DNA from: Elusimicrobia bacterium GWC2_64_44
Lineage (GTDB): Bacteria; Elusimicrobiota; Elusimicrobia; Elusimicrobiales; UBA9959
Direction of reading: 5' to 3'
Assembly: GCA_001799845.1 (NCBI GenBank)
Contig: MGUG01000041.1
Coordinates: 1 to 64,000, forward strand
DNA length: 64,000 bases
The translations under genes were made by a program, and so were the position numbers. The number at the start of each line of letters is the position of its first letter. Positions within the stretch are counted from its first letter, which is position 1. Below the pieces are notes generated by a model, which was not told the DNA's origin, did no database searches, and worked only from the letters and a program-made list of their open reading frames with translations. Below are positions 1-64,000 of the stretch, piece after piece.

Positions 1-1112
1 CTGAGCGCCTCGCCGGTGAGGGTCTTCACGATGCCCTCCACCTCGCCGTTGCCCAGCTTGGTCTTGGTCTGGCCCTCGAACTGCGGCTGCGGGATCTTGA
101 CGCTCACCACTACGGTGAGACCTTCGCGGACGTCGTCGCCGGTGACGTTATATTCCTTGTCCTTGAGCAGGTCGTACTTCTTTATGTAATCGTTGATGAC
201 GCGGGTCAGCGAAGAGCGGAAGCCGGTCACGTGCGTGCCGCCCTCTATGGTCTTGATGTTGTTGACGAACGAGAACATGGTCTCGCTGTAGTCGGTGTTG
301 TACTGGATGGCCAGGTCCAGCATCACGTCGCCTTCGGACTTGGTCACGAAGATCGGGTCCTCGTTGATGACCTGTTTGTTGGTGTTGAGGAACTTCACGA
401 ACTGCTTGATGCCGCCCTCGAAGAAGAAGGTGTGCTTCTTGCCTTCCTCGCGCTCGTCTATGATGTTGATGCGGCAGCCCGGGTTCAGGAACGCCAGCTC
501 GCGCAGGCGGTTGGAGATGGTATCGTAGGAGAAGACGCAGTCGCCGAAGATCTCCGGGTCGGGGTGGAACAGCACCGTGGTGCCGTGGCCGTCGGTGGTG
601 CCGACCGCCTTCACGTCGTACTGCGGCTTGCCGCGCTTGTATTCCTGCTTGTAGACCTTGCCGTCGCGGGAGTTGACGGTGACCTCGAGCAGGTCGGAGA
701 GGGCGTTGACGCAGCTGACGCCCACGCCGTGGAGGCCGCCGGACACCTTGTAGGCGCCCGCCTCGAACTTGCCGCCGGCGTGCAGCACGGTCATGACCAC
801 TTCCAGCGCGCTCTTGCCCTTGAGCTTCGGGTCCTTCACGTCCTTCATCGGGTCCACGGGGATGCCGCGGCCGTTGTCGCTGACGGAGCAGATATTGCCC
901 TCTTTAATGAGGACCTCTATCTTGTCGCAGCCGCCGGCGAGGATCTCGTCGATGGCATTGTCCACCACTTCGTAGACCAGGTGGTGCATGCCCTGTATGC
1001 CGGTGGAGCCGATGTACATGGCGGGGCGTTTGCGCACCGCCTCAAGGCCTTCCATTACCTGTATCTTAGAGGAATCGTAACCGCCCTCTTTGGGGCTCGC
1101 TGTCTTGGTCAT
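1..1112 (-). CDS. gyrB: DNA gyrase subunit B (GyrB), C-terminal part cut by window edge
   Basis: GyrB is the ATPase subunit of DNA gyrase, which introduces negative supercoils. The reverse complement reads MTKTASPKEGGYDSSKIQ and then the GHKL ATPase signatures 'RKRPAMYIGST', 'HHLVYEVVDNAIDE' and, further on, 'EGGTHVTGFR' and 'QTKTKLGN', which are diagnostic of type II topoisomerase B subunits. About 370 codons are visible, so the TOPRIM and C-terminal parts lie outside the window to the left. The ATG at 1112 has an upstream AGGAG about 10 nt away. It follows the dciA-like gene by 20 bp and is the last visible gene of the leftward dnaA-dnaN-dciA-gyrB run. The ORF-track entry on the plus strand here is a shadow. 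Confidence 0.95.
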   Translation of the reverse strand, partial: MTKTASPKEGGYDSSKIQVMEGLEAVRKRPAMYIGSTGIQGMHHLVYEVVDNAIDEILAGGCDKIEVLIKEGNICSVSDNGRGIPVDPMKDVKDPKLKGKSALEVVMTVLHAGGKFEAGAYKVSGGLHGVGVSCVNALSDLLEVTVNSRDGKVYKQEYKRGKPQYDVKAVGTTDGHGTTVLFHPDPEIFGDCVFSYDTISNRLRELAFLNPGCRINIIDEREEGKKHTFFFEGGIKQFVKFLNTNKQVINEDPIFVTKSEGDVMLDLAIQYNTDYSETMFSFVNNIKTIEGGTHVTGFRSSLTRVINDYIKKYDLLKDKEYNVTGDDVREGLTVVVSVKIPQPQFEGQTKTKLGNGEVEGIVKTLTGEAL

Positions 1113-1132
1113 GGCTGTCTAACTCCTGTTTT

Positions 1133-1438
1133 TTATATCTTCGTGGCGGGCCGGATGGCCGTGATCCACGGTCTTTTGAAATACTTGTTAAGTCCCTTCA
1201 CCAGCACCGAACTGCGCAGGGAAAGTTCGCTCGCGGCCACGGCGGAGGTCGGCTTCACCAGGATCACGTCCCGGTCCACGCCCAGCAGCACGCAGTGCTC
1301 GCCCAGGCGGCCCATCTCCTTCTTCCAGACCGCGTCCAGGATGGCCAGCCGGTCCAGGCCTGACACTCCCAGCGTTTTCCACGACGAGCAGATGTCTCCC
1401 GCCTTGTTCCAGTTGGAACTCTTGCGCTTGAGGAACAT
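1133..1438 (-). CDS. DUF721/DciA-like protein (putative replicative helicase loader)
   Basis: This 101-aa protein sits between dnaN and gyrB, the usual place of DUF721 (DciA) genes. DciA proteins help load the replicative helicase DnaB in most bacteria that lack DnaC/DnaI. Family-like features are an N-terminal basic stretch, a conserved tryptophan in 'AILDAVWKKEMGRLGEH', and a 'VKPTSAVAASELSLRSSVLVKGLN' segment that matches the KH-like DUF721 pattern (hydrophobic strand, small residue-rich turn, 'EL', helix). Its ATG overlaps the dnaN stop by one base (TAATG), so translation is probably coupled. No recF lies in this interval. The family call rests on context plus a weak motif match. Confidence 0.6.
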   Translation of the reverse strand: MFLKRKSSNWNKAGDICSSWKTLGVSGLDRLAILDAVWKKEMGRLGEHCVLLGVDRDVILVKPTSAVAASELSLRSSVLVKGLNKYFKRPWITAIRPATKI

Positions 1439-2553
1439 TACTGGGTCCGCAGCGGCATCACTATATAGGTCTGCTCTTCGCGGCCCTTGAGCCGCAGCAG
1501 CGCCGGGGTGGCCGGCGAGGTGAACTCGGCGATGATCTCGCCCTCGCCCGCGGCCTTCAGGATGTCCATGATGAACTTCGGGTTGAAGCTGATCTGGAAG
1601 TCCTTGCCCTTATAATCGATCTCCACCTCGTCCTCGAAGTCCATGCTCTGGGAGGCGGAATTAACCACCAGCGCGTCCTTCTTGAAGGTGTACTTCACGG
1701 CGCCGGAGCGCTCGTTGGAGCAGATGGCGGCGCGCTTGGTGACGGCCATCAGCTTCTCCGCGTTGATCGGGATCTCCATCTCGTGGCTCTTGGGGATTAT
1801 CTGCTCGTAGGCGGGGAAGTTCCCCTCCACGAGGCGGGAGATGAACACGGTCTTGCCCAGCCGGAAGCCGATCTGGTTGGAGGACAGCCCCACGGTCACT
1901 TCGTCCGCGTCCTTGACGCCGGTGCCCTTGATGAAGCGGGCCAGCTCGCCGAGGATCTTCGAGGGCACTATGACCTTGAAATCTTTCTTCGCCTTGACCT
2001 TCTTGGTGGAGGCGATGGCGAGGCGGCGGCCGTCGGTGGCCACCAGCGAGAAGGCGTCCTTCTCGAACTTCCACAGCAGGCCGTTGAGGAAGTGCCTGTC
2101 GTCCTCGGTGGAGGCGGAGAAGATGGTGCTGGCTATCATCTCGGCCAGGAGCTTGGCGGGCACCTTGAAGGAGTTGCTCTCGTCGAGGTCCGGGATGACG
2201 GGGTAATCGTTCTTGGGGGCGCCGCCCAGTTTGAAGCGGGACTTGCCGCTCAGGATGGAGATGCGGTTGCTCTCGTCCACCGCGATGTTCACCGGGGAGT
2301 CCTCGCCCAGGTTCTGCACTATCTCCATGAATTTCTTTATCGGGACGGTGATGCTGCCTTCCCCTTTTATTTCCACGGGGATATAGTGCTTGATCGCCAT
2401 CTCCAGGTCCGTGAAGACGACCTTCACGCCCTTGTCCTCGGTCTCCATCAGGAAGTTCTGGAGTATCGGTATGGTGCCGGTCTTGGCGGAGACTCCGGCC
2501 TGTATGGTCTGGATGCCTTTGATCAGGATTTCACGGTTACTGTTTATTTTCAT
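1438..2553 (-). CDS. dnaN: DNA polymerase III subunit beta (sliding clamp)
   Basis: DnaN is the ring-shaped processivity clamp that tethers DNA polymerase III to its template. The 371-aa reading has the normal length for a three-domain beta clamp. The N-terminus 'MKINSNREILIKGIQTIQAG' aligns with typical clamp starts, followed by 'TIPILQNFLMET', 'GRRLAIA' in the domain-2 position and the C-terminal 'YIVMPLRTQ', which matches the usual 'mPmr' end. I prefer the ATG at 2553, with a GAGG 9 nt upstream, over the track's start at 2562, because it matches the family N-terminus. The gene lies 136 bp downstream of dnaA and is translationally coupled to the dciA-like gene. Confidence 0.95.
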   Translation of the reverse strand: MKINSNREILIKGIQTIQAGVSAKTGTIPILQNFLMETEDKGVKVVFTDLEMAIKHYIPVEIKGEGSITVPIKKFMEIVQNLGEDSPVNIAVDESNRISILSGKSRFKLGGAPKNDYPVIPDLDESNSFKVPAKLLAEMIASTIFSASTEDDRHFLNGLLWKFEKDAFSLVATDGRRLAIASTKKVKAKKDFKVIVPSKILGELARFIKGTGVKDADEVTVGLSSNQIGFRLGKTVFISRLVEGNFPAYEQIIPKSHEMEIPINAEKLMAVTKRAAICSNERSGAVKYTFKKDALVVNSASQSMDFEDEVEIDYKGKDFQISFNPKFIMDILKAAGEGEIIAEFTSPATPALLRLKGREEQTYIVMPLRTQ

Positions 2554-2562
2554 CACACTCAT

Positions 2563-2689
2563 CCTCTATATAAGACTGCTGTTGATAGTGTCGAAGCTGT
2601 TCAAATCATTGGGAAAAGTTATCAACAGTCCGTCCCGATTTACCGACAATGCCTACAAAAAAATAACTTCTCTACAACTTCCCGACTTT
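2563..2689. other. dnaA-dnaN intergenic stretch with DnaA-box-like words
   Basis: This AT-richer 127-bp spacer contains TTATCAACA at 2619-2627, one mismatch from the consensus DnaA box. A second related word (reverse complement CTATCAACA) lies near 2579, and TTATTAACA occurs in the dnaA end at 2699-2707. TTATAT/TATATA near 2567-2573 could be a -10 for dnaN on the minus strand. No gene fits here. Accessory DnaA sites or autoregulation are possible but unproven. Confidence 0.35.
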
Positions 2690-4048
2690 TTACGCCTGGT
2701 TATTAACAGCCTTTATCTTGGCTATTATCTGGTTCAGGGCCTCGTTAAAATAGGGGTCGGTTACCACCATGTGGCTGATCTTGCCCTTGGCGTGCAGCAC
2801 GGTGGCGTGCTCTTTGCCGAAGGCGCTGCCGATATCTTTCAGGACCATGTCCGTCATCTCGCAGGCCAGGTACATGGCCACCTGGCGCGGGAAGGCGATG
2901 TTGTCGGTGCGCTTCTTGGAGTTGAAGTCCCGCATCTCCACGTTGTATTTCTCGGCCACCACGCGCTTGATGAGCTCTATCGGGATCTTCTTTTCCTCGT
3001 GGTCCAGCGGGTTGGTGTAGTCCTTGATGATGTCCTTGACCGTGTCTATGGTCGGGGGCATCTTCATGGAGGAGCAGAAGTTGCCCACGGTGATGAGGCA
3101 GCCTTCCAGCTCGCGGATGTTCTTCTTGACGTTCTCGGCTATGTAGGTGATGACGTCGTCGGGGATGCCGTAGCTGTGCTGGTCGCGCTTCTGGCGCAGG
3201 ATGGCTACGCGCGTCTCGAAATCGGGCAGGGTGATCTCTACCCGCAGCCCGGCCAGGAAGCGGGAGATGATGCGGTCGTCCATGGCCAGCTCGCGCGGCG
3301 GCCGGTCGGAGGTCAGCACTATCTGCTTCTTGGACTGGAACAGCGAGTCGAAGGTGTAGAAGAATTCCTCCTGGCTGCGCTCCTTGTCGAGCAGGAACTG
3401 GATGTCGTCCAAGAGCAGGCAGTCGAGGTTCCGGTACTTCTTGCGGAAGGCGTCCGCGCCGTCGGCCTTGCCGCGCACCGCGTCGATGTACTCGTTGACG
3501 AAGTTCTCGCTGGCGGTGTAGAGAATGCGCGCGGCCGGGTTGGCCTTCAGGATGCCGTGGGCGATGGCGTGCAGCAGATGCGTCTTGCCCAGGCCGGGCG
3601 GGCTGTAGATGAAGAAAGGGTTGCTCTGCCCGGGAGCCTTGGCTACGTTCTCGGCCGAAGCTACCGCGAAGCGGTTGGAGGTGCCGGTGATGAAAGAATC
3701 GAAAGTGTAATTAGGGTTGAAGGAATAATAATTAGCGGGCAGGGCCGCGGAAGCGGGCGCCGCCTTGGACTGCGGCAGCGGCTCTACCGGGGAGACGGGC
3801 ATGGAGTAGCTTATCTTGAGCTGGCGCCCGGTGAATTCGGCCAGCAGCTGTACGATCTTGTCTTCGTAGCGCCGCTTGACGGTGTCGTAGTAAATGGCGT
3901 CCGGCACTTCCAGCTTAAGAGTGTCACCCTCGATCAAAATAGCCTTGACAGGGCGTATCCAGAGGTCTATATCGTTGCTGCCCACTTCAGTGGCCAGTTT
4001 TCGCAGTACTTCCTGCCAGATTTCCTTGATATCGGTTAAGTTATCCAC
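2690..4048 (-). CDS. dnaA: Chromosomal replication initiator DnaA
   Basis: DnaA is the AAA+ initiator that binds DnaA boxes and melts oriC. The 452-aa protein has an N-terminal helicase-interaction domain ('IWQEVLRKLATEVGSNDIDLWI'), a Pro/Ala-rich linker near residues 105-125, Walker A 'PPGLGKTHLLHAI', Walker B 'CLLLDDIQFL', and the C-terminal helix-turn-helix with 'GSAFGKEHATVLHA'. That last motif is one residue shorter than the common 'GGRDHTTVLHA' form. The start is GTG at 4048, which itself lies inside a perfect DnaA box (4041-4049), a second box following at 4052-4060. Initiator binding would therefore cover the translation start and probably the promoter, which suggests autoregulation. 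Confidence 0.97.
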   Translation of the reverse strand: MDNLTDIKEIWQEVLRKLATEVGSNDIDLWIRPVKAILIEGDTLKLEVPDAIYYDTVKRRYEDKIVQLLAEFTGRQLKISYSMPVSPVEPLPQSKAAPASAALPANYYSFNPNYTFDSFITGTSNRFAVASAENVAKAPGQSNPFFIYSPPGLGKTHLLHAIAHGILKANPAARILYTASENFVNEYIDAVRGKADGADAFRKKYRNLDCLLLDDIQFLLDKERSQEEFFYTFDSLFQSKKQIVLTSDRPPRELAMDDRIISRFLAGLRVEITLPDFETRVAILRQKRDQHSYGIPDDVITYIAENVKKNIRELEGCLITVGNFCSSMKMPPTIDTVKDIIKDYTNPLDHEEKKIPIELIKRVVAEKYNVEMRDFNSKKRTDNIAFPRQVAMYLACEMTDMVLKDIGSAFGKEHATVLHAKGKISHMVVTDPYFNEALNQIIAKIKAVNNQA

Positions 4049-4049
4049 A
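4041..4049 (+). promoter_or_regulatory. DnaA box 1 (TTATCCACA), overlapping the dnaA start codon
   Basis: This is an exact match to the high-affinity DnaA box TTATCCACA. The dnaA GTG start codon (minus strand, 4048-4046) lies inside it. Confidence 0.85.
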
Positions 4050-4051
4050 AG

Positions 4052-4060
4052 TTATCCACA
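4052..4060 (+). promoter_or_regulatory. DnaA box 2 (TTATCCACA)
   Basis: This is a second exact TTATCCACA, in the same orientation as box 1 and 11 bp from it start to start, about one helical turn. DnaA could bind both cooperatively on one face. Confidence 0.85.
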
Positions 4061-4267
4061 ACTGTTAATAGATTTTTGTCGCACCCTAAAAACGCTTATT
4101 TTATATGCCTTTATTGTGTTAATAACTTTTCCAATAAGCGTCGGTCCGGGGTGTTTTACGGGAAAAAAGGTTTCAAAAAGATGAACAAAACGGGCCCAAA
4201 AACGTTCAGTATAGCGGCTTTTCTATAGGATATCTATATATTATATATTTTATAAAGCCAAGTCAAA

Positions 4268-4299
4268 TAAAAAAAGCGCCACCCGGGGCGCTTTTTTCA
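4268..4299 (-). terminator. Intrinsic terminator after tldD
   Basis: A GCGCC/GGCGC stem is flanked by A and T runs (AAAAAAGCGCC...GGCGCTTTTTT). It lies just past the tldD stop on the minus strand and would keep tldD transcripts out of the origin. The A/T flanks make it bidirectional. Confidence 0.75.
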
Positions 4300-4313
4300 T
4301 AGTGCGGCGGCGC

Positions 4314-5759
4314 TTAGCCGTGCACCCCTATCTTGACCTTGCGGAAGCGCGCGGGGCTGGAGCCGTGGCACATCATGGCCCGCTGCCCCGGCTGGCCCTT
4401 GCCGCAGTTGGCTACTCCCCACAGGCGCCACTCGGCTGGCCCCGCAATGGCGTCGCAGGAGCCCCAGAACTCGGGGGTAATGCCCTGGTAGGTGGGATTC
4501 TTTACCATGCGGCCCTTTTTGCCGTTCTTGATGAGCCAGCCTATCTCGCAGCCGAACTGGAAGTTCAGGCGCTTCTGGTCTATGCTCCAGGACACGTTGT
4601 TCTCCATCATCACGCCGTCCTTGATCCCCGCCACCAGCTCGGCCGTGGAGGAAGAGCCGGGCATCAGGCTCAGGTTGCAGATGCGGGTGATCGGGATATT
4701 GGAGTAACCGTCGGCGCGGCTGCAGCCCCAGCTGCGTTTCTGGCCGATGCGGCCGCAGAACTCGCGGTTGGTCATGTAGCCGGAGAGGACGCCCTCCTTC
4801 ACGATGTGCCAGCGCTGCGCCTTCACGCCGTCGTCGTCGTAGCCGGCGGTGGCCAGGCCGCCTGGCAGCGTGGCGTCGGCCACTATGTTGACGATAGGGG
4901 AGCCGTAGCGGAACTTGCCCAGCTTCTCGGTGGTGGCGAAGCTCGAGCCCGCGTAGGATTCCTCGTAGCCGAGCACGCGGTCGAGCTCGCTGGCGTGGCC
5001 CACGCTCTCGTGGATCTGCAGCGCCATCTGGTTGCCGGAAATGATCAGGTCCCTGGTGCCGGCCGGGCAGACGGGGGCGGAGAGCAGCGCTGCCGCCTCC
5101 TCGCCAACGCGCTGCGCGTGGTCCTCGAGGTTCATGGCCTCGATGATCTCCCAGCCGCCCGAGAGGGTCTGGCCGCCGTGCGAGCACGGGTAGCCGCGCA
5201 GCTGCGACTGGCCGTTCTCCACCGCGGTGGCGGTCATGCTGGCGCCGGAGTGCAGCAGCACCTGCTCAATGCGCGAGCCCTCGGTGGTCATGTGCCACTG
5301 GTGTTCGCGGAAGAAGTTCATCTCCGAAGAGGTCACGCGGACCTTCTTGCTCTTGCGCATCAGGGCGTCGGCGCGGGACAGGATGGCGAGCTTATCCTCG
5401 ACGGGGACCAGGAACGGGTCCTTCAGGAAGGGGGTCTGCCAGATGTCGGTATAGGCCGGCTCGGGGGCCAGGCGCACCGGCACGGCCATCAGCAGACGGC
5501 TGGCCTTGGCGATGGCTATGGCCTTCAGCGCCGTGTCCGCGACCCCGCGCTCGGTCATCACGCTGCCCGAGGCGAAGCCCCAGGCGCCCTTGTAGAGCAC
5601 GCGCACGCCGTAGCCCAGCGTGGTCTGGTCGTCGAGGCCGCCCAGTTCGCCGTTTTTCATGGCCACGGTCTGAGTGCGGGCTTCCACTATGCGGATATCG
5701 CCGAAGTCGGCGCCGTGCTTGCCGGCTATCTCTATGGCTTTCGAGGCTAGTTTGAACAT
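4314..5759 (-). CDS. tldD: TldD-type metalloprotease
   Basis: TldD and TldE form a heterodimeric zinc protease that trims unfolded or modified peptides, including microcin B17 precursors and CcdA in E. coli. This 481-aa protein has the TldD active-site motif HExxxH as 'HESVGH' at residues 250-255 and the conserved C-terminal 'GVANCGKGQPGQ', whose cysteine is a third metal ligand in known TldD. Its length matches the family. It lies 12 bp downstream of tldE, so the two are probably co-expressed. The window shows no obvious ribosomal-peptide substrate gene nearby. Confidence 0.93.
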   Translation of the reverse strand: MFKLASKAIEIAGKHGADFGDIRIVEARTQTVAMKNGELGGLDDQTTLGYGVRVLYKGAWGFASGSVMTERGVADTALKAIAIAKASRLLMAVPVRLAPEPAYTDIWQTPFLKDPFLVPVEDKLAILSRADALMRKSKKVRVTSSEMNFFREHQWHMTTEGSRIEQVLLHSGASMTATAVENGQSQLRGYPCSHGGQTLSGGWEIIEAMNLEDHAQRVGEEAAALLSAPVCPAGTRDLIISGNQMALQIHESVGHASELDRVLGYEESYAGSSFATTEKLGKFRYGSPIVNIVADATLPGGLATAGYDDDGVKAQRWHIVKEGVLSGYMTNREFCGRIGQKRSWGCSRADGYSNIPITRICNLSLMPGSSSTAELVAGIKDGVMMENNVSWSIDQKRLNFQFGCEIGWLIKNGKKGRMVKNPTYQGITPEFWGSCDAIAGPAEWRLWGVANCGKGQPGQRAMMCHGSSPARFRKVKIGVHG

Positions 5760-5771
5760 GGTCTTTTTCCT

Positions 5772-7100
5772 TTAGAACTTCGTCGACGAGGAGAAGTTGA
5801 AGTTGTCCAGCCGCATCGGGGGGCAGGACATCAGGCCCCAGCCGCCCACCGGCACGGCGTCGCCGCCCACGGCGGAGAGGTTTTTGAACGCCTCCACCAT
5901 GTTCTGCGTGAAGCGGAAATTCTTCACCGGGTGCGTTACCCGGCCGTTCTCTATCATGAAGGTGCCGTTGCGCGTCATGCCCGTCATCTCCACGGTCTGC
6001 GCCTTGAGCAGGTTGGTGTAGTGGAACTGCGTCACCAGCACGCCGCGCTCGGTGCCCTTTATAAGGTCCGCCAGGGTGCCGCGGCCGGGCTTTACGGAGA
6101 GGTTGAGGGGTATGGGGCCCATATAGCTGGGCTGGGGCAGCGCGTGGCCCGTGGAGGCGGTTTTACACTTCTTCGCGGTCTTGCGGTCGTGCACGGGGCT
6201 TTTCAGCACGCCTCCCTCTATCAGCGTCACGCGCGAGCGCGGCTGGCCCTCGAAGTCGAAGGGCAGGCCCGGGGCGCCGCCGTCGAGCGCGTTGTCCTCT
6301 ATGGTCAGCAGCGGGCTCAGCACCTGCTTGCCCAGTTTGCCGCAGGCGAAACTGCGCCCGTCGGCGTAGAGCTGTCCGCCGAAGCCGTAGACGCAGAGGT
6401 AGGCCAGCAGGTCGGAGGCGGCCTGCGGCTCCAGCACCACGGTGTAGCGGCCCGGCTTGGCTTCTTTGGGGTTGCGGCTGGCGGCGGCCTTCCGGCGCGC
6501 GGTCTCGTTGAGCTCGGCGAAAGGGATGTCGTCCGCGTCGAAGGCGGTGCGCTCGGCCCAGCCGAAACCGTCGCGGTCGCGCACGGTAACGCTGTAGGCG
6601 GCGCTGCTGTCGCGGTAGCGGGCCAGCAGCCCCAGGCTGTTGGCCACGATCAGTTCCGTCGAACCGTTCTCGACGGTGCCGCAGGCCACCTGGCCGGCCC
6701 TTTTGCAGGCCCGGGCCAGCTCGCCCGCGCGCTCGGCGCGCCAGGCCGGCTCCAGCGCGGCCGTTTCCTTGAAATAGAGGTTCTGCCCGGCCGGCAGCGG
6801 CCTGGTCTTGGGCAGCGGCAGCAGGGCCGGGTCCTTCTTCTGTTTTTTCAGGATCTCCAGGCCGGAGCACAGGGCCTTCTTCAGCGCCTCGTCCGAGTCC
6901 TGGTTGAAGCTGACCTTGGCCGAGCGGCCGTCGTCGAGCAGGCGCACCGAGTAGTTCACGGCGTTCGAAGCCACGTTCTGCGAGATCACGTTGTCGGCGA
7001 AGCGCGTCAGCGCCCAGTCTTTGTGGTCCACCAGGACCTCGCACTGCACCCGCCCCGCCAGTTTGAAGATCTTTTTAAGCACGGTCTCGATATTTTTCAT
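5772..7100 (-). CDS. tldE: TldE/PmbA-type partner of TldD
   Basis: TldE (PmbA) is the non-catalytic partner in the TldD/TldE peptide-trimming complex. The 442-aa protein shares the TldD fold but lacks HExxxH. Family features include the N-terminal 'TRFADNVISQNVASN' stretch, 'GFGWAERTAFDADDIPF', the central 'VVLEPQAASDLLAYL' and the C-terminal 'TGMTRNGTFMIENGRV', typical of PmbA. I start it at the ATG at 7100 (MKNIETVLKKIF), not the track's upstream start. That ATG overlaps the stop of the radical SAM gene by four bases (ATGA), so translation of the two is coupled. Confidence 0.93.
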   Translation of the reverse strand: MKNIETVLKKIFKLAGRVQCEVLVDHKDWALTRFADNVISQNVASNAVNYSVRLLDDGRSAKVSFNQDSDEALKKALCSGLEILKKQKKDPALLPLPKTRPLPAGQNLYFKETAALEPAWRAERAGELARACKRAGQVACGTVENGSTELIVANSLGLLARYRDSSAAYSVTVRDRDGFGWAERTAFDADDIPFAELNETARRKAAASRNPKEAKPGRYTVVLEPQAASDLLAYLCVYGFGGQLYADGRSFACGKLGKQVLSPLLTIEDNALDGGAPGLPFDFEGQPRSRVTLIEGGVLKSPVHDRKTAKKCKTASTGHALPQPSYMGPIPLNLSVKPGRGTLADLIKGTERGVLVTQFHYTNLLKAQTVEMTGMTRNGTFMIENGRVTHPVKNFRFTQNMVEAFKNLSAVGGDAVPVGGWGLMSCPPMRLDNFNFSSSTKF

Positions 7101-8527
7101 AAGTATTTTTCCATCGTCCTTCTCGCGGCGGCCTTGTCTCCCGGCCCGCCCGCGTGCCATCGTTTGAAAGCGCCGAAAAAGTCCAGCGCGCCGCTCCTGA
7201 ACGCGCCCGGCGAGAGCTCCGAGAATAACAGGAAGAGCGCCTCGCTGCCCGGCGGCGGCGCGGCCGGGTCGGCTGAAAATTCCCGCAGCAGCGCCTGCGT
7301 ATATTTAAGCATTTCTTCGGACGACATTGTCGCGTGGCGCCAGCCCTCCCCCGAGAGCTCCAGGCCGCCCTGCGCCAGCGCCGGGATGCCGGGGCTCCGC
7401 ACCTGGAACGGCGAGAAGTAGACCGTGTCGAACCCGGAGGTCTTCGCGAAGGCCAGCGTTTCGGCCAGCGTGGCGCGGGTCTCGCCGGGGTAGCCGGTCA
7501 CGAAGTTGCCGTGGACGCCCAGGCCGGCCGCGCGGGCGGCCGCTACGCCTTCGCGCAGCTCCGCCGTGGTGCAGCCTTTGTCCATTCTTCTCAGGATCTC
7601 GTCGGAGCCGGACTCCGCCCCGATGAACACCCACAGGCAGCCGGCGCGCCGCATGGCCTCCGCCAGGCCGGGGGTCAGCAGGCCGTCGGCGCGCGCGAAG
7701 CAGGTCCAAGAGAAGTCCCCGTCGGCGGCCAGGCCGCGGCAGAGCTCCAGCGCGCGGGCCGGGTCGCAGGTGAGATCGGAATCGGTAAAGCGGAAGCGGC
7801 GTATGCCCCAGCGGTCCCGGTTCGCGCGCAGCTCGGCCAGCACCGAGGCGGCGCTGCGGGCGGCGTAAGGGGCGCTGTAGGAGCAGAAACCGCAGCGGCG
7901 CCGGCAGCCGCGCGAGCCCTGCACCGCCACGCCGGACGGCGGCGCCGGGTACAGGCCCCAGTCGGGCCGCGGCTGCGCTTCCATGGGGGCGGCGGCGCGC
8001 GGCCTGCCCGGCGCGTCTGCGCCTGGCAGGATCACCCCCGGCACCAGCCCCGGGTCCGTGCCCGCTTTCAGCGCCGCCAGGAGTTCCGGCAGGGTCTCTT
8101 CTCCGGGACCGGCCACGGTATAGCAGCCGGGCGGCCGCAGCGCCGGGCGCCACTCGGCGCCGGGCCCTCCTACGACGAGGTGCGTTCCGGGGGAGAGCTT
8201 CTTTACCAGGTCCGTTATCTCCCGCGCGGTCTCCGGCCTGAAGGTATGGGTGGTGGAGATACCGGCGGCGAAGGGTTTATTCTCCAGCTCGGCGACCAGC
8301 CTGGCCTTTTCTTTTTCGGAGGAGAAAAAATTATACAGCGGCACGGCGCGCAGGCCGGCGGCGTTCGCGGCCGTGGCCAGCAGGGTCAGGCCCAGCGGCG
8401 GCGCGGCGGAGAACTTGCCCAGAGGCAGCGCCGGCGGCGCGAGCAGGGGCTCGAGGAAATAGGAATTTACGGGGGAATAGAATGGATGAGTTTCTTCCTG
8501 CGAGAGCAGGAGGAGGTCCGTCTTCAT
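7097..8527 (-). CDS. B12-binding-type radical SAM protein
   Basis: This 476-aa protein has a probable N-terminal cobalamin-binding-like Rossmann region ('HLVVGGPGAEW', 'VAGPGEETLPELL'), then a radical SAM core with the cluster motif CxxxCxxC as C208-C212-C215 ('CRRRCGFC'). Later core elements are 'FRFTDSDLTCD', 'FIGAESGSDEILRRM' and 'GNFVTGYPGET', all typical of the B12/radical SAM superfamily (MiaB/HpnJ-like architecture). The substrate is unknown. Its stop overlaps the tldE start (ATGA) and the DUF2064 gene precedes it by 15 bp, so the four genes probably form an operon. The overlap with a peptide-trimming protease hints at peptide modification, but no precursor gene is visible. Confidence 0.85.
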   Translation of the reverse strand: MKTDLLLLSQEETHPFYSPVNSYFLEPLLAPPALPLGKFSAAPPLGLTLLATAANAAGLRAVPLYNFFSSEKEKARLVAELENKPFAAGISTTHTFRPETAREITDLVKKLSPGTHLVVGGPGAEWRPALRPPGCYTVAGPGEETLPELLAALKAGTDPGLVPGVILPGADAPGRPRAAAPMEAQPRPDWGLYPAPPSGVAVQGSRGCRRRCGFCSYSAPYAARSAASVLAELRANRDRWGIRRFRFTDSDLTCDPARALELCRGLAADGDFSWTCFARADGLLTPGLAEAMRRAGCLWVFIGAESGSDEILRRMDKGCTTAELREGVAAARAAGLGVHGNFVTGYPGETRATLAETLAFAKTSGFDTVYFSPFQVRSPGIPALAQGGLELSGEGWRHATMSSEEMLKYTQALLREFSADPAAPPPGSEALFLLFSELSPGAFRSGALDFFGAFKRWHAGGPGDKAAARRTMEKYL

Positions 8528-8542
8528 GGTCGGGGGCCGCGG

Positions 8543-9283
8543 TTAAACGGCCGGGGTTTCAGGCGGCAGGGCCGGGTTTTCGTGGTGCCGGTCCCGGCGC
8601 CGCTGCTGCTTTTTCTGGTCTCCCGCAGGTGACGCCGCCTGAGGCGCGTGGAAAAGCGGCGGCAGGGTTTCTTTGGACTCCATCCACTTCAGCAGGGATT
8701 CCTCCCCGGTGACGGCGTAGGTCTCCGGAGTGGCGGTGACGGCCAGCTTGTGCTTCTTGGCGCGCTCGGCCAGGGCCTCGGCGCTCTTGCCGCGCGAGAA
8801 GCCGGGCGTGTCGAAGACGCGCAGGTTCTGCTGGGTGAGGCCTATCAGGTAGAATGAGCCGTCCTGGTTGGCGCCGAGCGCTACCGCCTTGTCGCTGACG
8901 GCCTCGAAGGCCTGGCCCAGCCAGTCCGTCTTCAGCTCGGGTGAGAGGTGGTTGATCAGCACGGCTTTCTTGGCGCCGGTGAAGAAGGCGAGGCGGAAGG
9001 CGTCCTGCAGCCGGTCTTCGTAGGCGTGGTTCTTTACTTCGAGGAAGCCCGGGTCCTCGGGGTCCAGCCAGGTCAGGTCGGGATGGCGGTTGGTCTTGGC
9101 GTAGGAAAGGATCAGGATGGCCTCGCCGAAATTCTTGGCCAGCTTGTAGGCGGCGGAGAGCAGGTCGCTGTTGACGTGCGCCGCCCTCTCGGGGCCGAAG
9201 GCGGTCTTCAGTTCCTGGTTTATCTTGTCTGCCTCGGGCGGGTCCACGAGGAGGATGATAGCGTTATCTCTTTTTTGTCCCAT
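8543..9283 (-). CDS. DUF2064 family glycosyltransferase-like protein
   Basis: The 246-aa protein resembles the DUF2064 (TIGR04282) family of nucleotidyl/glycosyl transferase-fold proteins, often found beside radical SAM genes. Matching parts are a mid-protein 'VLINHLSPELKTDWLGQAFEAV' and 'ALGANQDGSFYLIGLTQ', equivalent to the family's 'GPA.DGGYYLIGL', followed by 'FSRGKSAEALAERA'. The tail from about residue 215 is Lys/Arg/Pro-rich and looks disordered. It starts the minus-strand operon with the radical SAM, tldE and tldD genes. Its promoter region overlaps that of the divergent nadD gene in an almost palindromic 'AGTATATTATACT'. Substrate unknown. Confidence 0.7.
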   Translation of the reverse strand: MGQKRDNAIILLVDPPEADKINQELKTAFGPERAAHVNSDLLSAAYKLAKNFGEAILILSYAKTNRHPDLTWLDPEDPGFLEVKNHAYEDRLQDAFRLAFFTGAKKAVLINHLSPELKTDWLGQAFEAVSDKAVALGANQDGSFYLIGLTQQNLRVFDTPGFSRGKSAEALAERAKKHKLAVTATPETYAVTGEESLLKWMESKETLPPLFHAPQAASPAGDQKKQQRRRDRHHENPALPPETPAV

Positions 9284-9313
9284 AGTTGCGGCGCTTTGCT
9301 CGGATAATAGAAG

Positions 9314-9321
9314 TATATTAT
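9314..9321 (+). promoter_or_regulatory. -10-like element of nadD, leaderless arrangement
   Basis: TATATT/TATTAT hexamers end 5-7 nt before the ATG at 9327, and no Shine-Dalgarno lies between. Transcription would begin at or next to the start codon. The same AT-rich core reads TATAAT on the minus strand (9322-9317) for the DUF2064 gene, so this is a compact divergent promoter. Confidence 0.5.
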
Positions 9322-9326
9322 ACTAA

Positions 9327-10481
9327 ATGTGGCATTTAGCTATGGCGCAAGAGAATAAACCTGTTATCATTTACGGCGGCAGTTTCGATCCGCCGCACCG
9401 CGGCCACGCGGCCCTGGCGGCCGCCGCCCTGCGCCAGCTGCGCCCCGCGGCCCTGTACCTGGTGCCCGGCTTCCGCACCCCTTTCAAGGATTACCGGCCC
9501 GTCCCCTTCGCCGACAGGGCGGCCATGCTGAAGGCGGCGCTCTCCGGCGCGGGGCTCGGCGGCAGGAGCGAAATAAAAATAAGTTCCTTCGAGGCCGGCC
9601 TGCGGCGGGTGGTCTACACCTGGGAGACGGTGGCCCATTTTCGCGCGCTGCATCCGGGCGCGCCGCTCTATTTCCTGATGGGCTCCGACTGCCTGGCCGG
9701 TTTTTCCGGCTGGCGCCGCCCCGGGTATATCCTCAAGAACGCCAGGCTGCTGGTGGGGCTGCGCCCCGGGTTCTCCATCGGCCGGGGCGGCGCTACCTTC
9801 ACGGCGCTGGCCGGCCGCTTCCCCGAGGCCGACTCCACCGCCCTGCGCGCCGAGCTTTTCCTGGGCCGGCGGCCCGCCCGCCTCCAGCCAGGAGTGCTGG
9901 AGGTCATCGGGAAACGGAAACTCTATCTGGCCCGAGAGAGGGCCCTGCTGCAGGGTGAGCTGACGCCGCGCCGTTACGCGCATTCGCTGAGCGTGGCCGC
10001 GCTGGCCCTGCGGCTGGCGCCCGCCGCCGGCGTGCCGCAGCAGAAGGCCGCGGCGGCCGCGCTGCTGCACGACTGCGCGCGCGACCTCCCCACGGCCGGG
10101 CAGCTGCGCCTGGCCCCGAAGCGGTTGGCCGCCTCCCTGCGCTCGGCGCCGGTGCTCCTGCACGCCTGGGCCGGGGCCGCACTGGCTAAAAAGAAATACG
10201 GCGTGACCGACCCGGAGATATTGGAGGCGATAGAGCTGCACATCACCGGCGCGCCCGGCATGGGGCCGCTGGCCCGGCTGGTCTACCTGGCCGACGTGGC
10301 TAACGAGGGGCGGAACTTCCCCGAGGCGGGGCTGATAAGGAAGCTGGCCAACGCCGATTTCCAGGCGGCCTTCAAGGCGGCCAATTATGTTAAACTTGTC
10401 TATGCGTTCGCCGGCGGGGGCTGGGTGCACCCGCTGAGCGTCGGATTATGGAACAGCCTACAGGAAAAAAAGCTCAGCTGA
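9327..10481 (+). CDS. nadD: Nicotinate-nucleotide adenylyltransferase fused to YqeK-type HD phosphohydrolase
   Basis: The N-terminal half (about residues 12-200) is NadD, which makes deamido-NAD from nicotinate mononucleotide: 'IIYGGSFDPPHRGH' is the nucleotidyltransferase HxGH-type motif and 'FLMGSDCLAGFSGW' a second conserved block. The C-terminal half (about 205-375) is a YqeK-like HD domain, 'YAHSLSVAALALRLA' and 'AALLHDCARDL' supplying the metal ligands, with 'HITGAPGMGPLARLVYLAD' further on. YqeK enzymes split diadenosine tetraphosphate. In many bacteria nadD and yqeK are adjacent separate genes; here they form one frame. The ATG at 9327 may be read from a leaderless mRNA; an in-frame ATG at 9342 is an alternative start. 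It overlaps the next gene by 34 nt. Confidence 0.9.
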   Translation: MWHLAMAQENKPVIIYGGSFDPPHRGHAALAAAALRQLRPAALYLVPGFRTPFKDYRPVPFADRAAMLKAALSGAGLGGRSEIKISSFEAGLRRVVYTWETVAHFRALHPGAPLYFLMGSDCLAGFSGWRRPGYILKNARLLVGLRPGFSIGRGGATFTALAGRFPEADSTALRAELFLGRRPARLQPGVLEVIGKRKLYLARERALLQGELTPRRYAHSLSVAALALRLAPAAGVPQQKAAAAALLHDCARDLPTAGQLRLAPKRLAASLRSAPVLLHAWAGAALAKKKYGVTDPEILEAIELHITGAPGMGPLARLVYLADVANEGRNFPEAGLIRKLANADFQAAFKAANYVKLVYAFAGGGWVHPLSVGLWNSLQEKKLS

Positions 10482-11293
10482 TCCTCGCCGCCTGCCTGGC
10501 GCTCGGCACGGCCGTCGCCGCCTGGCAGCATCTTTCCCCGGCCTCCGATCTCCTAGTACGCGGCCGCGACGTCTCGGTGGCCCTTTTGGGAGAGCGCTCT
10601 TCGGCGCTGCTGGTCTACCATCCTTTTTCGGGCACGGTCAACGCTTTCTCCCTTAACCATCCCAAGCCCCGCAAGGGCGTTTCGCTCTGGCAGCGCGCCT
10701 CGGACCTGGCGCTCGCTGCCGGCGGCGTGCAGCCCGGCGAGAGCGTCTTCTACATAGCCCTCTCTTCCGCGCCCGACCTCGAGGCGCTGTGGGCGCCGCT
10801 GGACGGCTGGCGCGCCGACCCGCGGCAGCTCTGGCACGCGGCGGCCTGGGCCCGCGCCCTGCGCCGGGACGGAACCACCAACCTCTCCGGCTTCGAGCTG
10901 TTCACGCTGTTCTCCGAACTCTCCGGGCTGGGCAAGAGCGATTTTATCCTGACCGAGGCGGCCCGCCGCGCCCCCGCGCAGGAGGAGGTAGAGGCGGCCC
11001 CGCCCGCCCCGCTGGTGGAGGTGTTCAACGCCTCCGGCCGGGCCGGCCTGGCCTCTCGGACGGCCAAGCGCCTGCGCGCGCTGGGCTTCGACGTGATCAC
11101 AGAGGGCACGCTGCCGCTGCAGCGGTCCACGCGCATACTGGGTTTTTCCAGGGATACCGCCGCGGCCCTGCGGCTGCGGGAGGCCCTGGGGCTGGAAGAA
11201 CTGGAGATCCGGGTGAAGCCCGCGCAGAAGAGCGTGGCCGGCGCCGCGGTGGTGCTGGGGCAGGATTTTGAGTCCGGGAAACCGGGCAAGTAA
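10448..11293 (+). CDS. Membrane-anchored LytR_C-domain protein
   Basis: This 281-aa protein has one N-terminal membrane anchor (about residues 9-27, 'AQLILAACLALGTAVAAW') and an extracytoplasmic remainder. The C-terminal part (about 187-275) begins 'PLVEVFNASGRAGLASRTAKRL' and fits the LytR_C (cell-envelope 'LytR C-terminal') fold. The middle looks like a reduced LytR-CpsA-Psr-type region, with a possible catalytic remnant in 'VSVALLGERSS', but I cannot recognise the full catalytic Arg/Asp set. The nadD-yqeK-LytR-rsfS neighbourhood is conserved in several phyla, so a cell-wall role is plausible. It overlaps nadD by 34 nt and is followed by pilT after 17 bp. Confidence 0.7.
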   Translation: MEQPTGKKAQLILAACLALGTAVAAWQHLSPASDLLVRGRDVSVALLGERSSALLVYHPFSGTVNAFSLNHPKPRKGVSLWQRASDLALAAGGVQPGESVFYIALSSAPDLEALWAPLDGWRADPRQLWHAAAWARALRRDGTTNLSGFELFTLFSELSGLGKSDFILTEAARRAPAQEEVEAAPPAPLVEVFNASGRAGLASRTAKRLRALGFDVITEGTLPLQRSTRILGFSRDTAAALRLREALGLEELEIRVKPAQKSVAGAAVVLGQDFESGKPGK

Positions 11294-11310
11294 ACAGATC
11301 GGGAGGCAAA

Positions 11311-12372
11311 ATGGATATTGTCAGCATTCTCAAGGCCGCTGTGGCCGCGGGCGCGAGCGACCTGCACATCTCCGTGGGCAAGCCGCCGCTGATGCGCAAG
11401 AGCGGCGAGGTCATCCCCGTGATAGACGGCCAGCCCCCGCTGAGCTCCGAGCAGACCAAGACGCTGATCTACTCCGCCCTTTCCGACGAGCAGCGCGCCA
11501 AGTTCGAGAAGGACTGGGAGCTGGACTGCTCCTTCGCCGTGACCGGCGTGTCCCGCTTCCGCCTGAACGTCCTGGCGGCCCGCAACGGCGTGGAAGCCGT
11601 CATGCGCGTCATCCCCTCCCTGATCCCCACGCCCGAGCAGCTGGGCCTGCCGCCGACCATCACGCAGTTCGCGGACCTGCCCAAGGGCATGGTGCTGGTC
11701 ACCGGCCCCACCGGCTCCGGCAAATCCACCACGCTCGCCGCGTTGATCAACCAGATCAACATCAAGAAGAAGAAGCACATCCTCACCGTAGAGGACCCTA
11801 TAGAGTTCACCTACGAGGCCCAGTCCTGCGTGGTGCGCCAGCGCGAGATAGGGCAGCACACCCGCTCCTTCAACAACGCCCTGCGCGGCGCCCTGCGCCA
11901 GGACCCGAACGTCATCCTGGTTGGTGAAATGCGCGACCTGGAGACCATCCAGCTGACCATCACCGCGGCCGAGACGGGCCACCTGACCTTCGCCACGCTG
12001 CACACGCAGGACGCGCCGTCCACCGTGGACCGCATCATCGACGTGTTCCCCCCGCACCAGCAGACGCAGGTGCGCGTGCAGCTGGCCGCCTCGCTGCAGG
12101 GCGTGGTGTCGCAGATCCTGCTGCCGCGCAAGGACGGCCATGGCCGCGTGGCCGCGCGCGAGATCATGGTGATGACTCCGGCCATCTCCAACCTGATCCG
12201 CGAGGGCAAGACGCACATGATCTACAGCGCTATCGAGACCGGCGCCAAGTTCGGCATGATGCCGATGGACCGCGCGATGGCGATGCTCGTGAAGCAGAAT
12301 ATCGTAGCTATGGAAGTGGCGCTCGCCAAGGCGCACGACCAGGAAGGCTTCAAGAAACTCGTAGCGGGTTGA
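11311..12372 (+). CDS. pilT: Twitching motility ATPase PilT (type IV pilus retraction)
   Basis: PilT is the hexameric ATPase that depolymerises type IV pili. The 353-aa length is typical. Visible motifs are 'GASDLHISVGKPP' at the N-terminus, Walker A 'GPTGSGKST' (132-140), the Asp box 'VEDPIEF', Walker B 'VILVGEMRDLETI', the His box 'TGHLTFATLHT' and the PilT-specific 'AISNLIREGK' (usually AIRNLIREGK). A GGGAGG Shine-Dalgarno precedes the ATG. The stop is 11 bp before the next ATG. No other pilus gene is in the window, so the rest of the system must be elsewhere. Confidence 0.95.
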   Translation: MDIVSILKAAVAAGASDLHISVGKPPLMRKSGEVIPVIDGQPPLSSEQTKTLIYSALSDEQRAKFEKDWELDCSFAVTGVSRFRLNVLAARNGVEAVMRVIPSLIPTPEQLGLPPTITQFADLPKGMVLVTGPTGSGKSTTLAALINQINIKKKKHILTVEDPIEFTYEAQSCVVRQREIGQHTRSFNNALRGALRQDPNVILVGEMRDLETIQLTITAAETGHLTFATLHTQDAPSTVDRIIDVFPPHQQTQVRVQLAASLQGVVSQILLPRKDGHGRVAAREIMVMTPAISNLIREGKTHMIYSAIETGAKFGMMPMDRAMAMLVKQNIVAMEVALAKAHDQEGFKKLVAG

Positions 12373-12383
12373 GGGAGGGCGCC

Positions 12384-13271
12384 ATGTCCGATATAGAAAA
12401 ACTCAAGGAAATACCGCTGTTCAAAGGGCTCTCCGACTCGATGCTGGAGGAGTTCTCCTCCTACTTCAAGCAGACCTCCTGCGCGGCGGGCGACGTGATC
12501 TTCAAGGAGAGGAGCGAAGGCGACTCCCTCTACATCATCGTCTCCGGCGAGGTGGTCATAGAGAAGGCCCTGGACGCCGAGGGCGCCGCCTTCAAGACGC
12601 TGGCCATCCTCGGCGGCGGCGAGTTCTTCGGCGAGATGGCCGTGATAGAAGGCCAGCCGCGCTTCGCCCAGGCCCGGGCGGCCAAGGACACGGCGGTCTA
12701 CGAAGTGAACCGCGCGCAGTTCTTCTCCTTCATCAAGGAGCACCCGGGGACGGGCATCAGCCTCTTCAGCCAGATCATGCGCGTCACGATGCGCCGCCTG
12801 CAGCACACCTCGAGCGAGCTGACCATGCTCTTCGACCTGAGCCGCATGCTCACGCAGCAGCACAAGTCCCCGGCCGACTTCTTTGCAGGTGCCATCAACG
12901 AGGCCCGCATCTACCTGGAAGGCAACTGGAACGTGAAGGCCTACGTCTGGAACATGTTCAACGAGGAGTACGAGGAGATCTACTCCTGGGACGCCTTCCC
13001 CCGGCAGGGCGAGCCGCGCCCGCTGCCCGCCCGGCCCGAGCCCGGCTGGCAGGGCGACAGCGCCTATACCATGCTCTGCGCCGCCGACGGCAAGCCCCGG
13101 GCCTGCGCCGTCTTCGAGACCGACAAGCCCCTGACGGCGGTGGAGAAGAACAGCATGGCTACCATATTTAATACAATATCCTCCATCGCCGGCTCCGCCA
13201 TGGTGAACATAGAGCACCAGGCCGAGGCCGCGATGATGGCGAGGATGAGGCAGAGCAAGAACACCATATGA
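12384..13271 (+). CDS. Cyclic-nucleotide-binding-domain protein with GAF-like C-terminus
   Basis: The 295-aa protein starts with a Crp-type cNMP-binding fold (about residues 1-125): 'IPLFKGLSDSMLEEF', 'KERSEGDSLYIIVSGEVVI' and the phosphate-binding-cassette region 'GGGEFFGEMAVIEGQPRFAQARA'. There is no Crp-type helix-turn-helix afterwards. Residues about 150-290 look like a GAF-type sensor: 'FDLSRMLTQQHKSPADFF' and 'ETDKPLTAVEKNSMATIFNTISSIAGSAM'. It is thus a signal-binding protein, not a DNA-binding regulator. I use the ATG at 12384, preceded by GAGGGAGG; the track's start is a TTG. Tight linkage to pilT (11 bp) suggests a role in pilus control. Confidence 0.75.
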   Translation: MSDIEKLKEIPLFKGLSDSMLEEFSSYFKQTSCAAGDVIFKERSEGDSLYIIVSGEVVIEKALDAEGAAFKTLAILGGGEFFGEMAVIEGQPRFAQARAAKDTAVYEVNRAQFFSFIKEHPGTGISLFSQIMRVTMRRLQHTSSELTMLFDLSRMLTQQHKSPADFFAGAINEARIYLEGNWNVKAYVWNMFNEEYEEIYSWDAFPRQGEPRPLPARPEPGWQGDSAYTMLCAADGKPRACAVFETDKPLTAVEKNSMATIFNTISSIAGSAMVNIEHQAEAAMMARMRQSKNTI

Positions 13272-13885
13272 CCAACCCTAAAAGCAGCTTCAAGCAGATA
13301 GCGATAGCGGCCGCGCGCGCCGGCGACTCCAAGAAGGCGAGCCCCGTGACGGTCTTCGACCTGGCCGGGACCTCCCCGCTGGCCGACTACGCCGTGCTGA
13401 TGGTCGTGGAGTCCGCGCCCCAGCTCGACGCCGTCGAGGAAGAGGTGCTGGTGCGGCTAAAGCAGGACGGGGTCTACTGCCTGCACAAGGACGGCATGCG
13501 CTCCCGCAACTGGAAGGTGCTGGACTACGGCGGCACGCTGGTGCACGTCTACGACCAGAAGGCCTCGGAGTTCTACGCGATAGACAAGATCTACGACAAG
13601 TGCAAGCAGGTGCCGTGGGAGGACAAGCCCGCCGCCGCGCCGGCCCCGAAGGCCGCCGAGGCCGTGAAAGAGGCCCCGAAGCCCGCCGCCCAAAAGGCCG
13701 CGGTGAAAAAAGCTCCTGTGAAAAAAGTCGCGGTTAAAAAAGCCCCGGCGAAGAAGGCTCCGGCCAAAAAAGTCCCCGCGAAAAAAGCGAAGCCCGCCGC
13801 CAAAAAGGCGGCCGTGAAAAAGGCCAAGCCCGGCAAGAAAGCCGCGCCTAAGAAAGCCGCTAAAAAGACCGCTAAAAAGAAGTAG
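13268..13885 (+). CDS. rsfS: Ribosomal silencing factor RsfS with long Lys/Ala/Pro tail
   Basis: RsfS (Iojap family) binds ribosomal protein uL14 and blocks subunit joining under starvation. Residues about 1-118 match the family: 'VTVFDLAGTSPLADYAVLMV', 'DGMRSRNWKVLDYGGTLVHVY' and 'FYAIDKIYDKC'. The normal protein ends there at 110-120 aa. This one continues for about 85 residues of KAAPAKK-type repeats, like histone H1 or the tails of bacterial nucleoid proteins, ending 'AAKKTAKKK'. The ATG overlaps the preceding stop by four bases (ATGA). A clear terminator follows. Confidence 0.88.
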   Translation: MTNPKSSFKQIAIAAARAGDSKKASPVTVFDLAGTSPLADYAVLMVVESAPQLDAVEEEVLVRLKQDGVYCLHKDGMRSRNWKVLDYGGTLVHVYDQKASEFYAIDKIYDKCKQVPWEDKPAAAPAPKAAEAVKEAPKPAAQKAAVKKAPVKKVAVKKAPAKKAPAKKVPAKKAKPAAKKAAVKKAKPGKKAAPKKAAKKTAKKK

Positions 13886-13893
13886 TCCGCTCC

Positions 13894-13930
13894 AGCGCCG
13901 GCCCAGCCTTCAGGCGGGCCGGCGCTTTTA
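13894..13930 (+). terminator. Intrinsic terminator after rsfS
   Basis: A perfect 11-bp stem AGCGCCGGCCC / GGGCCGGCGCT with an 11-nt loop is followed by TTTTATTT. It ends the nadD-to-rsfS transcription unit before argS. Confidence 0.85.
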
Positions 13931-13960
13931 TTTCCCCCTACCGGCAGACAGGTGGCACAA

Positions 13961-15562
13961 ATGAAGATCTCAACGCTGGAAACAGAACTCAAGGACCGCG
14001 CCAAGGCGGCCTTCTCCCTCGACGACGCCGGGATGGCCGGCTTCTCCCTGTCCGCCCCGCCGCCCCACGTCAAAGCCGACGCCTGCATAGCCTGGCCCAT
14101 CTCCAGCGCGAAGCTCCTGAAGAAGGCCCCGCTGCAGATCGCCGGGGAGCTGAAGGACGCGCTGGGTGAGGAGTTCGGCGCGCAGACAGTGCCGCCCGGC
14201 TTCGTGAACCTCAATTTTACCTCCGCTTTCCTTTTTGCCGCGCTTAAGGAGCTGGAAAAGCCCGGCTGCTACGCGCGGCCCGAATACGCCGGCGAAAAGA
14301 TAAACCTGGAGTTCGTCTCGGCCAACCCCACCGGCCCCATGCACCTGGCCAGCGGCCGCGGCGCCACGCTGGGCGACAGCCTGGCCCGCATCTGGAAAGA
14401 GCTGGGCGCCGAAGTGGCGACGGAATTTTATGTCAACAACGTCGGGCGCCAGGTGGAGAAGCTGGGTCTTTCCCTGAAGGCCCGCTTCGAGGGCAAGGAG
14501 CCCCCGGAAGGCGGCTATCAGGGCGACTACCTTAAAGACCTGTCGGCCGGCCTCCCCAAAGAAGCCGCGGGCTGGACCGACGCGCAGTTCTCGGACTACG
14601 CCGTGGCCGAGATGCTCAAGCTGCACAAAGCCGACATGGCGGCCTTCGGCGTGAAGTTCGACCGCTGGTTCCTGGAGAGCGAGCTGCACCAGGCCGGCGG
14701 CCCGGCCAAGGCCCTGGCCACGCTCAGGGAGCGCGGCATGGCCTACGACAAGGAAGGGGCGGTCTGGTTCGGCTCGTCCACGGAGCTGGAATCGGACGAC
14801 AAGGACCGCGTGCTGGTAAAGGCCGACGGGCGCAATACTTATTTCTTGAACGACATCGCCTACCACCTCAACAAGTTCTCCCGCGGCTTCAACCGCCTGG
14901 TGGACATCTGGGGCGCCGACCATCACGGTTATGTGCCGCGCATGGAGGCCGCTGTGAAGGCTCTGGGCTCGGGCGCTTTCAGGGTGATCATCCACCAGCA
15001 GGTGGCGCTGCTGCGCGGCAAGGAAGTGGTGAAGATGTCCAAGCGCGCCGGCGATTTTATTTCGCTGAAGGAGCTGGTGGACGATGTCGGCGTGGACGCC
15101 TGCCGCTTCTTCTTCGCCTCGCGCGGCCCCAACACGCATTTGACCTTCGACGTGGAACTGGCCAAGAAAAAGTCCAACGAGAACCCGGTCTACTACGTGC
15201 AGTACGTGCACGCGCGCATTACCTCCATCTTCGACAACGCCGCCGCCAAGGGCGTGGACCCGGCCGCCGGCTTCGACGAGGCGAAGGCAGTGATAAACAA
15301 GGAAGAGCGGGCGCTGATGCTCAAGCTCCTCTGGCTGGAGAAGACGCTGGCCGACTGTGCGCGCGACCAGTCCCCCCACCACCTGACCACCTACCTGACC
15401 GAGCTGGCGGCGAGCTTCCACTCCTTCTACGACCAGCACAAGGTGCTGGACCCGGAGAACAGGGAAGTCACCGCCTACAGGCTGTTCCTGCTGAAGTCGG
15501 TGAAGGGCGTCATCGCCAGGGGCCTGGCCCTGCTCGGCGTCTCGGCCCCCGACCGGATGTAG
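13961..15562 (+). CDS. argS: Arginyl-tRNA synthetase
   Basis: ArgS charges tRNA-Arg. The 533-aa protein has the N-terminal Add-1 domain (about 1-100), the class I HIGH region as 'SANPTGPMHLASGRGATLGD', the Arg-specific 'FYVNNVGRQVEKLG', 'WGADHHGYVPRMEAAVKALG', a KMSK motif in 'EVVKMSKRAGDF' and the C-terminal DALR anticodon-binding helical domain starting near residue 410 ('NPVYYVQYVHARI'). I use the ATG at 13961, with AGGTGG 5-6 nt upstream, rather than the GTG at 13952 in the track. It is transcribed alone between two terminators. Confidence 0.97.
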   Translation: MKISTLETELKDRAKAAFSLDDAGMAGFSLSAPPPHVKADACIAWPISSAKLLKKAPLQIAGELKDALGEEFGAQTVPPGFVNLNFTSAFLFAALKELEKPGCYARPEYAGEKINLEFVSANPTGPMHLASGRGATLGDSLARIWKELGAEVATEFYVNNVGRQVEKLGLSLKARFEGKEPPEGGYQGDYLKDLSAGLPKEAAGWTDAQFSDYAVAEMLKLHKADMAAFGVKFDRWFLESELHQAGGPAKALATLRERGMAYDKEGAVWFGSSTELESDDKDRVLVKADGRNTYFLNDIAYHLNKFSRGFNRLVDIWGADHHGYVPRMEAAVKALGSGAFRVIIHQQVALLRGKEVVKMSKRAGDFISLKELVDDVGVDACRFFFASRGPNTHLTFDVELAKKKSNENPVYYVQYVHARITSIFDNAAAKGVDPAAGFDEAKAVINKEERALMLKLLWLEKTLADCARDQSPHHLTTYLTELAASFHSFYDQHKVLDPENREVTAYRLFLLKSVKGVIARGLALLGVSAPDRM

Positions 15563-15578
15563 CCTCCGCGCCAAAGAG

Positions 15579-15612
15579 AAAAGCCGTCCGCTGAAGCGGA
15601 CGGCTTTTTTTT
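15579..15612. terminator. Bidirectional terminator between argS and pyk
   Basis: A 13-bp stem AAAAGCCGTCCGC / GCGGACGGCTTTT with a TGAA loop and T runs on both strands sits between convergent argS and pyk. Confidence 0.9.
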
Positions 15613-15628
15613 GTCCCCGCGGCCCGGC

Positions 15629-17137
15629 TCAGGGCTCGTCGTGGAACGCCTTGTCCCCCACCACTTCGCAGCGTATGGTGTTGGTCGGCAGCCGCTTGCC
15701 CAGGGGGCTAGAAGCCATGTACACCAGGCGGTCGCCTTTGGAGACCAGCCCGGAGGCGAGCAGGTCGTCCATGGTCGTGCGGGCTACCTCGCTGAAGAGC
15801 TGGTCGTCCGGGTTGCCGATCAGGAACGGCACCACGCCCCAGTTCAGCGCCAGCTGGTGGCACAGCGCCTCGCGGTGCGTGAACGCGTAGATGGGCACGC
15901 CGGGGCGGAACTTGGACAGCGCCTGCGCGCCGATACCGCTGGCGGTGATGACCGCCACGGCCTTGGCGTTCCAGTCGTGCGCGGTCTCCACCACGCTGTA
16001 GGCCATGATGTTGGTGATATTGTCTCGGTCCACGTAGTCGTGCGTGACGCGCGCCATCGTGTGGTAATCTATGGACGACTCGGTCTTGTCGATGATGCGG
16101 GCCATCATGTTGACCACGCGCGCGGGATGCGCGCCATTGGCCGTCTCGCCGGACAGCATCACGGCCGAGGTAAGGTCCATCACGGCGTTGGCGGTATCTG
16201 TCACCTCGGCGCGCGTCGGGTAAGGCTTGTCGGTCATGCTCTCGAGCATCTGCGTGGCTACGATGACCGGCTTGCCGGCCAGGTAGCAGCGCTTGATGAT
16301 GTCCTTCTGCAGGCCGGGCAATTCCTCTATCGGCACCTCGATGCCCAGGTCGCCGCGGGCTATCATGACGCCGTCGGAGTCGCGGATGATGTCGTAGAGG
16401 TTGGCCAGGGCCTGCTTGTCCTCTATCTTGGCGATCAGGCGGATCGGGGAATCGGGCCGGACGGCGCGCACCAGCTCGCGCACGTCGGCTATGTCACGCG
16501 CCGTGCGCACGAAGGAGAGCGCTATGTACTCGAAGCGGTTCTCCACGGCGAAGGCGATGTCCTTGCGGTCCTTCTCGGACATGAAGGGGATGGGGTAGTC
16601 GGCGCCCGGGATGGCCAGGTGAGCCTTGTCCTTGAGGCGCCCGTCGTTGAGCACGCGCACGGTCACGGCGCCCTGGTGCAGTTCGGTCACCTCGGTCTCT
16701 ATGAAGCCGTCCTGCAGCAGCACGCGGGTGCCGATGCGGGCCAGCTTGTCGATGCGCGGCAGGTTTGTGTAGTAGTGGCGCTGCTCGGGCGGGAATTCGG
16801 GGGCCTCCTCGGGCGCGCCCTCGAAGCTCTCCACCAGCAGCCGCTCGCCGGCGGTCAGCGTCACGGGCTTGCTGTAGCCGAACATGCGCACCTCTGGGCC
16901 CTTGGTGTCGAGCATGATGGCCAGCGGCACGCGCAGCTCGGCGCGGGCCTCGCGCAGCATGTCCACGCGCTTCAGGGCCTCGTCGTACTTGCAGTGGGAG
17001 AAATTGATGCGGGCCACGTTCATGCCTTCGCGGATGAGCTCGCGGATGCAGTCCGGGTTCTCCGAGGCGGGGCCAATGGTGCAGATGATCTTGGTCCTGC
17101 GGAAGACCTGCTGTTTTACCGATGAAGAGACGGGCAT
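15629..17137 (-). CDS. pyk: Pyruvate kinase
   Basis: Pyruvate kinase converts phosphoenolpyruvate and ADP to pyruvate and ATP. The 502-aa protein begins with 'RRTKIICTIGPASENPDCIRELI', then 'GMNVARINFSHCKYDEA', 'MLDTKGPEVRMF', the active-site signature 'IRLIAKIEDKQALANLYDII' with catalytic Lys, 'DGVMIARGDLGIEVP', 'KPVIVATQMLESM' and 'PTRAEVTDTANAVMDLTSAVMLSGETANG'. The C-terminal allosteric domain ('KAVAVITASGIGAQALSKFRPGVPIYAF') is complete. An AAGGA lies 9 nt upstream of the ATG. It is divergent from the sigma-factor locus with 192 bp between. Confidence 0.97.
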   Translation of the reverse strand: MPVSSSVKQQVFRRTKIICTIGPASENPDCIRELIREGMNVARINFSHCKYDEALKRVDMLREARAELRVPLAIMLDTKGPEVRMFGYSKPVTLTAGERLLVESFEGAPEEAPEFPPEQRHYYTNLPRIDKLARIGTRVLLQDGFIETEVTELHQGAVTVRVLNDGRLKDKAHLAIPGADYPIPFMSEKDRKDIAFAVENRFEYIALSFVRTARDIADVRELVRAVRPDSPIRLIAKIEDKQALANLYDIIRDSDGVMIARGDLGIEVPIEELPGLQKDIIKRCYLAGKPVIVATQMLESMTDKPYPTRAEVTDTANAVMDLTSAVMLSGETANGAHPARVVNMMARIIDKTESSIDYHTMARVTHDYVDRDNITNIMAYSVVETAHDWNAKAVAVITASGIGAQALSKFRPGVPIYAFTHREALCHQLALNWGVVPFLIGNPDDQLFSEVARTTMDDLLASGLVSKGDRLVYMASSPLGKRLPTNTIRCEVVGDKAFHDEP

Positions 17138-17265
17138 GGGCTGAGTTCCTTTCGGCCGGGGGTGCCCCGGCTGCTGATCGTATTTTGTCGGGAATTAAAA
17201 TTGAGGGGTCAGATGTATCACTTCTTTAGTCAATTATACCTTTTTAGGCGCCGGCCCCGTAAGCG

Positions 17266-17294
17266 TGAAACATTCCGGCACCGGCCGTGTCATA
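17266..17294 (+). promoter_or_regulatory. ECF-type promoter upstream of the sigma-factor gene
   Basis: TGAAACATT (17266-17274), 12 nt, GTGTCATA (17287-17294). Taking TGAAAC as -35 and GTCATA as -10, the spacer is 17 nt. The same two words with identical 12-nt separation recur at 18002-18029 before the next gene. GAAAC/GTC cores are characteristic of ECF sigma promoters, so autoregulation is likely. Confidence 0.7.
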
Positions 17295-17329
17295 TCCTGT
17301 GAAGGGTGACGGCTTAAAAGGAAAAAAAC

Positions 17330-17452
17330 ATGAAGACGACCAAGGAACTGGCGGCGGTAGAGCGGGCGGCGGCTCCGAAAGATATAGAATACAAGTATAT
17401 TTACACGCCGCCGGTCGGCGGCGAAAGCGCGGGCGCGGTCTGCGTGGGCTGA
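17330..17452 (+). CDS. Small 40-aa ORF ahead of the ECF sigma factor
   Basis: The frame reads MKTTKELAAVERAAAPKDIE and continues to a TGA at 17450, 40 residues with no signal peptide or membrane segment. It has an AAAGGA Shine-Dalgarno about 8 nt upstream, lies between the ECF promoter and the sigma gene, and ends 9 bp before the sigma ATG. It is absent from the ORF track because of size. I do not recognise the peptide. It could be a leader peptide, a small regulator of the sigma factor, or chance. It is too short for a normal anti-sigma domain. Confidence 0.4.
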   Translation: MKTTKELAAVERAAAPKDIEYKYIYTPPVGGESAGAVCVG

Positions 17453-17461
17453 AAACAATAG

Positions 17462-18013
17462 ATGGAAAATGAAGAGGGCCTCCTCAAAAGGATAGCCGAA
17501 GGAGAGAAAGAGATCTTCGGCGAACTGGTGCTCAGGCACCAGGACTTCATTTTCAACGTCGTATCCAAATATGTCCGGTTCGAGGAAGAGGCCCGCGACC
17601 TCACGCAGGAGGTCTTTCTGAAGGCCTACGAGAACATAGAGAAGTTCCGCGGCGAGTCCAAGGTGTCCTCCTGGCTCTACAGCATAGCCTACAATCTCAG
17701 CATGAACTGGTCCGAGCGCAGGGCCGGCCGCGAAACCCAGCTCGACGACGAGCTGGCGGAGAGCATAGCCGAGCCGGCGAGCCTGGCCGACGAGCTCTTC
17801 GACCGCGAAATACAGCTGGCGCGGATAGCCGAAGTCCTCGCGGAAATGCCGGAAAAGTACCGGGCCGTCATCGACCTTTATTATTTCAAGGACAGGTCCT
17901 ACGCTGAGATAGCGGATGCCCTCGGCCTGCCCATCAACACCGTTAAAGTGCATCTGCTGCGGGCCAAGGACCAGCTCCGTAAAAAATTAGGCGAAACAGG
18001 TGAAACATTTTAG
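17462..18013 (+). CDS. ECF-family RNA polymerase sigma factor
   Basis: The 183-aa protein has only sigma regions 2 and 4, the ECF (group 4) layout. Region 2: 'HQDFIFNVVSKYVRFEEEAR', 'DLTQEVFLKAYENIEKFRGE' and 'VSSWLYSIAYNLSMNWSERR'. Region 4: 'MPEKYRAVIDLYYFKDRSYA', 'EIADALGLPINTVKVHLLRA'. The linker is acidic. No anti-sigma gene of usual size flanks it; the upstream 40-aa ORF and downstream DUF4097 membrane protein are the only neighbours. Matching promoters before this operon and at its 3' end suggest it controls itself and the downstream gene. Confidence 0.93.
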   Translation: MENEEGLLKRIAEGEKEIFGELVLRHQDFIFNVVSKYVRFEEEARDLTQEVFLKAYENIEKFRGESKVSSWLYSIAYNLSMNWSERRAGRETQLDDELAESIAEPASLADELFDREIQLARIAEVLAEMPEKYRAVIDLYYFKDRSYAEIADALGLPINTVKVHLLRAKDQLRKKLGETGETF

Positions 18014-18029
18014 CGGCAGATGTGTCATA
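18002..18029 (+). promoter_or_regulatory. Second copy of the ECF-type promoter, before the DUF4097 gene
   Basis: GAAACATT (18002-18009), 12 nt, GTGTCATA (18022-18029), the same words and spacing as at 17266-17294. The -35 overlaps the last codons and stop of the sigma gene. Transcription would start about 50 nt before the DUF4097 ATG. Confidence 0.7.
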
Positions 18030-18084
18030 GGTAGTGAGGGGACGGCGCGGCCGCCCCGGGTAGGAAGAATAGGAGAATAACAAT

Positions 18085-18996
18085 ATGCTCAAGTTCCTGT
18101 TGAAATTATCGCTGCTGACGGCCATGGTGATAGGGATAGTGCTGCTGATGCAGCATGTGGGCCCGCTGGGCCCCGACACCAAGGTCATGCTCAAGTGGAT
18201 AGGCCTCGGCGCCCTCGGCCTCGCGGCGCTGTCCATTGTGTCTATTACCCTGCTGGGCCTGGCCGGCATCATGGTGGCCATCTTCGCCATCAAGCGCGGC
18301 ACCGGCGCGGCCGAAAGCCTGGGCGGCGGGCTGAAGGGCCTCACCGGCCTAAAGGGGCTGAGCGCCCTCAGCGCGCTGGGCGGCCTGAGCGGCCTGGGGA
18401 ACCTGGGCAAGATGAACTCCCGCACCGTGGAGATCTCGGTGGACAAGTTCGAGGCTGGCTCCTTCAGGATCAAGACCCTGTCGGGCGACCTGACCCTGGC
18501 CGGCCATGCCGAAGCGGGCGCCAGGGCCACCGTGGAGATCCTGGAGCGGTCTGACGGCGACGCCGAGGCCTTCTTCGAGGGCGGCGAGATAAAGATCAAA
18601 ACCAAGAGCGGCGGCAAGGCCGTCATCGGCGACGCCTCGGTGTTCCTGCCGGCCCGGCTCTCCGCGCTCAGCGCCGAGAGCGTCAACGGCGACGTCGTGA
18701 TCAGCGGGTTTTCCACCGACGGCCAGGCCTCGTTCAAGGGCGTCAACGGGGATATCACCCTCGCCTCGCTGAAGAGCGCCGGGGAGGCGCTGGTGAAGAC
18801 GGTCAGCGGCGACGTGGAGATACGGGACTCGCAGTTCAGCGGCCTGACCGCGCAGAGCATCAGCGGCGACGTGGAGATAAAGGATTCTTCGGCTGAGAGC
18901 GCGGTGCTCAAGACCGTCAGCGGGGATATCGACTACGCCGGCTGCGACATAAAGAACCCGTCGGTGAAGACGGTAAGCGGTTCGGTCACGAAATAA
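18085..18996 (+). CDS. DUF4097-like membrane protein with beta-helix-type repeats
   Basis: The 303-aa protein has two N-terminal membrane helices (about 5-23 and 38-72), then a Gly/Leu-rich linker ('GLKGLTGLKGLSALSALGGLSG'-type), then about 190 residues of short beta repeats built on 'S(V/G)SGDVEI' units such as 'VKTVSGDVEIRDS', 'QSISGDVEIKDSS', 'LKTVSGDIDYAG' and 'VKTVSGSVTK'. This is the DUF4097 (LiaG-like) beta-strand repeat seen in envelope-stress regulons. The promoter copy at 18002-18029 ties it to the ECF sigma factor, so it is probably an envelope-stress effector or sensor. A strong terminator follows. Confidence 0.75.
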   Translation: MLKFLLKLSLLTAMVIGIVLLMQHVGPLGPDTKVMLKWIGLGALGLAALSIVSITLLGLAGIMVAIFAIKRGTGAAESLGGGLKGLTGLKGLSALSALGGLSGLGNLGKMNSRTVEISVDKFEAGSFRIKTLSGDLTLAGHAEAGARATVEILERSDGDAEAFFEGGEIKIKTKSGGKAVIGDASVFLPARLSALSAESVNGDVVISGFSTDGQASFKGVNGDITLASLKSAGEALVKTVSGDVEIRDSQFSGLTAQSISGDVEIKDSSAESAVLKTVSGDIDYAGCDIKNPSVKTVSGSVTK

Positions 18997-19013
18997 CCCG
19001 GCCGTAGGAAAAC

Positions 19014-19047
19014 AAAAGCCCCGGCGGAAAACCGGGGCTTTTTTTAT
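19014..19047. terminator. Bidirectional terminator between DUF4097 gene and GNAT gene
   Basis: An 11-bp stem AAAAGCCCCGG / CCGGGGCTTTT is followed by a long T run on the plus strand and A/T flanks on the minus strand. It serves the convergent gene ends. Confidence 0.85.
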
Positions 19048-19057
19048 TTGGGGCCGT

Positions 19058-19480
19058 TCAATCTTTAAGGTCTTTCCAATAGCGCCGCACCATATATTTC
19101 TCGAATCCCATCGCCTCGTAGAAACCTTCGCGGCCGCAAGGAACAAGGACGCCCTTCGCCCCTTTCTTCCTGCTCCAGGCCTCCAGGGCTTCCAGCAGGG
19201 TCTTGGCTATCCCTTTTTTGCGGTGCTCGGGCAGTACCACCAGCTCCTCTATTATGCCGGCCCGGCATTCAAAATCCACTTCCAGGCGGCAGGAGCCAAG
19301 CAGGAAACCGGCGAAGGCCCCGGTAGCCGGGTCCACGGCGGCTATTTTGAAGTAGTTATCGTCCGCCAGGTACTCGGTCATGACTTGCCTGAGCCCTCCG
19401 TCTATGTGGCCTTCGTAGAGCAGCTCCAGCAGTTTGTAGATCTTTTCACCGTCGGGGGGGCCGGGGTTCGTGTATTCCAT
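19058..19480 (-). CDS. GNAT-family N-acetyltransferase
   Basis: The 140-aa protein is a single GNAT domain that would transfer an acetyl group from acetyl-CoA to an unknown amine. Motif A is visible as 'IEELVVLPEHRKKGIAKTLLEAL' (family pattern R/Q-x-x-G-x-G/A), preceded by the beta strand 'GAFAGFLLGSC' and followed by 'CGREGFYEAMGFEKY', the typical motif B end. The substrate cannot be read from sequence. It is 11 bp downstream of the PduO-type gene on the same strand. Confidence 0.85.
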   Translation of the reverse strand: MEYTNPGPPDGEKIYKLLELLYEGHIDGGLRQVMTEYLADDNYFKIAAVDPATGAFAGFLLGSCRLEVDFECRAGIIEELVVLPEHRKKGIAKTLLEALEAWSRKKGAKGVLVPCGREGFYEAMGFEKYMVRRYWKDLKD

Positions 19481-19491
19481 GTGCGGGCTTC

Positions 19492-19977
19492 CTATTTTTT
19501 AGCTGCTTTCAGCGCGGCGAGGAAGAGGTGGTCGGAAAGTCGGTTGAGGTATACGGCGGGCTCTTTGGCTTTCAGTTCCCAGGCGAGGATCTCGCAGATG
19601 CGGGTCCTGGCGCGGGCCAAATGGGCCAGGGCCTCGATTTCGCCGGCGCCGGGCAGGACGAAGCGCTTCGGGGGTTTCAGCGCGGCCGATCGCGCGGCTA
19701 TGAGAGCCTCCAGCGACGCTGTTTCCGGCTTCAGGTCTCCCTTCAGCCCGGCTATCAAGCCGGAGGCTTTGACGAGAGCCGCCTGGGTGGCGGTAAGTTC
19801 AGTTCTCAGCGCGCGGTCCCGCAGGCCGGTCTTGAGCAGGCCCAGCAGGGCGGAGAGCTCGTCGAGCAGGGCGTTCAGCTTTATGCGGGCGTGGGTTTTG
19901 GGCACGCGCCGGCCGCCGAGCAGGTCGGTGCGGCCGTCGTCGCCGGCGCCCAGCCGGGGTTTGAAATTATTCGGCAT
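19492..19977 (-). CDS. PduO-type ATP:cob(I)alamin adenosyltransferase
   Basis: This enzyme makes adenosylcobalamin from cob(I)alamin and ATP. The 161-aa protein has the N-terminal nucleotide-binding motif 'GDDGRTDLLGGRRVPK' (family 'TGDgGtT.L..G.RV.K'), then 'LDELSALLG', 'FVLPGAGEIEALAHLARARTR' and 'YLNRLSDHLFLAALKA', which correspond to the conserved helices of the trimeric PduO fold. It is a little shorter than the usual 180-190 aa, mainly in the middle. Its start overlaps the upstream gene's stop by one base (TGATG). Confidence 0.85.
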   Translation of the reverse strand: MPNNFKPRLGAGDDGRTDLLGGRRVPKTHARIKLNALLDELSALLGLLKTGLRDRALRTELTATQAALVKASGLIAGLKGDLKPETASLEALIAARSAALKPPKRFVLPGAGEIEALAHLARARTRICEILAWELKAKEPAVYLNRLSDHLFLAALKAAKK

Positions 19978-20339
19978 CAGAGTTTGTAGGCCTTAACTTT
20001 TTCCAGCACGAACGCCGCTACCTCCCGGGGCAGGTCTCCGGAGGCGGCCTCCAGTTTCTTGCCTACGGGCCCGGTCTCGAACAGGCCGTCCTCCACCAGT
20101 ACCGGCGACGCTTTTGAGGCGCCCCAGCGCTCGCCGTTGTCTATGCCGGTATGCTTGTAGCCGTGCTTTTGGGTCCAGGTCAGCGCGCGGGGCTTGCGCT
20201 CCCGGTCGTAGCAGAGCTGGAAGCCGAAGATCTCGTCTCCAGGCTCGAACCAGACTATCAGGTCGAAATACTCGTCCTCGAACCAGCGCCGCCGCGGCTC
20301 GCCCTTGTGCTGCATCACTTGCTTTGCTTCTTTAAGCAT
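19977..20339 (-). CDS. Conserved-looking 120-aa protein of unknown function
   Basis: I do not recognise this protein as a named family. It is 120 aa, soluble, charged and aromatic-rich, with blocks 'GEPRRRWFEDEYFDLIVWFE', 'IFGFQLCYDRERKPRALTWT' and 'HTGIDNGERWGASKASPVLV' that look like a compact conserved fold. It has no signal peptide or metal motif. It starts the minus-strand GNAT/PduO transcription unit. A TATAAT on the minus strand ends 6 nt before its ATG, without a Shine-Dalgarno, so the mRNA is probably leaderless. Confidence 0.6.
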   Translation of the reverse strand: MLKEAKQVMQHKGEPRRRWFEDEYFDLIVWFEPGDEIFGFQLCYDRERKPRALTWTQKHGYKHTGIDNGERWGASKASPVLVEDGLFETGPVGKKLEAASGDLPREVAAFVLEKVKAYKL

Positions 20340-20345
20340 AGCCCG

Positions 20346-20351
20346 ATTATA
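20346..20351 (-). promoter_or_regulatory. TATAAT 6 nt before ATG (leaderless promoter)
   Basis: A perfect -10 hexamer on the minus strand ends 6 nt before the ATG at 20339, so the first transcribed base would be at the start codon. It overlaps the stop codon of the upstream DUF4105-like gene. Confidence 0.55.
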
Positions 20352-21243
20352 TCTTAGTTATGTCGAACGAGGCGAAGCTGCCGGGGGCGACGGAGAACTC
20401 TTCCGCGCGCAGCGCGCCCTTCTCCGTATATTTCTTCACAGCGTATTTGGGGATAGAGGCGTTGGGGTTCATCAGCCCGGCCACTTCCAGCGAGATGCGC
20501 CGGGCGGCGGGCAGCACCTGGTTTAGCAGGTTGACGGGATTGTTGGTGCAGCTGTTGGAGAAGAGGTTGTAGGTTTCTTTGTTGCGGTTGGTCTCGTCTA
20601 TGCGCGCCAGCAGCAGGCCGAACAGGCGCAGCGTCTCCTCCCGGCCTATGCTGATGTTCCGGAAGAATATCTCCTTCTGCTTGAAGTTCACGGTATAGTC
20701 GGCGTAACTCTCGAAGGTGGTGACCAGCCAGATCAGCGGGTACTTGCCGGCTAGCGCGTGCGTGATATTGTAGCCCTTGGGCTCGCGGCTCCAGCCCTCG
20801 GCGCCGAAGGTCAGCGCGGGGATATTCACTCCGCGGGAATCCACCGCGCCGCCGGGCTTGAAGGTGAAGACCAGGAAGGTGTGGCCGGTGCCGAAGGTCT
20901 TGTAGGCGTAGAGGGCCTTGTCTATCAGCGCCGCGTTCACCGTGACCGTCTCCCAGGCGTAGCTCTTGTGGTCGGCCGGCGTGCGGCCGGTGCGCACGGT
21001 CCTTATGACGGCCAGGCCGTCTTTGCCGGGAACTATCTCGGCGGGGCGCTGCGCGTAGGAGAGCGGCGCGGACTCGTCCCAGCCCAGGGTGTAGTCCACC
21101 GCGCCGCCGCGGTCGGGCAGCGGCGCCTGCGGCACTTCAATGGCCGACGGCTCGCCAATCAGCTGGGCCAGGGCCGGGTCCTGGGCGTCGGAGAAGACGG
21201 GGAAGACGGAAAGGGTCAGGGCTGCGAGGAAGATCTTTCTCAT
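20347..21243 (-). CDS. Exported DUF4105/Lnb-type N-terminal-domain protein
   Basis: This 298-aa protein has a Sec signal peptide (about 1-20, 'MRKIFLAALTLSVFPVFSDA') and acts outside the inner membrane. The later part has 'GHTFLVFTFKPGG' and 'ETYNLFSNSCTNNPVNLLNQ', resembling the DUF4105 family, in which an asparagine-cysteine motif sits in a papain-like thiol fold; the lipoprotein N-acyltransferase Lnb is one member. Whether it is an acyltransferase cannot be told. A TATAAT (minus, 21256-21251) lies 7 nt before the ATG, again a leaderless layout. It is divergent from the isocitrate dehydrogenase gene. Confidence 0.6.
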   Translation of the reverse strand: MRKIFLAALTLSVFPVFSDAQDPALAQLIGEPSAIEVPQAPLPDRGGAVDYTLGWDESAPLSYAQRPAEIVPGKDGLAVIRTVRTGRTPADHKSYAWETVTVNAALIDKALYAYKTFGTGHTFLVFTFKPGGAVDSRGVNIPALTFGAEGWSREPKGYNITHALAGKYPLIWLVTTFESYADYTVNFKQKEIFFRNISIGREETLRLFGLLLARIDETNRNKETYNLFSNSCTNNPVNLLNQVLPAARRISLEVAGLMNPNASIPKYAVKKYTEKGALRAEEFSVAPGSFASFDITKI

Positions 21244-21250
21244 TAATTAT

Positions 21251-21256
21251 ATTATA
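21251..21256 (-). promoter_or_regulatory. TATAAT 7 nt before ATG of the DUF4105-like gene
   Basis: A perfect -10 hexamer on the minus strand is separated from the ATG at 21243 by 7 nt with no Shine-Dalgarno. No good -35 is visible in the GC-rich upstream DNA. Confidence 0.5.
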
Positions 21257-21327
21257 GCGGCTTGCGGCGCGGCGGGGCAGGTGCGCAGGGCCTAGCCCGG
21301 CCCCGTTTTTTGGGCCCCCCGGCGGCT

Positions 21328-21347
21328 GGGCCCTGCGGGCAGGGCCC
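21328..21347. repeat. Palindrome in the icd upstream region
   Basis: GGGCCCTGC GG GCAGGGCCC is a 9-bp perfect inverted repeat with a 2-nt centre and no T run on either side. It could be a protein-binding site for the divergent promoters. Its function is unknown. Confidence 0.4.
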
Positions 21348-21363
21348 GGGTTGTCGCCCGTCA

Positions 21364-21392
21364 ATGACAAAAAATGCTATTTTCATTAAACT
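21364..21392 (+). promoter_or_regulatory. Possible sigma70 promoter of the isocitrate dehydrogenase gene
   Basis: ATGACA (21364-21369), 17 nt, TAAACT (21387-21392), in the most AT-rich part of the divergent intergenic region. This leaves a leader of about 85 nt before the ATG. Confidence 0.4.
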
Positions 21393-21475
21393 AGTCTTGC
21401 AGGCCTGGTCCTCGAACCGCCTGACTGCTCTTTTCAGCCGTTCTTTTTACAGACGAAACTGCGCCACACATTTAA

Positions 21476-23725
<2,250 letters not shown>

Positions 23726-23745
23726 CCGGCCGCGCAGGGAAAAGT

Positions 23746-23772
23746 GCCCCGGCTTCGGCCGGGGCCTTTTTA
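23746..23772 (+). terminator. Intrinsic terminator after icd2 (UUCG tetraloop)
   Basis: An 8-bp stem GCCCCGGC / GCCGGGGC closes a TTCG tetraloop and is followed by CTTTTTA. Confidence 0.88.
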
Positions 23773-23785
23773 CAGTCCCGAATGG

Positions 23786-23791
23786 TATAAT
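23786..23791 (+). promoter_or_regulatory. -10 element (TATAAT) of the NifU-like gene
   Basis: A perfect TATAAT sits between the icd2 terminator and the NifU-like ATG at 23810. The predicted leader is about 12 nt and includes 'GAGG'. No clear -35 is visible. Confidence 0.5.
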
Positions 23792-23809
23792 TTACGCAGA
23801 GGTATCACT

Positions 23810-24034
23810 ATGAAAGACAAAGTTGCCAAAGTTATAGAGAAGATAAAGCCCATGCTTGCGGCCGACGGCGGCTCCGTGGAGCTGGTCAGCGTGGACGAAG
23901 CTAAGGGTATAGTCACCGTGCGCCTTACCGGCGCCTGCGGCTGCTGCCCGCACGCCACCATGACGCTCAAGAACGTCGTCGAGCGCATGATCAAGGAAGA
24001 AGTTCCCGAAGTAAAAGAGATCGCGGTAGGCTGA
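23810..24034 (+). CDS. NifU C-terminal-domain Fe-S scaffold protein
   Basis: This 74-aa protein is a stand-alone NifU C-terminal (NfuA-like) domain that carries or assembles Fe-S clusters. Motifs are 'IKPMLAADGGSVELV' and the CxxC cluster site 'LTGACGCCPHATMTLKNVVERM'. I use the ATG at 23810, because the track's start at 23744 would include the icd2 terminator and the -10. Likely clients in the window are aconitase, NadA, radical SAM proteins and the Fe-S dehydrogenase. A terminator follows. Confidence 0.9.
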   Translation: MKDKVAKVIEKIKPMLAADGGSVELVSVDEAKGIVTVRLTGACGCCPHATMTLKNVVERMIKEEVPEVKEIAVG

Positions 24035-24050
24035 GCCTTTCCGCGGCCGA

Positions 24051-24103
24051 GCAGGCCGGCTGACGCGCCCCCGCGGCGCCGATCTGGCCGGCCTGCGCGT
24101 TTT
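24051..24103 (+). terminator. Terminator-like hairpin after the NifU-like gene
   Basis: A 10-bp perfect stem GCAGGCCGGC (24051-24060) / GCCGGCCTGC (24087-24096) is followed by GCGTTTTT. The loop is long (26 nt) and GC-rich. It ends just before the PHP gene's ATG. Confidence 0.6.
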
Positions 24104-24104
24104 T

Positions 24105-24914
24105 ATGGCGCTGATAAACCTGCACACCCATTCCACCTATTCCGACGGCACGCTGGCCCCCGCCGAGCTGGCCCGCGCCGCCGTGAAGGCCGGCGTGAAG
24201 TACTTCTCCCTGACAGACCATGACGGTACCGGCGGCTGGGGCGAGATGGAGCCGGCGCTGAAAGAGGCCGGCCTGACCTACTGCTATGGCGTGGAGCTCA
24301 GCACCGGCCTGCACGAGAACCTGCATATCCTCGGCTACGGCGTGAATCCCGCCGACCCGGCGCTGAACGCCCGGCTGGCGGAATTCCGCGGCCGCAGGGT
24401 GGTCAGGATAAAGAAGATACTGGAGCTGCTGCGCGGCCTGGGCATAGAGATCGCCTTCGAAGACCTGCCGGTCCCGGGCAACCGCACGGTGGGCCGGCCG
24501 CAGGTGGCCGACGTGCTGCGCGCCCGCAAGGTGGTTTCCAACCGCAGCCAGGCTTTCAAACGCTATCTCGGCCCGGGTGCCGCGGCTTACGTCGCCCCCA
24601 ACGGCCCTCCCGTGGAAGAAGCCATCCGCGCCGTCACCGACGCCGGGGGCAAGGCCGTGCTGGCCCACCCGGGCGCGGTCGGCAAGGTCATCGACCTCGG
24701 CGCGTGGAAGGACATGGGCCTCGCCGGCATCGAGGCTTTCTATCCCGCGCATACCGGCGCCGCCACCAGGGAATTCGTGGCGCTGGCCGCGCGCCACGGC
24801 CTATTCGTTACCGCGGGCACTGATTTTCACGGGCCCGGCACGGAGCGCGGCGACATGGGCGGTTTCGAGTACCAGGAAGAATATTTCTCGGAGATAAGAA
24901 AACTTTTTATATGA
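24105..24914 (+). CDS. PHP-domain phosphoesterase (RNase AM/YciV-like)
   Basis: The 269-aa protein is a PHP metal-dependent phosphoesterase. All four PHP motifs are present: 'HTHSTYSDG' near residue 7, 'LTDHDG' near 38, 'AHPG' near 187 and 'GTDFHG' near 243. Length and order fit the TrpH/YciV group, whose E. coli member (RNase AM) trims the 5' ends of rRNA and acts on 3',5'-bisphosphate nucleotides. The exact substrate here is inferred from that family. It overlaps the next gene by four bases (ATGA), and PHP, glpQ-like and nadA genes form one unit. Confidence 0.85.
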   Translation: MALINLHTHSTYSDGTLAPAELARAAVKAGVKYFSLTDHDGTGGWGEMEPALKEAGLTYCYGVELSTGLHENLHILGYGVNPADPALNARLAEFRGRRVVRIKKILELLRGLGIEIAFEDLPVPGNRTVGRPQVADVLRARKVVSNRSQAFKRYLGPGAAAYVAPNGPPVEEAIRAVTDAGGKAVLAHPGAVGKVIDLGAWKDMGLAGIEAFYPAHTGAATREFVALAARHGLFVTAGTDFHGPGTERGDMGGFEYQEEYFSEIRKLFI

Positions 24915-25648
24915 AAATAATCTCTCACCGCGGCGCCTCCGCCTACGCGCCCGAAAACACGCTGAAGGCCTTCAAGCTGGCCGTGGAGATGGGCTCCAGG
25001 GACTTCGAGTTCGACGTGCACCTGACGAAGGACGGCGAGCTGGTCGTGCACCATGACTACACCCTCGAGCATACCGCCGGCAAGCACGTGAAGATAGTTG
25101 ACTGCACCTATGAGGAATTGAAGAAGTTCAACGTGGCCTGGCATTACCGGGCCGACCGCCGCCCCCAGCACGTCCCGCTGCTCGCCGACGTAATCGATAT
25201 CATCGCCCCGCACGCCGACGGCCTCAACTTCGAGGTGAAGAACGACGGCAACCTCTACCCCGGCATCGAGAAAAAGTTGCTCGATTTCATCAAGCACCGC
25301 GCCGGGCTGCTGGAGAAATCCCTGATCTCCAGCTTCGACCACGGCACGCTGAAGCGCCTGCGGGCGCTGTCCCACACCGTAAAACTGGCCTACCTGGGCC
25401 ACGGCCTCAGCACCATGCTGCTGCTGCCCGCCCTCCGCAAGGCGCGCTCCGTCGGTGCCGTCAACTTCCACCTCGCGCTGCGCATCGCTTTCAAGCTTAA
25501 CATCTCGCGCATCAAGAAGGCCGGCTTCAACGCGTGTGTCTACACGGTCAACACCCAAAAAGACGCGAAGCGCATGCAGGCCATAGGCGTGGACGGCATC
25601 TTTACCAACCACCCCGACATCCTGGGCAAGTGGACCCTGAAGGGCTGA
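24911..25648 (+). CDS. Glycerophosphodiester phosphodiesterase
   Basis: The 245-aa protein is a GDPD TIM-barrel enzyme that splits glycerophosphodiesters into glycerol 3-phosphate and an alcohol. Signatures are 'ISHRGASAYAPENTLKAF' with the catalytic His, 'FEFDVHLTKDGELVVHHD', 'LNFEVKNDG' and the late 'CVYTVNTQKDAKRMQAIGVD' and 'GIFTNHPD'. No signal peptide is present, so it is a cytoplasmic UgpQ-type enzyme. It is translationally coupled to the PHP gene, and nadA starts one base after its stop. Confidence 0.92.
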   Translation: MKIISHRGASAYAPENTLKAFKLAVEMGSRDFEFDVHLTKDGELVVHHDYTLEHTAGKHVKIVDCTYEELKKFNVAWHYRADRRPQHVPLLADVIDIIAPHADGLNFEVKNDGNLYPGIEKKLLDFIKHRAGLLEKSLISSFDHGTLKRLRALSHTVKLAYLGHGLSTMLLLPALRKARSVGAVNFHLALRIAFKLNISRIKKAGFNACVYTVNTQKDAKRMQAIGVDGIFTNHPDILGKWTLKG

Positions 25649-25649
25649 T

Positions 25650-26657
<1,008 letters not shown>

Positions 26658-26667
26658 ATCTGATAGC

Positions 26668-26856
26668 GGAAGGAAGGCTGGCCGCTCGCTCATAAGCGGC
26701 CGTGGGGGAAGAGGGCCTGCGGTCCTCCGCCGGCAAAGAACTCGCTCGGCACACAGTGCCTCGCTCAAACATTCTTTGCCGCCGCCCTAATGATAGGCGG
26801 TCCGCTACGGACCTTGGCCCTACGGCCTAAAATCGCTCCCGGCCAGCCTTCCTTCC
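26668..26856. repeat. Nested multi-hairpin palindromic element (unclassified)
   Basis: This 189-bp intergenic block folds back on itself. A perfect 17-bp outer stem pairs 26668-26684 with 26840-26856. Inside, GGCCGT/ACGGCC (26698-26703 with 26822-26827), GGGCC/GGCCC, GGTCC/GGACC, the 10-bp CGGCAAAGAA/TTCTTTGCCG (26731-26740 with 26772-26781) and GGCAC/GTGCC (26748-26752 with 26756-26760) continue one long imperfect hairpin. Competing local hairpins are also perfect: GCCGCT/AGCGGC, CCGCC/GGCGG, GGTCCG-CTA-CGGACC and GGCC-CTAC-GGCC. The word CTCGCTC occurs three times (26685, 26741, 26760) and ATCGCTC once (26832), three of the four in or beside predicted unpaired loops. No ORF of interest lies inside. 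It could be a MITE/REP-like mobile element or a structured RNA. Confidence 0.75.
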
Positions 26857-26861
26857 TCGGC

Positions 26862-26892
26862 GCAAAATAAAGAACCCCGGGCCGTCCCGGGG
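26862..26892 (-). terminator. Terminator after the 221-aa zinc-ribbon gene
   Basis: On the minus strand CCCCGGG ACGG CCCGGGG is followed by TTCTTTATTTT. It ends the zinc-ribbon gene pair. Confidence 0.8.
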
Positions 26893-26913
26893 CTCTTCGC
26901 TTTTAAGGCGGCG

Positions 26914-27579
26914 TCAGAACTTGGCGCCGCACTCGCCGCAGAACCGCGCGCCCTGCTGGCTGGGCTTGCCGCAGGCGGGGCATTTGGGCAGCTCAAGAGA
27001 GGCGCCGCAGTTATTGCAGAACTTCCCCTCGCCCGAAGGCTTGCCGCATTTGGCGCAGATGGTCTGCTTGCTTTCGATCTTGCCGGTGAAGACCGGCGTC
27101 GCGGCGGCGGCCTCCCCTATGTCCTTCACCATTTTCTGCGCCTTCGCGGCGGCTATCTCCACGTTCGCCCTCGGCGCGTCCTGGATGCAGAGGCCTTCCT
27201 GCTCGTTCCAGCAGCTGTCGCAGGCCCACTTATTGCACTTCGGGCAGCGCTTGAAATGTCCCTTGGCGTCGTTCTGCGCCAGCTCGAAGGCAGCCTCGTG
27301 CTCCTTGTGCCACTCCGGGGACATCCCGGTGAACTTGGCGCTGATGGCGTTCGTGCCGCGCTCCAGAGTGGAGCCCAGTCCGCTCTGGCCGGCGATGCTC
27401 GCCACCGCGCTGATCACGTCGCCCAGGCCCTTGAAGAACTTCTTCTTCTTGTAGGTGCTGGATTCGGTGAAGCGGGTCTTGTACCCCTCGCGGCAGGTGT
27501 CGCAGAAGAAGGTGAACTGGAAGCCTGCCTCGGTGCTGTTGTCAGCGAAGTTGCTTGTGAAGCCTATCAGGTTGGACAT
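26914..27579 (-). CDS. Multi-zinc-ribbon protein
   Basis: The 221-aa protein has four CxxC-type zinc-binding clusters: 'FFCDTCREGY' near the N-terminus, 'RCPKCNKWACDSCWNEQEGLC' in the middle, and two C-terminal double ribbons 'ICAKCGKPSGEGKFCNNCGA' and 'KCPACGKPSQQGARFCGECG'. A Gly/Ser-rich hydrophobic segment near 50-70 might touch membranes but is not a clear helix. No enzymatic domain is evident, so it may be an adaptor. The ATG follows the upstream ribbon gene's stop by one base, with the Shine-Dalgarno (GGAGAG) inside that gene's end. Confidence 0.75.
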   Translation of the reverse strand: MSNLIGFTSNFADNSTEAGFQFTFFCDTCREGYKTRFTESSTYKKKKFFKGLGDVISAVASIAGQSGLGSTLERGTNAISAKFTGMSPEWHKEHEAAFELAQNDAKGHFKRCPKCNKWACDSCWNEQEGLCIQDAPRANVEIAAAKAQKMVKDIGEAAAATPVFTGKIESKQTICAKCGKPSGEGKFCNNCGASLELPKCPACGKPSQQGARFCGECGAKF

Positions 27580-27580
27580 G

Positions 27581-27832
27581 TTATTTCTCTCCTAGCCGCG
27601 CCCCGCAGGCGCAGTAATCCCCGAAGAAAACGGTTTTGCCGCACTTAGGGCAGACTATTTCCAGTTTGAGCCCGCACCCCGCGCAGGCCTTCCAGGTTTC
27701 TTTCACGGGGGCGCGGCATTTATGGCAGCGCAGGTCCCCGCAAGGGTTGACCTTGCCGCAGGCCGGGCAGGCGGCGGCGTCCGGCGGGGCGAGTTCGCCG
27801 CAATAGCGGCACGGGTGCTGGTATCCTGGCAT
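27581..27832 (-). CDS. Small zinc-ribbon protein
   Basis: The 83-aa protein is almost entirely zinc ribbons: 'CRYCGELAPPDAAACPACG', 'RCHKCRAPVKETWKACAGCG' and 'VCPKCGKTVFFGDYCACG', giving three probable zinc sites. I start it at the ATG at 27832 (MPGYQHPCRYCG), which has AAGGAG upstream, instead of the track's longer 104-aa version. It is coupled to the downstream 221-aa multi-ribbon gene. The function is unknown; the pair probably works together. Confidence 0.75.
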   Translation of the reverse strand: MPGYQHPCRYCGELAPPDAAACPACGKVNPCGDLRCHKCRAPVKETWKACAGCGLKLEIVCPKCGKTVFFGDYCACGARLGEK

Positions 27833-27893
27833 AGGGCTCCTTAGCTTAACGGAAAAAAGTATACAAATTTTACCGAAGGGCGGCCTCCGCGGC

Positions 27894-27924
27894 AAAAAAA
27901 GAGCCCCGGGGCGGCCCGGGGCTC
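27894..27924 (-). terminator. Terminator after aclA
   Basis: A 10-bp stem GAGCCCCGGG / CCCGGGGCTC is followed on the minus strand by a run of seven T. It ends the acn-aclB-aclA operon. Confidence 0.88.
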
Positions 27925-27944
27925 TTCTCTGTCCTGGCGGACGC

Positions 27945-29774
27945 TTACAGGTCCGTCATGTAGGCTATCTCGTCGTATGGGGTGCGGTACAGCGGCTGCT
28001 TCAGGCGCTTCTGGTCGAAGATATGCCCGAAGATGCCGATGGAGCGCCCCACCACGAACAAGGCGTTGAGGCAGCCCATGTTGACGATATTGTCGCTCTC
28101 GTCCTTGGTGAACTGCCCGCTGCTCGACAGCATGTCCACGAAGGCGATGCCGATGCAGCCGTCGACGTTGAGGATCAGGTTGCCCTTCTTCTTCGTCGTC
28201 AGCTGCTCCACGGCCAGCGCGTAGTCCAGCAGGTCGGTCTTCTTGAAGTTCTTCTTGCAGAAGGCCTTCAGCTGTGTGACGCGCATGTCGGGATTGGTCA
28301 GGCTTTTCACCTTGTGGCCGATGCCGGGGATGTTGGCGCCCTTGCCCTTCATGTCGCGGATGAACTGCTCGGGCGTGAGGCCGGCGTCGAAGGCGCGCTT
28401 GAACTGCTGCGCCGCGCCGTCGATGGCGCCGCCGAAGCGCGGGCCGATGGTAAGCAGGCCGGAAGCCAGCGAGGAGATGATGTCCTTGCCGGCGCGGGCC
28501 GCCACTATGGCGTTATGCGCGCCGCTCACGGCGGGGCCGTGGTCGGCGGTCAGCATCAGCGCGGTCTCCAGGAACTTGTTGCCGTAGTCCGGCAGCCGCC
28601 GCTTGAACCAGAGCAGCCCTATCACGCCGCCTATCCCCATCTGGCTCTCGAGCACCTTGGAGATCGGGATGTTCAGGTATTCCAGCTCTTCCTTCTTCTC
28701 GTTGGAGATGGTGTTGATGAAGGTGGTGGCCTTGCGGATCTTGCCCTCTTTCAGCGCCTGGGCGAAGTCCATCGGCAGGACCGGGGCGGCCACGTCGGCC
28801 GCGGGCTTGATCGAGCCCTTCTTCACCAGTCTCTCATAGGTTTCGTTGATCTTCACGCCGTAGTCGTCGAAGGAAGTCGGCACTACCGCGCCGGCGGCCT
28901 TCAGCGCCGCGTTCTTGGCGTCTGCGGTCTCCAGGTCCGAGCCCGCCTTCGCGCCCGCGTGTCCGAACTGCACGCCCGCCGGGAACATCTTGGAGCAGGT
29001 GCCGGTCACCCAGATGACGAGCGGCTTGGTGATCTTTTTGGCCTTGAGGGCTTCGACTATGCGCAGCTCCTCGGTGCCGCCTATCTCGCCCAGCGCCACG
29101 ATCATTTTTACGGCCGGGATGGCCTCATAGCGCAGTATGTGCTCCAGCAGCGTGGAGCCGGGGTAGGCGTCGCCGCCTATGGCTATGCCCTCGTAGAGGC
29201 CGTCGGTATTGCGGGCTATGATGTTATAGCACTCGTTCGACAGGCCGCCCGACTTGGAGACGAAGCCGACCGAGCCGGGCCTGTGGAGCTTCGACTCGAC
29301 GATGTTCTCGTAGGTGCCGGCGGTGTTGGCGATCTTGAAGCAGCCGGCCTTGATGCCGCCCACGGTGGCGGGGCCGATGACCATCTTGTCGAGCTTGGCG
29401 GCGGTGGCGGCGAGTATCCTGGCGCGGCGCTCCGGCACGCCCTCGGCGATCACGCACACGGTGCGGATATTCGGGTGGTTCAGGGCTTCCATGGAGCTGT
29501 CGAAGGCGGAGCGGTAGGAAGCGAAGTTCACCACCACGTCGGCCTTGGGGTGCTTCGCCGCCGCGGCCGCGAAGTTCTTGTACATCGGCAGCAGCACTTC
29601 GCCCTTGCCGAAGAAGACCTTGTGCACGCCTTCGCTGCCGGGGTTCACGATGGCCGCTACCGACGGGACCTTGCGCCCGCAGGCGTAGTCGAAGTCCAGC
29701 ATGCGCTGTATGGCGTTGACGTGGTAGCCGTAAACTATCGCCGTGGTGTCTTTGGTGAAAAGTTCGGGTTTCAT
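27945..29774 (-). CDS. aclA: ATP-citrate lyase, large subunit (AclA)
   Basis: ATP-citrate lyase splits citrate with CoA and ATP into acetyl-CoA and oxaloacetate. The 609-aa subunit has an N-terminal CoA-binding/succinyl-CoA-synthetase-alpha-like region ('GFVSKSGGLSNE', 'GIAIGGDAYPGSTLLEH') with the phosphorylated histidine in 'VQFGHAGAKAG' (His272), and a C-terminal citrate-synthase-like lyase domain ('LMLTADHGPAVSGAHN', 'GPRFGGAIDGAAQQF', 'IPGIGHKVKS'). The length matches Chlorobium AclA and plant ACLB. Its ATG overlaps the aclB stop by one base (TAATG). It implies reductive-TCA-type carbon fixation or citrate-derived acetyl-CoA supply. Confidence 0.95.
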   Translation of the reverse strand: MKPELFTKDTTAIVYGYHVNAIQRMLDFDYACGRKVPSVAAIVNPGSEGVHKVFFGKGEVLLPMYKNFAAAAAKHPKADVVVNFASYRSAFDSSMEALNHPNIRTVCVIAEGVPERRARILAATAAKLDKMVIGPATVGGIKAGCFKIANTAGTYENIVESKLHRPGSVGFVSKSGGLSNECYNIIARNTDGLYEGIAIGGDAYPGSTLLEHILRYEAIPAVKMIVALGEIGGTEELRIVEALKAKKITKPLVIWVTGTCSKMFPAGVQFGHAGAKAGSDLETADAKNAALKAAGAVVPTSFDDYGVKINETYERLVKKGSIKPAADVAAPVLPMDFAQALKEGKIRKATTFINTISNEKKEELEYLNIPISKVLESQMGIGGVIGLLWFKRRLPDYGNKFLETALMLTADHGPAVSGAHNAIVAARAGKDIISSLASGLLTIGPRFGGAIDGAAQQFKRAFDAGLTPEQFIRDMKGKGANIPGIGHKVKSLTNPDMRVTQLKAFCKKNFKKTDLLDYALAVEQLTTKKKGNLILNVDGCIGIAFVDMLSSSGQFTKDESDNIVNMGCLNALFVVGRSIGIFGHIFDQKRLKQPLYRTPYDEIAYMTDL

Positions 29775-31084
29775 TACTTCTTACCTCCCGCTTTGGCAGG
29801 CTTACAGGCCGGGGCGGCGGGCGCCGGGTTCAGCGCCATGGAGACCACGGCGGTCATGTGCGTCTCGGGGCCGTACACTTCTATCGGCAGGCCCAGCGTC
29901 TCGCCCAGCTTGCGCATGTTGGCGAGGCCTTCCTTGTAGTTGGGGCCGCCGCGGCGCACGTAGATCTTCACCTTGCCGTCCACCAGTTTGGCCTTGTACT
30001 CGGTCAGGGCCTTGATGATGCCCTTGAAGGTCTTGGCCACGTCGGTGAAGTTGGCTATGCCGCCGCCGATGATGAGCACCTTGCCGCGCGGGTCCTTCTT
30101 GCGCGTCATCAGGTCCAGGATGGTTTTGGCGTACTGGTAGGTGTCCTCGGCCGACGGGTCGCCGGAGTACTCGCCGTAGTTGGCGAGGTCCTTGGAGAAG
30201 CCCAGGTCGCAGACGGTGTCCGCGTAGATCACGGATGCGCCGCCGCCGGCCACCATGTTCCACACACGGCCTTCCGGATTCAGCATGGTCAGCTTGAGGC
30301 TCGCGCCGGTGCCTTCGTCTATCTTGCGGATGAATTCCTCCTCCTTGGTGTGCTTCTGGCCGAAGGAGGACGGGAATTCCAGGTCGCCCCAGATCTTGGT
30401 GCATTCAAAAGCGGCCGTGTCGTCCACGCGGGCCACCAGGTCCAGCGGCACTATCTCGTCGCCGCTGAAGGTGAAGGGATTGATCTCCAGGTAGGTGAAG
30501 TGGCCCTCGGCGTAGACCTTGTAGAGGGCGCGCACGAATTCCTCTATCTGGTCTTTCCGACGGCCGAACTCGGGCATATTGAGCTTCACCTCGTCGATGG
30601 AGGAGAGGACGGGGATCCGGGTCTCCTTCACCTTGTCCCAGTTCTCCTCGACGTAGATGCCGCCCTTGTTGGAAAGATATACCGTGTCGTAGTCGCGGTA
30701 GGCGCGGATGGCCACGTAGCACTCTTCGGCGTCCTCGGAGTGCGGGGTGAACGGCTCTATCATGAAGACGTTAAGTTCGCCCGTGGTCTTGCCCACCGTG
30801 ACGGTCTTGTTCATGCGCTCGGCGATCCACGCCCAGGCGGCTTTAAAGTCCTTGTTCAGGCACAGCAGGCCGTGTTTGCCGCGCTTGCCGAACAGCTGGT
30901 CGGGCTTGGCTACCAGCTTTTCCTTAAGCAGCCACGGGTGGTCTTTCACCAGCTTCTTGGGGTCGGTGGCGGGCGTAACGAGCGCCAGCTTCTCCGACTT
31001 GCCCTTGAAGGACGGTATGGTCTTGGCCAGCCCGTCGAACAGTATCTTCTTGCCTTCGTATTCTCTTATTCCTCTTTGTGCCAT
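29774..31084 (-). CDS. aclB: ATP-citrate lyase, small subunit (AclB, ATP-grasp)
   Basis: The small subunit holds the ATP-grasp and citrate-binding domains. I start it at the ATG at 31084 (MAQRGIREYEGKKILF), giving 436 aa, close to Chlorobium AclB and plant ACLA. The 540-aa track version runs antisense into aconitase. Recognisable blocks are 'KLVAKPDQLFGKRGKHGLL', 'FIEPFTPHSEDAEECYVAIR'-type sequence, 'YLEINPFTF' and the Gly-rich 'VWNMVAGGGASVIYADTVCD', followed by 'GKVLIIGGGIANFTDVA'. It starts 8 bp after the aconitase stop, so all three genes form one operon. Confidence 0.94.
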   Translation of the reverse strand: MAQRGIREYEGKKILFDGLAKTIPSFKGKSEKLALVTPATDPKKLVKDHPWLLKEKLVAKPDQLFGKRGKHGLLCLNKDFKAAWAWIAERMNKTVTVGKTTGELNVFMIEPFTPHSEDAEECYVAIRAYRDYDTVYLSNKGGIYVEENWDKVKETRIPVLSSIDEVKLNMPEFGRRKDQIEEFVRALYKVYAEGHFTYLEINPFTFSGDEIVPLDLVARVDDTAAFECTKIWGDLEFPSSFGQKHTKEEEFIRKIDEGTGASLKLTMLNPEGRVWNMVAGGGASVIYADTVCDLGFSKDLANYGEYSGDPSAEDTYQYAKTILDLMTRKKDPRGKVLIIGGGIANFTDVAKTFKGIIKALTEYKAKLVDGKVKIYVRRGGPNYKEGLANMRKLGETLGLPIEVYGPETHMTAVVSMALNPAPAAPACKPAKAGGKK

Positions 31085-31092
31085 GGTGTCCT

Positions 31093-33018
31093 TTATTTGC
31101 CGGTAGTATGGTTCAGCAGGCCGCCGGAGGCCAGTATGCCGCGCTGCCGCTCCGAGAGGGCGCAGACGCAGTCTATCTCCGCGCCGGTGCGCTCGTTGCG
31201 CAGCACCACGGGCAGCCCCTTGGCGAAAGCGTCGTGCCAGACCGCGCAGGTCAGCTTGTCGCCCTTCTGCACCTGGTCGTAGTCCGCCGGGTTGCTGAAC
31301 GTCAGCGGGGCGATGCCGAAGTTGATGAGGTTGGCCGCGTGGATGCGCTCGAAAGACTTGGCCAGCACGGCCTTTACGCCCAGGAACATCGGGCACATGG
31401 CCGCGTGCTCGCGGCTCGAGCCCTGCCCGTAGGACTCGCCGGCCACTATGATGTTATGCGACTTGCTCTTGAGGCAGCGGTCCGGGAAGGTCTTGTCCAC
31501 GTTCTCGAAGACGAACTGCGCGTACTTCGGGACATTGGAGCGGTACTTCAGCCGCGCGCCGGCGGGCATGATGTGGTCGGTGGTGACCTTGTCGCCGACG
31601 TGTATCATTACCTCGCCGTTGAGGGACTCCGGCATGCGGTCGTTCTTGGGCGGCTCGCCGATATTGGGGCCGCGGAACACCTCGGTCTTCCTCAGGGCCG
31701 CCGTGGGCTTGATGAACATAGAATCGTCGGCCAGGAACTCGTGCGGCTCGTGGACCTCCGGGAATTTCACGTGCGACTTGCGCGGGTCGGTGAACTTGCC
31801 GGTGAGGGCCGCCAGCGCGGCCACCTCGGGGCTAACAAGGTACACCTGCGCGTCGGCGGTGCCGCTGCGGGCCTCGAAGTTGCGGTTGGAGGTGCGCAGG
31901 CTGACGCCGCCGCTCTTGGGCGAGAAGTGGTTGCCGATACAGAAGCCGCAGGCGCTCTCCAGGATGCGGGCGCCGGCGCCTATCATGTCGGCCAGCGCGC
32001 CGTTCTTGGCGAGCATCTGCAGCACCTGGCGGGAGCCTGGGGCGATGCCCAGCGTAAGGCCGGGCGTCACGGTGTGGCCCTTAAGGATCGCGGCCACGGT
32101 CATCATGTCGCGGTAGGAGGAATTGGTGCAGGAGCCGATGCAGACCTGGTCCACGGCGGTGCCGGCGAGGTCGGCTATCTTCTTGACGTTGCCGGGGCTG
32201 TGGGGCGCGGCGGCCAGCGGCTCGATCTCGCAGAGGTCCAGCTCTATGACGCGGTCGTAGGCGGCGCCTTCGTCGGCCTTCAGCTCGGTCCAGTCGTCCT
32301 CGCGGCTCTGGGCCTTCATGAATTTCTTCGTCACGGAATCGGAGGGGAACACCGAGCAGGTCACGCCCATCTCGGCGCCCATGTTGGCGATGGTGGCGCG
32401 CTGCGGCACGGACAGGGTCTTCACGCCGGGGCCGCCGTATTCCAGCATCACGCCCACGTTGCCCTTGGTGGTCAGGAGCTCGAGCATCTTGAGGACCACG
32501 TCTTTGGCGGTCACCCACGGCTTGAGCTCGCCGGTGAGGTGCACCAGGTAAACTTTCGGGGCCGCCGTGTAGAACAGCCCGCCGCCCATGGCCACGGCCA
32601 CGTCGAGGCCGCCCGCGCCTATGGCCACCTGGCCTATGCCGCCGCCCGTAGGGGTGTGGGAATCCGAGCCCAGCAGCGTGGTGCCCGGCTTGCCGAAGCG
32701 CTCCAGGTGCACCTGGTGGCAGATGCCGTTGCCCGGGCGGGAGAACACCACGCCATAGCGGGCGGCCACGGTGCGCAGGTAGCGGTGGTCGTCGGCGTTC
32801 TCGAAGCCGACCTGCACCGTGTTGTGGTCGACGTAGGAGACCGAGAGGTCCGTTTTGATATCTTTGAGGCCCATGGCCTCGAACTGCAGGTAGGCCATGG
32901 TCCCGGTCGCGTCCTGCGTCAGGGTCTGGTCGATGCGGATGCCGATCTCGCGGCCTTTGACGTACTCGCCTTCTTTGAGATGGGAAACCAGGATCTTTTC
33001 GACGATGTTCTGTTTCAT
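31093..33018 (-). CDS. acn: Aconitate hydratase
   Basis: Aconitase interconverts citrate and isocitrate using a [4Fe-4S] cluster. The 641-aa length fits the shorter bacterial type. Signatures are 'GICHQVHLERFGKPGTTLLG', 'DSHTPTGGGIGQVAIGAGG', 'IGSCTNSSYRDMMTVAAIL', the cluster cysteines in 'ILESACGFCIGNH', 'TSNRNFEARSG' and the swivel-domain 'GESYGQGSSREHAAM'. An AAGGAG lies about 6 nt before the ATG. It is the first gene of the acn-aclB-aclA operon, divergent from rlmN. Confidence 0.96.
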   Translation of the reverse strand: MKQNIVEKILVSHLKEGEYVKGREIGIRIDQTLTQDATGTMAYLQFEAMGLKDIKTDLSVSYVDHNTVQVGFENADDHRYLRTVAARYGVVFSRPGNGICHQVHLERFGKPGTTLLGSDSHTPTGGGIGQVAIGAGGLDVAVAMGGGLFYTAAPKVYLVHLTGELKPWVTAKDVVLKMLELLTTKGNVGVMLEYGGPGVKTLSVPQRATIANMGAEMGVTCSVFPSDSVTKKFMKAQSREDDWTELKADEGAAYDRVIELDLCEIEPLAAAPHSPGNVKKIADLAGTAVDQVCIGSCTNSSYRDMMTVAAILKGHTVTPGLTLGIAPGSRQVLQMLAKNGALADMIGAGARILESACGFCIGNHFSPKSGGVSLRTSNRNFEARSGTADAQVYLVSPEVAALAALTGKFTDPRKSHVKFPEVHEPHEFLADDSMFIKPTAALRKTEVFRGPNIGEPPKNDRMPESLNGEVMIHVGDKVTTDHIMPAGARLKYRSNVPKYAQFVFENVDKTFPDRCLKSKSHNIIVAGESYGQGSSREHAAMCPMFLGVKAVLAKSFERIHAANLINFGIAPLTFSNPADYDQVQKGDKLTCAVWHDAFAKGLPVVLRNERTGAEIDCVCALSERQRGILASGGLLNHTTGK

Positions 33019-33144
33019 GGAGTGCTCCTTAAGAAGAACTTTGAACCTGCGCCGGGCCGGAAGCCAGGGGCTTAAACGCCGTGAGTATATTCTCTCATAA
33101 TAAAAGGGATTTTGCCATTGACGAAAGGCAACCCCGCTTTTTAA

Positions 33145-33150
33145 TAGAAT
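33145..33150 (+). promoter_or_regulatory. -10-like TAGAAT 6 nt before the rlmN ATG
   Basis: TAGAAT ends 6 nt before ATG 33157. The AGAGGG between them directly abuts the ATG and has no Shine-Dalgarno spacing. A TTGACG lies at 33118-33123, but its 21-nt spacer is long. Confidence 0.45.
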
Positions 33151-33156
33151 AGAGGG

Positions 33157-34179
33157 ATGACTACGCCCGCCCTGCCCGACCTGCGCGGCCTGACCCGCCT
33201 CGAGCTGGCCGCCGCCCTGTCGGCCCTGGGCGAGAAGCCCTCACACGCCGAGGCCGTCTTCCTGGCGGTGCACCGCGGCAAGACCGCGCCCGGCGGCGCG
33301 CTCTGGAACGTCCCGCCGCGGGTCTGCGCCGCGCTGGACAAAGCTTTCTCCCTGTCTCCGCTGCCGGTGCCCGAGCGCCGTCAGGTCTCGAAGGACGGCA
33401 CCAAAAAACTGCTTTTTCGCTTCACGGGAGGCACGCCGGCCGAATGCGTGGTGCTGCCCGCCAAGGACCGGCTGGTGGCCTGCCTCTCTTCGCAGTCCGG
33501 CTGCTCCTGCGGCTGCACCTTCTGCGCCACCGGCGCCCTCGGGCTGAAGCGCTCTCTCACCGCGGTAGAGATCCTCGCCCAGTTCGAGGCCTGTCTGAAG
33601 GAGGCGGGAACGCTGAACAGCCTGGTCTTCATGGGCATGGGGGAGCCGTTCCTGAACTGGGAGAACGTGAAGCGGGCGATATTGATCCTATCCGACAGCC
33701 GGGGCCGCCATTTCCCGCAGGCCAAGATGACGGTTTCCACCGTGGGCGTGATCCCGGTGATAGAGGAGCTAACGGCCTCCGACCTGCGGGTGCGGCTGGC
33801 CGTCTCCGTGGTGGCGGCCGACGAGGAGCAGCGCGCCCGCCTGGCCCCGATGGAGAAACTTTACCCGCTGCGCCGGGTGCTGGAGGCGGTGCGCGCCTAT
33901 TGCGCCGCGCGCAAAGCCCTGGTGATGTTCGAATATATCCTGTTCCCAGGCGTCAACGACCGCCCGGCCGATTCGGCGCTGCTGGCCCGGCTGGTAGGCG
34001 ACATCCCCGGCCGCGTGAACCTCATTCCCTACAACCCCCCCGGCGGGCCCGGCGGCGAGACGCCGCGCGTCAAGGAATTCCAGCTGGAGCTCATCCGCGC
34101 CGGGGTGCGCACCTACCTGCGCCCGGAGAAAGGCGCAGACATAGCCGCCGCCTGCGGGCAGCTGGCGGCCGGCGCCTGA
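33157..34179 (+). CDS. rlmN: 23S rRNA (adenine2503-C2)/tRNA methyltransferase RlmN
   Basis: RlmN is a radical SAM enzyme that methylates C2 of A2503 in 23S rRNA and A37 in some tRNAs. The 340-aa protein contains 'SSQSGCSCGCTFCATGALGL' with the CxxxCxxC cluster, 'LVFMGMGEPFLNWENV', 'MTVSTVGVIPVIEEL', 'FEYILFPGVND', 'VNLIPYNP' and a C-terminal cysteine in 'AAACGQLAAGA' that corresponds to the catalytic Cys355 of E. coli. The length is slightly below the usual 350-380. It appears to be transcribed alone from a leaderless promoter. Confidence 0.93.
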   Translation: MTTPALPDLRGLTRLELAAALSALGEKPSHAEAVFLAVHRGKTAPGGALWNVPPRVCAALDKAFSLSPLPVPERRQVSKDGTKKLLFRFTGGTPAECVVLPAKDRLVACLSSQSGCSCGCTFCATGALGLKRSLTAVEILAQFEACLKEAGTLNSLVFMGMGEPFLNWENVKRAILILSDSRGRHFPQAKMTVSTVGVIPVIEELTASDLRVRLAVSVVAADEEQRARLAPMEKLYPLRRVLEAVRAYCAARKALVMFEYILFPGVNDRPADSALLARLVGDIPGRVNLIPYNPPGGPGGETPRVKEFQLELIRAGVRTYLRPEKGADIAAACGQLAAGA

Positions 34180-34211
34180 CCGATCGCGCCGGCTCCGCCG
34201 CGTTCCTAAAG

Positions 34212-34254
34212 GGCCCAGCCGGGCCTGGGTCATAATACTTCGGTCGGCTGGGCC
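34212..34254. repeat. Inverted repeat after rlmN
   Basis: GGCCCAGCCG (34212-34221) and CGGCTGGGCC (34245-34254) form a perfect 10-bp stem with a 23-nt loop. No T run follows, so it is at best a weak terminator or an mRNA 3'-end structure. Confidence 0.45.
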
Positions 34255-34354
34255 TCCCGCCTCTATTTGTCTCCTGCCGCTATTGGATAAAATTATCGAA
34301 AGCAACCCAGGGTAAGTCCTTTTAACCGGAAGCATTTCGCAAGGAGACAATTCA

Positions 34355-35476
34355 ATGAAGAAGGAAATCGCAGTGGTTTTCGCGGCGCTGATGACGGTAT
34401 CGGCCGCGGCGCGCGCCGCGGAGGTTAATTTCGACGGCGCCAAGTCCGGCGGCCTGGACACTTTCCTGGACGTAGCCGCCATAGTGGCCGACCTGGCCGG
34501 CGACCGGCCCCAGCCTGGCCATCCCGGGAGCCATCCGCCCCCGCCCCAGCACCCCGGCGGCAACCCCGGCGGTCATCCCGGCGGCCATCAGCCCCCTCCG
34601 CCTCCTCCCCCGCAGCCCTGGAATCCCGGGCATACGCAGCCCGGTCATCCCGGCGGCCACCAGCCGCCCCCGCCTTACAACCCCGGCCACCCGGTGCCGC
34701 CCCCGTATAATCCCGGCTGGAACCATAACCCGCCGCCCCCGCCCCCTTCGCAGTATCACTTCGGCGGCTACCGCGACAGCTGCCGCACCATGGAGTTCAA
34801 CGCGCAGAGCCCGCTCAGCCAGACGCTGGACCTGCTCCTCGAGGAATACGGCGAAGAGTGCCAGGCGTCCCACTACGGCGGCTACCAGCACTGCCGGCCC
34901 TCTTCCAACTACCACAAGCGCAAGGTGACCGTGAACGTGGGTCCGCGCCACCTGGAGGCCTGGGAGACGGAGCGCCTCGAAGTCTGCATGAAGGGCCCCA
35001 AGTACGTGACGGTGGACACCGCCGGCATGGTCTATGAGTACGCCGTGACCGAGCGCAGAGACGACGGGCTGTTCCGCCGCGCCACCATCTTCACGCTGAC
35101 CCCCGGCGCCAAGAAGCCGGCCCAGCCCTCCTCGAAGGAGCTGTCGATGGAGTTCGCGGGCGTGACCGCCTCCGGCGACGTGCGCCTGATCCTCAAGGAT
35201 AACCGCGCCGACTACTTCCGCGGCGAGAGGATCACCATCACCGCCGACGGCATGAATATCCCCGAGATAAACCAGAACATGCCCGTAGATCAGCTGCTGG
35301 GTTCCTTCGTGAAGTTCAACGTCACGAAGGCTTTCGACACGGCCGCCGCTTACGAGCTGAAGCTGCTGGACGCGCCGAAGCCCGGCAAGTACGTGGTCAC
35401 GCTGAAGTTCTTCCGCTCCGGCCCGCTGTCCTCCGGCGCCGAAGCCAGCACGATGGAATACTTCGAGATCCGCTGA
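34355..35476 (+). CDS. Exported protein with Pro/Gly/His-rich region, unknown function
   Basis: I do not recognise this 373-aa protein. It has a Sec signal peptide (about 1-21), a short helix, then about 85 residues (roughly 50-135) of low-complexity Pro/Gly/His repeats such as 'HPGGNPGGHPGGHQPPPP' and 'NPGHPVPPPYNPGW'. The C-terminal 235 residues look globular, with cysteines in 'YRDSCRTMEF', 'GEECQASHYGGYQHCRP' and 'LEVCMKGP' that may pair. The late part is beta-rich ('GKYVVTLKFFRSG'). The His-rich linker might bind metal. A strong AAGGAGA Shine-Dalgarno precedes the ATG and a terminator follows. Confidence 0.65.
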   Translation: MKKEIAVVFAALMTVSAAARAAEVNFDGAKSGGLDTFLDVAAIVADLAGDRPQPGHPGSHPPPPQHPGGNPGGHPGGHQPPPPPPPQPWNPGHTQPGHPGGHQPPPPYNPGHPVPPPYNPGWNHNPPPPPPSQYHFGGYRDSCRTMEFNAQSPLSQTLDLLLEEYGEECQASHYGGYQHCRPSSNYHKRKVTVNVGPRHLEAWETERLEVCMKGPKYVTVDTAGMVYEYAVTERRDDGLFRRATIFTLTPGAKKPAQPSSKELSMEFAGVTASGDVRLILKDNRADYFRGERITITADGMNIPEINQNMPVDQLLGSFVKFNVTKAFDTAAAYELKLLDAPKPGKYVVTLKFFRSGPLSSGAEASTMEYFEIR

Positions 35477-35493
35477 TCCGGAGGCAAAAGACG

Positions 35494-35526
35494 AACCCCG
35501 CGCCCTCGGCGCGGGGTTTTTCTTTT
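35494..35526. terminator. Terminator between the Pro-rich exported gene and the methyltransferase gene
   Basis: A 10-bp stem AACCCCGCGC / GCGCGGGGTT with a 5-nt loop is followed by TTTTCTTTT on the plus strand. It lies between converging genes. Confidence 0.85.
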
Positions 35527-35543
35527 CCGCGCCGGGGGGCGCG

Positions 35544-36137
35544 CTATTCTTTGATGTAGACCCTGATAGGAAGGCCGCCGCAGCCGCAGGTGCGGCTCTC
35601 TTTCCAGTTGGGGAATTTGTAGACGAGGGAGATCACCCTTGCGCCGGGCTTCAGTTCCTTTTGAAGCTTCGCCTCCAGGGTCGCCAGTACCTCGCCGCTG
35701 AGGTAGCAGAAGACGGCGTCCGCGCCGGACAGGTCATGCCAGCGGAAATCCCCCAGTTTTATCTCGGCGCCGGAGCGCCACAGCAGGCCGCGGACGCGCG
35801 CCAGCAGGTAGACCAGCGGCGACAGCTCCACCCCGACGCCTTTCACCCCGTAGTCACGGACGGCCAGGTAGACCACGCGCCCGTCGCCGCAGCCTATGTC
35901 GTAGACGGTCTCGCCGGGCTTCAGGCCGGCCGCCTCGGTCATGGCTCGGGCGGCCTCCATGGAAGCCGGCACGAAGGGCGCTCCGAAGATGAAGGCGGCC
36001 AGGCTGGGCGCGGCCAGCACCACCAGGGCCCAGAACAGCCAGCCCTCGCGGCGGAATTTATAGGCGAGGACCAGCAGCGCCGCCATTACGGCGAACACCA
36101 GCAGGATCAGCAGGAAATCTTTTAGCCGTGTCTTCAT
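35544..36137 (-). CDS. Membrane-anchored class I SAM-dependent methyltransferase
   Basis: The 197-aa protein has two N-terminal membrane helices (about 8-27 and 33-52) followed by a compact methyltransferase fold with motif I 'VYDIGCGDGRVVYLA', the acidic loop 'GVGVELSPLVYLLARVR', and 'DAVFCYLSGEVLATLEAKL'. This arrangement resembles the ATPSc-KMT-like protein-lysine methyltransferases, though the substrate is not deducible. It ends with 'CGCGGLPIRVYIKE'. It starts one base after the neighbouring methyltransferase's stop. Confidence 0.8.
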   Translation of the reverse strand: MKTRLKDFLLILLVFAVMAALLVLAYKFRREGWLFWALVVLAAPSLAAFIFGAPFVPASMEAARAMTEAAGLKPGETVYDIGCGDGRVVYLAVRDYGVKGVGVELSPLVYLLARVRGLLWRSGAEIKLGDFRWHDLSGADAVFCYLSGEVLATLEAKLQKELKPGARVISLVYKFPNWKESRTCGCGGLPIRVYIKE

Positions 36138-36138
36138 G

Positions 36139-36885
36139 TCAGGCTTTTTGCGCCAGGCAGATCAGGCGCACGCTGCCGCTCTTGAGCGGCTCGCCGCGGA
36201 AGCCCCCCCAGAACCTGAGCGGCCTGAGCCCGGCCGCTTTCAGCGCGGCGCTCAGCCGCGGCCTGTCGTAGAGCCGGGTAAAGAAAGTGCGGCTCACGGC
36301 CCGCCCGCCCCGCTTGGGCAGCCGGGTCCAGGTGTTGTGCGTGCCGTCCGCGGTCAGCTCCACGGCCTCCAGCAGGAAATGATCCTCCATCTCCCACCAT
36401 TCGCGCGACCTGAAGCTCTTGCGCACATAGGCGCCGTTGATCACGTCCAGCAGGAAAAGTCCGCCGGGCTTCAGCGCGCGGGCGACGCCTTTGAGCGTCC
36501 TGAGGTCGTCGTTGAAGTTCAGGAAGTAGCCGAAGCTGGTGAATAAATTCACCACTGCGTCGAACTCGCCCAGGAACTCCAGCCGCCGCATGTCGCCGCG
36601 CAGCAGGCGCAGCGATATTCTGCGTTTTTTCGCCAGCGCCGCCGCTTCCTTTAGGTACTCGGCCGAGAGATCATAACCGGTTACCGCCAGCCCGCGCCGC
36701 GCGAATTCCGCGGCGTGTCTTCCCGGCCCGCAGCACAGGTCCAGCAGGGCTGAGCCCTTTTTTAGTTTAAGCTGTTTGAGGATGAAGGCCGCCTCGGCGG
36801 GGGCGTGGGCCAGGGCCGCCGGGGAGGCGGGGTTGTAGAAGGAGTTCTTGAAAAAATCCCCGTGCCAGTCGCGGCGCGCTCTCAT
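36139..36885 (-). CDS. Class I SAM-dependent methyltransferase
   Basis: The 248-aa soluble protein has motif I 'ALLDLCCGPGRHAAEFARRG', the acidic end of strand beta2 in 'AVTGYDLSAEYLKEA', 'LLRGDMRRLEFLGEFDAVVN' and 'ALKPGGLFLLDVING', all standard for small-molecule methyltransferases (Methyltransf_11/25 type). The substrate is unknown. It lies in a tight minus-strand run that includes folD upstream, so a C1-related role is conceivable, but that rests on position only. Confidence 0.85.
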   Translation of the reverse strand: MRARRDWHGDFFKNSFYNPASPAALAHAPAEAAFILKQLKLKKGSALLDLCCGPGRHAAEFARRGLAVTGYDLSAEYLKEAAALAKKRRISLRLLRGDMRRLEFLGEFDAVVNLFTSFGYFLNFNDDLRTLKGVARALKPGGLFLLDVINGAYVRKSFRSREWWEMEDHFLLEAVELTADGTHNTWTRLPKRGGRAVSRTFFTRLYDRPRLSAALKAAGLRPLRFWGGFRGEPLKSGSVRLICLAQKA

Positions 36886-36896
36886 GGTCGCGCGCG

Positions 36897-36956
36897 CTAG
36901 CGGGGGCCTGTTTTGACGAGGTTCTTGCAGACGCCGGGCCCGGGCAGGTCCGCCAT
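36897..36956 (-). CDS. Possible 19-aa ORF in the folD operon
   Basis: A minus-strand ATG one base after the stop of the preceding gene opens a frame of 19 codons, 'MADLPGPGVCKNLVKTGPR', ending in TAG 11 bp before the methyltransferase ATG. The otherwise very tight operon has a 72-bp gap exactly here. No Shine-Dalgarno is visible, so it would depend on coupling. It may be chance. Confidence 0.25.
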   Translation of the reverse strand: MADLPGPGVCKNLVKTGPR

Positions 36957-36957
36957 G

Positions 36958-37320
36958 TCAGTTCACGTCAGGCGCGGCGCCGGAGGCGTCCCCGCCCACG
37001 CCGACGCTGTCGGGGGCCTTCTTGGGCGCGGCTTTCTTGGGCGCGGCCTTTTTCTTGGCCGGCTTCAGTATCGGGTTGGCCTTCCTGTCGAACTTGTAGG
37101 TCTCCGTCTTGTCGACGGAGTTGAACTTATATTCGGAGACGGGCGCGGGCTTCTTCTTCTTTTTTGCCTTCTTCTTGGGCGCGGGCTTCTTCGCGGCAGG
37201 CTTGGGCGCGTCCTCGGCGGCGGTCTCGCCCGCGGGCGCGGCCGCGTCCTCGGCGAAGGCCGGCAGGCACAGGGCGGCCGGCAGCAGCAGGGCTAGCAGC
37301 AGGATGAGTTTTTTCTTCAT
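36958..37320 (-). CDS. Small exported Lys/Pro/Ala-rich protein
   Basis: The real start is the ATG at 37320 (MKKKLILLLALLLPAALCLP), giving 120 aa. It overlaps the folD stop by four bases (ATGA). It has a clear Sec signal peptide cleaved near 'AFA', then a basic low-complexity chain of 'KKPAPKKKAKKKKK' and 'KKKAAPKKAAPKKAP' type around a short middle 'EYKFNSVDKTETYKFDRKAN'. Such cationic periplasmic chains may bind peptidoglycan, LPS or nucleic acid. I know of no family. The 198-aa track version is an over-extended start. Confidence 0.65.
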   Translation of the reverse strand: MKKKLILLLALLLPAALCLPAFAEDAAAPAGETAAEDAPKPAAKKPAPKKKAKKKKKPAPVSEYKFNSVDKTETYKFDRKANPILKPAKKKAAPKKAAPKKAPDSVGVGGDASGAAPDVN

Positions 37321-38213
37321 GTGAGTATTATTCCTTTCTCTTTTTTCGGGGCCAGCTCCGCGGCCCGCACCGTGGCCTCGAGCAGGCAGGCCAGGGTCAC
37401 GGGGCCCACGCCTCCGGGCACCGGCGTCGCGGCCGCGGCGTGCCCTTCCAGGGCCGCGTAGTCCGCGTCCCCGCACATCTTGCCGAAGTCGTCGAAATTG
37501 GTGCCCACGTCTATCACGGTGGCCCCGGCGGGCAGCATGTCCCGCTTGAGCCACTTGGCCTTGCCGGCCGCGGTGATGACGAGGTCGGCGCGGCCGAAGA
37601 TCTCGGCTATGTTCTTCGTGCGCGTATGGCAGATGGTCACGGTGGCGTCGAGCGTGACCAGCATCTGCGCCAGCGGTTTGCCCACCACCGAGGAGCGCCC
37701 GGCCAGCGCTACGTTCATGCCGGCGGGGTCTATCCCGTGGAATTTAAGCAGGCGGATGACGGCCAGGGCGGTGCAGGGCGAGAAGAACCCTCCCTCCTCC
37801 ACTTCCTGGAATTTCCTGGCGATGAACAGCCGGCCCATGTTCAGCGTGGACAGGCCGTCCACGTCCTTGGCCGCTGGCACGGCGTCCCAGGTCTCGCGGG
37901 TCTCGAAGCCGTCGGGCAGGGGGCGCTCTATCATGATGGCGTCGTAAGCGGGGTCCGCGCCCAGGCGGGCCAGCAGTTCCTTGAAGGCCGGGTAGCCCTC
38001 TTCCGCCCGCGGGGCGAACAGCTTCACCGCGATGCCGAGCTTTTCGCAGGCCGCTATCTTGCGCTTCACATAGACGGCCGACGGAGAGTCGGCGAAGTAG
38101 TTGATGATGGCCAGCGACGGCGGGCGGCCCAGCCGGGCCTTCACCGCGCCGACGCGGGCGGGCAGCGCGCCGAGTATTTCGGCCGAGAGGGTTTTGCCTT
38201 CGAGTATTTTCAT
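37317..38213 (-). CDS. folD: Methylenetetrahydrofolate dehydrogenase/cyclohydrolase FolD
   Basis: FolD interconverts methylene-, methenyl- and 10-formyl-tetrahydrofolate with NADP. The 298-aa protein shows 'SAVYVKRKIAACEKLGI' (the family's YxxxK), the 'AAKDVDGLSTLNMGRLF' block, 'FSPCTALAVIRLLKFHGID', 'AGRSSVVGKPLAQMLV' and 'TPVPGGVGPVTLACLLEATV'. The common 'vQLPLP' segment reads 'IERPLP', so the usual Gln is replaced. Its ATG sits 8 nt after a strong hairpin whose loop contains AGGA, and no ordinary Shine-Dalgarno is seen. Confidence 0.92.
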   Translation of the reverse strand: MKILEGKTLSAEILGALPARVGAVKARLGRPPSLAIINYFADSPSAVYVKRKIAACEKLGIAVKLFAPRAEEGYPAFKELLARLGADPAYDAIMIERPLPDGFETRETWDAVPAAKDVDGLSTLNMGRLFIARKFQEVEEGGFFSPCTALAVIRLLKFHGIDPAGMNVALAGRSSVVGKPLAQMLVTLDATVTICHTRTKNIAEIFGRADLVITAAGKAKWLKRDMLPAGATVIDVGTNFDDFGKMCGDADYAALEGHAAAATPVPGGVGPVTLACLLEATVRAAELAPKKEKGIILT

Positions 38214-38221
38214 GTTGTGAA

Positions 38222-38245
38222 AAGGGCGGCCTCCTGGCCGCCCTT
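38222..38245 (-). terminator. Hairpin between the 175-aa exported gene and folD
   Basis: A perfect 10-bp stem AAGGGCGGCC / GGCCGCCCTT has a 4-nt loop (AGGA on the minus strand) and is followed by TTTTCAC. It could terminate upstream transcripts weakly or act on folD translation, as the folD ATG follows after 8 nt. Confidence 0.6.
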
Positions 38246-38264
38246 AGCGCTTAAGCCGGCCGGC

Positions 38265-38792
38265 TTATTCCTCGTCCTCGACGTAGATGGAGCCGTTGAG
38301 GTAGCCGGAGCCGCTGAGGGTGAAGTAGCTGGAGGACGGCCAGCCCGAGACGGAGATGCTGCCGTTCATGCTGGTGGAGCCCACCATCTTGCCGTTGCGG
38401 TAGAAGGTGACGTAGAGGTTGGGCCAGACGCTCTGGAAGACGTGCTGGTTGGGGCGCACCCACAGCGAGACCGAGGTGTTGACGTAGGTGTTGTTGCTGG
38501 TGACCTTGCCGGAGGAGTCGCGGAAGGTGGCCCAGCCGGTCAGGTTCACGCTGGTGAAGCCGCCGTCGTTGCCGGGCATCCAGCCGTTGCCGTTGAGGTT
38601 CACGTAGCCGGAGACCTGCACGTACTGGCCGGTCTTCGCCACGCGGGCCGGCTTCGGGGCGGCGGGCAGCTCCACTTTGGGGGCGGCGACGGACACCTGG
38701 TCGAGGGCGTCGGCGGCGTTGAGCTTGAAGTCCGAGGCGTGCAGGCTGCCCGCGAGGAAAGCGCAGGCGGCGGTCAAAATAAGTTTTTTCAT
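38265..38792 (-). CDS. Small exported beta-rich protein, unknown function
   Basis: The 175-aa product starts at the ATG at 38792, preceded by GGAGGG. It has a signal peptide ('MKKLILTAACAFLAGSLHAS') and a short Pro/Ala/Val linker ('VAAPKVELPAAPKP'). The remaining 120 residues are rich in Gly, Asn, Ser, Thr and Trp and alternate like beta strands ('YVNLNGNGWMPGN', 'NNTYVNTSVSLWV', 'GSTSMNGSISVSGW', 'GSGYLNGSIYVEDEE'). It looks like a beta-sandwich or surface/adhesin module. No family is recognised. Confidence 0.6.
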   Translation of the reverse strand: MKKLILTAACAFLAGSLHASDFKLNAADALDQVSVAAPKVELPAAPKPARVAKTGQYVQVSGYVNLNGNGWMPGNDGGFTSVNLTGWATFRDSSGKVTSNNTYVNTSVSLWVRPNQHVFQSVWPNLYVTFYRNGKMVGSTSMNGSISVSGWPSSSYFTLSGSGYLNGSIYVEDEE

Positions 38793-38829
38793 GTTACCCT
38801 CCATCTAAACCTGCCCTAATTATACCAAA

Positions 38830-41403
38830 CTATCTGGCTGAGCCCGCGCGGGCCGCGGCCGCCTGCGCCGCCAGCCGGGCAGCCGCTTCGGGGGCCGCCG
38901 CGGCGGCCCGGTCGTAGGCGTCAGCGGCGCGGGCCTTCTCGCCTGCCGCCTCGAGCTCGGCGGCGTAGTTCATCAGCGCCGAAAAACTGGTCCCTCCCGC
39001 CGCGGCCGCCTCGAAGTCGGCCCGGGCCGCGGCCGCGTCGCCTGAAAGTTTCTTCAGCATGCCGCGCGCGTTGAGCAGCTCGGGCGCGCCGGGATGCTCA
39101 CGCAGGGCCCGGGCGGCGAAACCGAGGCCGTCTTGGTAAGCCCCGCAGATCTGCGCCGCCAGCAGCGCGCGCTGCCAGCCGGCCTCACCGAGGTTGCCCA
39201 GCCGGGCGGCCTCAGAGGCCAGCGCCAGCGCCGCCTCTTTTTCTCCGCGCCCGGCGTAAAGCGCCGCGCCTGCGGCCAGCGGGTAAGGCTGCCGCCGCAG
39301 GTCCTCTGCGGCGGTCTTGAGCGCCGCGGGGCTGAAGCCTTCGGTCTTCAGCAGTACCAGGGCGTAGGCGAAATTGCCGGGGGCCGCCGCGGCCAGGCGG
39401 CGCGCCGGGGCGGCGTCGCCAGGAGCCGCCAGAAAAGCTTCGGCCGCCGCCCGCAGCGCGGCGCCGTCGGCGGGGCTGCCGGTGCCGAAAGTTTCCAGGA
39501 GCTCCTCCGGACCCAGGCGCAGGTCCAGCAACAGCCCGAGCGCCCCGTCGGCGCTTCCCTCGCCGCCGCGCCGCAGCAGCGCCAGGGTCAGTTCCCGCAG
39601 GTTCAGGCCCCACTCGAATTCCGAGGCCTGCAGCTCCGGCCCGAGCCGCCGCTCCAGCGCGGCAAGTTCGGCTTTTTTCACAGTAGTGAGGCGCGGCCGG
39701 CCGGCCAGCATGACGGCCCGCAGCTTGGGCGTGAGCGGGGTCAGGCGCTCCAGTTTTTCAATAAGCTTGCTGCGCGCGGCCGGCTCCCAGTACAGCAGCG
39801 CCCCGTACAGGTCCATGTCCCACAGGGTCTTGTTCGTTTCCAGTATCTTTTCCAGGTGCTTGCGGTCCGACTCGTAGGGCATGGCCTTGATGCCGTTGCG
39901 TTCCTCCAGCCAGTGGGTCCGAGTGAGCGCGAAAGTTTTTTCGGCCTCGGCGTAATTCCCCAGCTCCAGCTCGCGCAGTGTCTTCACCAGCAGCAGCTCG
40001 TAGAGGCTTTCGCTGCCCGGGCACAGCTGCGGGGCCGCGCTCTCCAGGGCCGCCGTCAGGCAGCACAGGTCCGCGCCGCCGCCGGCAGCGCAGGCTTCGC
40101 GCAGTGCTGCGCGGCCGGCCTCGGCCAGGTCGAAGGAAAGCAGCAGCTCGCCTTTCTTTTTATGCAGCCAGGGATCGGCCGGGTGGTCTTTCAAGGCTTC
40201 TTCCACCGCTATCAGCGCGGGTTTGGCCGCGCCGGGATAACGCCACACTATGGCCAGCGCCCCGGCGGCGGGCAGCAGCAGCGCGGCGAGCAGCGGCAGG
40301 GTCACCCTGTCGCACCAGGCGGTCGCGGCGGCGGGCAGGCGCTTCTTCAGCAGTTCCCAGGCGCCGCCGGCGGCCAGCAGGGCCAGCGGGAATTTAAGCG
40401 GGTAGAAATAGCGCTCCTCTATCGAGAGCAGGCAGTGCAGTAGGACGAAATAGCCGCAGAAGAAGGCCAGGAAGCGCGCCTCCGCGCCGCGCCAGAAAAA
40501 GAAGCCAGCGGCGGACAGCAGGAAAAGCGGCCACAGCAGCAGGAAGGTCTGCACCAGCCGCTTCACTACAGCCTCGGCGTAATTCAGGGGCGATGAAAGG
40601 ATCTTCCGGAAGGCCCAGGGATACGGGCTTTCCGTGCGCGACAGCCCGGCGAAAGCCCGCGCGTCTCCCTCTATCGTGTAGATGACGCCGCTGGCGCCGG
40701 TGATGATATTGCAGGTGGAGCGCTCCTCCTCGAACAGGATCAGCCGCCCGAAGAGGGAGTGGTTGAGGCGCACCCACGGCAGCAGCAGCACCAGCGAGCA
40801 GGCCAGGAACAGCGCCGTGGCCGGCAGCCAGCGCTTCAGGCCTGGCTTGAGCGAGAAAAACTGGAAGCCAGCGGCCAGCACCGGGAAAGCGAACAGCGGC
40901 GAGCGCACCAGCAGCGTCAGCCCGGCGGCCAGGCCCGAGGCGGCCGCGAGGGCCGTTCCGCCGGAGGCCTGGCGCTGCAGCTCGAGCGAAAGGAAGACCA
41001 TCACGGAAAGGGAATAGATCACCTGCTCGGCCTCGATGGTGCCGCCGCCCAGGCCGGCCGCGAGCGCCGCCAGCGCGAACAGTGCGCCCCTGGCCCGCCC
41101 TCCGCCCCGCGCGCCGATGGCGAAGGCCGGCAGCGCTATCAGCGCGCCCGCGGCCTTGGCCAGCAGCCCCGGCTCCAGCCCCAGATGGTAGCGGGCCGCG
41201 GAGACCAGCAGGCTCAGCAGCGGCATGCTGTAGCTGACCGCCTTGCTGCGCACGGCGTGGAACAGCGACTCGCCGCGGTCGGCGTAAAACTCGAAATTCT
41301 GCACGGAATAGGCGCGCTGGCCGAAGACCAGCCAGGCGGCCGCCCCGGCGGCCAGCGCCGCCAGCGCCCAGAAGAGGAATGGCTCCCCGCGGGTTTTTTT
41401 CAT
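38830..41403 (-). CDS. Large membrane protein: GT39-like glycosyltransferase core plus TPR-rich C-terminus
   Basis: The 1933-aa track ORF is mostly antisense; the real gene starts at the ATG at 41403 (MKKTRGEPFLFWALAALAAG), giving 857 aa. The N-terminal 420 residues contain roughly ten membrane helices and resemble polyprenyl-phosphate-sugar-dependent transferases (ArnT/PMT-like), with an early 'FYADRGESLFHAVRSKAVSY' loop and a later 'IEERYFYPLKFPLALLAAGG' that fits the family's 'R.ryllplyP' element. From about 440 to the end are helical repeats (TPR-like; 'ALKDHPADPWLHKKKGELLL', 'GMLKKLSGDAAAARADFEAA'). The acceptor is unknown; glycosylation of lipids or proteins at the membrane is inferred. 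Confidence 0.65.
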   Translation of the reverse strand: MKKTRGEPFLFWALAALAAGAAAWLVFGQRAYSVQNFEFYADRGESLFHAVRSKAVSYSMPLLSLLVSAARYHLGLEPGLLAKAAGALIALPAFAIGARGGGRARGALFALAALAAGLGGGTIEAEQVIYSLSVMVFLSLELQRQASGGTALAAASGLAAGLTLLVRSPLFAFPVLAAGFQFFSLKPGLKRWLPATALFLACSLVLLLPWVRLNHSLFGRLILFEEERSTCNIITGASGVIYTIEGDARAFAGLSRTESPYPWAFRKILSSPLNYAEAVVKRLVQTFLLLWPLFLLSAAGFFFWRGAEARFLAFFCGYFVLLHCLLSIEERYFYPLKFPLALLAAGGAWELLKKRLPAAATAWCDRVTLPLLAALLLPAAGALAIVWRYPGAAKPALIAVEEALKDHPADPWLHKKKGELLLSFDLAEAGRAALREACAAGGGADLCCLTAALESAAPQLCPGSESLYELLLVKTLRELELGNYAEAEKTFALTRTHWLEERNGIKAMPYESDRKHLEKILETNKTLWDMDLYGALLYWEPAARSKLIEKLERLTPLTPKLRAVMLAGRPRLTTVKKAELAALERRLGPELQASEFEWGLNLRELTLALLRRGGEGSADGALGLLLDLRLGPEELLETFGTGSPADGAALRAAAEAFLAAPGDAAPARRLAAAAPGNFAYALVLLKTEGFSPAALKTAAEDLRRQPYPLAAGAALYAGRGEKEAALALASEAARLGNLGEAGWQRALLAAQICGAYQDGLGFAARALREHPGAPELLNARGMLKKLSGDAAAARADFEAAAAGGTSFSALMNYAAELEAAGEKARAADAYDRAAAAAPEAAARLAAQAAAARAGSAR

Positions 41404-41457
41404 ATCGCGCTTTTTATTATAGTATATGGAGGCAAGACTCAGGCACGAGAGGGTTAA

Positions 41458-43554
41458 ATGGAAAGAATCACCGAACATCCAGTGCTGCAGCCGGAAGAGC
41501 GGCGGGCCATAAAATTCACTTTCGACGGCAAAACCTGCGAGGCGCTCGAGGGAGAGATGATCTCCAGCGCGCTCTACGCCAACGGCGTCAAGATCTTCAG
41601 CCGCCACCACAAGGACTCGGCGCCCCAGGGCATCTTCTGCGCCAACGGCCAGTGCGCGCAGTGCTCGGTCATAGCCGACGGGCTGACAGTGAAATCCTGC
41701 GTGACCGCGGCGCGCGAAGGCATGCGCGTGGAGACGCTGCGCGGCGAAGCCCGGCTGCCGCGCGTGGCCTGCGTGCAGGAATTCGGCCGCGTCGAGGAGC
41801 TGGATTTCGACGCGCTCATCATCGGCGCGGGCCCTTCGGGCCTGGCGGCCGCGGCCGAGCTGGGCAAGCTCGGAGTGAAGACCCTCATCATAGACGACAA
41901 GGACCGTTTCGGCGGCAAGCTGGTGCTGCAGACCCATAAATTCTTCGGCTCGGTGGAGGACTGCTACGCCGGCACGCGCGGCGTGGATATAGCCTCCAAG
42001 CTGGAGGAGCAGCTGAAGGAATACCCGTCGGTGCAGGCCTGGAAGAACGCGGTCTGCCTGGCCGTCTTCTCCGACAAAAAGGTGGGCGTGCTCCGCGGCG
42101 ACAAGTATTACCTGATCCGCCCCAAGGCCGTCATCAGCGCCACCGGCGCGCGCGAGAAATCCCTCGCTTTCCCCGGCAACACCCTGCCCGGAGTCTACGG
42201 CGCCGGCGCCTTCCAGACGCTGGTCAACCGCGACCTGGTGCGGCCGGCGAAGCGGCTCTTCATCGTCGGCGGCGGCAACGTGGGCCTGATAGCCGGCTAC
42301 CACGCGCTGCAGGCCGGCATACAGGTGGTGGGCCTGATAGAGGCCCAGGCCCGCTGCGGCGGCTACAAGGTGCACGAGGACAAGCTCAAGCGCCTCGGCG
42401 TGCCGGTCTACACCCGGCACACCATATTGCGCGCCGACGGCAAAGAAGGGCTCGAGAGCGTGACCATCGCCGCCGTGGACGAGAAGTTCTGCCCGGTGCC
42501 CGGCACCGAGAAAAAATTCGAGGCCGACACGCTGCTCATCGCCGTGGGCCTCTCCTCCGTCGACGAATTCCACGCGCAGGCCAAAGAGGCCGGCATGGAG
42601 GCCTTCGTCTGCGGCGACGCCGAGGAGATAGCCGAGGCCTCGGCCGCGATGTTCAGCGGCAAGATCACGGCGCACAAGGTGCTCAAGTCGCTCGGCGTGA
42701 TGGCCGCGCCGGTGCCGCCGTTCTGGTTCGACCGGCTGGAGGTGCTCAAGTCCCGCCCCGGCGTGACCAAGGAGCCCGCGACGAAGGACCACGACCGGAA
42801 GGTCTACCCGGTGCTGCACTGCCGGCAGGAGATCCCCTGCAACCCGTGCGTGACCGTCTGCCCGAAAAAGTCCATCAAGCTGTCGGGCGAGAGCATCATG
42901 AACACGCCGCAGTTTACCGGCGACTGCATAGGCTGCTACAAATGCCTGGTCATCTGCCCCGGCCTGGCCGTCACCATAGTGGACTACCGCAAGGACCCGG
43001 CCAACCCGTCGGTGGCGATACCCTTCGAGATAGGCCGCGGCCTGGTGAAGAAAGGCGATAAGGTCCGCCTGACGGGCTGGGAAGGCGCGGACCTCGGCGA
43101 GGCCGAGGTGCTGGACGTCAAGGACTTCAAGGCCGAGAACACCATGATAGTCATAGTGAAGGGTAACCCCGGGGTCGTGGACCGGGCCGTCTCGCTGAAG
43201 CTCTACGCCGGCGAGGCCGGTGTGAAGGCCGCGGCCGAGCTGGCCAGCTCCGAGGACGACACCATTATCTGCCGCTGCGAGCGGGTGAGCCTGGGCGAGG
43301 TGCGCCGCGCCATCCGGAGCGGCATGCGCGACCTGAACCAGCTGAAGGCCGTTACGCGCGCCGGCATGGGCGCCTGCGGCTCCAAGACCTGCTCGTCGCT
43401 GCTGCTCAACGTCTTCCGCAGCGAGGGCGTGGACCTCAAAGAGGTGACCGGCTTCACTCGCCGGCCGCTGTTCGTGGAGGCGCCGCTGGGCGTCTTCTCC
43501 GGCGTGAAATGCCAGACCGAGGCCGACGAGAAAGCCAGCTGGAGCGGATTCTAA
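41458..43554 (+). CDS. Multi-cofactor FAD/NAD(P) oxidoreductase, alpha subunit (sarcosine oxidase/proline dehydrogenase/HcnAB type)
   Basis: The 698-aa protein strings together an N-terminal [2Fe-2S] domain (about 15-95, cysteines 61, 66, 69 and 81 in 'CANGQCAQC...KSC'), an FAD-binding disulfide-oxidoreductase core ('ALIIGAGPSGLAAAAELGKL', then NAD(P)-binding 'RLFIVGGGNVGLIAGYHAL'), an 8-cysteine ferredoxin segment ('CNPCVTVCPKKSI', 'CIGCYKCLVICPG') and a C-terminal BFD-like [2Fe-2S] site ('IICRCERVS', 'GACGSKTC'). This is the alpha subunit of amino-acid/amine dehydrogenases such as archaeal proline dehydrogenase. The beta subunit gene follows after 9 bp. The substrate is not readable. Confidence 0.82.
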   Translation: MERITEHPVLQPEERRAIKFTFDGKTCEALEGEMISSALYANGVKIFSRHHKDSAPQGIFCANGQCAQCSVIADGLTVKSCVTAAREGMRVETLRGEARLPRVACVQEFGRVEELDFDALIIGAGPSGLAAAAELGKLGVKTLIIDDKDRFGGKLVLQTHKFFGSVEDCYAGTRGVDIASKLEEQLKEYPSVQAWKNAVCLAVFSDKKVGVLRGDKYYLIRPKAVISATGAREKSLAFPGNTLPGVYGAGAFQTLVNRDLVRPAKRLFIVGGGNVGLIAGYHALQAGIQVVGLIEAQARCGGYKVHEDKLKRLGVPVYTRHTILRADGKEGLESVTIAAVDEKFCPVPGTEKKFEADTLLIAVGLSSVDEFHAQAKEAGMEAFVCGDAEEIAEASAAMFSGKITAHKVLKSLGVMAAPVPPFWFDRLEVLKSRPGVTKEPATKDHDRKVYPVLHCRQEIPCNPCVTVCPKKSIKLSGESIMNTPQFTGDCIGCYKCLVICPGLAVTIVDYRKDPANPSVAIPFEIGRGLVKKGDKVRLTGWEGADLGEAEVLDVKDFKAENTMIVIVKGNPGVVDRAVSLKLYAGEAGVKAAAELASSEDDTIICRCERVSLGEVRRAIRSGMRDLNQLKAVTRAGMGACGSKTCSSLLLNVFRSEGVDLKEVTGFTRRPLFVEAPLGVFSGVKCQTEADEKASWSGF

Positions 43555-43563
43555 AGAGGACAT

Positions 43564-44721
43564 ATGGCTGAAACCAAATACGACGTCATAATAATCGGGG
43601 CGGGCAGCATAGGCGTGCCGCTGGCGATGGCGCTGGCCAAGGCCGAACTGAAAACGCTGGTGCTGGACGCCGCGCCCTCTCCGGGCCAGGGCCAGAACAA
43701 GTGCGCCATCGGCGGGCTGCGCGCCACGCATTCCGACGGCTCCAAGATCAAGACCTGCCTGCGCAGCCTCGAGATCTTCTCCACCTGGAAGGAGAAGCAC
43801 GGCGACGACATAGGCTGGATAAAGGGCGGCTACCTGTTCCCCGTCTATACCGAGCGCGACGAGGCCGTGCTGCGCGACCTGCTGAAGGTGCAGAAGGGCT
43901 TCGGCCTCGACATAGACTGGATCCCCGCCGAGAAGGTGCGCGCGCTGGTGCCCGGTATCGCCGACAAGGACCTGCGCGGCGGCACCTGGTCCCCCGGCGA
44001 CGGCTCGGCCTCGCCGCTGCTGTCCATAAACGCTTTTTACCGCCGGGCCGTAAAGCTGGGCGCAGAGTTCCGCTTCAACGAGCCTGTCACCGAGATATTG
44101 AAAGAGGGCGGCGAGGTGAAGGGCGTGCGCACGGCCCGCGGCCGCTACGAGGCCAAATGGGTGGTGAACGCCGCCGGCGCCCAGGCCGCAGCGGTCTCGG
44201 ACCTGGCCGGCGTCAAGGTGCCGGTGCGCCCGGACTGCCACGAGGCCGGCATCACCGAGCCCGCCGGGCGCTTCTTCGACCCGATGGTAGTGGACATCCG
44301 CCCCGGCGACAAGTCCAAGAACTACTACTTCTACCAGAACTGGGAAGGCCAGATCGTGTTCTGCTTGACGCCGCAGCCGCCCATCTGGGGCGACGACCGG
44401 CGCTCCACCTCGGAGTTCCTGCCGGAGATCTCGCGCCGCATGGTCTCGCTGATGCCGAACCTGGCCACCCTGCGCGTGCGCCGCACCTGGCGCGGGCTGT
44501 ACCCCATGACGCCCGACGGCTTCCCGGTTGTGGATTTCCCGGCCGCGCTCAAGGGCTACGTGCTGGCCGTGGGCATGTGCGGCCAGGGCTTCATGCTCGG
44601 GCCCGGCCTGGGCGAGGCGCTGGCGGCCCACCTTGGCGGCAAGCCCTCGGCGGCCGACCGCGAGATGCTGGCCGGCTTCAAGCTGGAGCGCAGTTTCGCC
44701 GGCCAGGAGAAGCTGAAGTAA
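43564..44721 (+). CDS. FAD-dependent amino-acid/amine dehydrogenase, beta subunit (DAO/SoxB-like)
   Basis: The 385-aa protein is a DAO-fold flavoprotein: the dinucleotide-binding 'YDVIIIGAGSIGVPLAMALAKAE', 'GGLRATHSDGSKIK' near the active site, 'WVVNAAGAQAAAVSDLAG' and the C-terminal 'RTWRGLYPMTPDGFPVVD' and 'GMCGQGFMLGPGLGEALAAHL'. These match SoxB/glycine-oxidase/HcnC-like subunits that oxidise a secondary amine or amino acid and pass electrons to the alpha subunit. Sarcosine, proline and hydroxyproline are all possible substrates. The gene pair ends at a strong terminator. Confidence 0.85.
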   Translation: MAETKYDVIIIGAGSIGVPLAMALAKAELKTLVLDAAPSPGQGQNKCAIGGLRATHSDGSKIKTCLRSLEIFSTWKEKHGDDIGWIKGGYLFPVYTERDEAVLRDLLKVQKGFGLDIDWIPAEKVRALVPGIADKDLRGGTWSPGDGSASPLLSINAFYRRAVKLGAEFRFNEPVTEILKEGGEVKGVRTARGRYEAKWVVNAAGAQAAAVSDLAGVKVPVRPDCHEAGITEPAGRFFDPMVVDIRPGDKSKNYYFYQNWEGQIVFCLTPQPPIWGDDRRSTSEFLPEISRRMVSLMPNLATLRVRRTWRGLYPMTPDGFPVVDFPAALKGYVLAVGMCGQGFMLGPGLGEALAAHLGGKPSAADREMLAGFKLERSFAGQEKLK

Positions 44722-44740
44722 CAGGTCCGCCGGACCGTGG

Positions 44741-44768
44741 CGGCCCTCCCCCGCGGGAGGGCCGTTTT
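44741..44768 (+). terminator. Terminator after the two-subunit dehydrogenase
   Basis: A 10-bp stem CGGCCCTCCC / GGGAGGGCCG with a CCGC loop is followed by TTTT. Confidence 0.85.
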
Positions 44769-44770
44769 CA

Positions 44771-44799
44771 TTGACGGGGCCGGCGGCAAGCGGTATAAT
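44771..44799 (+). promoter_or_regulatory. Sigma70-type promoter of the tolC-macA-macB operon
   Basis: TTGACG (44771-44776), 17 nt, TATAAT (44794-44799). This is the best classical -35/-10 pair in the window. Transcription would start near 44806. Confidence 0.75.
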
Positions 44800-44803
44800 T
44801 ATC

Positions 44804-44815
44804 TACCGAGCGGTA
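44804..44815. promoter_or_regulatory. Palindrome TACCG-AG-CGGTA at the predicted +1 of the efflux operon
   Basis: 5-bp inverted arms lie directly over the expected transcription start. The position and TACCG/CGGTA arms resemble operators of TetR-family efflux repressors. No repressor gene is adjacent, so this is a candidate operator only. Confidence 0.4.
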
Positions 44816-44875
44816 AAATAATTGCAATAAAACGGCCGCCCCTCGCGTTATGCTTTAGAAGCGGTCTATAAAACT

Positions 44876-46135
44876 ATGGATATCTATAAAAAAATCCTCT
44901 TACTCGCGGCCCTGGCGCTGCCGGCCGTCCCGGCCGCGGCCGAGACCGGGCTCACCTGGGACGAGGCGCGCAAGCTGGCCATGCAGCATAACCCCGCGGT
45001 AAAGGCGGCCCGGGCCTCCATGGAGCAGGCGGGCGCCTCCTATCTGGCCAGCCTCAACTCCTATTTCCCCTCGGTCAGCGTGTCCCACGGCGTCAGCCGC
45101 AGCGGCGGCGACGGCCGGGACGCGTCCAACAGCTGGAGCGCCTCCATCTCGGCTTCCGAGGACCTGCTGAACTTCCGCACCGTTTCCAGCGTTAAGAGCA
45201 GCCGCATCTCCAAGGAGAAAGCCGAGGCCGACTACCTGGCCGCCTCCGCCTCCGCGCGGCAGACCCTGTCCGGGGCCTTCACGGACCTGCTGTTCGCGCA
45301 GCGCCGCGTGGACGTGCAGAAGAAGATCCTCAACATCCGCGTAGAGAACGCAAAATTGATACAGCTCAAGTACGAGAGCGGCATGGAGTCCAAGGGCAAC
45401 GCCCTCTACACGCAGGCCCTGGCCGACAACGCCGCGGTCTCCGTGAAAAGGGCCGAGCGCCAGCTCTCTTCCGCGCAGCGCGGCCTCCTGCAGGCCATCG
45501 GCCTGGAGGACGGCCGGGCCGTGCGGGCCGCCGGCGACATCGGCGTGCCGGTCTTCGAGCTGGACGAGCCCGCAGTGGCCGGCGCGCTGGACAAGTCCCC
45601 CCGCATTACCGCCGCCAGGAAGACGCTGGAGTCCGCCAAAGAGCGGACCGCCTCCGCCCGCTACTACTCCTACCCGTCGCTGCGCGCGAGCGGCTCCTAC
45701 GGCTGGAGCGGCGACCACGAATTTCCGGATTCCAAGGGCTGGTCCATGGGCCTGAGCCTGAGCCTCCCGCTCTTCTCCGGCGGGCCCACCTACTATTTCA
45801 ACAACCTTTCCGCCTTCAAGAAGGCGCAGATAGCCGCCGAGGAGAACTTCAGGGCCGAAAAGATCTCGCTGGCGGCCTCGCTGCGCTCCGGCTACGAGGA
45901 CTTCCAGAGCGCCGCCGAGACCGCCCAGGCCAACTCCGGGCTGCTGCGCGCCAACGAGGAGCGCTACAAAGAGGCCCAGATCAAGTACATGGCCGGCAAG
46001 ATCAGCTTCATCGACCTGATCAACGTAGAGCAGAATTTCGTGGATTCCGACCTGAACCAGCTGGACCTGGCCCGCACGGCCCACGGCCGCAAGGCGTCGC
46101 TGGAGCAGCTGTTGGGCGTAGGCATGGAGCGGTAA
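44876..46135 (+). CDS. TolC-type outer membrane efflux protein
   Basis: The 419-aa protein has a signal peptide (about 1-22) and two outer-membrane-efflux (OEP) repeats, giving the coiled-coil periplasmic tunnel and beta barrel of TolC-like channels. Typical stretches are 'LTWDEARKLAMQHNPAVKAA' at the mature start, 'RQTLSGAFTDLLFAQRRVDVQKK', 'QLKYESGMESKGNALYTQAL' and the second-repeat 'LRSGYEDFQSAAETAQANSG' and 'EAQIKYMAGKISFIDLINVEQNFVD'. It is the first gene of the pump operon, 10 bp before the adaptor gene, and supports a diderm envelope. Confidence 0.9.
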   Translation: MDIYKKILLLAALALPAVPAAAETGLTWDEARKLAMQHNPAVKAARASMEQAGASYLASLNSYFPSVSVSHGVSRSGGDGRDASNSWSASISASEDLLNFRTVSSVKSSRISKEKAEADYLAASASARQTLSGAFTDLLFAQRRVDVQKKILNIRVENAKLIQLKYESGMESKGNALYTQALADNAAVSVKRAERQLSSAQRGLLQAIGLEDGRAVRAAGDIGVPVFELDEPAVAGALDKSPRITAARKTLESAKERTASARYYSYPSLRASGSYGWSGDHEFPDSKGWSMGLSLSLPLFSGGPTYYFNNLSAFKKAQIAAEENFRAEKISLAASLRSGYEDFQSAAETAQANSGLLRANEERYKEAQIKYMAGKISFIDLINVEQNFVDSDLNQLDLARTAHGRKASLEQLLGVGMER

Positions 46136-46145
46136 GAGGATAAAT

Positions 46146-47126
46146 ATGAAAAAACTCATCATCGTGCTCGTGATCGCGGCGCTGGCCGGCGGCGGCTGGT
46201 ACGCTTTCAAGAAGAAGGGCTCCAATAACAAGCCGCGCTACCGCCAGGCCCAGGCCGAGCTGCGCGACCTCTCGGAAGTGGTGGACACCACCGGCGTAGT
46301 GGAGCCCGAGAACCGGGTGGAGATCCAGCCCTCCTCCTCGGGGCGCATAGAGGAGATCCTAGTTGAGGAAGGCGAGAGGATAAAGGCCGGCGAGGTGCTG
46401 GCGCTGATGAGCTCCTCCGACCGCGTGGCCATCCTCGACGCCGCGCGCGCCTCGGGCGAGGACCAGTACGCGCAGTGGAAGGAGACCTACAAGCCCATCA
46501 AGGTCATCTCCCCGATAGACGGCACGCTGATCCTCAAGAACGTGGTGCAGGGCCAGACCGTCGGCGCGAGCACCGTGCTGTTCGCCATCTCCGACAAGCT
46601 CATAGTTTCCGCCAGCCTCGACGAGTCGGACATCGGCCGCGTGAAGAAAGGCCAGGCCGCCACTATAGTGCTGGACTCCTACCCGGACAAGAAGGTGCGC
46701 GGCGCCATCTTCAAGATACTGGACGAGGGCACCACCAAGAACAACGTGGTCACCTATACCGTCAAGATACGCCCGGACCGCGTGCCGGAGTTCTTCCGGT
46801 CCCAGATGACCGCCAATATCAAGATCAAGATCTCCGAGCGCAAGGACGTGCTGCTCATTCCCGCCGCCGCCGTGGTGACTGACCCGCAGGGGCAGACCGC
46901 CGTCATCAAAGAAGTGAAGGACGGCGCTCCTGTCTACGCCCGCGTGGAAACGGGCCAGAACGAGGGCGACGAGGTGGAGATAACCTCCGGCCTCGAAGCG
47001 GGCGAGACGGTGTTCTACCGGGCGGGCGGCTACGCTCCGCAGGTGGACTCCGCCGGCAAGAACCCGCTGATGCCGACGCGGCCCGGCATGAACCGGCAGC
47101 AGCAGCGCGCCGTGCGCGGGCGCTAG
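46146..47126 (+). CDS. Periplasmic adaptor (membrane fusion) protein, MacA-like
   Basis: The 326-aa protein bridges the MacB transporter and the TolC channel. It has one N-terminal membrane anchor (about 3-18), a lipoyl-like hairpin ('VEPENRVEIQPSSSGRIEEI', 'GERIKAGEVLALMSS'), the matching second half 'VISPIDGTLILKNVVQGQTV', and a beta-barrel and C-terminal domain ('VRGAIFKILDEGT', 'VEITSGLEAGETVFY'). The alpha-helical hairpin between the lipoyl halves is very short compared with E. coli MacA, so its contact with TolC may differ. The tail is Arg/Gln-rich. Confidence 0.9.
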   Translation: MKKLIIVLVIAALAGGGWYAFKKKGSNNKPRYRQAQAELRDLSEVVDTTGVVEPENRVEIQPSSSGRIEEILVEEGERIKAGEVLALMSSSDRVAILDAARASGEDQYAQWKETYKPIKVISPIDGTLILKNVVQGQTVGASTVLFAISDKLIVSASLDESDIGRVKKGQAATIVLDSYPDKKVRGAIFKILDEGTTKNNVVTYTVKIRPDRVPEFFRSQMTANIKIKISERKDVLLIPAAAVVTDPQGQTAVIKEVKDGAPVYARVETGQNEGDEVEITSGLEAGETVFYRAGGYAPQVDSAGKNPLMPTRPGMNRQQQRAVRGR

Positions 47127-47172
47127 ATCCGGAGGCGATTTCCCCGCGGCCGCCGCGAGGGGTGTGACAATT

Positions 47173-49122
<1,950 letters not shown>

Positions 49123-49148
49123 CGCTTAATTTGATATATTATGTGGAC

Positions 49149-49172
49149 CGCGGGCGAGGGCCCGCGTTCTTA
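49149..49172 (+). terminator. Short terminator after macB
   Basis: A 7-bp stem CGCGGGC / GCCCGCG with a GAGG loop is followed by TTCTTAT. It lies between macB and the zinc-ribbon gene. Confidence 0.65.
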
Positions 49173-49195
49173 TCACAGGTTTGCTGGAGGCACAC

Positions 49196-49597
49196 ATGGT
49201 CAGCGTTCAAGTTAAATGTCCCCATTGCGGGAAGTCCCTGATGAATTCCGCCAAGAAACTCGAAGGCGCCCCTTCGATAGAGGTCAACCTGACCTACGCG
49301 GGCAAGCACGCCCCCCTTTACCTCAGCTCCCTTTACGGCAGCTACAAGGTCGAGACAGAGCTCAACATGCCCGTCGGCAAAGTGGCCGGTTTCCGCTGCC
49401 CCCACTGCAAGGCCGACCTGAAGAGCACCCGCAAGTGCGACGCCTGCTCCTCCCAGATGATAGCTTTCGAGCTGAAGGCCGGCGGCCAGGTGCAGATCTG
49501 CTCGCGCCGCGGCTGCAAGAAGCATGTGCTGGAGTTCCAGGACCCCGCCGGCGAGCTGCAGGCTTTCTACAAGTCCTACCTGAAAGCGCTTAAGTAA
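49196..49597 (+). CDS. Zinc-ribbon protein, 133 aa, unknown function
   Basis: The ATG at 49196 has GGAGG 5 nt upstream, better than the track start at 49181. The protein has an N-terminal 'VKCPHCGKSLMNS', a middle 'FRCPHCKADLKSTRKCDACSS' and 'ICSRRGCKKHVLEF', enough cysteines for two or three zinc sites. The part between (about 20-60) has a strand pattern 'PSIEVNLTYAGKHAPLYLSS'. No DNA-binding or catalytic domain is clear. It is a single-gene unit ended by a strong terminator. Confidence 0.7.
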   Translation: MVSVQVKCPHCGKSLMNSAKKLEGAPSIEVNLTYAGKHAPLYLSSLYGSYKVETELNMPVGKVAGFRCPHCKADLKSTRKCDACSSQMIAFELKAGGQVQICSRRGCKKHVLEFQDPAGELQAFYKSYLKALK

Positions 49598-49612
49598 GCG
49601 CGGGCTGGCTGG

Positions 49613-49653
49613 CGCGAAACGCGGGGAGGACGGCTCGCCGCGTTTCGCGTTTT
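49613..49653 (+). terminator. Terminator after the zinc-ribbon gene
   Basis: A perfect 12-bp stem CGCGAAACGCGG / CCGCGTTTCGCG with a 13-nt loop is followed by TTTT. Confidence 0.82.
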
Positions 49654-49658
49654 AACTT

Positions 49659-50447
49659 ATGCCGGACATCGAACATAAAAGTTTTTTCAGTACGCACAAG
49701 GTATTGGCCTTCGTGCCCCTGCTGCTTATGGGCGCCGGCGTCTGGTACTACATCCAGGGCCGGATGCCGGACCACAAGCAGGAAGCTCCCGTGCCGGCCG
49801 ACGCGCCCATCTTCGGCGCTGCGCAGTCCAAGCCCGCCGCCGTCGCCGCCGCCGCCGTTAAGCCCGACGACATTTCCACCCTGGGCGCCGCCGCCGCCCG
49901 CCTGCCCGATGTTTACGACCCGAAGGCCGGCCTCGACATACAGGGGCCGCCCGAGTTCAAGAGCCAGGTCACCCACGCGCTGAAGCTGGTCTGGCAGGCC
50001 GACCGCCCCACCTTCCTGTTCATCCGCACCAATCTCGCCGTGATCCGCAACGAGATGCTGACCGGCTTCTACCTCGAGAACGGCCGCAGCGTGGCCGCCC
50101 TATCCAAGGACCACGCCTTCCGCTCGCTGACCTGGTGCGCCGGCGTCATCGCCCACCAGGCCTGGCACGCGGCCTACACCCAGGGCAAGAAGCGGCGCAA
50201 AGCCGCCGGCACCGCCCCGCCGCCCCCGCCCGGCGAGAAGAGCGAGCGGCCGGTGGAAGCCAACCCTATGGTTTTCGACTACAGCGGCATGGCCGCCATA
50301 CTCTACGTGGAGGACAAGGCCTCCGCCTTCCAGCTCGACGTGCTGAAGAAGGTCGGCGCCCCGGCCCGGGAAACCGGCCCGCTGTTCCGCCGCGCCCCGC
50401 GCGACTTCCACCTGTCGCACGACGGCAACTACGCCATAAACCCGTGA
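49659..50447 (+). CDS. Membrane-anchored protein with degenerate zincin-like motif (HQAWH)
   Basis: The 262-aa protein has one membrane helix (about 14-32), an Ala/Pro-rich linker and a periplasmic C-terminal domain. The segment 'GVIAHQAWHAAYTQGKK' lies where many small bacterial zincins have AHExxH, and 'YVEDKASAFQLDVLKKVGAP' resembles the downstream helix with the third ligand ('E.eAfafQ..vL..lGa'). The catalytic Glu of HExxH is Gln here, so peptidase activity is doubtful. A Pro-rich loop near 185-195 separates the two parts. It overlaps dus by four bases (GTGA). Confidence 0.6.
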   Translation: MPDIEHKSFFSTHKVLAFVPLLLMGAGVWYYIQGRMPDHKQEAPVPADAPIFGAAQSKPAAVAAAAVKPDDISTLGAAAARLPDVYDPKAGLDIQGPPEFKSQVTHALKLVWQADRPTFLFIRTNLAVIRNEMLTGFYLENGRSVAALSKDHAFRSLTWCAGVIAHQAWHAAYTQGKKRRKAAGTAPPPPPGEKSERPVEANPMVFDYSGMAAILYVEDKASAFQLDVLKKVGAPARETGPLFRRAPRDFHLSHDGNYAINP

Positions 50448-51415
50448 CCTCTCTGCTGCGACCTCTCGCCGTCGGGCGGGTAGAACTCAAGAACAACCTG
50501 GCGCTGGCCCCCATGGCCGGCATCACCAACGCGGCCTTCCGCGTGCTGGCCGCGGGCGGCGGGGCCGGGCTGGTGGTCACCGAGATGGTCTCGGCCGACA
50601 GCCTCAAGTACGGCAATAAGAAATCTTTCCGCATGCTCGGCCTGCGGCCCGAAGAGGGCCCGGTGGCCATACAGGTCTTCGGCGCGGACCCGTCCTCGAT
50701 GGCCCTGGCGGCGCGGGACGCCGAGAGCGCCGGCGCCGCCATCGTGGACATCAACGCCGGCTGCCCGGTGAAAAAGGTGCGCCGCTCCGGCGCGGGCGCA
50801 GAGCTGATGAAGGCGCCGCTGCTGCTGGCCGACATCATCTCGCGCATGGTCAGGAGCGTAAAGATCCCGGTGACCGTGAAGTTTCGCGTCGGGCTGGAGG
50901 CGGGCGAGAACCTGGGGCCCCTGCTCGCCCGCGCGGCGGAGCAGGCCGGCGCCGCGGCCATCACCCTGCACGGCCGGCCGGCCTCGCAGTTCCATACCGG
51001 CCCTGTCAATCTCGAATATATGGCCGAAACCGCGGCGGCGGTGCGCATTCCCGTCTTCGGCAACGGCGGCGTGGAGAACGCCGCCGGCGCAAGCGCCCTC
51101 CTGGAGGCCGGCTGCGCCGGGGTGGCCATAGGCCGCGCGGCGGTCTTCAACCCGGCCGTTTTCAGCGAGATCGCAGCGGGGCTCTCCGGCGGGGATGTGC
51201 CGCCGCCCTCCGGCGCCGACCGCATGCGCCTGTTCCTGCGCTTCCTCGAGCTCAACGCCGAACTCTACGGCGAAGAGCACGGCCTGGCGCGCGCCCGCAA
51301 GCTGGTGGGCTACTGGCTCAAGGGCCTGCCCGGCGCCGCCGGCGCCCGCAGCGCCTTCATGCGCCTCAAGACCCTTAAAGAGGCCGAAGAGCTTTTGATA
51401 CAATATACGAAGTAA
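50444..51415 (+). CDS. dus: tRNA-dihydrouridine synthase
   Basis: Dus enzymes reduce uridine to dihydrouridine in tRNA with FMN. The GTG at 50444, overlapping the previous stop (GTGA), gives 323 aa beginning 'MTSLLRPLAVGRVELKNNLA', a good match to the family N-terminus; the track's upstream extension is antisense-like sequence. Motifs are 'APMAGITNAAFRVLA', 'VDINAGCPVKKVRRSGAGAE' with the catalytic Cys, 'VTVKFRVGLE', 'ITLHGRPASQFHTG' (usually HGRTR.Q.Y.G) and 'VFGNGGVENA'. Which Dus type (A, B or C) cannot be assigned by eye; DusB is most likely. Confidence 0.92.
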   Translation: MTSLLRPLAVGRVELKNNLALAPMAGITNAAFRVLAAGGGAGLVVTEMVSADSLKYGNKKSFRMLGLRPEEGPVAIQVFGADPSSMALAARDAESAGAAIVDINAGCPVKKVRRSGAGAELMKAPLLLADIISRMVRSVKIPVTVKFRVGLEAGENLGPLLARAAEQAGAAAITLHGRPASQFHTGPVNLEYMAETAAAVRIPVFGNGGVENAAGASALLEAGCAGVAIGRAAVFNPAVFSEIAAGLSGGDVPPPSGADRMRLFLRFLELNAELYGEEHGLARARKLVGYWLKGLPGAAGARSAFMRLKTLKEAEELLIQYTK

Positions 51416-51435
51416 AACCGCCTAAAGGCCCCATT

Positions 51436-54012
51436 ATGACCCAGGTTGAAACCCCAGAGACGCCCCTGATGCAGCAGTACCAGGCGCTGAAGAACGCCTA
51501 TCCCCACGCCCTGCTCTTCTTCCGGCTGGGCGACTTCTACGAGATGTTCTTCGACGACGCCAAAACCGCCAGCGCCGAGCTGGGGCTGACGCTGACCGCG
51601 CGCCAGAGCGTGCCGATGTGCGGCGTGCCGCATCATTCCGCCACCACCTACATCTCCCGCCTGCTGGCCGCGGGCTACAAGGTGGCCATCTGCGAGCAGG
51701 TCGCCCCGTCCGGCGACGCGAAGAAGACCAAGCTTTTCCGGCGCGAAGTAGTGCGCCTGATCACCCCCGGCACCGTGGTAGAGGACGAGCTGCTGCAGCC
51801 GCGCGCGAGCCGCTACCTGGTGGCCCTCGAGCTCGACATCGTGGGCTGGGGCCTGGCTTCTTTCGACGCCTCCACCGGCGATTTCCTGGCCACGCAGAAC
51901 CTCAACGACCCGGACCTCTACCAGCTGCTGTCCTTCATCTCCAAGACCGGCCCGGCCGAGATCCTGGCCGACTCCCGCACGGTGAAAGAGATCAAAAAGC
52001 GCGGCCTGGATTTCACGCCGCTGCAGGTGACCGAGTACACCCGCGCCGACGCCCACCAGCCCGCCTGGGCCGCGCAGCCGGTCTGGCAGAACCACCGGCT
52101 GGCCATGAAGACCGCGCTGAAGGTCACCTCCTACGTGCGCCAGACCCAGCCCGGCCTGAAAGAAGTCTTTGCCCCCTCTTACTACGAGCCCGCCAACCGC
52201 CTGCAGCTCGACGAATCCGCCATCAAGACGCTGGAGCTGGTCTCCAGCCCCGACGGCGACGATTCCAAGACGCTGTGGGGCGTGCTGGACCAGTGCCGCA
52301 CCTCCATGGGCTCGCGCCTGCTGCGCCGCTGGCTGCTGGAGCCCCTGACCGACCTGCGCGAGATCCAGTCCCGGCAGGCCTTCACGGCCTTCCTGGCCGA
52401 GGGCCGCGAGGCCCGCGAGCAGCTGGGCGATATCCTGGCCCAGGTGCCGGACATCGAGCGGCTGCTCGGCCGCGTGATAAATCTGACCGCCTCGCCCCGC
52501 GACGTGGCCGCCGTGCGCAAGGCGCTGACGCAGCTGCCGCGCCTGAAGCTGCTGCTGAGCTCGGCGGGCTTCTTCGAGTGCGCGCCCGAGCTGGCCTCGC
52601 GCCTGGACGCCACCTCGCACGCCCTCAACGCGCTGCGCACCGACCTGGAGCGCGCGCTGTCCGACGCCCCGCCCGCCCGCCTCTCCGACGGCGGCGTGAT
52701 CCGGGAGGGCTACAGCCCGGAGCTCGACGAGCTGCGCCTGGTGCGCCGCGACAGCCAGAAGCTCCTAAACGACATCGAGCTGGCCGAGAAGGAAAAGACG
52801 GGCATTCCCACGCTGAAGGTGGGCTTCAACAGCGTGTTCGGCTATTTCATCGAGGTCTCCAAGGCGCAGGCGCCGAAGGTGCCCCATTATTTCGTCCGCA
52901 AGCAGACGCTGGTCAACGCCGAGCGCTACATCACCGAGGAGCTGAAGGTCCTGGAGAACAAGATCCTCGGCGCCGAAGAGAAGATGGCCAAGCTGGAGGC
53001 CCACCTGTTCGGCGAGCTGCGCGAGCGGGTCAAGACCGCCATAGGCGAGATCAAGGCCTTCGCTACCGGCGCGGCCGAGCTGGACGTCTTCTTCGCGCTG
53101 GCCGAGTGCGCGGTGCGCTACGAGTTCTCCCGCCCCCGGGTCAATTCCGGCGACGCTCTGAAGGTCGAGGAAGGCCGCCACCCGGCGGTGGAACGCTTCC
53201 TGCCCGCCGGCGCTTTCGTTCCGAACGATCTCGAGCTCGGCAACTCCGACGCCCGCGTCGTCATCCTCACCGGCCCCAACATGAGCGGCAAGAGCGTCTA
53301 TCTGCGCCAGGCCGCCGTCGTGGTCATCCTCGCCCAGATCGGCTCTTTCGTGCCCGCGCGCGCGGCCGAGGTGGGCGTGGTGGACCGCATCATGACGCGC
53401 ATCGGCGCGCAGGACCGCATGGCCCGCGGCGAATCCACCTTCATGGTGGAGATGCGCGAGACCTCGGCCATCATGCGCCTGGCCACCCCGAAGAGCCTGA
53501 TCCTGCTCGACGAGGTGGGCCGCGGCACCTCCACCTTCGACGGCATCTCCATAGCCTGGGCCGTGGTGGAGCACCTCTACAAGCCCGAGGGCGGCCCCAA
53601 GGTGCTGTTCGCCACGCATTACTTCGAGCTGACCGAGCTGGCCGAGAAGTTCGCCGGGATCAAGAACTGCAATATCGCCGTGAAGGAATGGACCAACGCC
53701 CTCGGCAAGACCGAGGTGGTGTTCCTGCACAAGATAGCCAGCGGCCCCGCCGACAAGTCCTACGGCATCCACGTGGCCCAGCTGGCCGGCCTGCCCGAGA
53801 GCGCGCTGGCCCGCGCCCGCGAGATCCTGCACGTCCTTGAGACCAAGGGCGACATCCACGTGGAGTCCGGAGACGAGAACCAGACCCCCATGCTGCCCAT
53901 CTTCTCCGGCCACCCGGTGCTTGACGAGCTGAAGATGTGCGACGCCGACAACATGACGCCGATGCAGGCGCTATCGGCCATAACCGACTGGAAGAAGCGG
54001 CTGAAGGATTAG
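51436..54012 (+). CDS. mutS: DNA mismatch repair protein MutS
   Basis: MutS recognises mismatches and recruits MutL. The 858-aa protein is full length: the N-terminal mismatch-binding domain with Phe-x-Glu in 'FFRLGDFYEMFFDDA', the connector, lever and clamp domains, and the ATPase with Walker A 'GPNMSGKSVYLRQ', 'MVEMRETSAIM', Walker B 'LILLDEVGRGTSTFDGIS' and 'FATHYFELTEL'. An AAAGG lies about 8 nt upstream of the ATG. It follows dus by 20 bp and ends with a terminator. Confidence 0.97.
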   Translation: MTQVETPETPLMQQYQALKNAYPHALLFFRLGDFYEMFFDDAKTASAELGLTLTARQSVPMCGVPHHSATTYISRLLAAGYKVAICEQVAPSGDAKKTKLFRREVVRLITPGTVVEDELLQPRASRYLVALELDIVGWGLASFDASTGDFLATQNLNDPDLYQLLSFISKTGPAEILADSRTVKEIKKRGLDFTPLQVTEYTRADAHQPAWAAQPVWQNHRLAMKTALKVTSYVRQTQPGLKEVFAPSYYEPANRLQLDESAIKTLELVSSPDGDDSKTLWGVLDQCRTSMGSRLLRRWLLEPLTDLREIQSRQAFTAFLAEGREAREQLGDILAQVPDIERLLGRVINLTASPRDVAAVRKALTQLPRLKLLLSSAGFFECAPELASRLDATSHALNALRTDLERALSDAPPARLSDGGVIREGYSPELDELRLVRRDSQKLLNDIELAEKEKTGIPTLKVGFNSVFGYFIEVSKAQAPKVPHYFVRKQTLVNAERYITEELKVLENKILGAEEKMAKLEAHLFGELRERVKTAIGEIKAFATGAAELDVFFALAECAVRYEFSRPRVNSGDALKVEEGRHPAVERFLPAGAFVPNDLELGNSDARVVILTGPNMSGKSVYLRQAAVVVILAQIGSFVPARAAEVGVVDRIMTRIGAQDRMARGESTFMVEMRETSAIMRLATPKSLILLDEVGRGTSTFDGISIAWAVVEHLYKPEGGPKVLFATHYFELTELAEKFAGIKNCNIAVKEWTNALGKTEVVFLHKIASGPADKSYGIHVAQLAGLPESALARAREILHVLETKGDIHVESGDENQTPMLPIFSGHPVLDELKMCDADNMTPMQALSAITDWKKRLKD

Positions 54013-54032
54013 CCTCAACGCTCCGGACGAAG

Positions 54033-54065
54033 CGGCCGCCCCTCACCGGGCGGCCGTTCTCTTTT
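54033..54065 (+). terminator. Terminator after mutS
   Basis: A 9-bp stem CGGCCGCCC / GGGCGGCCG with a 6-nt loop is followed by TTCTCTTTT. Confidence 0.78.
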
Positions 54066-54117
54066 GGCCCAGAAGATAAGGGGCCCTTGGACCCATACAG
54101 ATAATGCGCGCAGTTAC

Positions 54118-54123
54118 TATAAT
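54118..54123 (+). promoter_or_regulatory. -10 element (TATAAT) of the C11 protease gene
   Basis: A perfect TATAAT lies 17 nt before the ATG at 54141, with GGGGAA between as a weak ribosome-binding site. No convincing -35. Confidence 0.5.
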
Positions 54124-54140
54124 TTAATACGGGGAAACTA

Positions 54141-55574
54141 ATGACCAAATCGCTGCTGCTAACCATGTTCTCGGTGCTGTCCTTCTGCGCTCCTTCTTTT
54201 GCCCGGCCCTTCAGCCTGGACTCCGTCCGGGCCGGGGAAGTCGCCTCGGCGGAACTCCCGGTTATGCCCCAGGCCGCGGTCCCGGCGCAGGCCGAGCCCA
54301 AGGAATGGACCATAATCTATTACTCTACCACCAAGGATTTCAAGCTGCGCCCGTCCTTCCTGATCCAGATGCTGGACCTCAAACTGGCCGGCTCCAGCGG
54401 CAAGGTTAACGTGGTGGTCGAAGGCTCCGTGGTGGCGCAGGCGGAGGACGGTTCCATTTCCACGCCGACGCTGCGCATGGCCATAGGCGGCGAGCCGTGG
54501 AGCCTGGAGAAGGCCGTGACGGTTTTCAATGAAGGTATGGACCTGAAGACCAGATTCGTGAAAGAGAGCGCCCTCCGGGAGTTCTCGGGCGATATCGTTA
54601 GCCGCGAGACCGGAGTGGACACCGGCGACTGGCGCCACGTGGCGGAATTCGCCCGTTGGGCCAAGGCTAACTACCCCGCCAAACGCTACGCCTTCCTTAT
54701 CTTCGGCCACGGCAACGGCATAGTTGACGCCAAAAAGACGGCGGAGAAAGGCACGCTGGCGGATGAGGACACCAAGAACTACGTGACCATTCCCGAGATG
54801 CGCCTGATGATGGCGGAGATCGGCAAGGTGGACGTTTTCCTGATGCAGTCCTGCCTGATGCAGATGGCCGAGGTGGTCTGGCAGGTCAAGGATTATACCG
54901 ACGTGGTGGTGGGCTCCAGCGAGTTCCTCTGGTCCAACGGTTTTTTCACGCCCGCGCTGCTCAAGGCCCTCAACGAAAACCCGCAGTTCCCTTCTCTCGC
55001 CGTCGGCGATCTCATGGCGGAGTCCTACGTGGCCACCTTACCGCAGGACAAGACCGGGCACGTGTCGGTGATCCCCACCGCGGCCCTGCCCCGCTTCGCG
55101 GAGAAACTGGACGCCTGGGCCGACGCCGTAATGAAGGCCGACGGCCGCGACGCCGCGATGAAGGCCCGGCATAAAACGGTGCGATTCGACTCTTTCGGCC
55201 TCGTAACCCTTTCTACGGCCCAGTCCGTCAACTATTCCATCTCCGGCGACCTGTACGATTTCGTCAGGCTGACCACCGAGAATATACCGCGGGAGACGGA
55301 AGAACAACTGAAGGCAGCTGAAGCCGGCCGTGCCCTGATGGAAGATATTGAGAAAAGCCTGGTCTACAAGTATTACTACAAGGGCGCCACGGTTACCGGT
55401 TTCGATTATTCCGTCCCGCGCGGCATAGCCATACACGTGCCGCCCAGGAAGATCCTGACCGGGTCCGTGGACGGGATGTACTCGCAGATAATGCAGACCA
55501 ACTACTGGGACCTGCCTTTCGCCAGGGAGACGCGCTGGGGCGCTTTCCTGAACTGGATCTACCGCGGTAAATAA
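54141..55574 (+). CDS. Secreted clostripain-family (C11) cysteine protease
   Basis: The 477-aa protein has a signal peptide (about 1-21) and a C11 peptidase domain. The fold starts at 'KEWTIIYYSTTKD', the catalytic His is in 'YAFLIFGHGNGIVD' and the catalytic Cys in 'VDVFLMQSCLMQMAEV', followed by 'VVVGSSEFLWSNGFFTPALL'. C11 enzymes (clostripain, PmC11) cut after Arg or Lys and are often autoactivated. The C-terminal 'SVPRGIAIHVPPRKI' is also found in that family. The five-repeat exported protein gene follows after 15 bp, so the two probably share an mRNA. Confidence 0.88.
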   Translation: MTKSLLLTMFSVLSFCAPSFARPFSLDSVRAGEVASAELPVMPQAAVPAQAEPKEWTIIYYSTTKDFKLRPSFLIQMLDLKLAGSSGKVNVVVEGSVVAQAEDGSISTPTLRMAIGGEPWSLEKAVTVFNEGMDLKTRFVKESALREFSGDIVSRETGVDTGDWRHVAEFARWAKANYPAKRYAFLIFGHGNGIVDAKKTAEKGTLADEDTKNYVTIPEMRLMMAEIGKVDVFLMQSCLMQMAEVVWQVKDYTDVVVGSSEFLWSNGFFTPALLKALNENPQFPSLAVGDLMAESYVATLPQDKTGHVSVIPTAALPRFAEKLDAWADAVMKADGRDAAMKARHKTVRFDSFGLVTLSTAQSVNYSISGDLYDFVRLTTENIPRETEEQLKAAEAGRALMEDIEKSLVYKYYYKGATVTGFDYSVPRGIAIHVPPRKILTGSVDGMYSQIMQTNYWDLPFARETRWGAFLNWIYRGK

Positions 55575-55589
55575 GCCGGAGGAACAACG

Positions 55590-56762
55590 ATGCTGAAGAG
55601 AACTTCTTTCCTGTCCCTGCTGTACGCGCTGGCGCTGTCGGCGCAGACGCTGCCCGCGGCCGAGCTGGCCGATATCGCGGCTGACGATATCCGCAAGGCT
55701 CCCGTCGCCGCTCCTTCCTTTCCGTCGGCGGTAACGCCGCCCGGGGTGACGATAGCCAGTTACACCACCGACGAAGAATTCACCTTCGAGAGCGAAGCGG
55801 TACCCGCCATGAACGCGCGCATCAACGCCCTGAAAGCCGCCGGCGTCACCACGCTGGGCGGCCGCGTGGTTGAGCTCGGCAACGATTATTCCTTCGTCAT
55901 CGACTATCTGTCGACCGTGAAGGGCAACGCCGCCCTGCCGCCCGCCGTGCTGCTGGAAACCTATAAGAACGGCGCCGCCTATTGGCTGGAGCGCGAGGCC
56001 GAGGAGGCCATGAAGGCCTGCGCGGCCAATTTCCGCGCGGCCAAGCTGCCGGTGCTGGGCTCCTACCTTTACGAGGCCGGCAACGACAACGCTTTCGCCG
56101 TGGATTACCTGGTTAAGAACCTGCTGCGCCCCGCGCAGGAATACGACGTGAAGTTCCAGTCCTATACCGGCGGGAAGTTCACCTTCGAGAGCGAGGCCGA
56201 AAAGGCCGTGCCCTCGTACCTCGCGCTCTTCAAACAGGCCGGCGTGCCGGCCATACGCGGCAAAGCCGTAGCCAGCGGCCGCGACTATGCCGTGCAGGTG
56301 GAATACGTGGTCAAGACCGGGAAGTCAGCGCCGCGCCCGCAGTACTCGGTCGCCCGCTACGCCGCCCGCGAGACCTTCACCTTCGACAAGGAAGCCCTGG
56401 CCGCCTCCAAAACTGCGCTGCCTAAGTTCGCCTCCGCCGGCGTGCCGCCGCTGTCGGCCGTGCTGCGCCCCGAGGGCCGCGACTATTCTTACAGCGTGGA
56501 TTATCTCGTCGGCAATATCTACCAGCAGGGCGGCGTGATACCTTCCGTGGCCATAGAGACCTACCAGGCCCCCGAGACCTATACCTTCGACAGCGAGGCC
56601 AAGAAGGCCCTGGCCGAAAAGGTGGCGGCCTTCAACGCCGGGGGACTGCCGGTGGTCGGCTCCGCGCTGAGCGGCGAGCTGGGCTCCTACACCTACGCGA
56701 TAGACTACATAGCCAAGGCCGGCGCCCAGGGCCCGGTCTTCCCCCCGCCGCCGCAGTATTGA
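55590..56762 (+). CDS. Exported protein made of five ~65-residue repeats, unknown function
   Basis: The 390-aa protein has a signal peptide (about 1-24) and then five tandem units of about 65 residues. Each runs roughly 'sYtt.etFtFesEA', a helix, 'aGvp.l.g.vv..G.dYsy.vdYl'. Examples are 'EFTFESEAVPAMNARI', 'KFTFESEAEKAVPSYL', 'TFTFDKEALAASKTAL' and 'TYTFDSEAKKALAEKV', and the ends 'NDYSFVIDYL', 'RDYSYSVDYL' and 'GSYTYAIDYI'. The second unit is the most diverged. The order strand-helix-strand-strand suggests a small alpha/beta module. No family is recognised. It is coupled by position to the C11 protease gene. Confidence 0.7.
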   Translation: MLKRTSFLSLLYALALSAQTLPAAELADIAADDIRKAPVAAPSFPSAVTPPGVTIASYTTDEEFTFESEAVPAMNARINALKAAGVTTLGGRVVELGNDYSFVIDYLSTVKGNAALPPAVLLETYKNGAAYWLEREAEEAMKACAANFRAAKLPVLGSYLYEAGNDNAFAVDYLVKNLLRPAQEYDVKFQSYTGGKFTFESEAEKAVPSYLALFKQAGVPAIRGKAVASGRDYAVQVEYVVKTGKSAPRPQYSVARYAARETFTFDKEALAASKTALPKFASAGVPPLSAVLRPEGRDYSYSVDYLVGNIYQQGGVIPSVAIETYQAPETYTFDSEAKKALAEKVAAFNAGGLPVVGSALSGELGSYTYAIDYIAKAGAQGPVFPPPPQY

Positions 56763-56781
56763 GCCGGCGGTTTTGCAACGG

Positions 56782-56809
56782 ACCCGGGCCGCGCGCCCGG
56801 GTTCTTATT
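56782..56809 (+). terminator. Terminator after the five-repeat protein gene
   Basis: An 8-bp stem ACCCGGGC / GCCCGGGT is followed by TTCTTATTT, directly before the CPBP gene's ATG. Confidence 0.75.
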
Positions 56810-56810
56810 T

Positions 56811-57545
56811 ATGGAACCTAAGAACCCTTTCGAGGGAATTCAGACTTACGGCAATTTCGGTCTCCTCTGGCTGTTCGCGGTCGTTATCCTCGCTATCCAG
56901 GTGGCGTCGCTGCTGCTGATGGAGATACCCGCCCGCGCCCTGGGGGTCAAGTTCGACACCTACGAGGCGTCCATCCCCGGGTTTATCCTTACGGCGCTCG
57001 CTTCCTGGTCGCTGCTGGCGGACCTCGGGGTTTCCTGGCGCCAGGCCTGGAGCGACTGGCAGGCCAATGCCCTGGCCGACCTGCGCAAGGCGCTGCGCTA
57101 TCTGCCGGGCTACGCCGGGGTGCTGCTGGGCATGGGGCTGGTGCTCGCCGCCGCCTATTATATCTGGGACGATTCTTTCGCGGCGCTGATGAAGCACGTC
57201 TCGGCCTCCGGCGCGGACCAGGAGGCCAGCGTGAAGGCGATGGCCTTTTCCGCTCCGCGCTTCGCCCTGCTGCTGCTGCTCGCCTGCGTGGCCGCGCCGC
57301 TGGCTGAAGAGCTTTTCTTCCGCCGCATAGTCTTCGCCTCGCTCAGGGCCAGGAAGGGCTTCTGGTTCAGCGCCCTGTGCTCAAGCCTCCTGTTCGCGCT
57401 ATTCCACGGCGGCGGCGCCCCGGTAACGCTGCTGCCGGGGGTCTATTTCTGCTGGGTTTATGAAAAAGAGCGCCGGCTGCCGGCGAACGTCATGCTGCAC
57501 GGCCTGGTCAACTTTTTCGCTGTGCTCTTTAGAACGTTCAGTTGA
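56811..57545 (+). CDS. CPBP-family intramembrane metalloprotease
   Basis: The 244-aa protein has about six membrane helices and the CPBP (CAAX protease/bacteriocin-processing) motifs: 'APLAEELFFRRIVFASL' (EExxxR), 'SSLLFALFHGGGAP' (FxxxH) and 'NVMLHGLVNFFAVLF' (HxxxN/D). These form the membrane-embedded active site. Bacterial members process prenylated or secreted peptides, mature bacteriocins or give immunity; the substrate is unknown here. It lies directly after a terminator, so its promoter must overlap that region. mutL follows 19 bp later. Confidence 0.9.
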   Translation: MEPKNPFEGIQTYGNFGLLWLFAVVILAIQVASLLLMEIPARALGVKFDTYEASIPGFILTALASWSLLADLGVSWRQAWSDWQANALADLRKALRYLPGYAGVLLGMGLVLAAAYYIWDDSFAALMKHVSASGADQEASVKAMAFSAPRFALLLLLACVAAPLAEELFFRRIVFASLRARKGFWFSALCSSLLFALFHGGGAPVTLLPGVYFCWVYEKERRLPANVMLHGLVNFFAVLFRTFS

Positions 57546-57552
57546 AGTATTG

Positions 57553-57558
57553 TAAAAT
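57553..57558 (+). promoter_or_regulatory. -10-like TAAAAT 6 nt before the mutL ATG
   Basis: TAAAAT ends exactly 6 nt before the ATG at 57565 and no Shine-Dalgarno is present (CAACTT between). The arrangement is leaderless. Confidence 0.45.
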
Positions 57559-57564
57559 CAACTT

Positions 57565-59328
57565 ATGCCGGAAATAAAAGTCCTTCCCGAAGAAGTCGTC
57601 TCCAAGATAGCCGCTGGCGAGGTCATAGAGCGCCCCGCCTCCGTGCTCAAGGAACTCATAGAGAATTCCCTGGACGCCGGCGCCTCGAAGGTAGAGATAG
57701 AGATAAGGAAGGCCGGCCGCGGCCTGATACGCGTGCACGACGACGGGCGCGGCATGGCCCGCGAGGACCTGCGGCTCTCACTCGGCCGCCACGCCACCAG
57801 CAAGCTCAACGTCTTCGAAGATATTTATTCGCTCGCCACCTTCGGCTTCCGCGGCGAGGCGCTGTATTCCGTCTTCGCGGTTTCCCGGCTGAAGATCACC
57901 TCTTTCAAAGCGGGCGCCGATTCCGGCTACACCCTCGAGGGCGAGGGCGGCCGCGTGATAGCCGAACTGCCCGCGCCGCCGGTGAAGGGCACCACCATAG
58001 AGGCCGCAGATCTGTTCTTCAACACGCCGGCGCGCGCCAAGTTCATGAAGAGCGACAATGCCGAGCGCTCCCACCTGATAAAGACCGTGGAAGAGGCCGC
58101 CCTGGCCAACCTCGGCGTCGCTTTCCGGCTGGTCATAGACGGCTCTGAAATTCTCAACCTGCCCGCCCTGCCCGGCGGCCTCTGGGAGAACCTCAAGAAC
58201 CGCGCCGCGGCTATCTTCGGGCGTAGCGTTTACGGCGGGCTCGCCCGCGTTGAGGGCAAAACTCCCGGCATGGCCGTCTACGGGCTGTTCTCGCGGCCCG
58301 ACGCCCTCGCCGCCACGCGCGTCAACCAGCATTTCTTCGTCAATCGCCGGCCCGTCGGCTCGGCGCTGCTGCGGCAGGCGCTGTACCGCGGCTACGGCCA
58401 CATGCTGACCGGCCGCCACCCGGCCTGCGCGCTGTTCCTGGAGCTGGACCCCGGTGCCTTCGACTGCAACATCCACCCGCAGAAGCGCGACGTAAAGTTC
58501 TCATCGGAGAACGAGATCTTCAAGACCATCTCCAACACTATTTATGAGGAGCTGCTCAGCAAGCAGACGGCCGCGGTGACGATGACCGCGCCGGAGGCGG
58601 GCAGGCAGTTCACGCCCCCCGACGTGCCGGCCTACCGCGAGGCCGCCGCCCCGCCGGCCCCGGCCGCGGAGACCGGCAGCCTGTTCGGCCCGGGGCCCGC
58701 TCCCGAGGCCCTCACCCCGCAGGCCCACCCGGACTGGCGCGGCAAGGACCTCTCTTACATAGGCCAGCTGGCCAAGAGCTACCTGCTCTTCGGGTCCGGC
58801 GACGGGCTGCTGGTGGTGGACCAGCACGCAGCGCAGGAGCGGGTGCTGTTCGAGAAATACCTGGGCGAATTTTCCAAAGGCGCGGTCAAGGTGCAGCCGC
58901 TGCTGGTGCCGCTCGAGGCGGAGCTGCCGCGCTCGCAGATGGAGACGGTTTTGAAATGGCGCGACTGGATGAAGTCGGCCGGGTTCGAGATAGACCAGCG
59001 CGGCCCGGAGACGGCGCTGCTGCGCGCGGCCCCGGCGCTGTTCTACTTCACGCAGGCCGCCTTCGGCGAATTTCTGGGGTATCTGTCCGAAGTGCTCGGC
59101 GAGCCGGAGAAGGCCGCCGAGGACCTCAAGCGCAATATCATAGCCACGATGGCCTGCAAGAAGTCCATCAAGGCGCACGATTTTGTGAAGCCGCAGGAGG
59201 CCCTGCGGCTGATGGACGACCTGAAGGGCACCAAGGACAGCTACCACTGCCCGCACGGGCGCCCGACGCTGTTCTTCCTCTCCGGCGGCGACATCGCCCG
59301 CCGTTTCCAGCGTTCTGGCGTGCTGTAG
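57565..59328 (+). CDS. mutL: DNA mismatch repair protein MutL (endonuclease type)
   Basis: MutL couples MutS to strand incision. The 587-aa protein has the GHKL ATPase domain ('VSKIAAGEVIERPASVLKEL', 'ENSLDAGASKVEIEI', 'DDGRGM', 'GRHATSKL', 'TFGFRGEAL') and a C-terminal dimerisation/nuclease domain. The metal-binding endonuclease motif DQHAxxExxxxE is present as 'DQHAAQERVLFE', with supporting 'ACKKSIKAHD' and 'CPHGRPT' elements, so this MutL should nick DNA itself, as in bacteria lacking MutH. It is separated from mutS by three exported or membrane protein genes. Confidence 0.96.
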   Translation: MPEIKVLPEEVVSKIAAGEVIERPASVLKELIENSLDAGASKVEIEIRKAGRGLIRVHDDGRGMAREDLRLSLGRHATSKLNVFEDIYSLATFGFRGEALYSVFAVSRLKITSFKAGADSGYTLEGEGGRVIAELPAPPVKGTTIEAADLFFNTPARAKFMKSDNAERSHLIKTVEEAALANLGVAFRLVIDGSEILNLPALPGGLWENLKNRAAAIFGRSVYGGLARVEGKTPGMAVYGLFSRPDALAATRVNQHFFVNRRPVGSALLRQALYRGYGHMLTGRHPACALFLELDPGAFDCNIHPQKRDVKFSSENEIFKTISNTIYEELLSKQTAAVTMTAPEAGRQFTPPDVPAYREAAAPPAPAAETGSLFGPGPAPEALTPQAHPDWRGKDLSYIGQLAKSYLLFGSGDGLLVVDQHAAQERVLFEKYLGEFSKGAVKVQPLLVPLEAELPRSQMETVLKWRDWMKSAGFEIDQRGPETALLRAAPALFYFTQAAFGEFLGYLSEVLGEPEKAAEDLKRNIIATMACKKSIKAHDFVKPQEALRLMDDLKGTKDSYHCPHGRPTLFFLSGGDIARRFQRSGVL

Positions 59329-59334
59329 CCCGCC

Positions 59335-60090
59335 TCAGCGCTTTTTCAGCTTTTCCTGCTGGCGTTTTTCCAGGTCGGCCACGGCCTTCTGCCGGCGGTT
59401 CACAAAATCGTCTATAAAATCCTCGCGCGCCGCGAGCCGGGCGCGCAGGTCGTCCACGCGCTTCTTAACGCGCCGGTAGCGGCGCTCCTCGGCGCTCATC
59501 AGCCTGGAGAGCCTGTCGCTGGCTTCCAGCTTGTCGGGCGCGGCCAGGCCCTCCTGGCCGGGCAGCAGGACCTTTTCCCCGGCGGCTCCGGAGAGGGCCA
59601 CCTCGCCCTCGAACAGCCCCACCGCGGTCTCTCCGGAAGTGGAGACCAGCAGCGAGAAGGCGGTGCCGCGCACGGCGCAGACGGCAGACGGTGTGCGCAC
59701 CGAGAAGGCGGAGTTTATTTTTTTACCCAGCTTCATGGCCATCCAGAGGGCCTTGCCCTTCAGGAAGGAGAAGGAAAATTCCCGTTTTTCGGCGGCGGCC
59801 AGCAGGGTCTCGGCCGTCATTTCGGAGTTCTCTTCCAGCTTAATGAAGGAGCCTTCCTTCAAAAGGATCTCGCACCAGGCGCCGGGCGCGGTCCTGATGG
59901 AGTCGCCCTGGGCTATGGCCCGGCCCTTCGGGGAAACCAGCCAGTCGGTCCGGCCGGCCTGGCGCAGCTCCACTTTGCCCGACGCGGCGTAGACGCAGCC
60001 CAGCCTGCCGGTTTGCGGCTTGGCGTCCTGAGCCTGGACCGTACCGGCCGCGGCTAACAGGGCGGATAACAGAATGAACGGGATCTTCAT
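59335..60090 (-). CDS. Exported FecR-domain protein
   Basis: The ATG at 60090 (preceded by GGAGGAAAG) gives 251 aa with a signal peptide (about 1-20); the 275-aa track version starts too early. Residues about 35-185 form a FecR domain ('GKVELRQAGRTDWLVSPKGR', 'IAQGDSIRTAPGAWCEILLK', 'VRTPSAVCAVRGTAFSLLV'). In Fec systems FecR binds a TonB receptor and relays signal to a sigma factor, but this protein has no cytoplasmic domain, so it is a stand-alone periplasmic version. The last 60 residues are a basic coiled coil ('RYRRVKKRVDDLRARLAARE'). Confidence 0.8.
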   Translation of the reverse strand: MKIPFILLSALLAAAGTVQAQDAKPQTGRLGCVYAASGKVELRQAGRTDWLVSPKGRAIAQGDSIRTAPGAWCEILLKEGSFIKLEENSEMTAETLLAAAEKREFSFSFLKGKALWMAMKLGKKINSAFSVRTPSAVCAVRGTAFSLLVSTSGETAVGLFEGEVALSGAAGEKVLLPGQEGLAAPDKLEASDRLSRLMSAEERRYRRVKKRVDDLRARLAAREDFIDDFVNRRQKAVADLEKRQQEKLKKR

Positions 60091-60181
60091 CTTTCCTCCA
60101 GCGCCGGGAATTATCCGGCCTCGTTTCTTGAATTTGGGAACCCCCGCTACCATTATAGACAAAAATACGCGCCCGCGGCCT

Positions 60182-60520
60182 CTAGCCTTTTCTCACGAAG
60201 TGCGGCATCTCCGCCGGGATCTCGAAGGACAGCTCCACCAGCCCGGCCGGCTTGCCGTCTTTCAGCCACGGCGCCTGGTAGATCAGCTTCTTAACGCCGT
60301 TCTTCTCTATAGTGTAGGCGTTGGTGAAGGGCTCCGCCAGCATTTTCTTCAGCTTGGACCTGGAGGGTTCCGGGTGGCAGTCGAGCAGGCTCTTGCCTAT
60401 CAGCGAGCCCCCGCCGCTCTTGGCGAAGGTGGCAGAAGACTTGGCGTTCATCTCAAGGATCCTGCCTTCCGCGTCGCAGACCGTGATGGCGAAATTCACG
60501 CCGTCTTTCCAGTTTTCCAT
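60182..60520 (-). CDS. Single PAS-domain protein
   Basis: The 112-aa protein is one PAS fold with no output domain: 'FAITVCDAEGRILEMNAKSS', 'GKSLLDCHPEPSRSKLKKML', 'NAYTIEKNGVKKLIYQAPWL' and the final 'PAGLVELSFEIPAEMPHFVR'. Such short PAS proteins are widespread in anaerobes and may bind a small ligand or pair with kinases. It has a strong AGGAGGA Shine-Dalgarno. A TATAAT on the minus strand at 60551-60546 overlaps the divergent nitroreductase promoter. Confidence 0.85.
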   Translation of the reverse strand: MENWKDGVNFAITVCDAEGRILEMNAKSSATFAKSGGGSLIGKSLLDCHPEPSRSKLKKMLAEPFTNAYTIEKNGVKKLIYQAPWLKDGKPAGLVELSFEIPAEMPHFVRKG

Positions 60521-60542
60521 ACTCCTCCTAAATCTCGTTCCC

Positions 60543-60550
60543 TATATTAT
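60543..60550 (+). promoter_or_regulatory. -10-like TATATT/TATTAT 5-7 nt before the nitroreductase ATG
   Basis: An AT-rich core directly before the ATG at 60556 has no Shine-Dalgarno. The same bases read TATAAT on the minus strand for the PAS gene, giving a compact divergent promoter. Confidence 0.5.
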
Positions 60551-60555
60551 AAAAT

Positions 60556-61110
60556 ATGGCTATGCCCGTTTCGCGCTTCCTGGAGCTGGCGGCCGCCCGC
60601 CGCAGCATCCGCAAATACAAGCCGGATCCCGTAGAGAGGGAGAAGCTGGACCTCTGCCTCGAGGCGGCCCGCCTGGCGCCGTCGGCCTGCAACGCGCAGC
60701 CTTGCCGCTTCGTCGTGCTCGATGACCCGGCGGTGAAGGAGAAGTTCTGCTCGGCCGTATTCGGCGGCGTCTACTCTGCCTGCAAGTTCGCCGCGGCCGC
60801 CCCCGTCATGGTCGCCGTGGTCTCGGACACCGGCAAGCTGACCGCCTGGCTGGGCAACCAGATGCAGGATACCAATTTCCGCCTGGTGGACATCGGCATC
60901 GCCGCCGAGCATTTCGTGCTGGCCGCCGCCGAGCAGGGCCTGGGCACCTGCTGGCTGGGCTGGTTCGACGCCAAGGCTGCGGCCCGCGCCCTCGGGCTGG
61001 GCCGGGGCACTAAAGTGGAAGTCCTCATCCCGGTGGGCTACTCGGCTGAAAGCCCGGCGCCGCGCCCGCGCAAAGCCAAAGAAGACTATTGCTCCTATAA
61101 CAAGCCATGA
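60556..61110 (+). CDS. Nitroreductase-family FMN flavoprotein
   Basis: The 184-aa protein is a small nitroreductase-fold enzyme that reduces quinones, nitro compounds or similar with NAD(P)H. FMN-site elements are 'AAARRSIRKYKPDPVE', 'ARLAPSACNAQPCRFVVL' and 'FVLAAAEQGLGTCWLGWFD', followed by 'VLIPVGYSAE'. The physiological substrate is unknown. The ATG sits immediately after a -10-like element, so the mRNA is probably leaderless. It overlaps the next small gene by four bases (ATGA). Confidence 0.9.
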   Translation: MAMPVSRFLELAAARRSIRKYKPDPVEREKLDLCLEAARLAPSACNAQPCRFVVLDDPAVKEKFCSAVFGGVYSACKFAAAAPVMVAVVSDTGKLTAWLGNQMQDTNFRLVDIGIAAEHFVLAAAEQGLGTCWLGWFDAKAAARALGLGRGTKVEVLIPVGYSAESPAPRPRKAKEDYCSYNKP

Positions 61111-61475
61111 AAAACTTTTTGCTCCCGCTCGCCCTCCTGCTGACGCCCTGCGCGGCCCCCGCCGCCGACGACTGCGCCAAGAGCACCGACGCCTGCTCTG
61201 CCGGCGCCAAACAGCTTTCGCCTTTCGCCGCGGCTTCGCTCGCCAAGGACGAAGCGCCGCGCTCCCGCGTACCGGTCTTAAAGCAGGCGCCCGCTCCCAG
61301 TGAGAGCGCTCCGCAGGCGCCGGCGGCGGTCTCTACCGCCCCCGCTCCCGCCGCCCCGGCGGCCGCGTCACGCCAGGCCCTGTCCAGCCCGGCGTGGCTT
61401 GTCTTCGTGGCCGGCGCGCTGGCCGGTCTCTATTTTTACCTCAGGAGCGGCTCTAAAAGGGGCAGGAGAAAATGA
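61107..61475 (+). CDS. Small exported, C-terminally anchored Ala/Pro-rich protein
   Basis: The 122-aa protein has a signal peptide (about 1-20), a short cysteine-containing start ('DDCAKSTDACSAGAK'), an Ala/Pro-rich spacer, and a C-terminal membrane helix ('SPAWLVFVAGALAGLYFYL') followed by a basic tail 'RSGSKRGRRK'. It overlaps both neighbours by four bases (ATGA). I recognise no family. It could be a small envelope anchor or partner of the membrane protein encoded next. Confidence 0.6.
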   Translation: MKNFLLPLALLLTPCAAPAADDCAKSTDACSAGAKQLSPFAAASLAKDEAPRSRVPVLKQAPAPSESAPQAPAAVSTAPAPAAPAAASRQALSSPAWLVFVAGALAGLYFYLRSGSKRGRRK

Positions 61476-62158
61476 CCATAGATTACGCGGACTTCACCAA
61501 AGCGTCAAATATCATCCATTCCATCCAGGGCGGCGCGCTGCTGCTGCTCGGCGCCGCCGAGGCCTACGCGCTGGACAACAAGGGCCGCCGCTTCGTGCTG
61601 GCCGCCGCCGCCGCGCTGGCGCTGTCGGGCGTAGCCATGTTCTTAGCCGTGCTGGCGCTGCCCGGCGGCTGGAGCCTGGAGCAGCTTGGCGCCGCGCTGA
61701 GTTTCCGCCGCGGCTTCTACCTCTTCATCGCGTTCGCCTGCCTCTTCAGCGCCGCCGGCATGAGCCGGCTGACCCAGGCCGCGCTGGACCGGCAGGGCGG
61801 CGGCTGGCAGGCCATGTTCCTTGCGCTGCTGGCTCTGGCCGGGGTGCTGTATTTCATGCTGGCCTCCCGGGTGAACGAGGAGGCCTGGCGGCAGGTGCTG
61901 GTGTGGCACTCCGCCGTGGGCGCCACGCTGCTGCTGGCCGTGGCCGCCAAGACCGCCGATATTTTCAAGCCCCGCCGCGCGCTGCACTTCGCCTGGGCGG
62001 CGCTGCTGCTGGTCACCGCCCTGCAGCTGCTGACCTACCGCGAAGCCCAGGGCACCTTCGCCCCGCGGCTGGTCACCATGGAAACCCCGACCGAAGTGCA
62101 GCCGGCCAAAGTTCCGGCTAAAAATGCCCCTGCTGATAAAAAACGGCCTGCTCGTTGA
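61472..62158 (+). CDS. Multi-helix inner-membrane protein, unknown function
   Basis: The 228-aa protein has about six membrane helices, for example 'FVLAAAAALALSGVAMFLAV', 'GFYLFIAFACLFSAAGM', 'AMFLALLALAGVLYFMLAS' and 'FAWAALLLVTALQLLTY'. Histidines in 'IIHSIQGGALL' and 'VLVWHSAVGATLLLAV' fall within or next to helices and could be haem or metal ligands. The C-terminus is a Lys/Pro/Ala tail. It overlaps pyrC by 35 nt. No family is recognised. Confidence 0.55.
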   Translation: MTIDYADFTKASNIIHSIQGGALLLLGAAEAYALDNKGRRFVLAAAAALALSGVAMFLAVLALPGGWSLEQLGAALSFRRGFYLFIAFACLFSAAGMSRLTQAALDRQGGGWQAMFLALLALAGVLYFMLASRVNEEAWRQVLVWHSAVGATLLLAVAAKTADIFKPRRALHFAWAALLLVTALQLLTYREAQGTFAPRLVTMETPTEVQPAKVPAKNAPADKKRPAR

Positions 62159-63398
62159 CCCTGTTTCCGGGGAAAGCCGCCGCGACCTGCTGGTCTCGGG
62201 CGGGCGCCTCGCCTTCCCTTCCCGAAATTCACCCCACCCGCCCGGCTGCGAAGTGTTCGACGCCGCCGGGCTGTGGGTATTCCCCGGCTTTATAGACGCC
62301 CACGTACACGCGCGCGAGCCCGGCGCCGAGGCGGCGGAGACGCTCGCCAGCGCGGCCGCCGCCGCCGCCGCCGGCGGCGTCACCTCCGCGCTGCTGATGC
62401 CCAACACTTCCCCGGCCATGGCCACGCCCGCGCTGCTTAAAAAATACGTCCGCCGCGCCGCCGGGCTCCCCTCGAACCTGTATTTCTCAGCCGCAGCTAC
62501 CGCCGGCCGCCGCGGTCTGAAGCTTTCCGGCCTGGCCGCCCTTAAAAAAGCCGGGGCGCGCGCCTTTACCGACGACGGCTCCTGCCTGCCCCGCGGCCTG
62601 CTGGCCGGGCTGCTGAAGCGGGCCGCCGCGCTGGGCCTGCCGCTCCTGGACCACCCCGAAGATTTTCGCCGCACCGGAGGCGGCGTCGTTAACGCCGGCC
62701 CCGCCGCGCGCCGCCTGGGACTGCCAGGCATACCCGCCGAGGCGGAATACCTGGCCGTGCTGGGGGATATCCTGGCCGCCGCCTCGTCGGGGCCCGTGCA
62801 TCTGCAGCATTTGAGCCTGGCCGCCTCCGTGGCCGCCCTGCGCGCTGCCAAGGCCGCCGGCTGGCCGGTGACCGGGGAGACCTGCCCCCATTATTTCGCT
62901 CTCACCGACGCCGACATAAAGAGCGACGACGCCAATTTCAAGATGAAGCCGCCGCTGCGCTCGTCCGCCGACCGCGCGGCCGTGCTGGCGGGCCTGGCCG
63001 ACGGCACCATAGACCTGGTGGCTAGCGACCACGCCCCGCACGAGGCGCGGCTGAAGGCGCGCGGTTTCCGGAGCGCACCGTTCGGCATCACCGGGCTGGA
63101 GACGCTGGCCCCGCTCTGCGTGTCGGAGCTGGTGCTGAAAAAAGTGGTCTCTAAAGCCCGCCTCGCGCGGCTGCTGTGCCTGAACCCGGCCCGCCTGCTC
63201 GGCCTGAAGAAAAAAGGCCGCCTTGCCCCCGGGTTCGACGCCGACGTTACGGTGCTGGACCCGCGGCGCGCCGCGGCCGTGCCGGAGCGCTTTGTCTCGA
63301 AGTCGGCCAATACCCCCTTTACCGGGCGCGCCCTGCGGGGCTGGCCCGTCCTGACCATCGTCGGCGGCCGCGCGGTCTACCGGGCGCCGGTGCGCTGA
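62124..63398 (+). CDS. pyrC: Dihydroorotase
   Basis: Dihydroorotase cyclises carbamoyl aspartate in pyrimidine synthesis. The 424-aa protein is a class I amidohydrolase: 'LLIKNGLLVDPVSGE', the metal site 'DAHVHAREPG', 'MPNTSPAM', 'ETCPHYFALTDAD', 'FKMKPPLRS', 'LVASDHAPHEARLKA' with the catalytic Asp, and 'KGRLAPGFDADVTVLDP'. The start at 62124 lies inside the previous gene's end. A hairpin and then pyrD follow, so two pyrimidine genes are adjacent. Confidence 0.94.
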   Translation: MPLLIKNGLLVDPVSGESRRDLLVSGGRLAFPSRNSPHPPGCEVFDAAGLWVFPGFIDAHVHAREPGAEAAETLASAAAAAAAGGVTSALLMPNTSPAMATPALLKKYVRRAAGLPSNLYFSAAATAGRRGLKLSGLAALKKAGARAFTDDGSCLPRGLLAGLLKRAAALGLPLLDHPEDFRRTGGGVVNAGPAARRLGLPGIPAEAEYLAVLGDILAAASSGPVHLQHLSLAASVAALRAAKAAGWPVTGETCPHYFALTDADIKSDDANFKMKPPLRSSADRAAVLAGLADGTIDLVASDHAPHEARLKARGFRSAPFGITGLETLAPLCVSELVLKKVVSKARLARLLCLNPARLLGLKKKGRLAPGFDADVTVLDPRRAAAVPERFVSKSANTPFTGRALRGWPVLTIVGGRAVYRAPVR

Positions 63399-63410
63399 CG
63401 GCGGGCGCAA

Positions 63411-63443
63411 AAAAAGCCCTCCCCCGTGCGCGCGGGGCTTTTG
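63411..63443 (+). terminator. Terminator-like hairpin between pyrC and pyrD
   Basis: AAAAGCCC pairs with GGGCTTTT across a GC-rich loop that can also form CCCCG/CGGGG. Only a short T run follows, so it may attenuate rather than fully stop transcription. TAGAAT at 63445-63450 could be a separate pyrD -10. Confidence 0.55.
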
Positions 63444-63461
63444 CTAGAATTAAGAAACAAC

Positions 63462-64000
63462 ATGGGCTTCTTATACCGCAAACTGATCCGCAGGCTGCTT
63501 TTCAACCTCAATCCCGAGCTTGTCCACGACGCCGTCATCAAGAGCGCCGGCGCGGCACAGCGCGTAGAAATACTCAACGCGCTGGTGCGCGCCCTGGCCC
63601 GGGCCAAGGATTTTCCGGTGACGGTGGCGGGGATCAAGTTCCGCAACCCGATCGGGCTCGCGGCCGGCTTCGACAAGAACTGCGAGGCGGCCCGCTTCCT
63701 GGCAGGCCTCGGCTTCGGCTTCCTGGAGCTGGGTACGGTGACGCTGCGGCCGCAGCCGGGCAATCCCCGGCCGCGCCTGTTCCGCCTGCGCGAGGACAAG
63801 GCCATCATCAACCGCATGGGCTTCAACAACGCCGGGGCCTGGGAGGCCGCGCGCTCGCTGGAGAAGCTTTTGCCGCTGCCGGTGCCGGTGGGCATCAGCG
63901 TGGGCAAAAACGCCGACTGCTCCCTCGAGGAGGCGCCGAAGAATTACCTCGAGGCGCTGAAGGTCATGTACGAGTTCGGCGACTACTTCGCCGTCAACAT
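63462..64000 (+). CDS. pyrD: Dihydroorotate dehydrogenase (quinone type), C-terminal part cut by window edge
   Basis: PyrD oxidises dihydroorotate to orotate. The visible 179 codons begin 'MGFLYRKLIRRLLFNLNPEL', the membrane-associating N-terminal helices of class 2 enzymes, then 'NPIGLAAGFDKNCEAARFLA', 'FGFLELGTVTLRPQPGNPRP', 'LFRLREDKAIINRMGFNNAG' and 'ISVGKNADCS'. These are typical of the quinone-dependent class. The rest lies beyond 64000. It follows pyrC by 63 bp. Confidence 0.94.
   Translation, partial: MGFLYRKLIRRLLFNLNPELVHDAVIKSAGAAQRVEILNALVRALARAKDFPVTVAGIKFRNPIGLAAGFDKNCEAARFLAGLGFGFLELGTVTLRPQPGNPRPRLFRLREDKAIINRMGFNNAGAWEAARSLEKLLPLPVPVGISVGKNADCSLEEAPKNYLEALKVMYEFGDYFAVN

Follow-up and report, generated by a model that had tools for sequence, protein, structure and literature searches.

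In the window, by which we mean the whole stretch of 64,000 nucleotides that was analysed computationally, a large palindrome is present at positions 26668–26856. The nearest open reading frames stop short of it, nadA ending at 26657 and that for a zinc-ribbon protein extending from 26914, in accordance with an earlier reading, made from the sequence alone, which had reported no coding frame here. To the right of the palindrome, between the convergent nadA and zinc-ribbon genes, there is a terminator-like hairpin (26870–26903), and the palindrome thus sits between this hairpin and the nadA stop codon. The self-complementarity of the window confirms the outer inverted repeat that the sequence-only reading had described, which is perfect over 17 bp (26668–26684 and 26840–26856), and the long nested hairpin that it had proposed was borne out by folding. 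The predicted energy of 26668–26856 is -111.5 kcal/mol for the + strand (z -4.80 against 200 shuffles) and -114.1 kcal/mol for the − strand (z -6.75 against 200 shuffles), and none of the 200 shuffles was as stable on either strand. With DNA parameters the corresponding z-scores were -6.0 and -6.8, respectively. The counts given earlier for the repeated words also hold, CTCGCTC starting at 26685, 26741, and 26760 and ATCGCTC occupying 26832–26838, but by inspection these words are not chiefly located in loops: they face each other within one long stem, forming symmetric tandem TC/TC mismatches that correspond to tandem GA/GA on the − strand. Across the whole window, CTCGCTC shows no enrichment (11 observed versus 22.6 expected). 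The parts of the element that could be recognized in the window copy are listed below.

26668–26684, + strand: left outer arm, perfect in the window copy and of locus-specific sequence (self-complementarity)
26685–26839, − strand as the best-supported folded strand: conserved core, common to all copies (copies, wobble pairs)
26685–26691, + strand: CTCGCTC, left side of the outer internal loop, GAGCGAG on the − strand (pairing register by inspection)
26698–26703, unstranded: left side of the second helix, pairing with 26822–26827, with three co-varying pairs (alignment columns 34–39/184–189)
26712–26717, unstranded: left side of the third helix, AGGGCC, pairing with 26816–26821 (alignment columns 40–45/169–174)
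26731–26781, − strand: apical hairpin, CGGCAAAGAA/TTCTTTGCCG, with the conserved internal loop UGUYUGAG / CGAGUUC of the − strand (fold, alignment)
26749–26759, + strand: apical tip, GCACACAGTGC, shared with a second hairpin-repeat family (pattern comparison)
26782–26800, − strand: side hairpin whose loop, CUAUCAUUA on the − strand, is nearly invariant (stem pair 64/80 co-varies)
26816–26821, unstranded: right side of the third helix, GGCCCT, pairing with 26712–26717 (covariation table)
26822–26827, unstranded: right side of the second helix, pairing with 26698–26703 (covariation table)
26832–26838, + strand: ATCGCTC, right side of the outer internal loop (pairing register by inspection)
26840–26856, + strand: right outer arm, complement of the left arm (self-complementarity)

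A search of the window's own genome revealed 17 full copies and one truncated copy of this element. The cores of these copies are 78–100% identical to the query, and the outer arms have in every copy a different yet self-complementary sequence, those of the truncated copy being still perfect. When 84,980 species genomes were scanned with an exact pattern, matches were found only in records of the Elusimicrobia type and in three that are titled just "bacterium". Based upon a covariance model built from 36 cores, 18 of the 32 genomes of the genus carry between 1 and 18 matches, the other 14, several of which are more than 90% complete, being without the element, and other genera in the same family have 7–19 matches each. 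In a sample of 150 genomes from the phylum, strong matches were obtained in the same family only, together with two marginal partial matches outside it. The spread within this one Elusimicrobiota family is patchy, with 1 to about 19 copies per carrier relative. An 18-bp match at C6:18227, which lies within a Y1 transposase gene, was rejected as a chance match. No family in Rfam 15 reached its gathering score, the one match (SraB, E 3.2) being at chance level, and a limited search of the literature on Elusimicrobia repeats and palindromic hairpin repeats retrieved nothing relevant; the hairpin family thus appears to be undescribed. These results also bear upon the simplest explanation, that of a chance palindrome. 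Nothing was found in its favor, and in place of a single copy lacking covariation, multiple covarying copies were observed, which together with the fold z-scores argue against it. The copies refute this explanation, and its probability is in our view practically nil.

The folded structure was examined by means of RNAalifold using an alignment of 59 copies, read on the − strand. Two-sided changes, one or more per pair, were seen for 34 of the 61 predicted pairs, and four or more standard pair types were present at 19 of the 20 pairs of the outer stem. Between orthologous loci, 22 of the stem changes were two-sided and 18 one-sided. Wobble pairs in the stem, as read on the − strand, consisted of 58 G-U/U-G versus 10 A-C/C-A (26 versus 10 in the distal part and 32 versus 0 in the part adjacent to the core), a count that is derived from related sequences and does not constitute a formal test. 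This bias favors folding of the − strand, which may take place as RNA or as single-stranded DNA. Distant copies in four other genomes (G038, G041, G042, and G050) have mostly the same architecture, and conservation across genera is seen in a nearly invariant side loop and in an internal loop, where UGUYUGAG is opposite CGAGUUC. By inspection alone, the latter matches the layout of a kink-turn, an RNA feature in which a bulge followed by tandem G.A pairs is located between two stems. Selection could account for the paired changes in the stems, as could template switching, which has been proposed as a source of such changes (PMC8794818).

The strong covariation, the excess of GU over AC pairs on the − strand (58 to 10), and the near invariance of the side and internal loops across genera would all be consistent with a family of host non-coding RNA genes, in which the − strand would be transcribed, the kink-turn-like fold would have a cellular function and the copies would be gene duplicates. 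However, the flanks outside the stem contain no conserved sequence, and because nothing is conserved there such genes would be without a shared promoter. Additionally, in most cases the folded strand runs antisense to its neighboring gene, there is no Rfam match, and the family is missing from 14 of the 32 genomes of the genus, including several of more than 90% completeness. We consider this explanation unlikely. A related suggestion of the sequence-only reading was that of a structured RNA made after nadA. The structured single strand is supported by the covariation and the wobble bias, whereas its synthesis after nadA is without support because the best-folding strand runs opposite to nadA.

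The repeated unit consists of a core of ~150 nt and an outer stem of near-constant length (~20 bp), and the sequence information drops to zero immediately outside the stems; conserved flanking sequence was sought around the copies and none was found. Terminal repeats are present in all copies, but their shared consensus is only weak (identity between paralogs 0.53 versus 0.41 for shuffled sequences). For distant members the computation of arm length was unreliable because their core boundary is shifted, and the covariation table was used in its place. Target-site duplications, for which a search had been proposed, were not evident at the ends of the copies, the direct repeats there being no longer than those of shuffled flanks (mean match 1.68 versus 1.96 expected). 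At the orthologous nadA site, genomes G028 and G005 carry the element with arms that are nearly the same as those in the window, but the same site in G009 contains neither core nor arms. The sites of two other copies, L007 and L002, are also empty in several relatives. Because the nadA site of G009 lacks both parts, and in view of the empty L007 and L002 sites, the arms travel with the core. The idea that the stem is an inverted copy of the target was rejected, as no arm of any kind is present at the nadA site of G009.

The outer stem could also be host sequence, e.g., a terminator, if pre-existing hairpins serve as insertion sites for the core. Wholly unlike stems do surround cores that are almost identical, and in G005 the L008 site retains its outer stem around an inner part that belongs to a different hairpin family, both of which would be in keeping with this proposal. 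It is weakened, however, by the armless nadA site in G009 and by the near-constant length and weak consensus of the stems. Furthermore, bare palindromes (arms of at least 11, loops below 40) were found neither at the empty L007 site (G005 and G015) nor at the empty L002 site (G009). Insertion into existing hairpins is in our assessment very unlikely.

Some of the shared sites provide insights into the loss and gain of copies. At the L009 site, G028 retains a solo arm resembling the arm of G009, and this solo arm would be better explained as what a deletion left behind. In the window genome the arms at this site are unlike, with an apparent remnant of an older copy alongside, a combination that suggests loss followed by re-insertion. 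The unlike arms at orthologous intergenic sites (L009, L148, and L168), together with the solo arm in G028, suggest that copies were lost and gained repeatedly at a single place. At another shared site, the arms of L104 and L016 are similar, but the cores that they enclose are in opposite orientations. Current mobility is weak, because many copies are common to several species, in which they occupy orthologous sites.

With respect to genes, a gene 3′ end is found no more than 60 nt away for 64 of the 90 copies, the gene positions for these counts being those of a heuristic ORF caller; a location downstream of coding regions is also a characteristic of REP/REPIN sequences. When each orthologous group was counted once, with a limit of 150 nt, 36 independent groups had the left end facing the gene 3′ end, as compared with 10 for the right end (p = 1.6e-4). 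Due to this bias in orientation, it is usually the + strand that is sense to the adjacent gene, the strand that folds better being antisense. The biased orientation and the placement right after stop codons, as well as the many copies at orthologous sites, would also fit a fixed, non-mobile host element acting in transcription termination or in the protection of mRNA 3′ ends. However, neither arm is followed by a conserved T-run, the flanks being devoid of information, nadA already has the terminator-like hairpin at 26870–26903 downstream of it, and the presence of the element is patchy. We judge a fixed host element to be highly improbable.

The Elusimicrobia hairpin is like YPAL, ERIC, and REP sequences in its size class, hairpin form, and location. 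YPAL (RU-2) is a Yersinia palindromic sequence of 168 bp, which is similar in length, palindromic, not A+T-rich, intergenic and mobile on the evidence of empty and filled sites, with targets near dyad symmetry (PMC2229807). It has target-site duplications of 3–26 bp, whereas none were found for the Elusimicrobia hairpin, and the differences in stem from copy to copy that are a feature of the latter are not described for YPAL in the source text consulted (PMC2229807); the two are compared here by description. The bacterial MITEs ERIC (RU-1) and NEMIS are likewise gene-free intergenic hairpin repeats (70–300 bp), and ERIC affects mRNA stability in an orientation-dependent manner (PMC2229807; PMC3733652). 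Their terminal inverted repeats are defined, their termini are TA, and they show target-site duplications; in the Elusimicrobia hairpin, by contrast, the sequence of the terminal repeat is not fixed, and the search for duplications was negative. REP/REPIN sequences are extragenic palindromes that follow coding regions, the genes on either side being co-directional or convergent, and their folding as single-stranded DNA or RNA has been proposed (PMC3733652; PMC3116915). The Elusimicrobia hairpin is likewise an extragenic palindrome downstream of coding regions, but REPs are 20–40 bp long with a GTAG or CGTC tag, whereas it is ~190 bp long with no fixed end sequence, and no link to the Y1 transposase genes, comparable to that of REP/REPIN with RAYT, was found. 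With a unit of ~190 bp, no gene inside, and many dispersed copies, it agrees with bacterial MITEs in size and coding. We place it in none of the MITE/REP families, because fixed terminal repeats, target-site duplications, an end tag, and the RAYT link all fail.

Based upon these observations, the Elusimicrobia hairpin is probably a non-autonomous REP/MITE-like mobile hairpin, in which the fold of one strand is selected and the cores are homogenized by recombination. A non-autonomous element of the MITE/REP kind was among the possibilities that the sequence-only reading had raised, and it is backed by the multiple copies, the empty orthologous sites, the patchy distribution, and the location after stop codons. 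Core and outer stem (~150 nt and ~20 bp) would be inserted as one unit, which presumably moves as DNA, and the spread inside one Elusimicrobiota family would have occurred through a putative enzyme acting in trans. The copies would persist for the most part immediately after stop codons, at positions that may tolerate insertion. Selection would act on the fold of one strand rather than on the sequence of the stem, and therefore the stem of each copy would drift through paired changes, while the cores would be homogenized between loci via recombination, most likely gene conversion. Any copies that are transcribed may alter the 3′ end of the neighboring mRNA, by analogy with ERIC-type repeats. 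Among the copies fetched, none carried its own transposase (the genome is ~90% complete). No copy was found within 1.5 kb of the three Y1 transposase (Y1_Tnp) genes of the window genome, and across the 32 genomes of the genus the numbers of these genes and of copies were not significantly correlated (rho 0.25, p 0.17). In view of the absence of neighboring copies and of a correlation in numbers, a Y1 transposase/RAYT was rejected as the mobilizing enzyme.

The stems and cores of the copies were also compared between genomes. In 14 pairs with a stem identity of at least 0.7, the core identity was 0.926 for orthologous and 0.941 for paralogous copies. For the eight of these pairs that are from non-sister genomes, the cores of paralogs were closer than those of orthologs in all eight cases (0.940 versus 0.912), whereas the stems showed the opposite in all eight (0.881 for orthologs versus 0.503 for paralogs), a contrast that is partly circular because the pairs were chosen by stem identity. 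In 25 pairs taken without such selection, the identities for orthologs and paralogs, respectively, were 0.718 and 0.508 for the stems and 0.920 and 0.940 for the cores. Orthologous cores were no closer to each other than were unrelated cores drawn from the same genome pair (0.909). The cores of the window genome are recombinant, all four gametes being present in 72 of 91 informative site pairs, as is expected if copies recombine. Where orthologous copies have a stem identity of less than about 0.6, they may have been inserted independently into the same intergenic gap, and because sites with unlike stems may have this origin, the argument for exchange is limited to pairs with a stem identity of at least 0.7. 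Most of the genomes are MAGs, and consensus mixing inside a 150-nt repeat could mimic part of the homogenization; the locus-specific arms are intact at either end, which speaks against chimeric joins but not against such mixing within the core.

A somewhat different reading of these comparisons, to which we give limited credence, is that of a hairpin in two parts. The outer stem would stay with its locus by inheritance, and the core would be a cassette open to exchange, actively swapped or re-copied between loci by a dedicated hairpin-recognizing process and not by ordinary gene conversion. The core that is turned round (L016 versus L104) and the replacement by another family at L008 in G005 can be cited for it. 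If the explanation that we favor, a mobile hairpin with recombining cores, is right, a single small repeat would have two histories, the stem recording the locus and the core recording the genome, and sequence exchange among dispersed bacterial repeats would become measurable from ordinary genomes. The pattern of a locus-private stem with a genome-wide core could show how bacterial repeats exchange sequence, and the stem pairing, which has been kept through many double changes, would be useful for testing whether these changes originate from selection or template switching.

Other hairpin repeats were noted in the same genomes. A second hairpin-repeat family of the genus, with the tip GCACGGTGTGC, shares the apical tip with flanking GA, is intergenic and is found at some of the same orthologous sites, but it has a different core and is present also in genomes without the Elusimicrobia hairpin. 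The tip GCAC[GT]GTGTGC has 31 non-redundant occurrences outside the present hairpin family, compared with about 1.5 expected, and the loci of the second large-hairpin family include L068, L074, L205, L210, L262, and others. A small palindromic repeat, TGTCGCTNCGCTCCA, is located inside several hairpin elements (L013, L016, L017, L062, L110, L239, L262, and L270), forming a 23-nt insertion in some copies of the Elusimicrobia hairpin, with up to three per locus. On the − strand this repeat contains GCGNAGC, which is a very stable DNA mini-hairpin. Lastly, other long palindromes, with the ends AGGGGACGCT...AGCGTCCCCT, are present at L231 (the L007 site in G009) and L305 (the L002 site in G021); these sites carry the Elusimicrobia hairpin in the window genome, and the two long palindromes may be CGTC-type repeats.

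Follow-up and report, generated by a model that had tools for sequence, protein, structure and literature searches.

Within the window, by which is meant the whole 64,000-nucleotide stretch of DNA analyzed (its genome is referred to as G000), a gene for an exported protease of the C11 family lies head to tail with a gene for an exported repeat protein, here termed REP. The question raised by this locus is whether the two proteins act together, and if so whether REP is dedicated to the protease encoded beside it or is related to C11 proteases more broadly. A first-pass annotation of the DNA had read the pair as a dedicated two-component system. The locus was compared with its counterparts in related genomes, which are nearly all MAGs of varying completeness.

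Organization of the Locus and Its Transcription Unit

The gene order across relatives is mutS-[C11]-REP-CPBP-mutL, in which C11 is optional, and the elements of the window locus are listed in Table 1. The C11 and REP reading frames are separated by 15 bp, just as first annotated. The CPBP gene is a neighbor of the C11-REP unit, and its membership in the unit is uncertain; it is itself swapped or missing among close relatives. In two loci, the mutS-mutL interval also holds small open reading frames that by eye resemble IS200/REP-associated transposases (L124:5742-6431 and L189:9091-9717).

Table 1. Features of the C11-REP locus (positions in the window).
Feature	Position	Strand	Basis or remark
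Terminator-like hairpin 3' of mutS, parting the unit from mutS	54031..54058	+	11-bp stem, T-rich tail
GGCC-N4-GGCCCATAC element of promoter leader, operator-like	54081..54098	+	Conserved in most same-genus genomes
-10 box TATAAT, common to both genes	54118..54123	+	Aligned and conserved across relatives
C11 protease gene, 477 aa product	54141..55574	+	Pfam PF03415; presence/absence and tree
C11 signal peptide (MTKSLLLTMFSVLSFCAPSFA)	54141..54203	+	By eye
Catalytic His190 codon of C11 (GHGNG)	54708..54710	+	Aligned to solved C11 structures
Catalytic Cys238 codon of C11 (MQSCLM)	54852..54854	+	Aligned to solved C11 structures
REP gene, 390 aa product, conserved locus core	55590..56762	+	
REP signal peptide (AAELxxI-type N-terminus)	55590..55658	+	By eye
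REP unit 1	55743..55943	+	
REP unit 2	55944..56141	+	
REP unit 3	56142..56339	+	
REP unit 4	56340..56543	+	
REP unit 5	56544..56729	+	
Shared intrinsic terminator 3' of REP	56780..56804	+	Hairpin, conserved in relatives
CPBP/CAAX-type intramembrane protease gene	56811..57545	+	Pfam Rce1-like, E 1.4e-19

Approximately 95 nt of sequence preceding whichever gene comes first in the unit can be aligned across most same-genus genomes, and this leader holds the GGCC-N4-GGCCCATAC element, the TATAAT box and a GGAGG sequence irrespective of whether that gene is C11 or REP. A consensus scan of the plus strand returned no sigma70-type site, because no -35 sequence fits, and genome-wide matches to the leader motif did not exceed those of a reversed-pattern control. 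Downstream of REP, most of 23 genomes examined have a hairpin of the CCCGGGC type ending in a T-rich tail, and in G008, where the gene has been relocated, REP is still followed by a similar one. Since both leader and terminator are conserved across same-genus genomes, they are unlikely to be chance matches; a promoter and terminator common to both genes, as the first-pass annotation had proposed, are thus strongly supported by the sequences. From this conservation and the 15-bp gap, we infer that C11 and REP are co-transcribed.

The C11 Protease

The identification of the protease as clostripain-like has held up well. It matches Pfam Peptidase_C11 (PF03415) with 99 bits and an E-value of 5.5e-28 (curated cut-off 25.8), both catalytic residues are intact, and the N-terminus reads by eye as a Sec signal peptide lacking a lipobox. 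In its Pfam match, His/Cys motifs, and signal peptide it therefore resembles the clostripain family (MEROPS C11, PF03415; clostripain, fragipain), but it differs from clostripain proper in scoring just 28.6 bits against the NCBIfam clostripain equivalog TIGR02806, whose cut-off is 550 bits. The C11 proteins of this locus constitute a single clade separate from their paralogues (SH-aLRT 100) and the residue preceding their catalytic Cys is Ser, not Ala (MQSC or MTSC).

C11 genes are strongly expanded in this genus, with 15 Pfam matches in the G000 genome (on C15, C54, C13, C27, C60, C19, C41, C24, C22, and others) and between 5 and 22 in 15 other genomes. They are often arranged in tandem, and the reduced genomes of sister family f2 have almost none.

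The REP Protein

REP consists of five units with a period of about 66 aa, visible in the DNA as a 198-nt periodicity. Its N-terminus too looks by eye like a Sec signal peptide, with no lipobox, in keeping with the earlier assignment of signal peptides to both proteins. AlphaFold predicted each unit with high confidence as beta-alpha-beta-beta, using an alignment of 39 rows all drawn from the same group; the mean pLDDT was 87, exceeding 92 over most of the units, the pTM was 0.78, and the linkers between units were predicted to be ordered. The REP protein of G091 (L189:7594-8946) possesses a sixth unit, so the number of units varies.

Searches against Pfam, NCBIfam, and PDB sequences with the REP protein, the REP alignment, or individual units as query returned nothing credible, the top PDB sequence hits being designed TPR proteins matched over a 20-residue stretch only. 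Foldseek comparison of the full and two-unit models with the PDB and viral models gave no match with E below 0.001, and neither the sequence nor the Foldseek searches matched REP to known inhibitor folds. The best PDB match of the two-unit model was the MVL lectin (E 0.048, probability 0.63, TM 0.26-0.29). The predicted repeat architecture thus appears to have a convincing counterpart in no solved structure.

The likeness to MVL, although weak, favors an explanation in which REP would work on its own, in the periplasm or after secretion, as a binding or structural protein that might recognize glycans, and C11 would be an unrelated accessory drawing on its promoter, the two sharing expression and export without interacting. 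Against this, the structural scores are low and the MVL family model (PF12151) fails to match REP: it gave no match at the REP locus in 10 genomes even at an E-value of 10, and the MVL lectin idea was set aside on this profile test. The one match above cut-off in relatives (L205) is a long beta-barrel-like protein without REP units.

Distribution and Linkage in Relatives

REP is present in 29 of the 32 genomes from the same genus, G000 counted, and, in the first sample, in three further genera of this family. Of 295 genomes sampled across the phylum, 41 contained it, all but a few of them from the same family, and 41 REP loci recovered from GTDB genomes belonged to Elusimicrobia(ota) or to MAGs of the same group. 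Relatives beyond the phylum were sought by short patterns in GTDB contigs and in viral contigs, the latter yielding none; as far as searched, the REP family appears to be confined to Elusimicrobiota.

Five same-genus genomes have a C11 gene as the immediate upstream neighbor of REP (G000, G028, G026, G017, and G027, the last with two copies), and in G003 one open reading frame separates the two. Tight C11-REP operons also occur in other genera (L124 and L189), such that the gap measures 1-37 bp in eight loci from at least two genera. In about 20 same-genus genomes, however, REP occupies the same place without C11. G008 and G004 have C11 in the mutS-mutL interval without REP, which has been relocated together with its leader, and in G035 C11 adjoins mutL without REP. 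The proposal of a dedicated two-component system consequently fares poorly, as the pair is unlinked in most same-genus relatives: conservation of the pair is evident as tight operons in several genera, but linkage has largely broken down inside the genus, even though the association is old. The retention of REP without C11 is strongly supported, and because close relatives often lose or swap C11 yet keep REP, REP is the core of the locus; the adjacent C11 is, judging from these comparisons, an exchangeable accessory gene. This retention, and the relocation of REP with its own leader, are what an independent role for REP would lead one to expect.

The relocated REP gene of G008 (L084:14933-15775) adjoins a gene whose product, judged by eye, is an exported trypsin-like protease with an N-terminal linker resembling that of REP.

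Exchange and Loss of the Protease Gene

Between the closest pair of genomes, G000 and G028, MutS, REP, and MutL are 96, 89, and 95% identical, compared with 52% for C11 and 64% for CPBP; the CPBP of G000 is 91% identical to that of the more distant G009. Synonymous divergence follows suit, with dS values of 0.28 for mutS, 0.42 for REP, and 0.37 for mutL versus 0.92 for C11 (0.92-1.01 for C11 and CPBP), and the protease alleles are therefore of older or foreign history.

On a tree of the REP body, the presence of C11 is scattered and requires six changes, of which four or more are forced. The REP proteins of C11-less relatives bear the same type of signal peptide as the window C11 (MTKSLLLTMFSVLSFCAPSFA), and this C11-type N-terminus, comprising the signal peptide and the residues next to it, is found in 21 of 23 C11-less same-genus REPs and in none of the seven adjacent to C11, all of which carry a different N-terminus. 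The REP profile correspondingly matches the N-terminus of the window C11 (E 2.2e-4). Some C11 paralogues (L057 and L058) score similarly to the locus C11 in this comparison, and the N-terminus type is therefore one shared by C11 proteins at large.

The exchange is clearest in the close pair G026 and G019, whose mutS genes are 98% identical. At the DNA level, the part of the G019 REP gene that runs from promoter to signal peptide aligns to the start of the G026 C11 gene, and the part from the proline-rich linker onward to the G026 REP; that the G019 REP is a C11/REP chimera, and that N-termini have been exchanged between the two genes, is strongly supported by these alignments. The C11-less loci look as if an in-frame excision of C11 had left REP with the start of the protease gene. 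Since outgroup genera keep the C11-REP arrangement with a REP-type N-terminus, we infer that the direction was loss of C11 and not gain. The locus thereby provides what appears to be a clear natural case in which an operon gene was removed and its expression and export signals were inherited by the next gene.

In these genomes, a loosely conserved sequence, approximately [F/L]xLxxhxAxDI and then a proline-rich segment, recurs behind the signal peptide of many exported proteins, among them C11, REP, and REP-like proteins (e.g., L057, L171, L175); it may serve in sorting or belong to a propeptide.

These data also bear on whether the pairing is purely positional, numerous C11 genes occasionally landing between mutS and mutL. 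With about 15 such genes in the genome and C11-REP adjacency the minority state in the genus, occasional insertion might be expected; nevertheless, the locus proteases form one clade apart from their paralogues, the short gap recurs in several genera, and the exchange of N-termini points to a long common history, all of which make a purely positional pairing improbable.

REP as a Candidate Substrate

The first-pass annotation had suggested that REP is a substrate of the neighboring protease, and that Arg/Lys sites be looked for between the repeats. Cleavage by the co-encoded C11, between repeats or in the N-terminal linker, might serve activation or release from the surface; other exported proteins are cut at Arg by C11 proteases (PMC9308784), and Lys or Arg is present in three of the four REP linkers. 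The linkers do not differ in Lys/Arg content between REPs that have an adjacent C11 and those that lack one, however, the two conserved linker Arg residues mostly precede Pro, and linker 4-5 has neither Lys nor Arg. The substrate reading is disfavored for these reasons, and linker Lys/Arg was rejected as a sign of C11 cleavage. As REP also outlasts the loss of C11 and its linkers are predicted to be ordered, there is little likelihood that REP is cut by its neighbor.

Relationship of REP to C11 Proteases in General

Two REP-like groups beyond the main locus adjoin C11 genes. At G011:C33, a C11 gene of another clade is followed after about 36 bp by a REP-like gene, and in G029, G030, and G016 a REP-like gene is divergent from a C11 pair of another clade. 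Assuming about 12 C11 genes per 3 Mb, the chance of C11 adjacency is approximately 2% per locus by hand estimate, and that of finding two of eight to ten REP-like groups beside C11 is roughly 0.01, again a rough hand estimate, which is unlikely but not extreme. C11 is carried by 40 of 41 REP-bearing genomes (the exception, in which C11 was not detected, being G123), a figure confounded by shared ancestry and genome size. Outside the family, C11 occurs in 4 of 5 REP-bearing genomes versus 22 of 244 others (Fisher p 4e-4, ancestry ignored). Conversely, 10 of 46 family genomes, including the C11-rich G248 and G035, have C11 genes and no REP by the full-length profile; C11 proteases therefore do not need REP.

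A further REP-like paralogue of 314-456 aa (L170, L173, L174, L175) adjoins an apparent DinB-type polymerase gene in several genus genomes, distant from any C11 gene.

A functional tie of REP to C11 proteases generally is likely in view of these associations. The adjacency of REP-like genes of other groups to C11 genes, and the near confinement of REP to C11-bearing genomes, count against a REP with no connection to C11, an explanation that is nonetheless a serious contender, if a doubtful one. The reading preferred here, tentatively, is that REP is exported as a partner that binds or guards C11-family proteases generally and is not the substrate of its neighbor; it is quite plausible, though short of probable. 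The transcription unit would be built around REP, an exported Elusimicrobiota protein of tandem beta-alpha-beta-beta units, and a C11 gene could occupy the slot between the unit promoter and REP, to be repeatedly lost, kept, or exchanged. REP would act as an inhibitor, scaffold, or quality-control factor for the C11 family, represented by some 15 genes in G000, and co-transcription would supply protease and partner together. A bolder version, in which REP represents a new phylum-specific family of exported multi-unit C11 inhibitors or guards, one protein restraining many paralogues with C11 as an exchangeable cassette behind the promoter of its guard, seems rather unlikely.

REP is in any case a conserved, uncharacterized exported family. 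If it does restrain or direct C11, the expanded secreted proteases would gain a dedicated protein partner, an idea testable with two small proteins.

Comparison With Known Systems

The literature on Elusimicrobia and clostripain offered nothing specific, and the earlier view that the pair matches no known system agrees with the comparisons made here, since it fits none of the systems considered. MVL, like REP, is built of tandem domains, in its case of 54 aa (PMC3407925), but REP has five units of 66 aa, a signal peptide, and no PF12151 match. Among C11 proteases, fragipain is responsible for the release of many surface proteins, and BcpT owes its activation to C11 family members acting at LTR sites (PMC9308784). 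The C11-activated Bacteroidales toxins BcpT and Bft offer a parallel, being exported proteins on which a C11 protease acts (PMC9308784); REP differs from them in having no toxin domain and no C11-linked pattern of cleavage sites.

Cysteine proteases co-transcribed with an inhibitor are exemplified by staphopain/staphostatin, SpeB/Spi, and the Bacteroides C10 proteases (PMC3462683). Staphopain/staphostatin and the Bacteroides C10/Bfi-Bti systems share with C11-REP a gene for an exported cysteine protease that is co-transcribed with a neighboring partner gene (PMC3462683). The staphostatins, however, are small proteins (their Bacteroides relatives have 116-138 aa) with a presumed cytoplasmic site of action and a predicted beta-sheet structure, whereas REP has 390 aa, a signal peptide as judged by eye, and five alpha/beta units; the protease belongs to another family, and REP outlives its loss. 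Our best guess is that REP serves C11 proteases as an exported partner or guard, in an arrangement comparable to staphopain/staphostatin yet unrelated to it.
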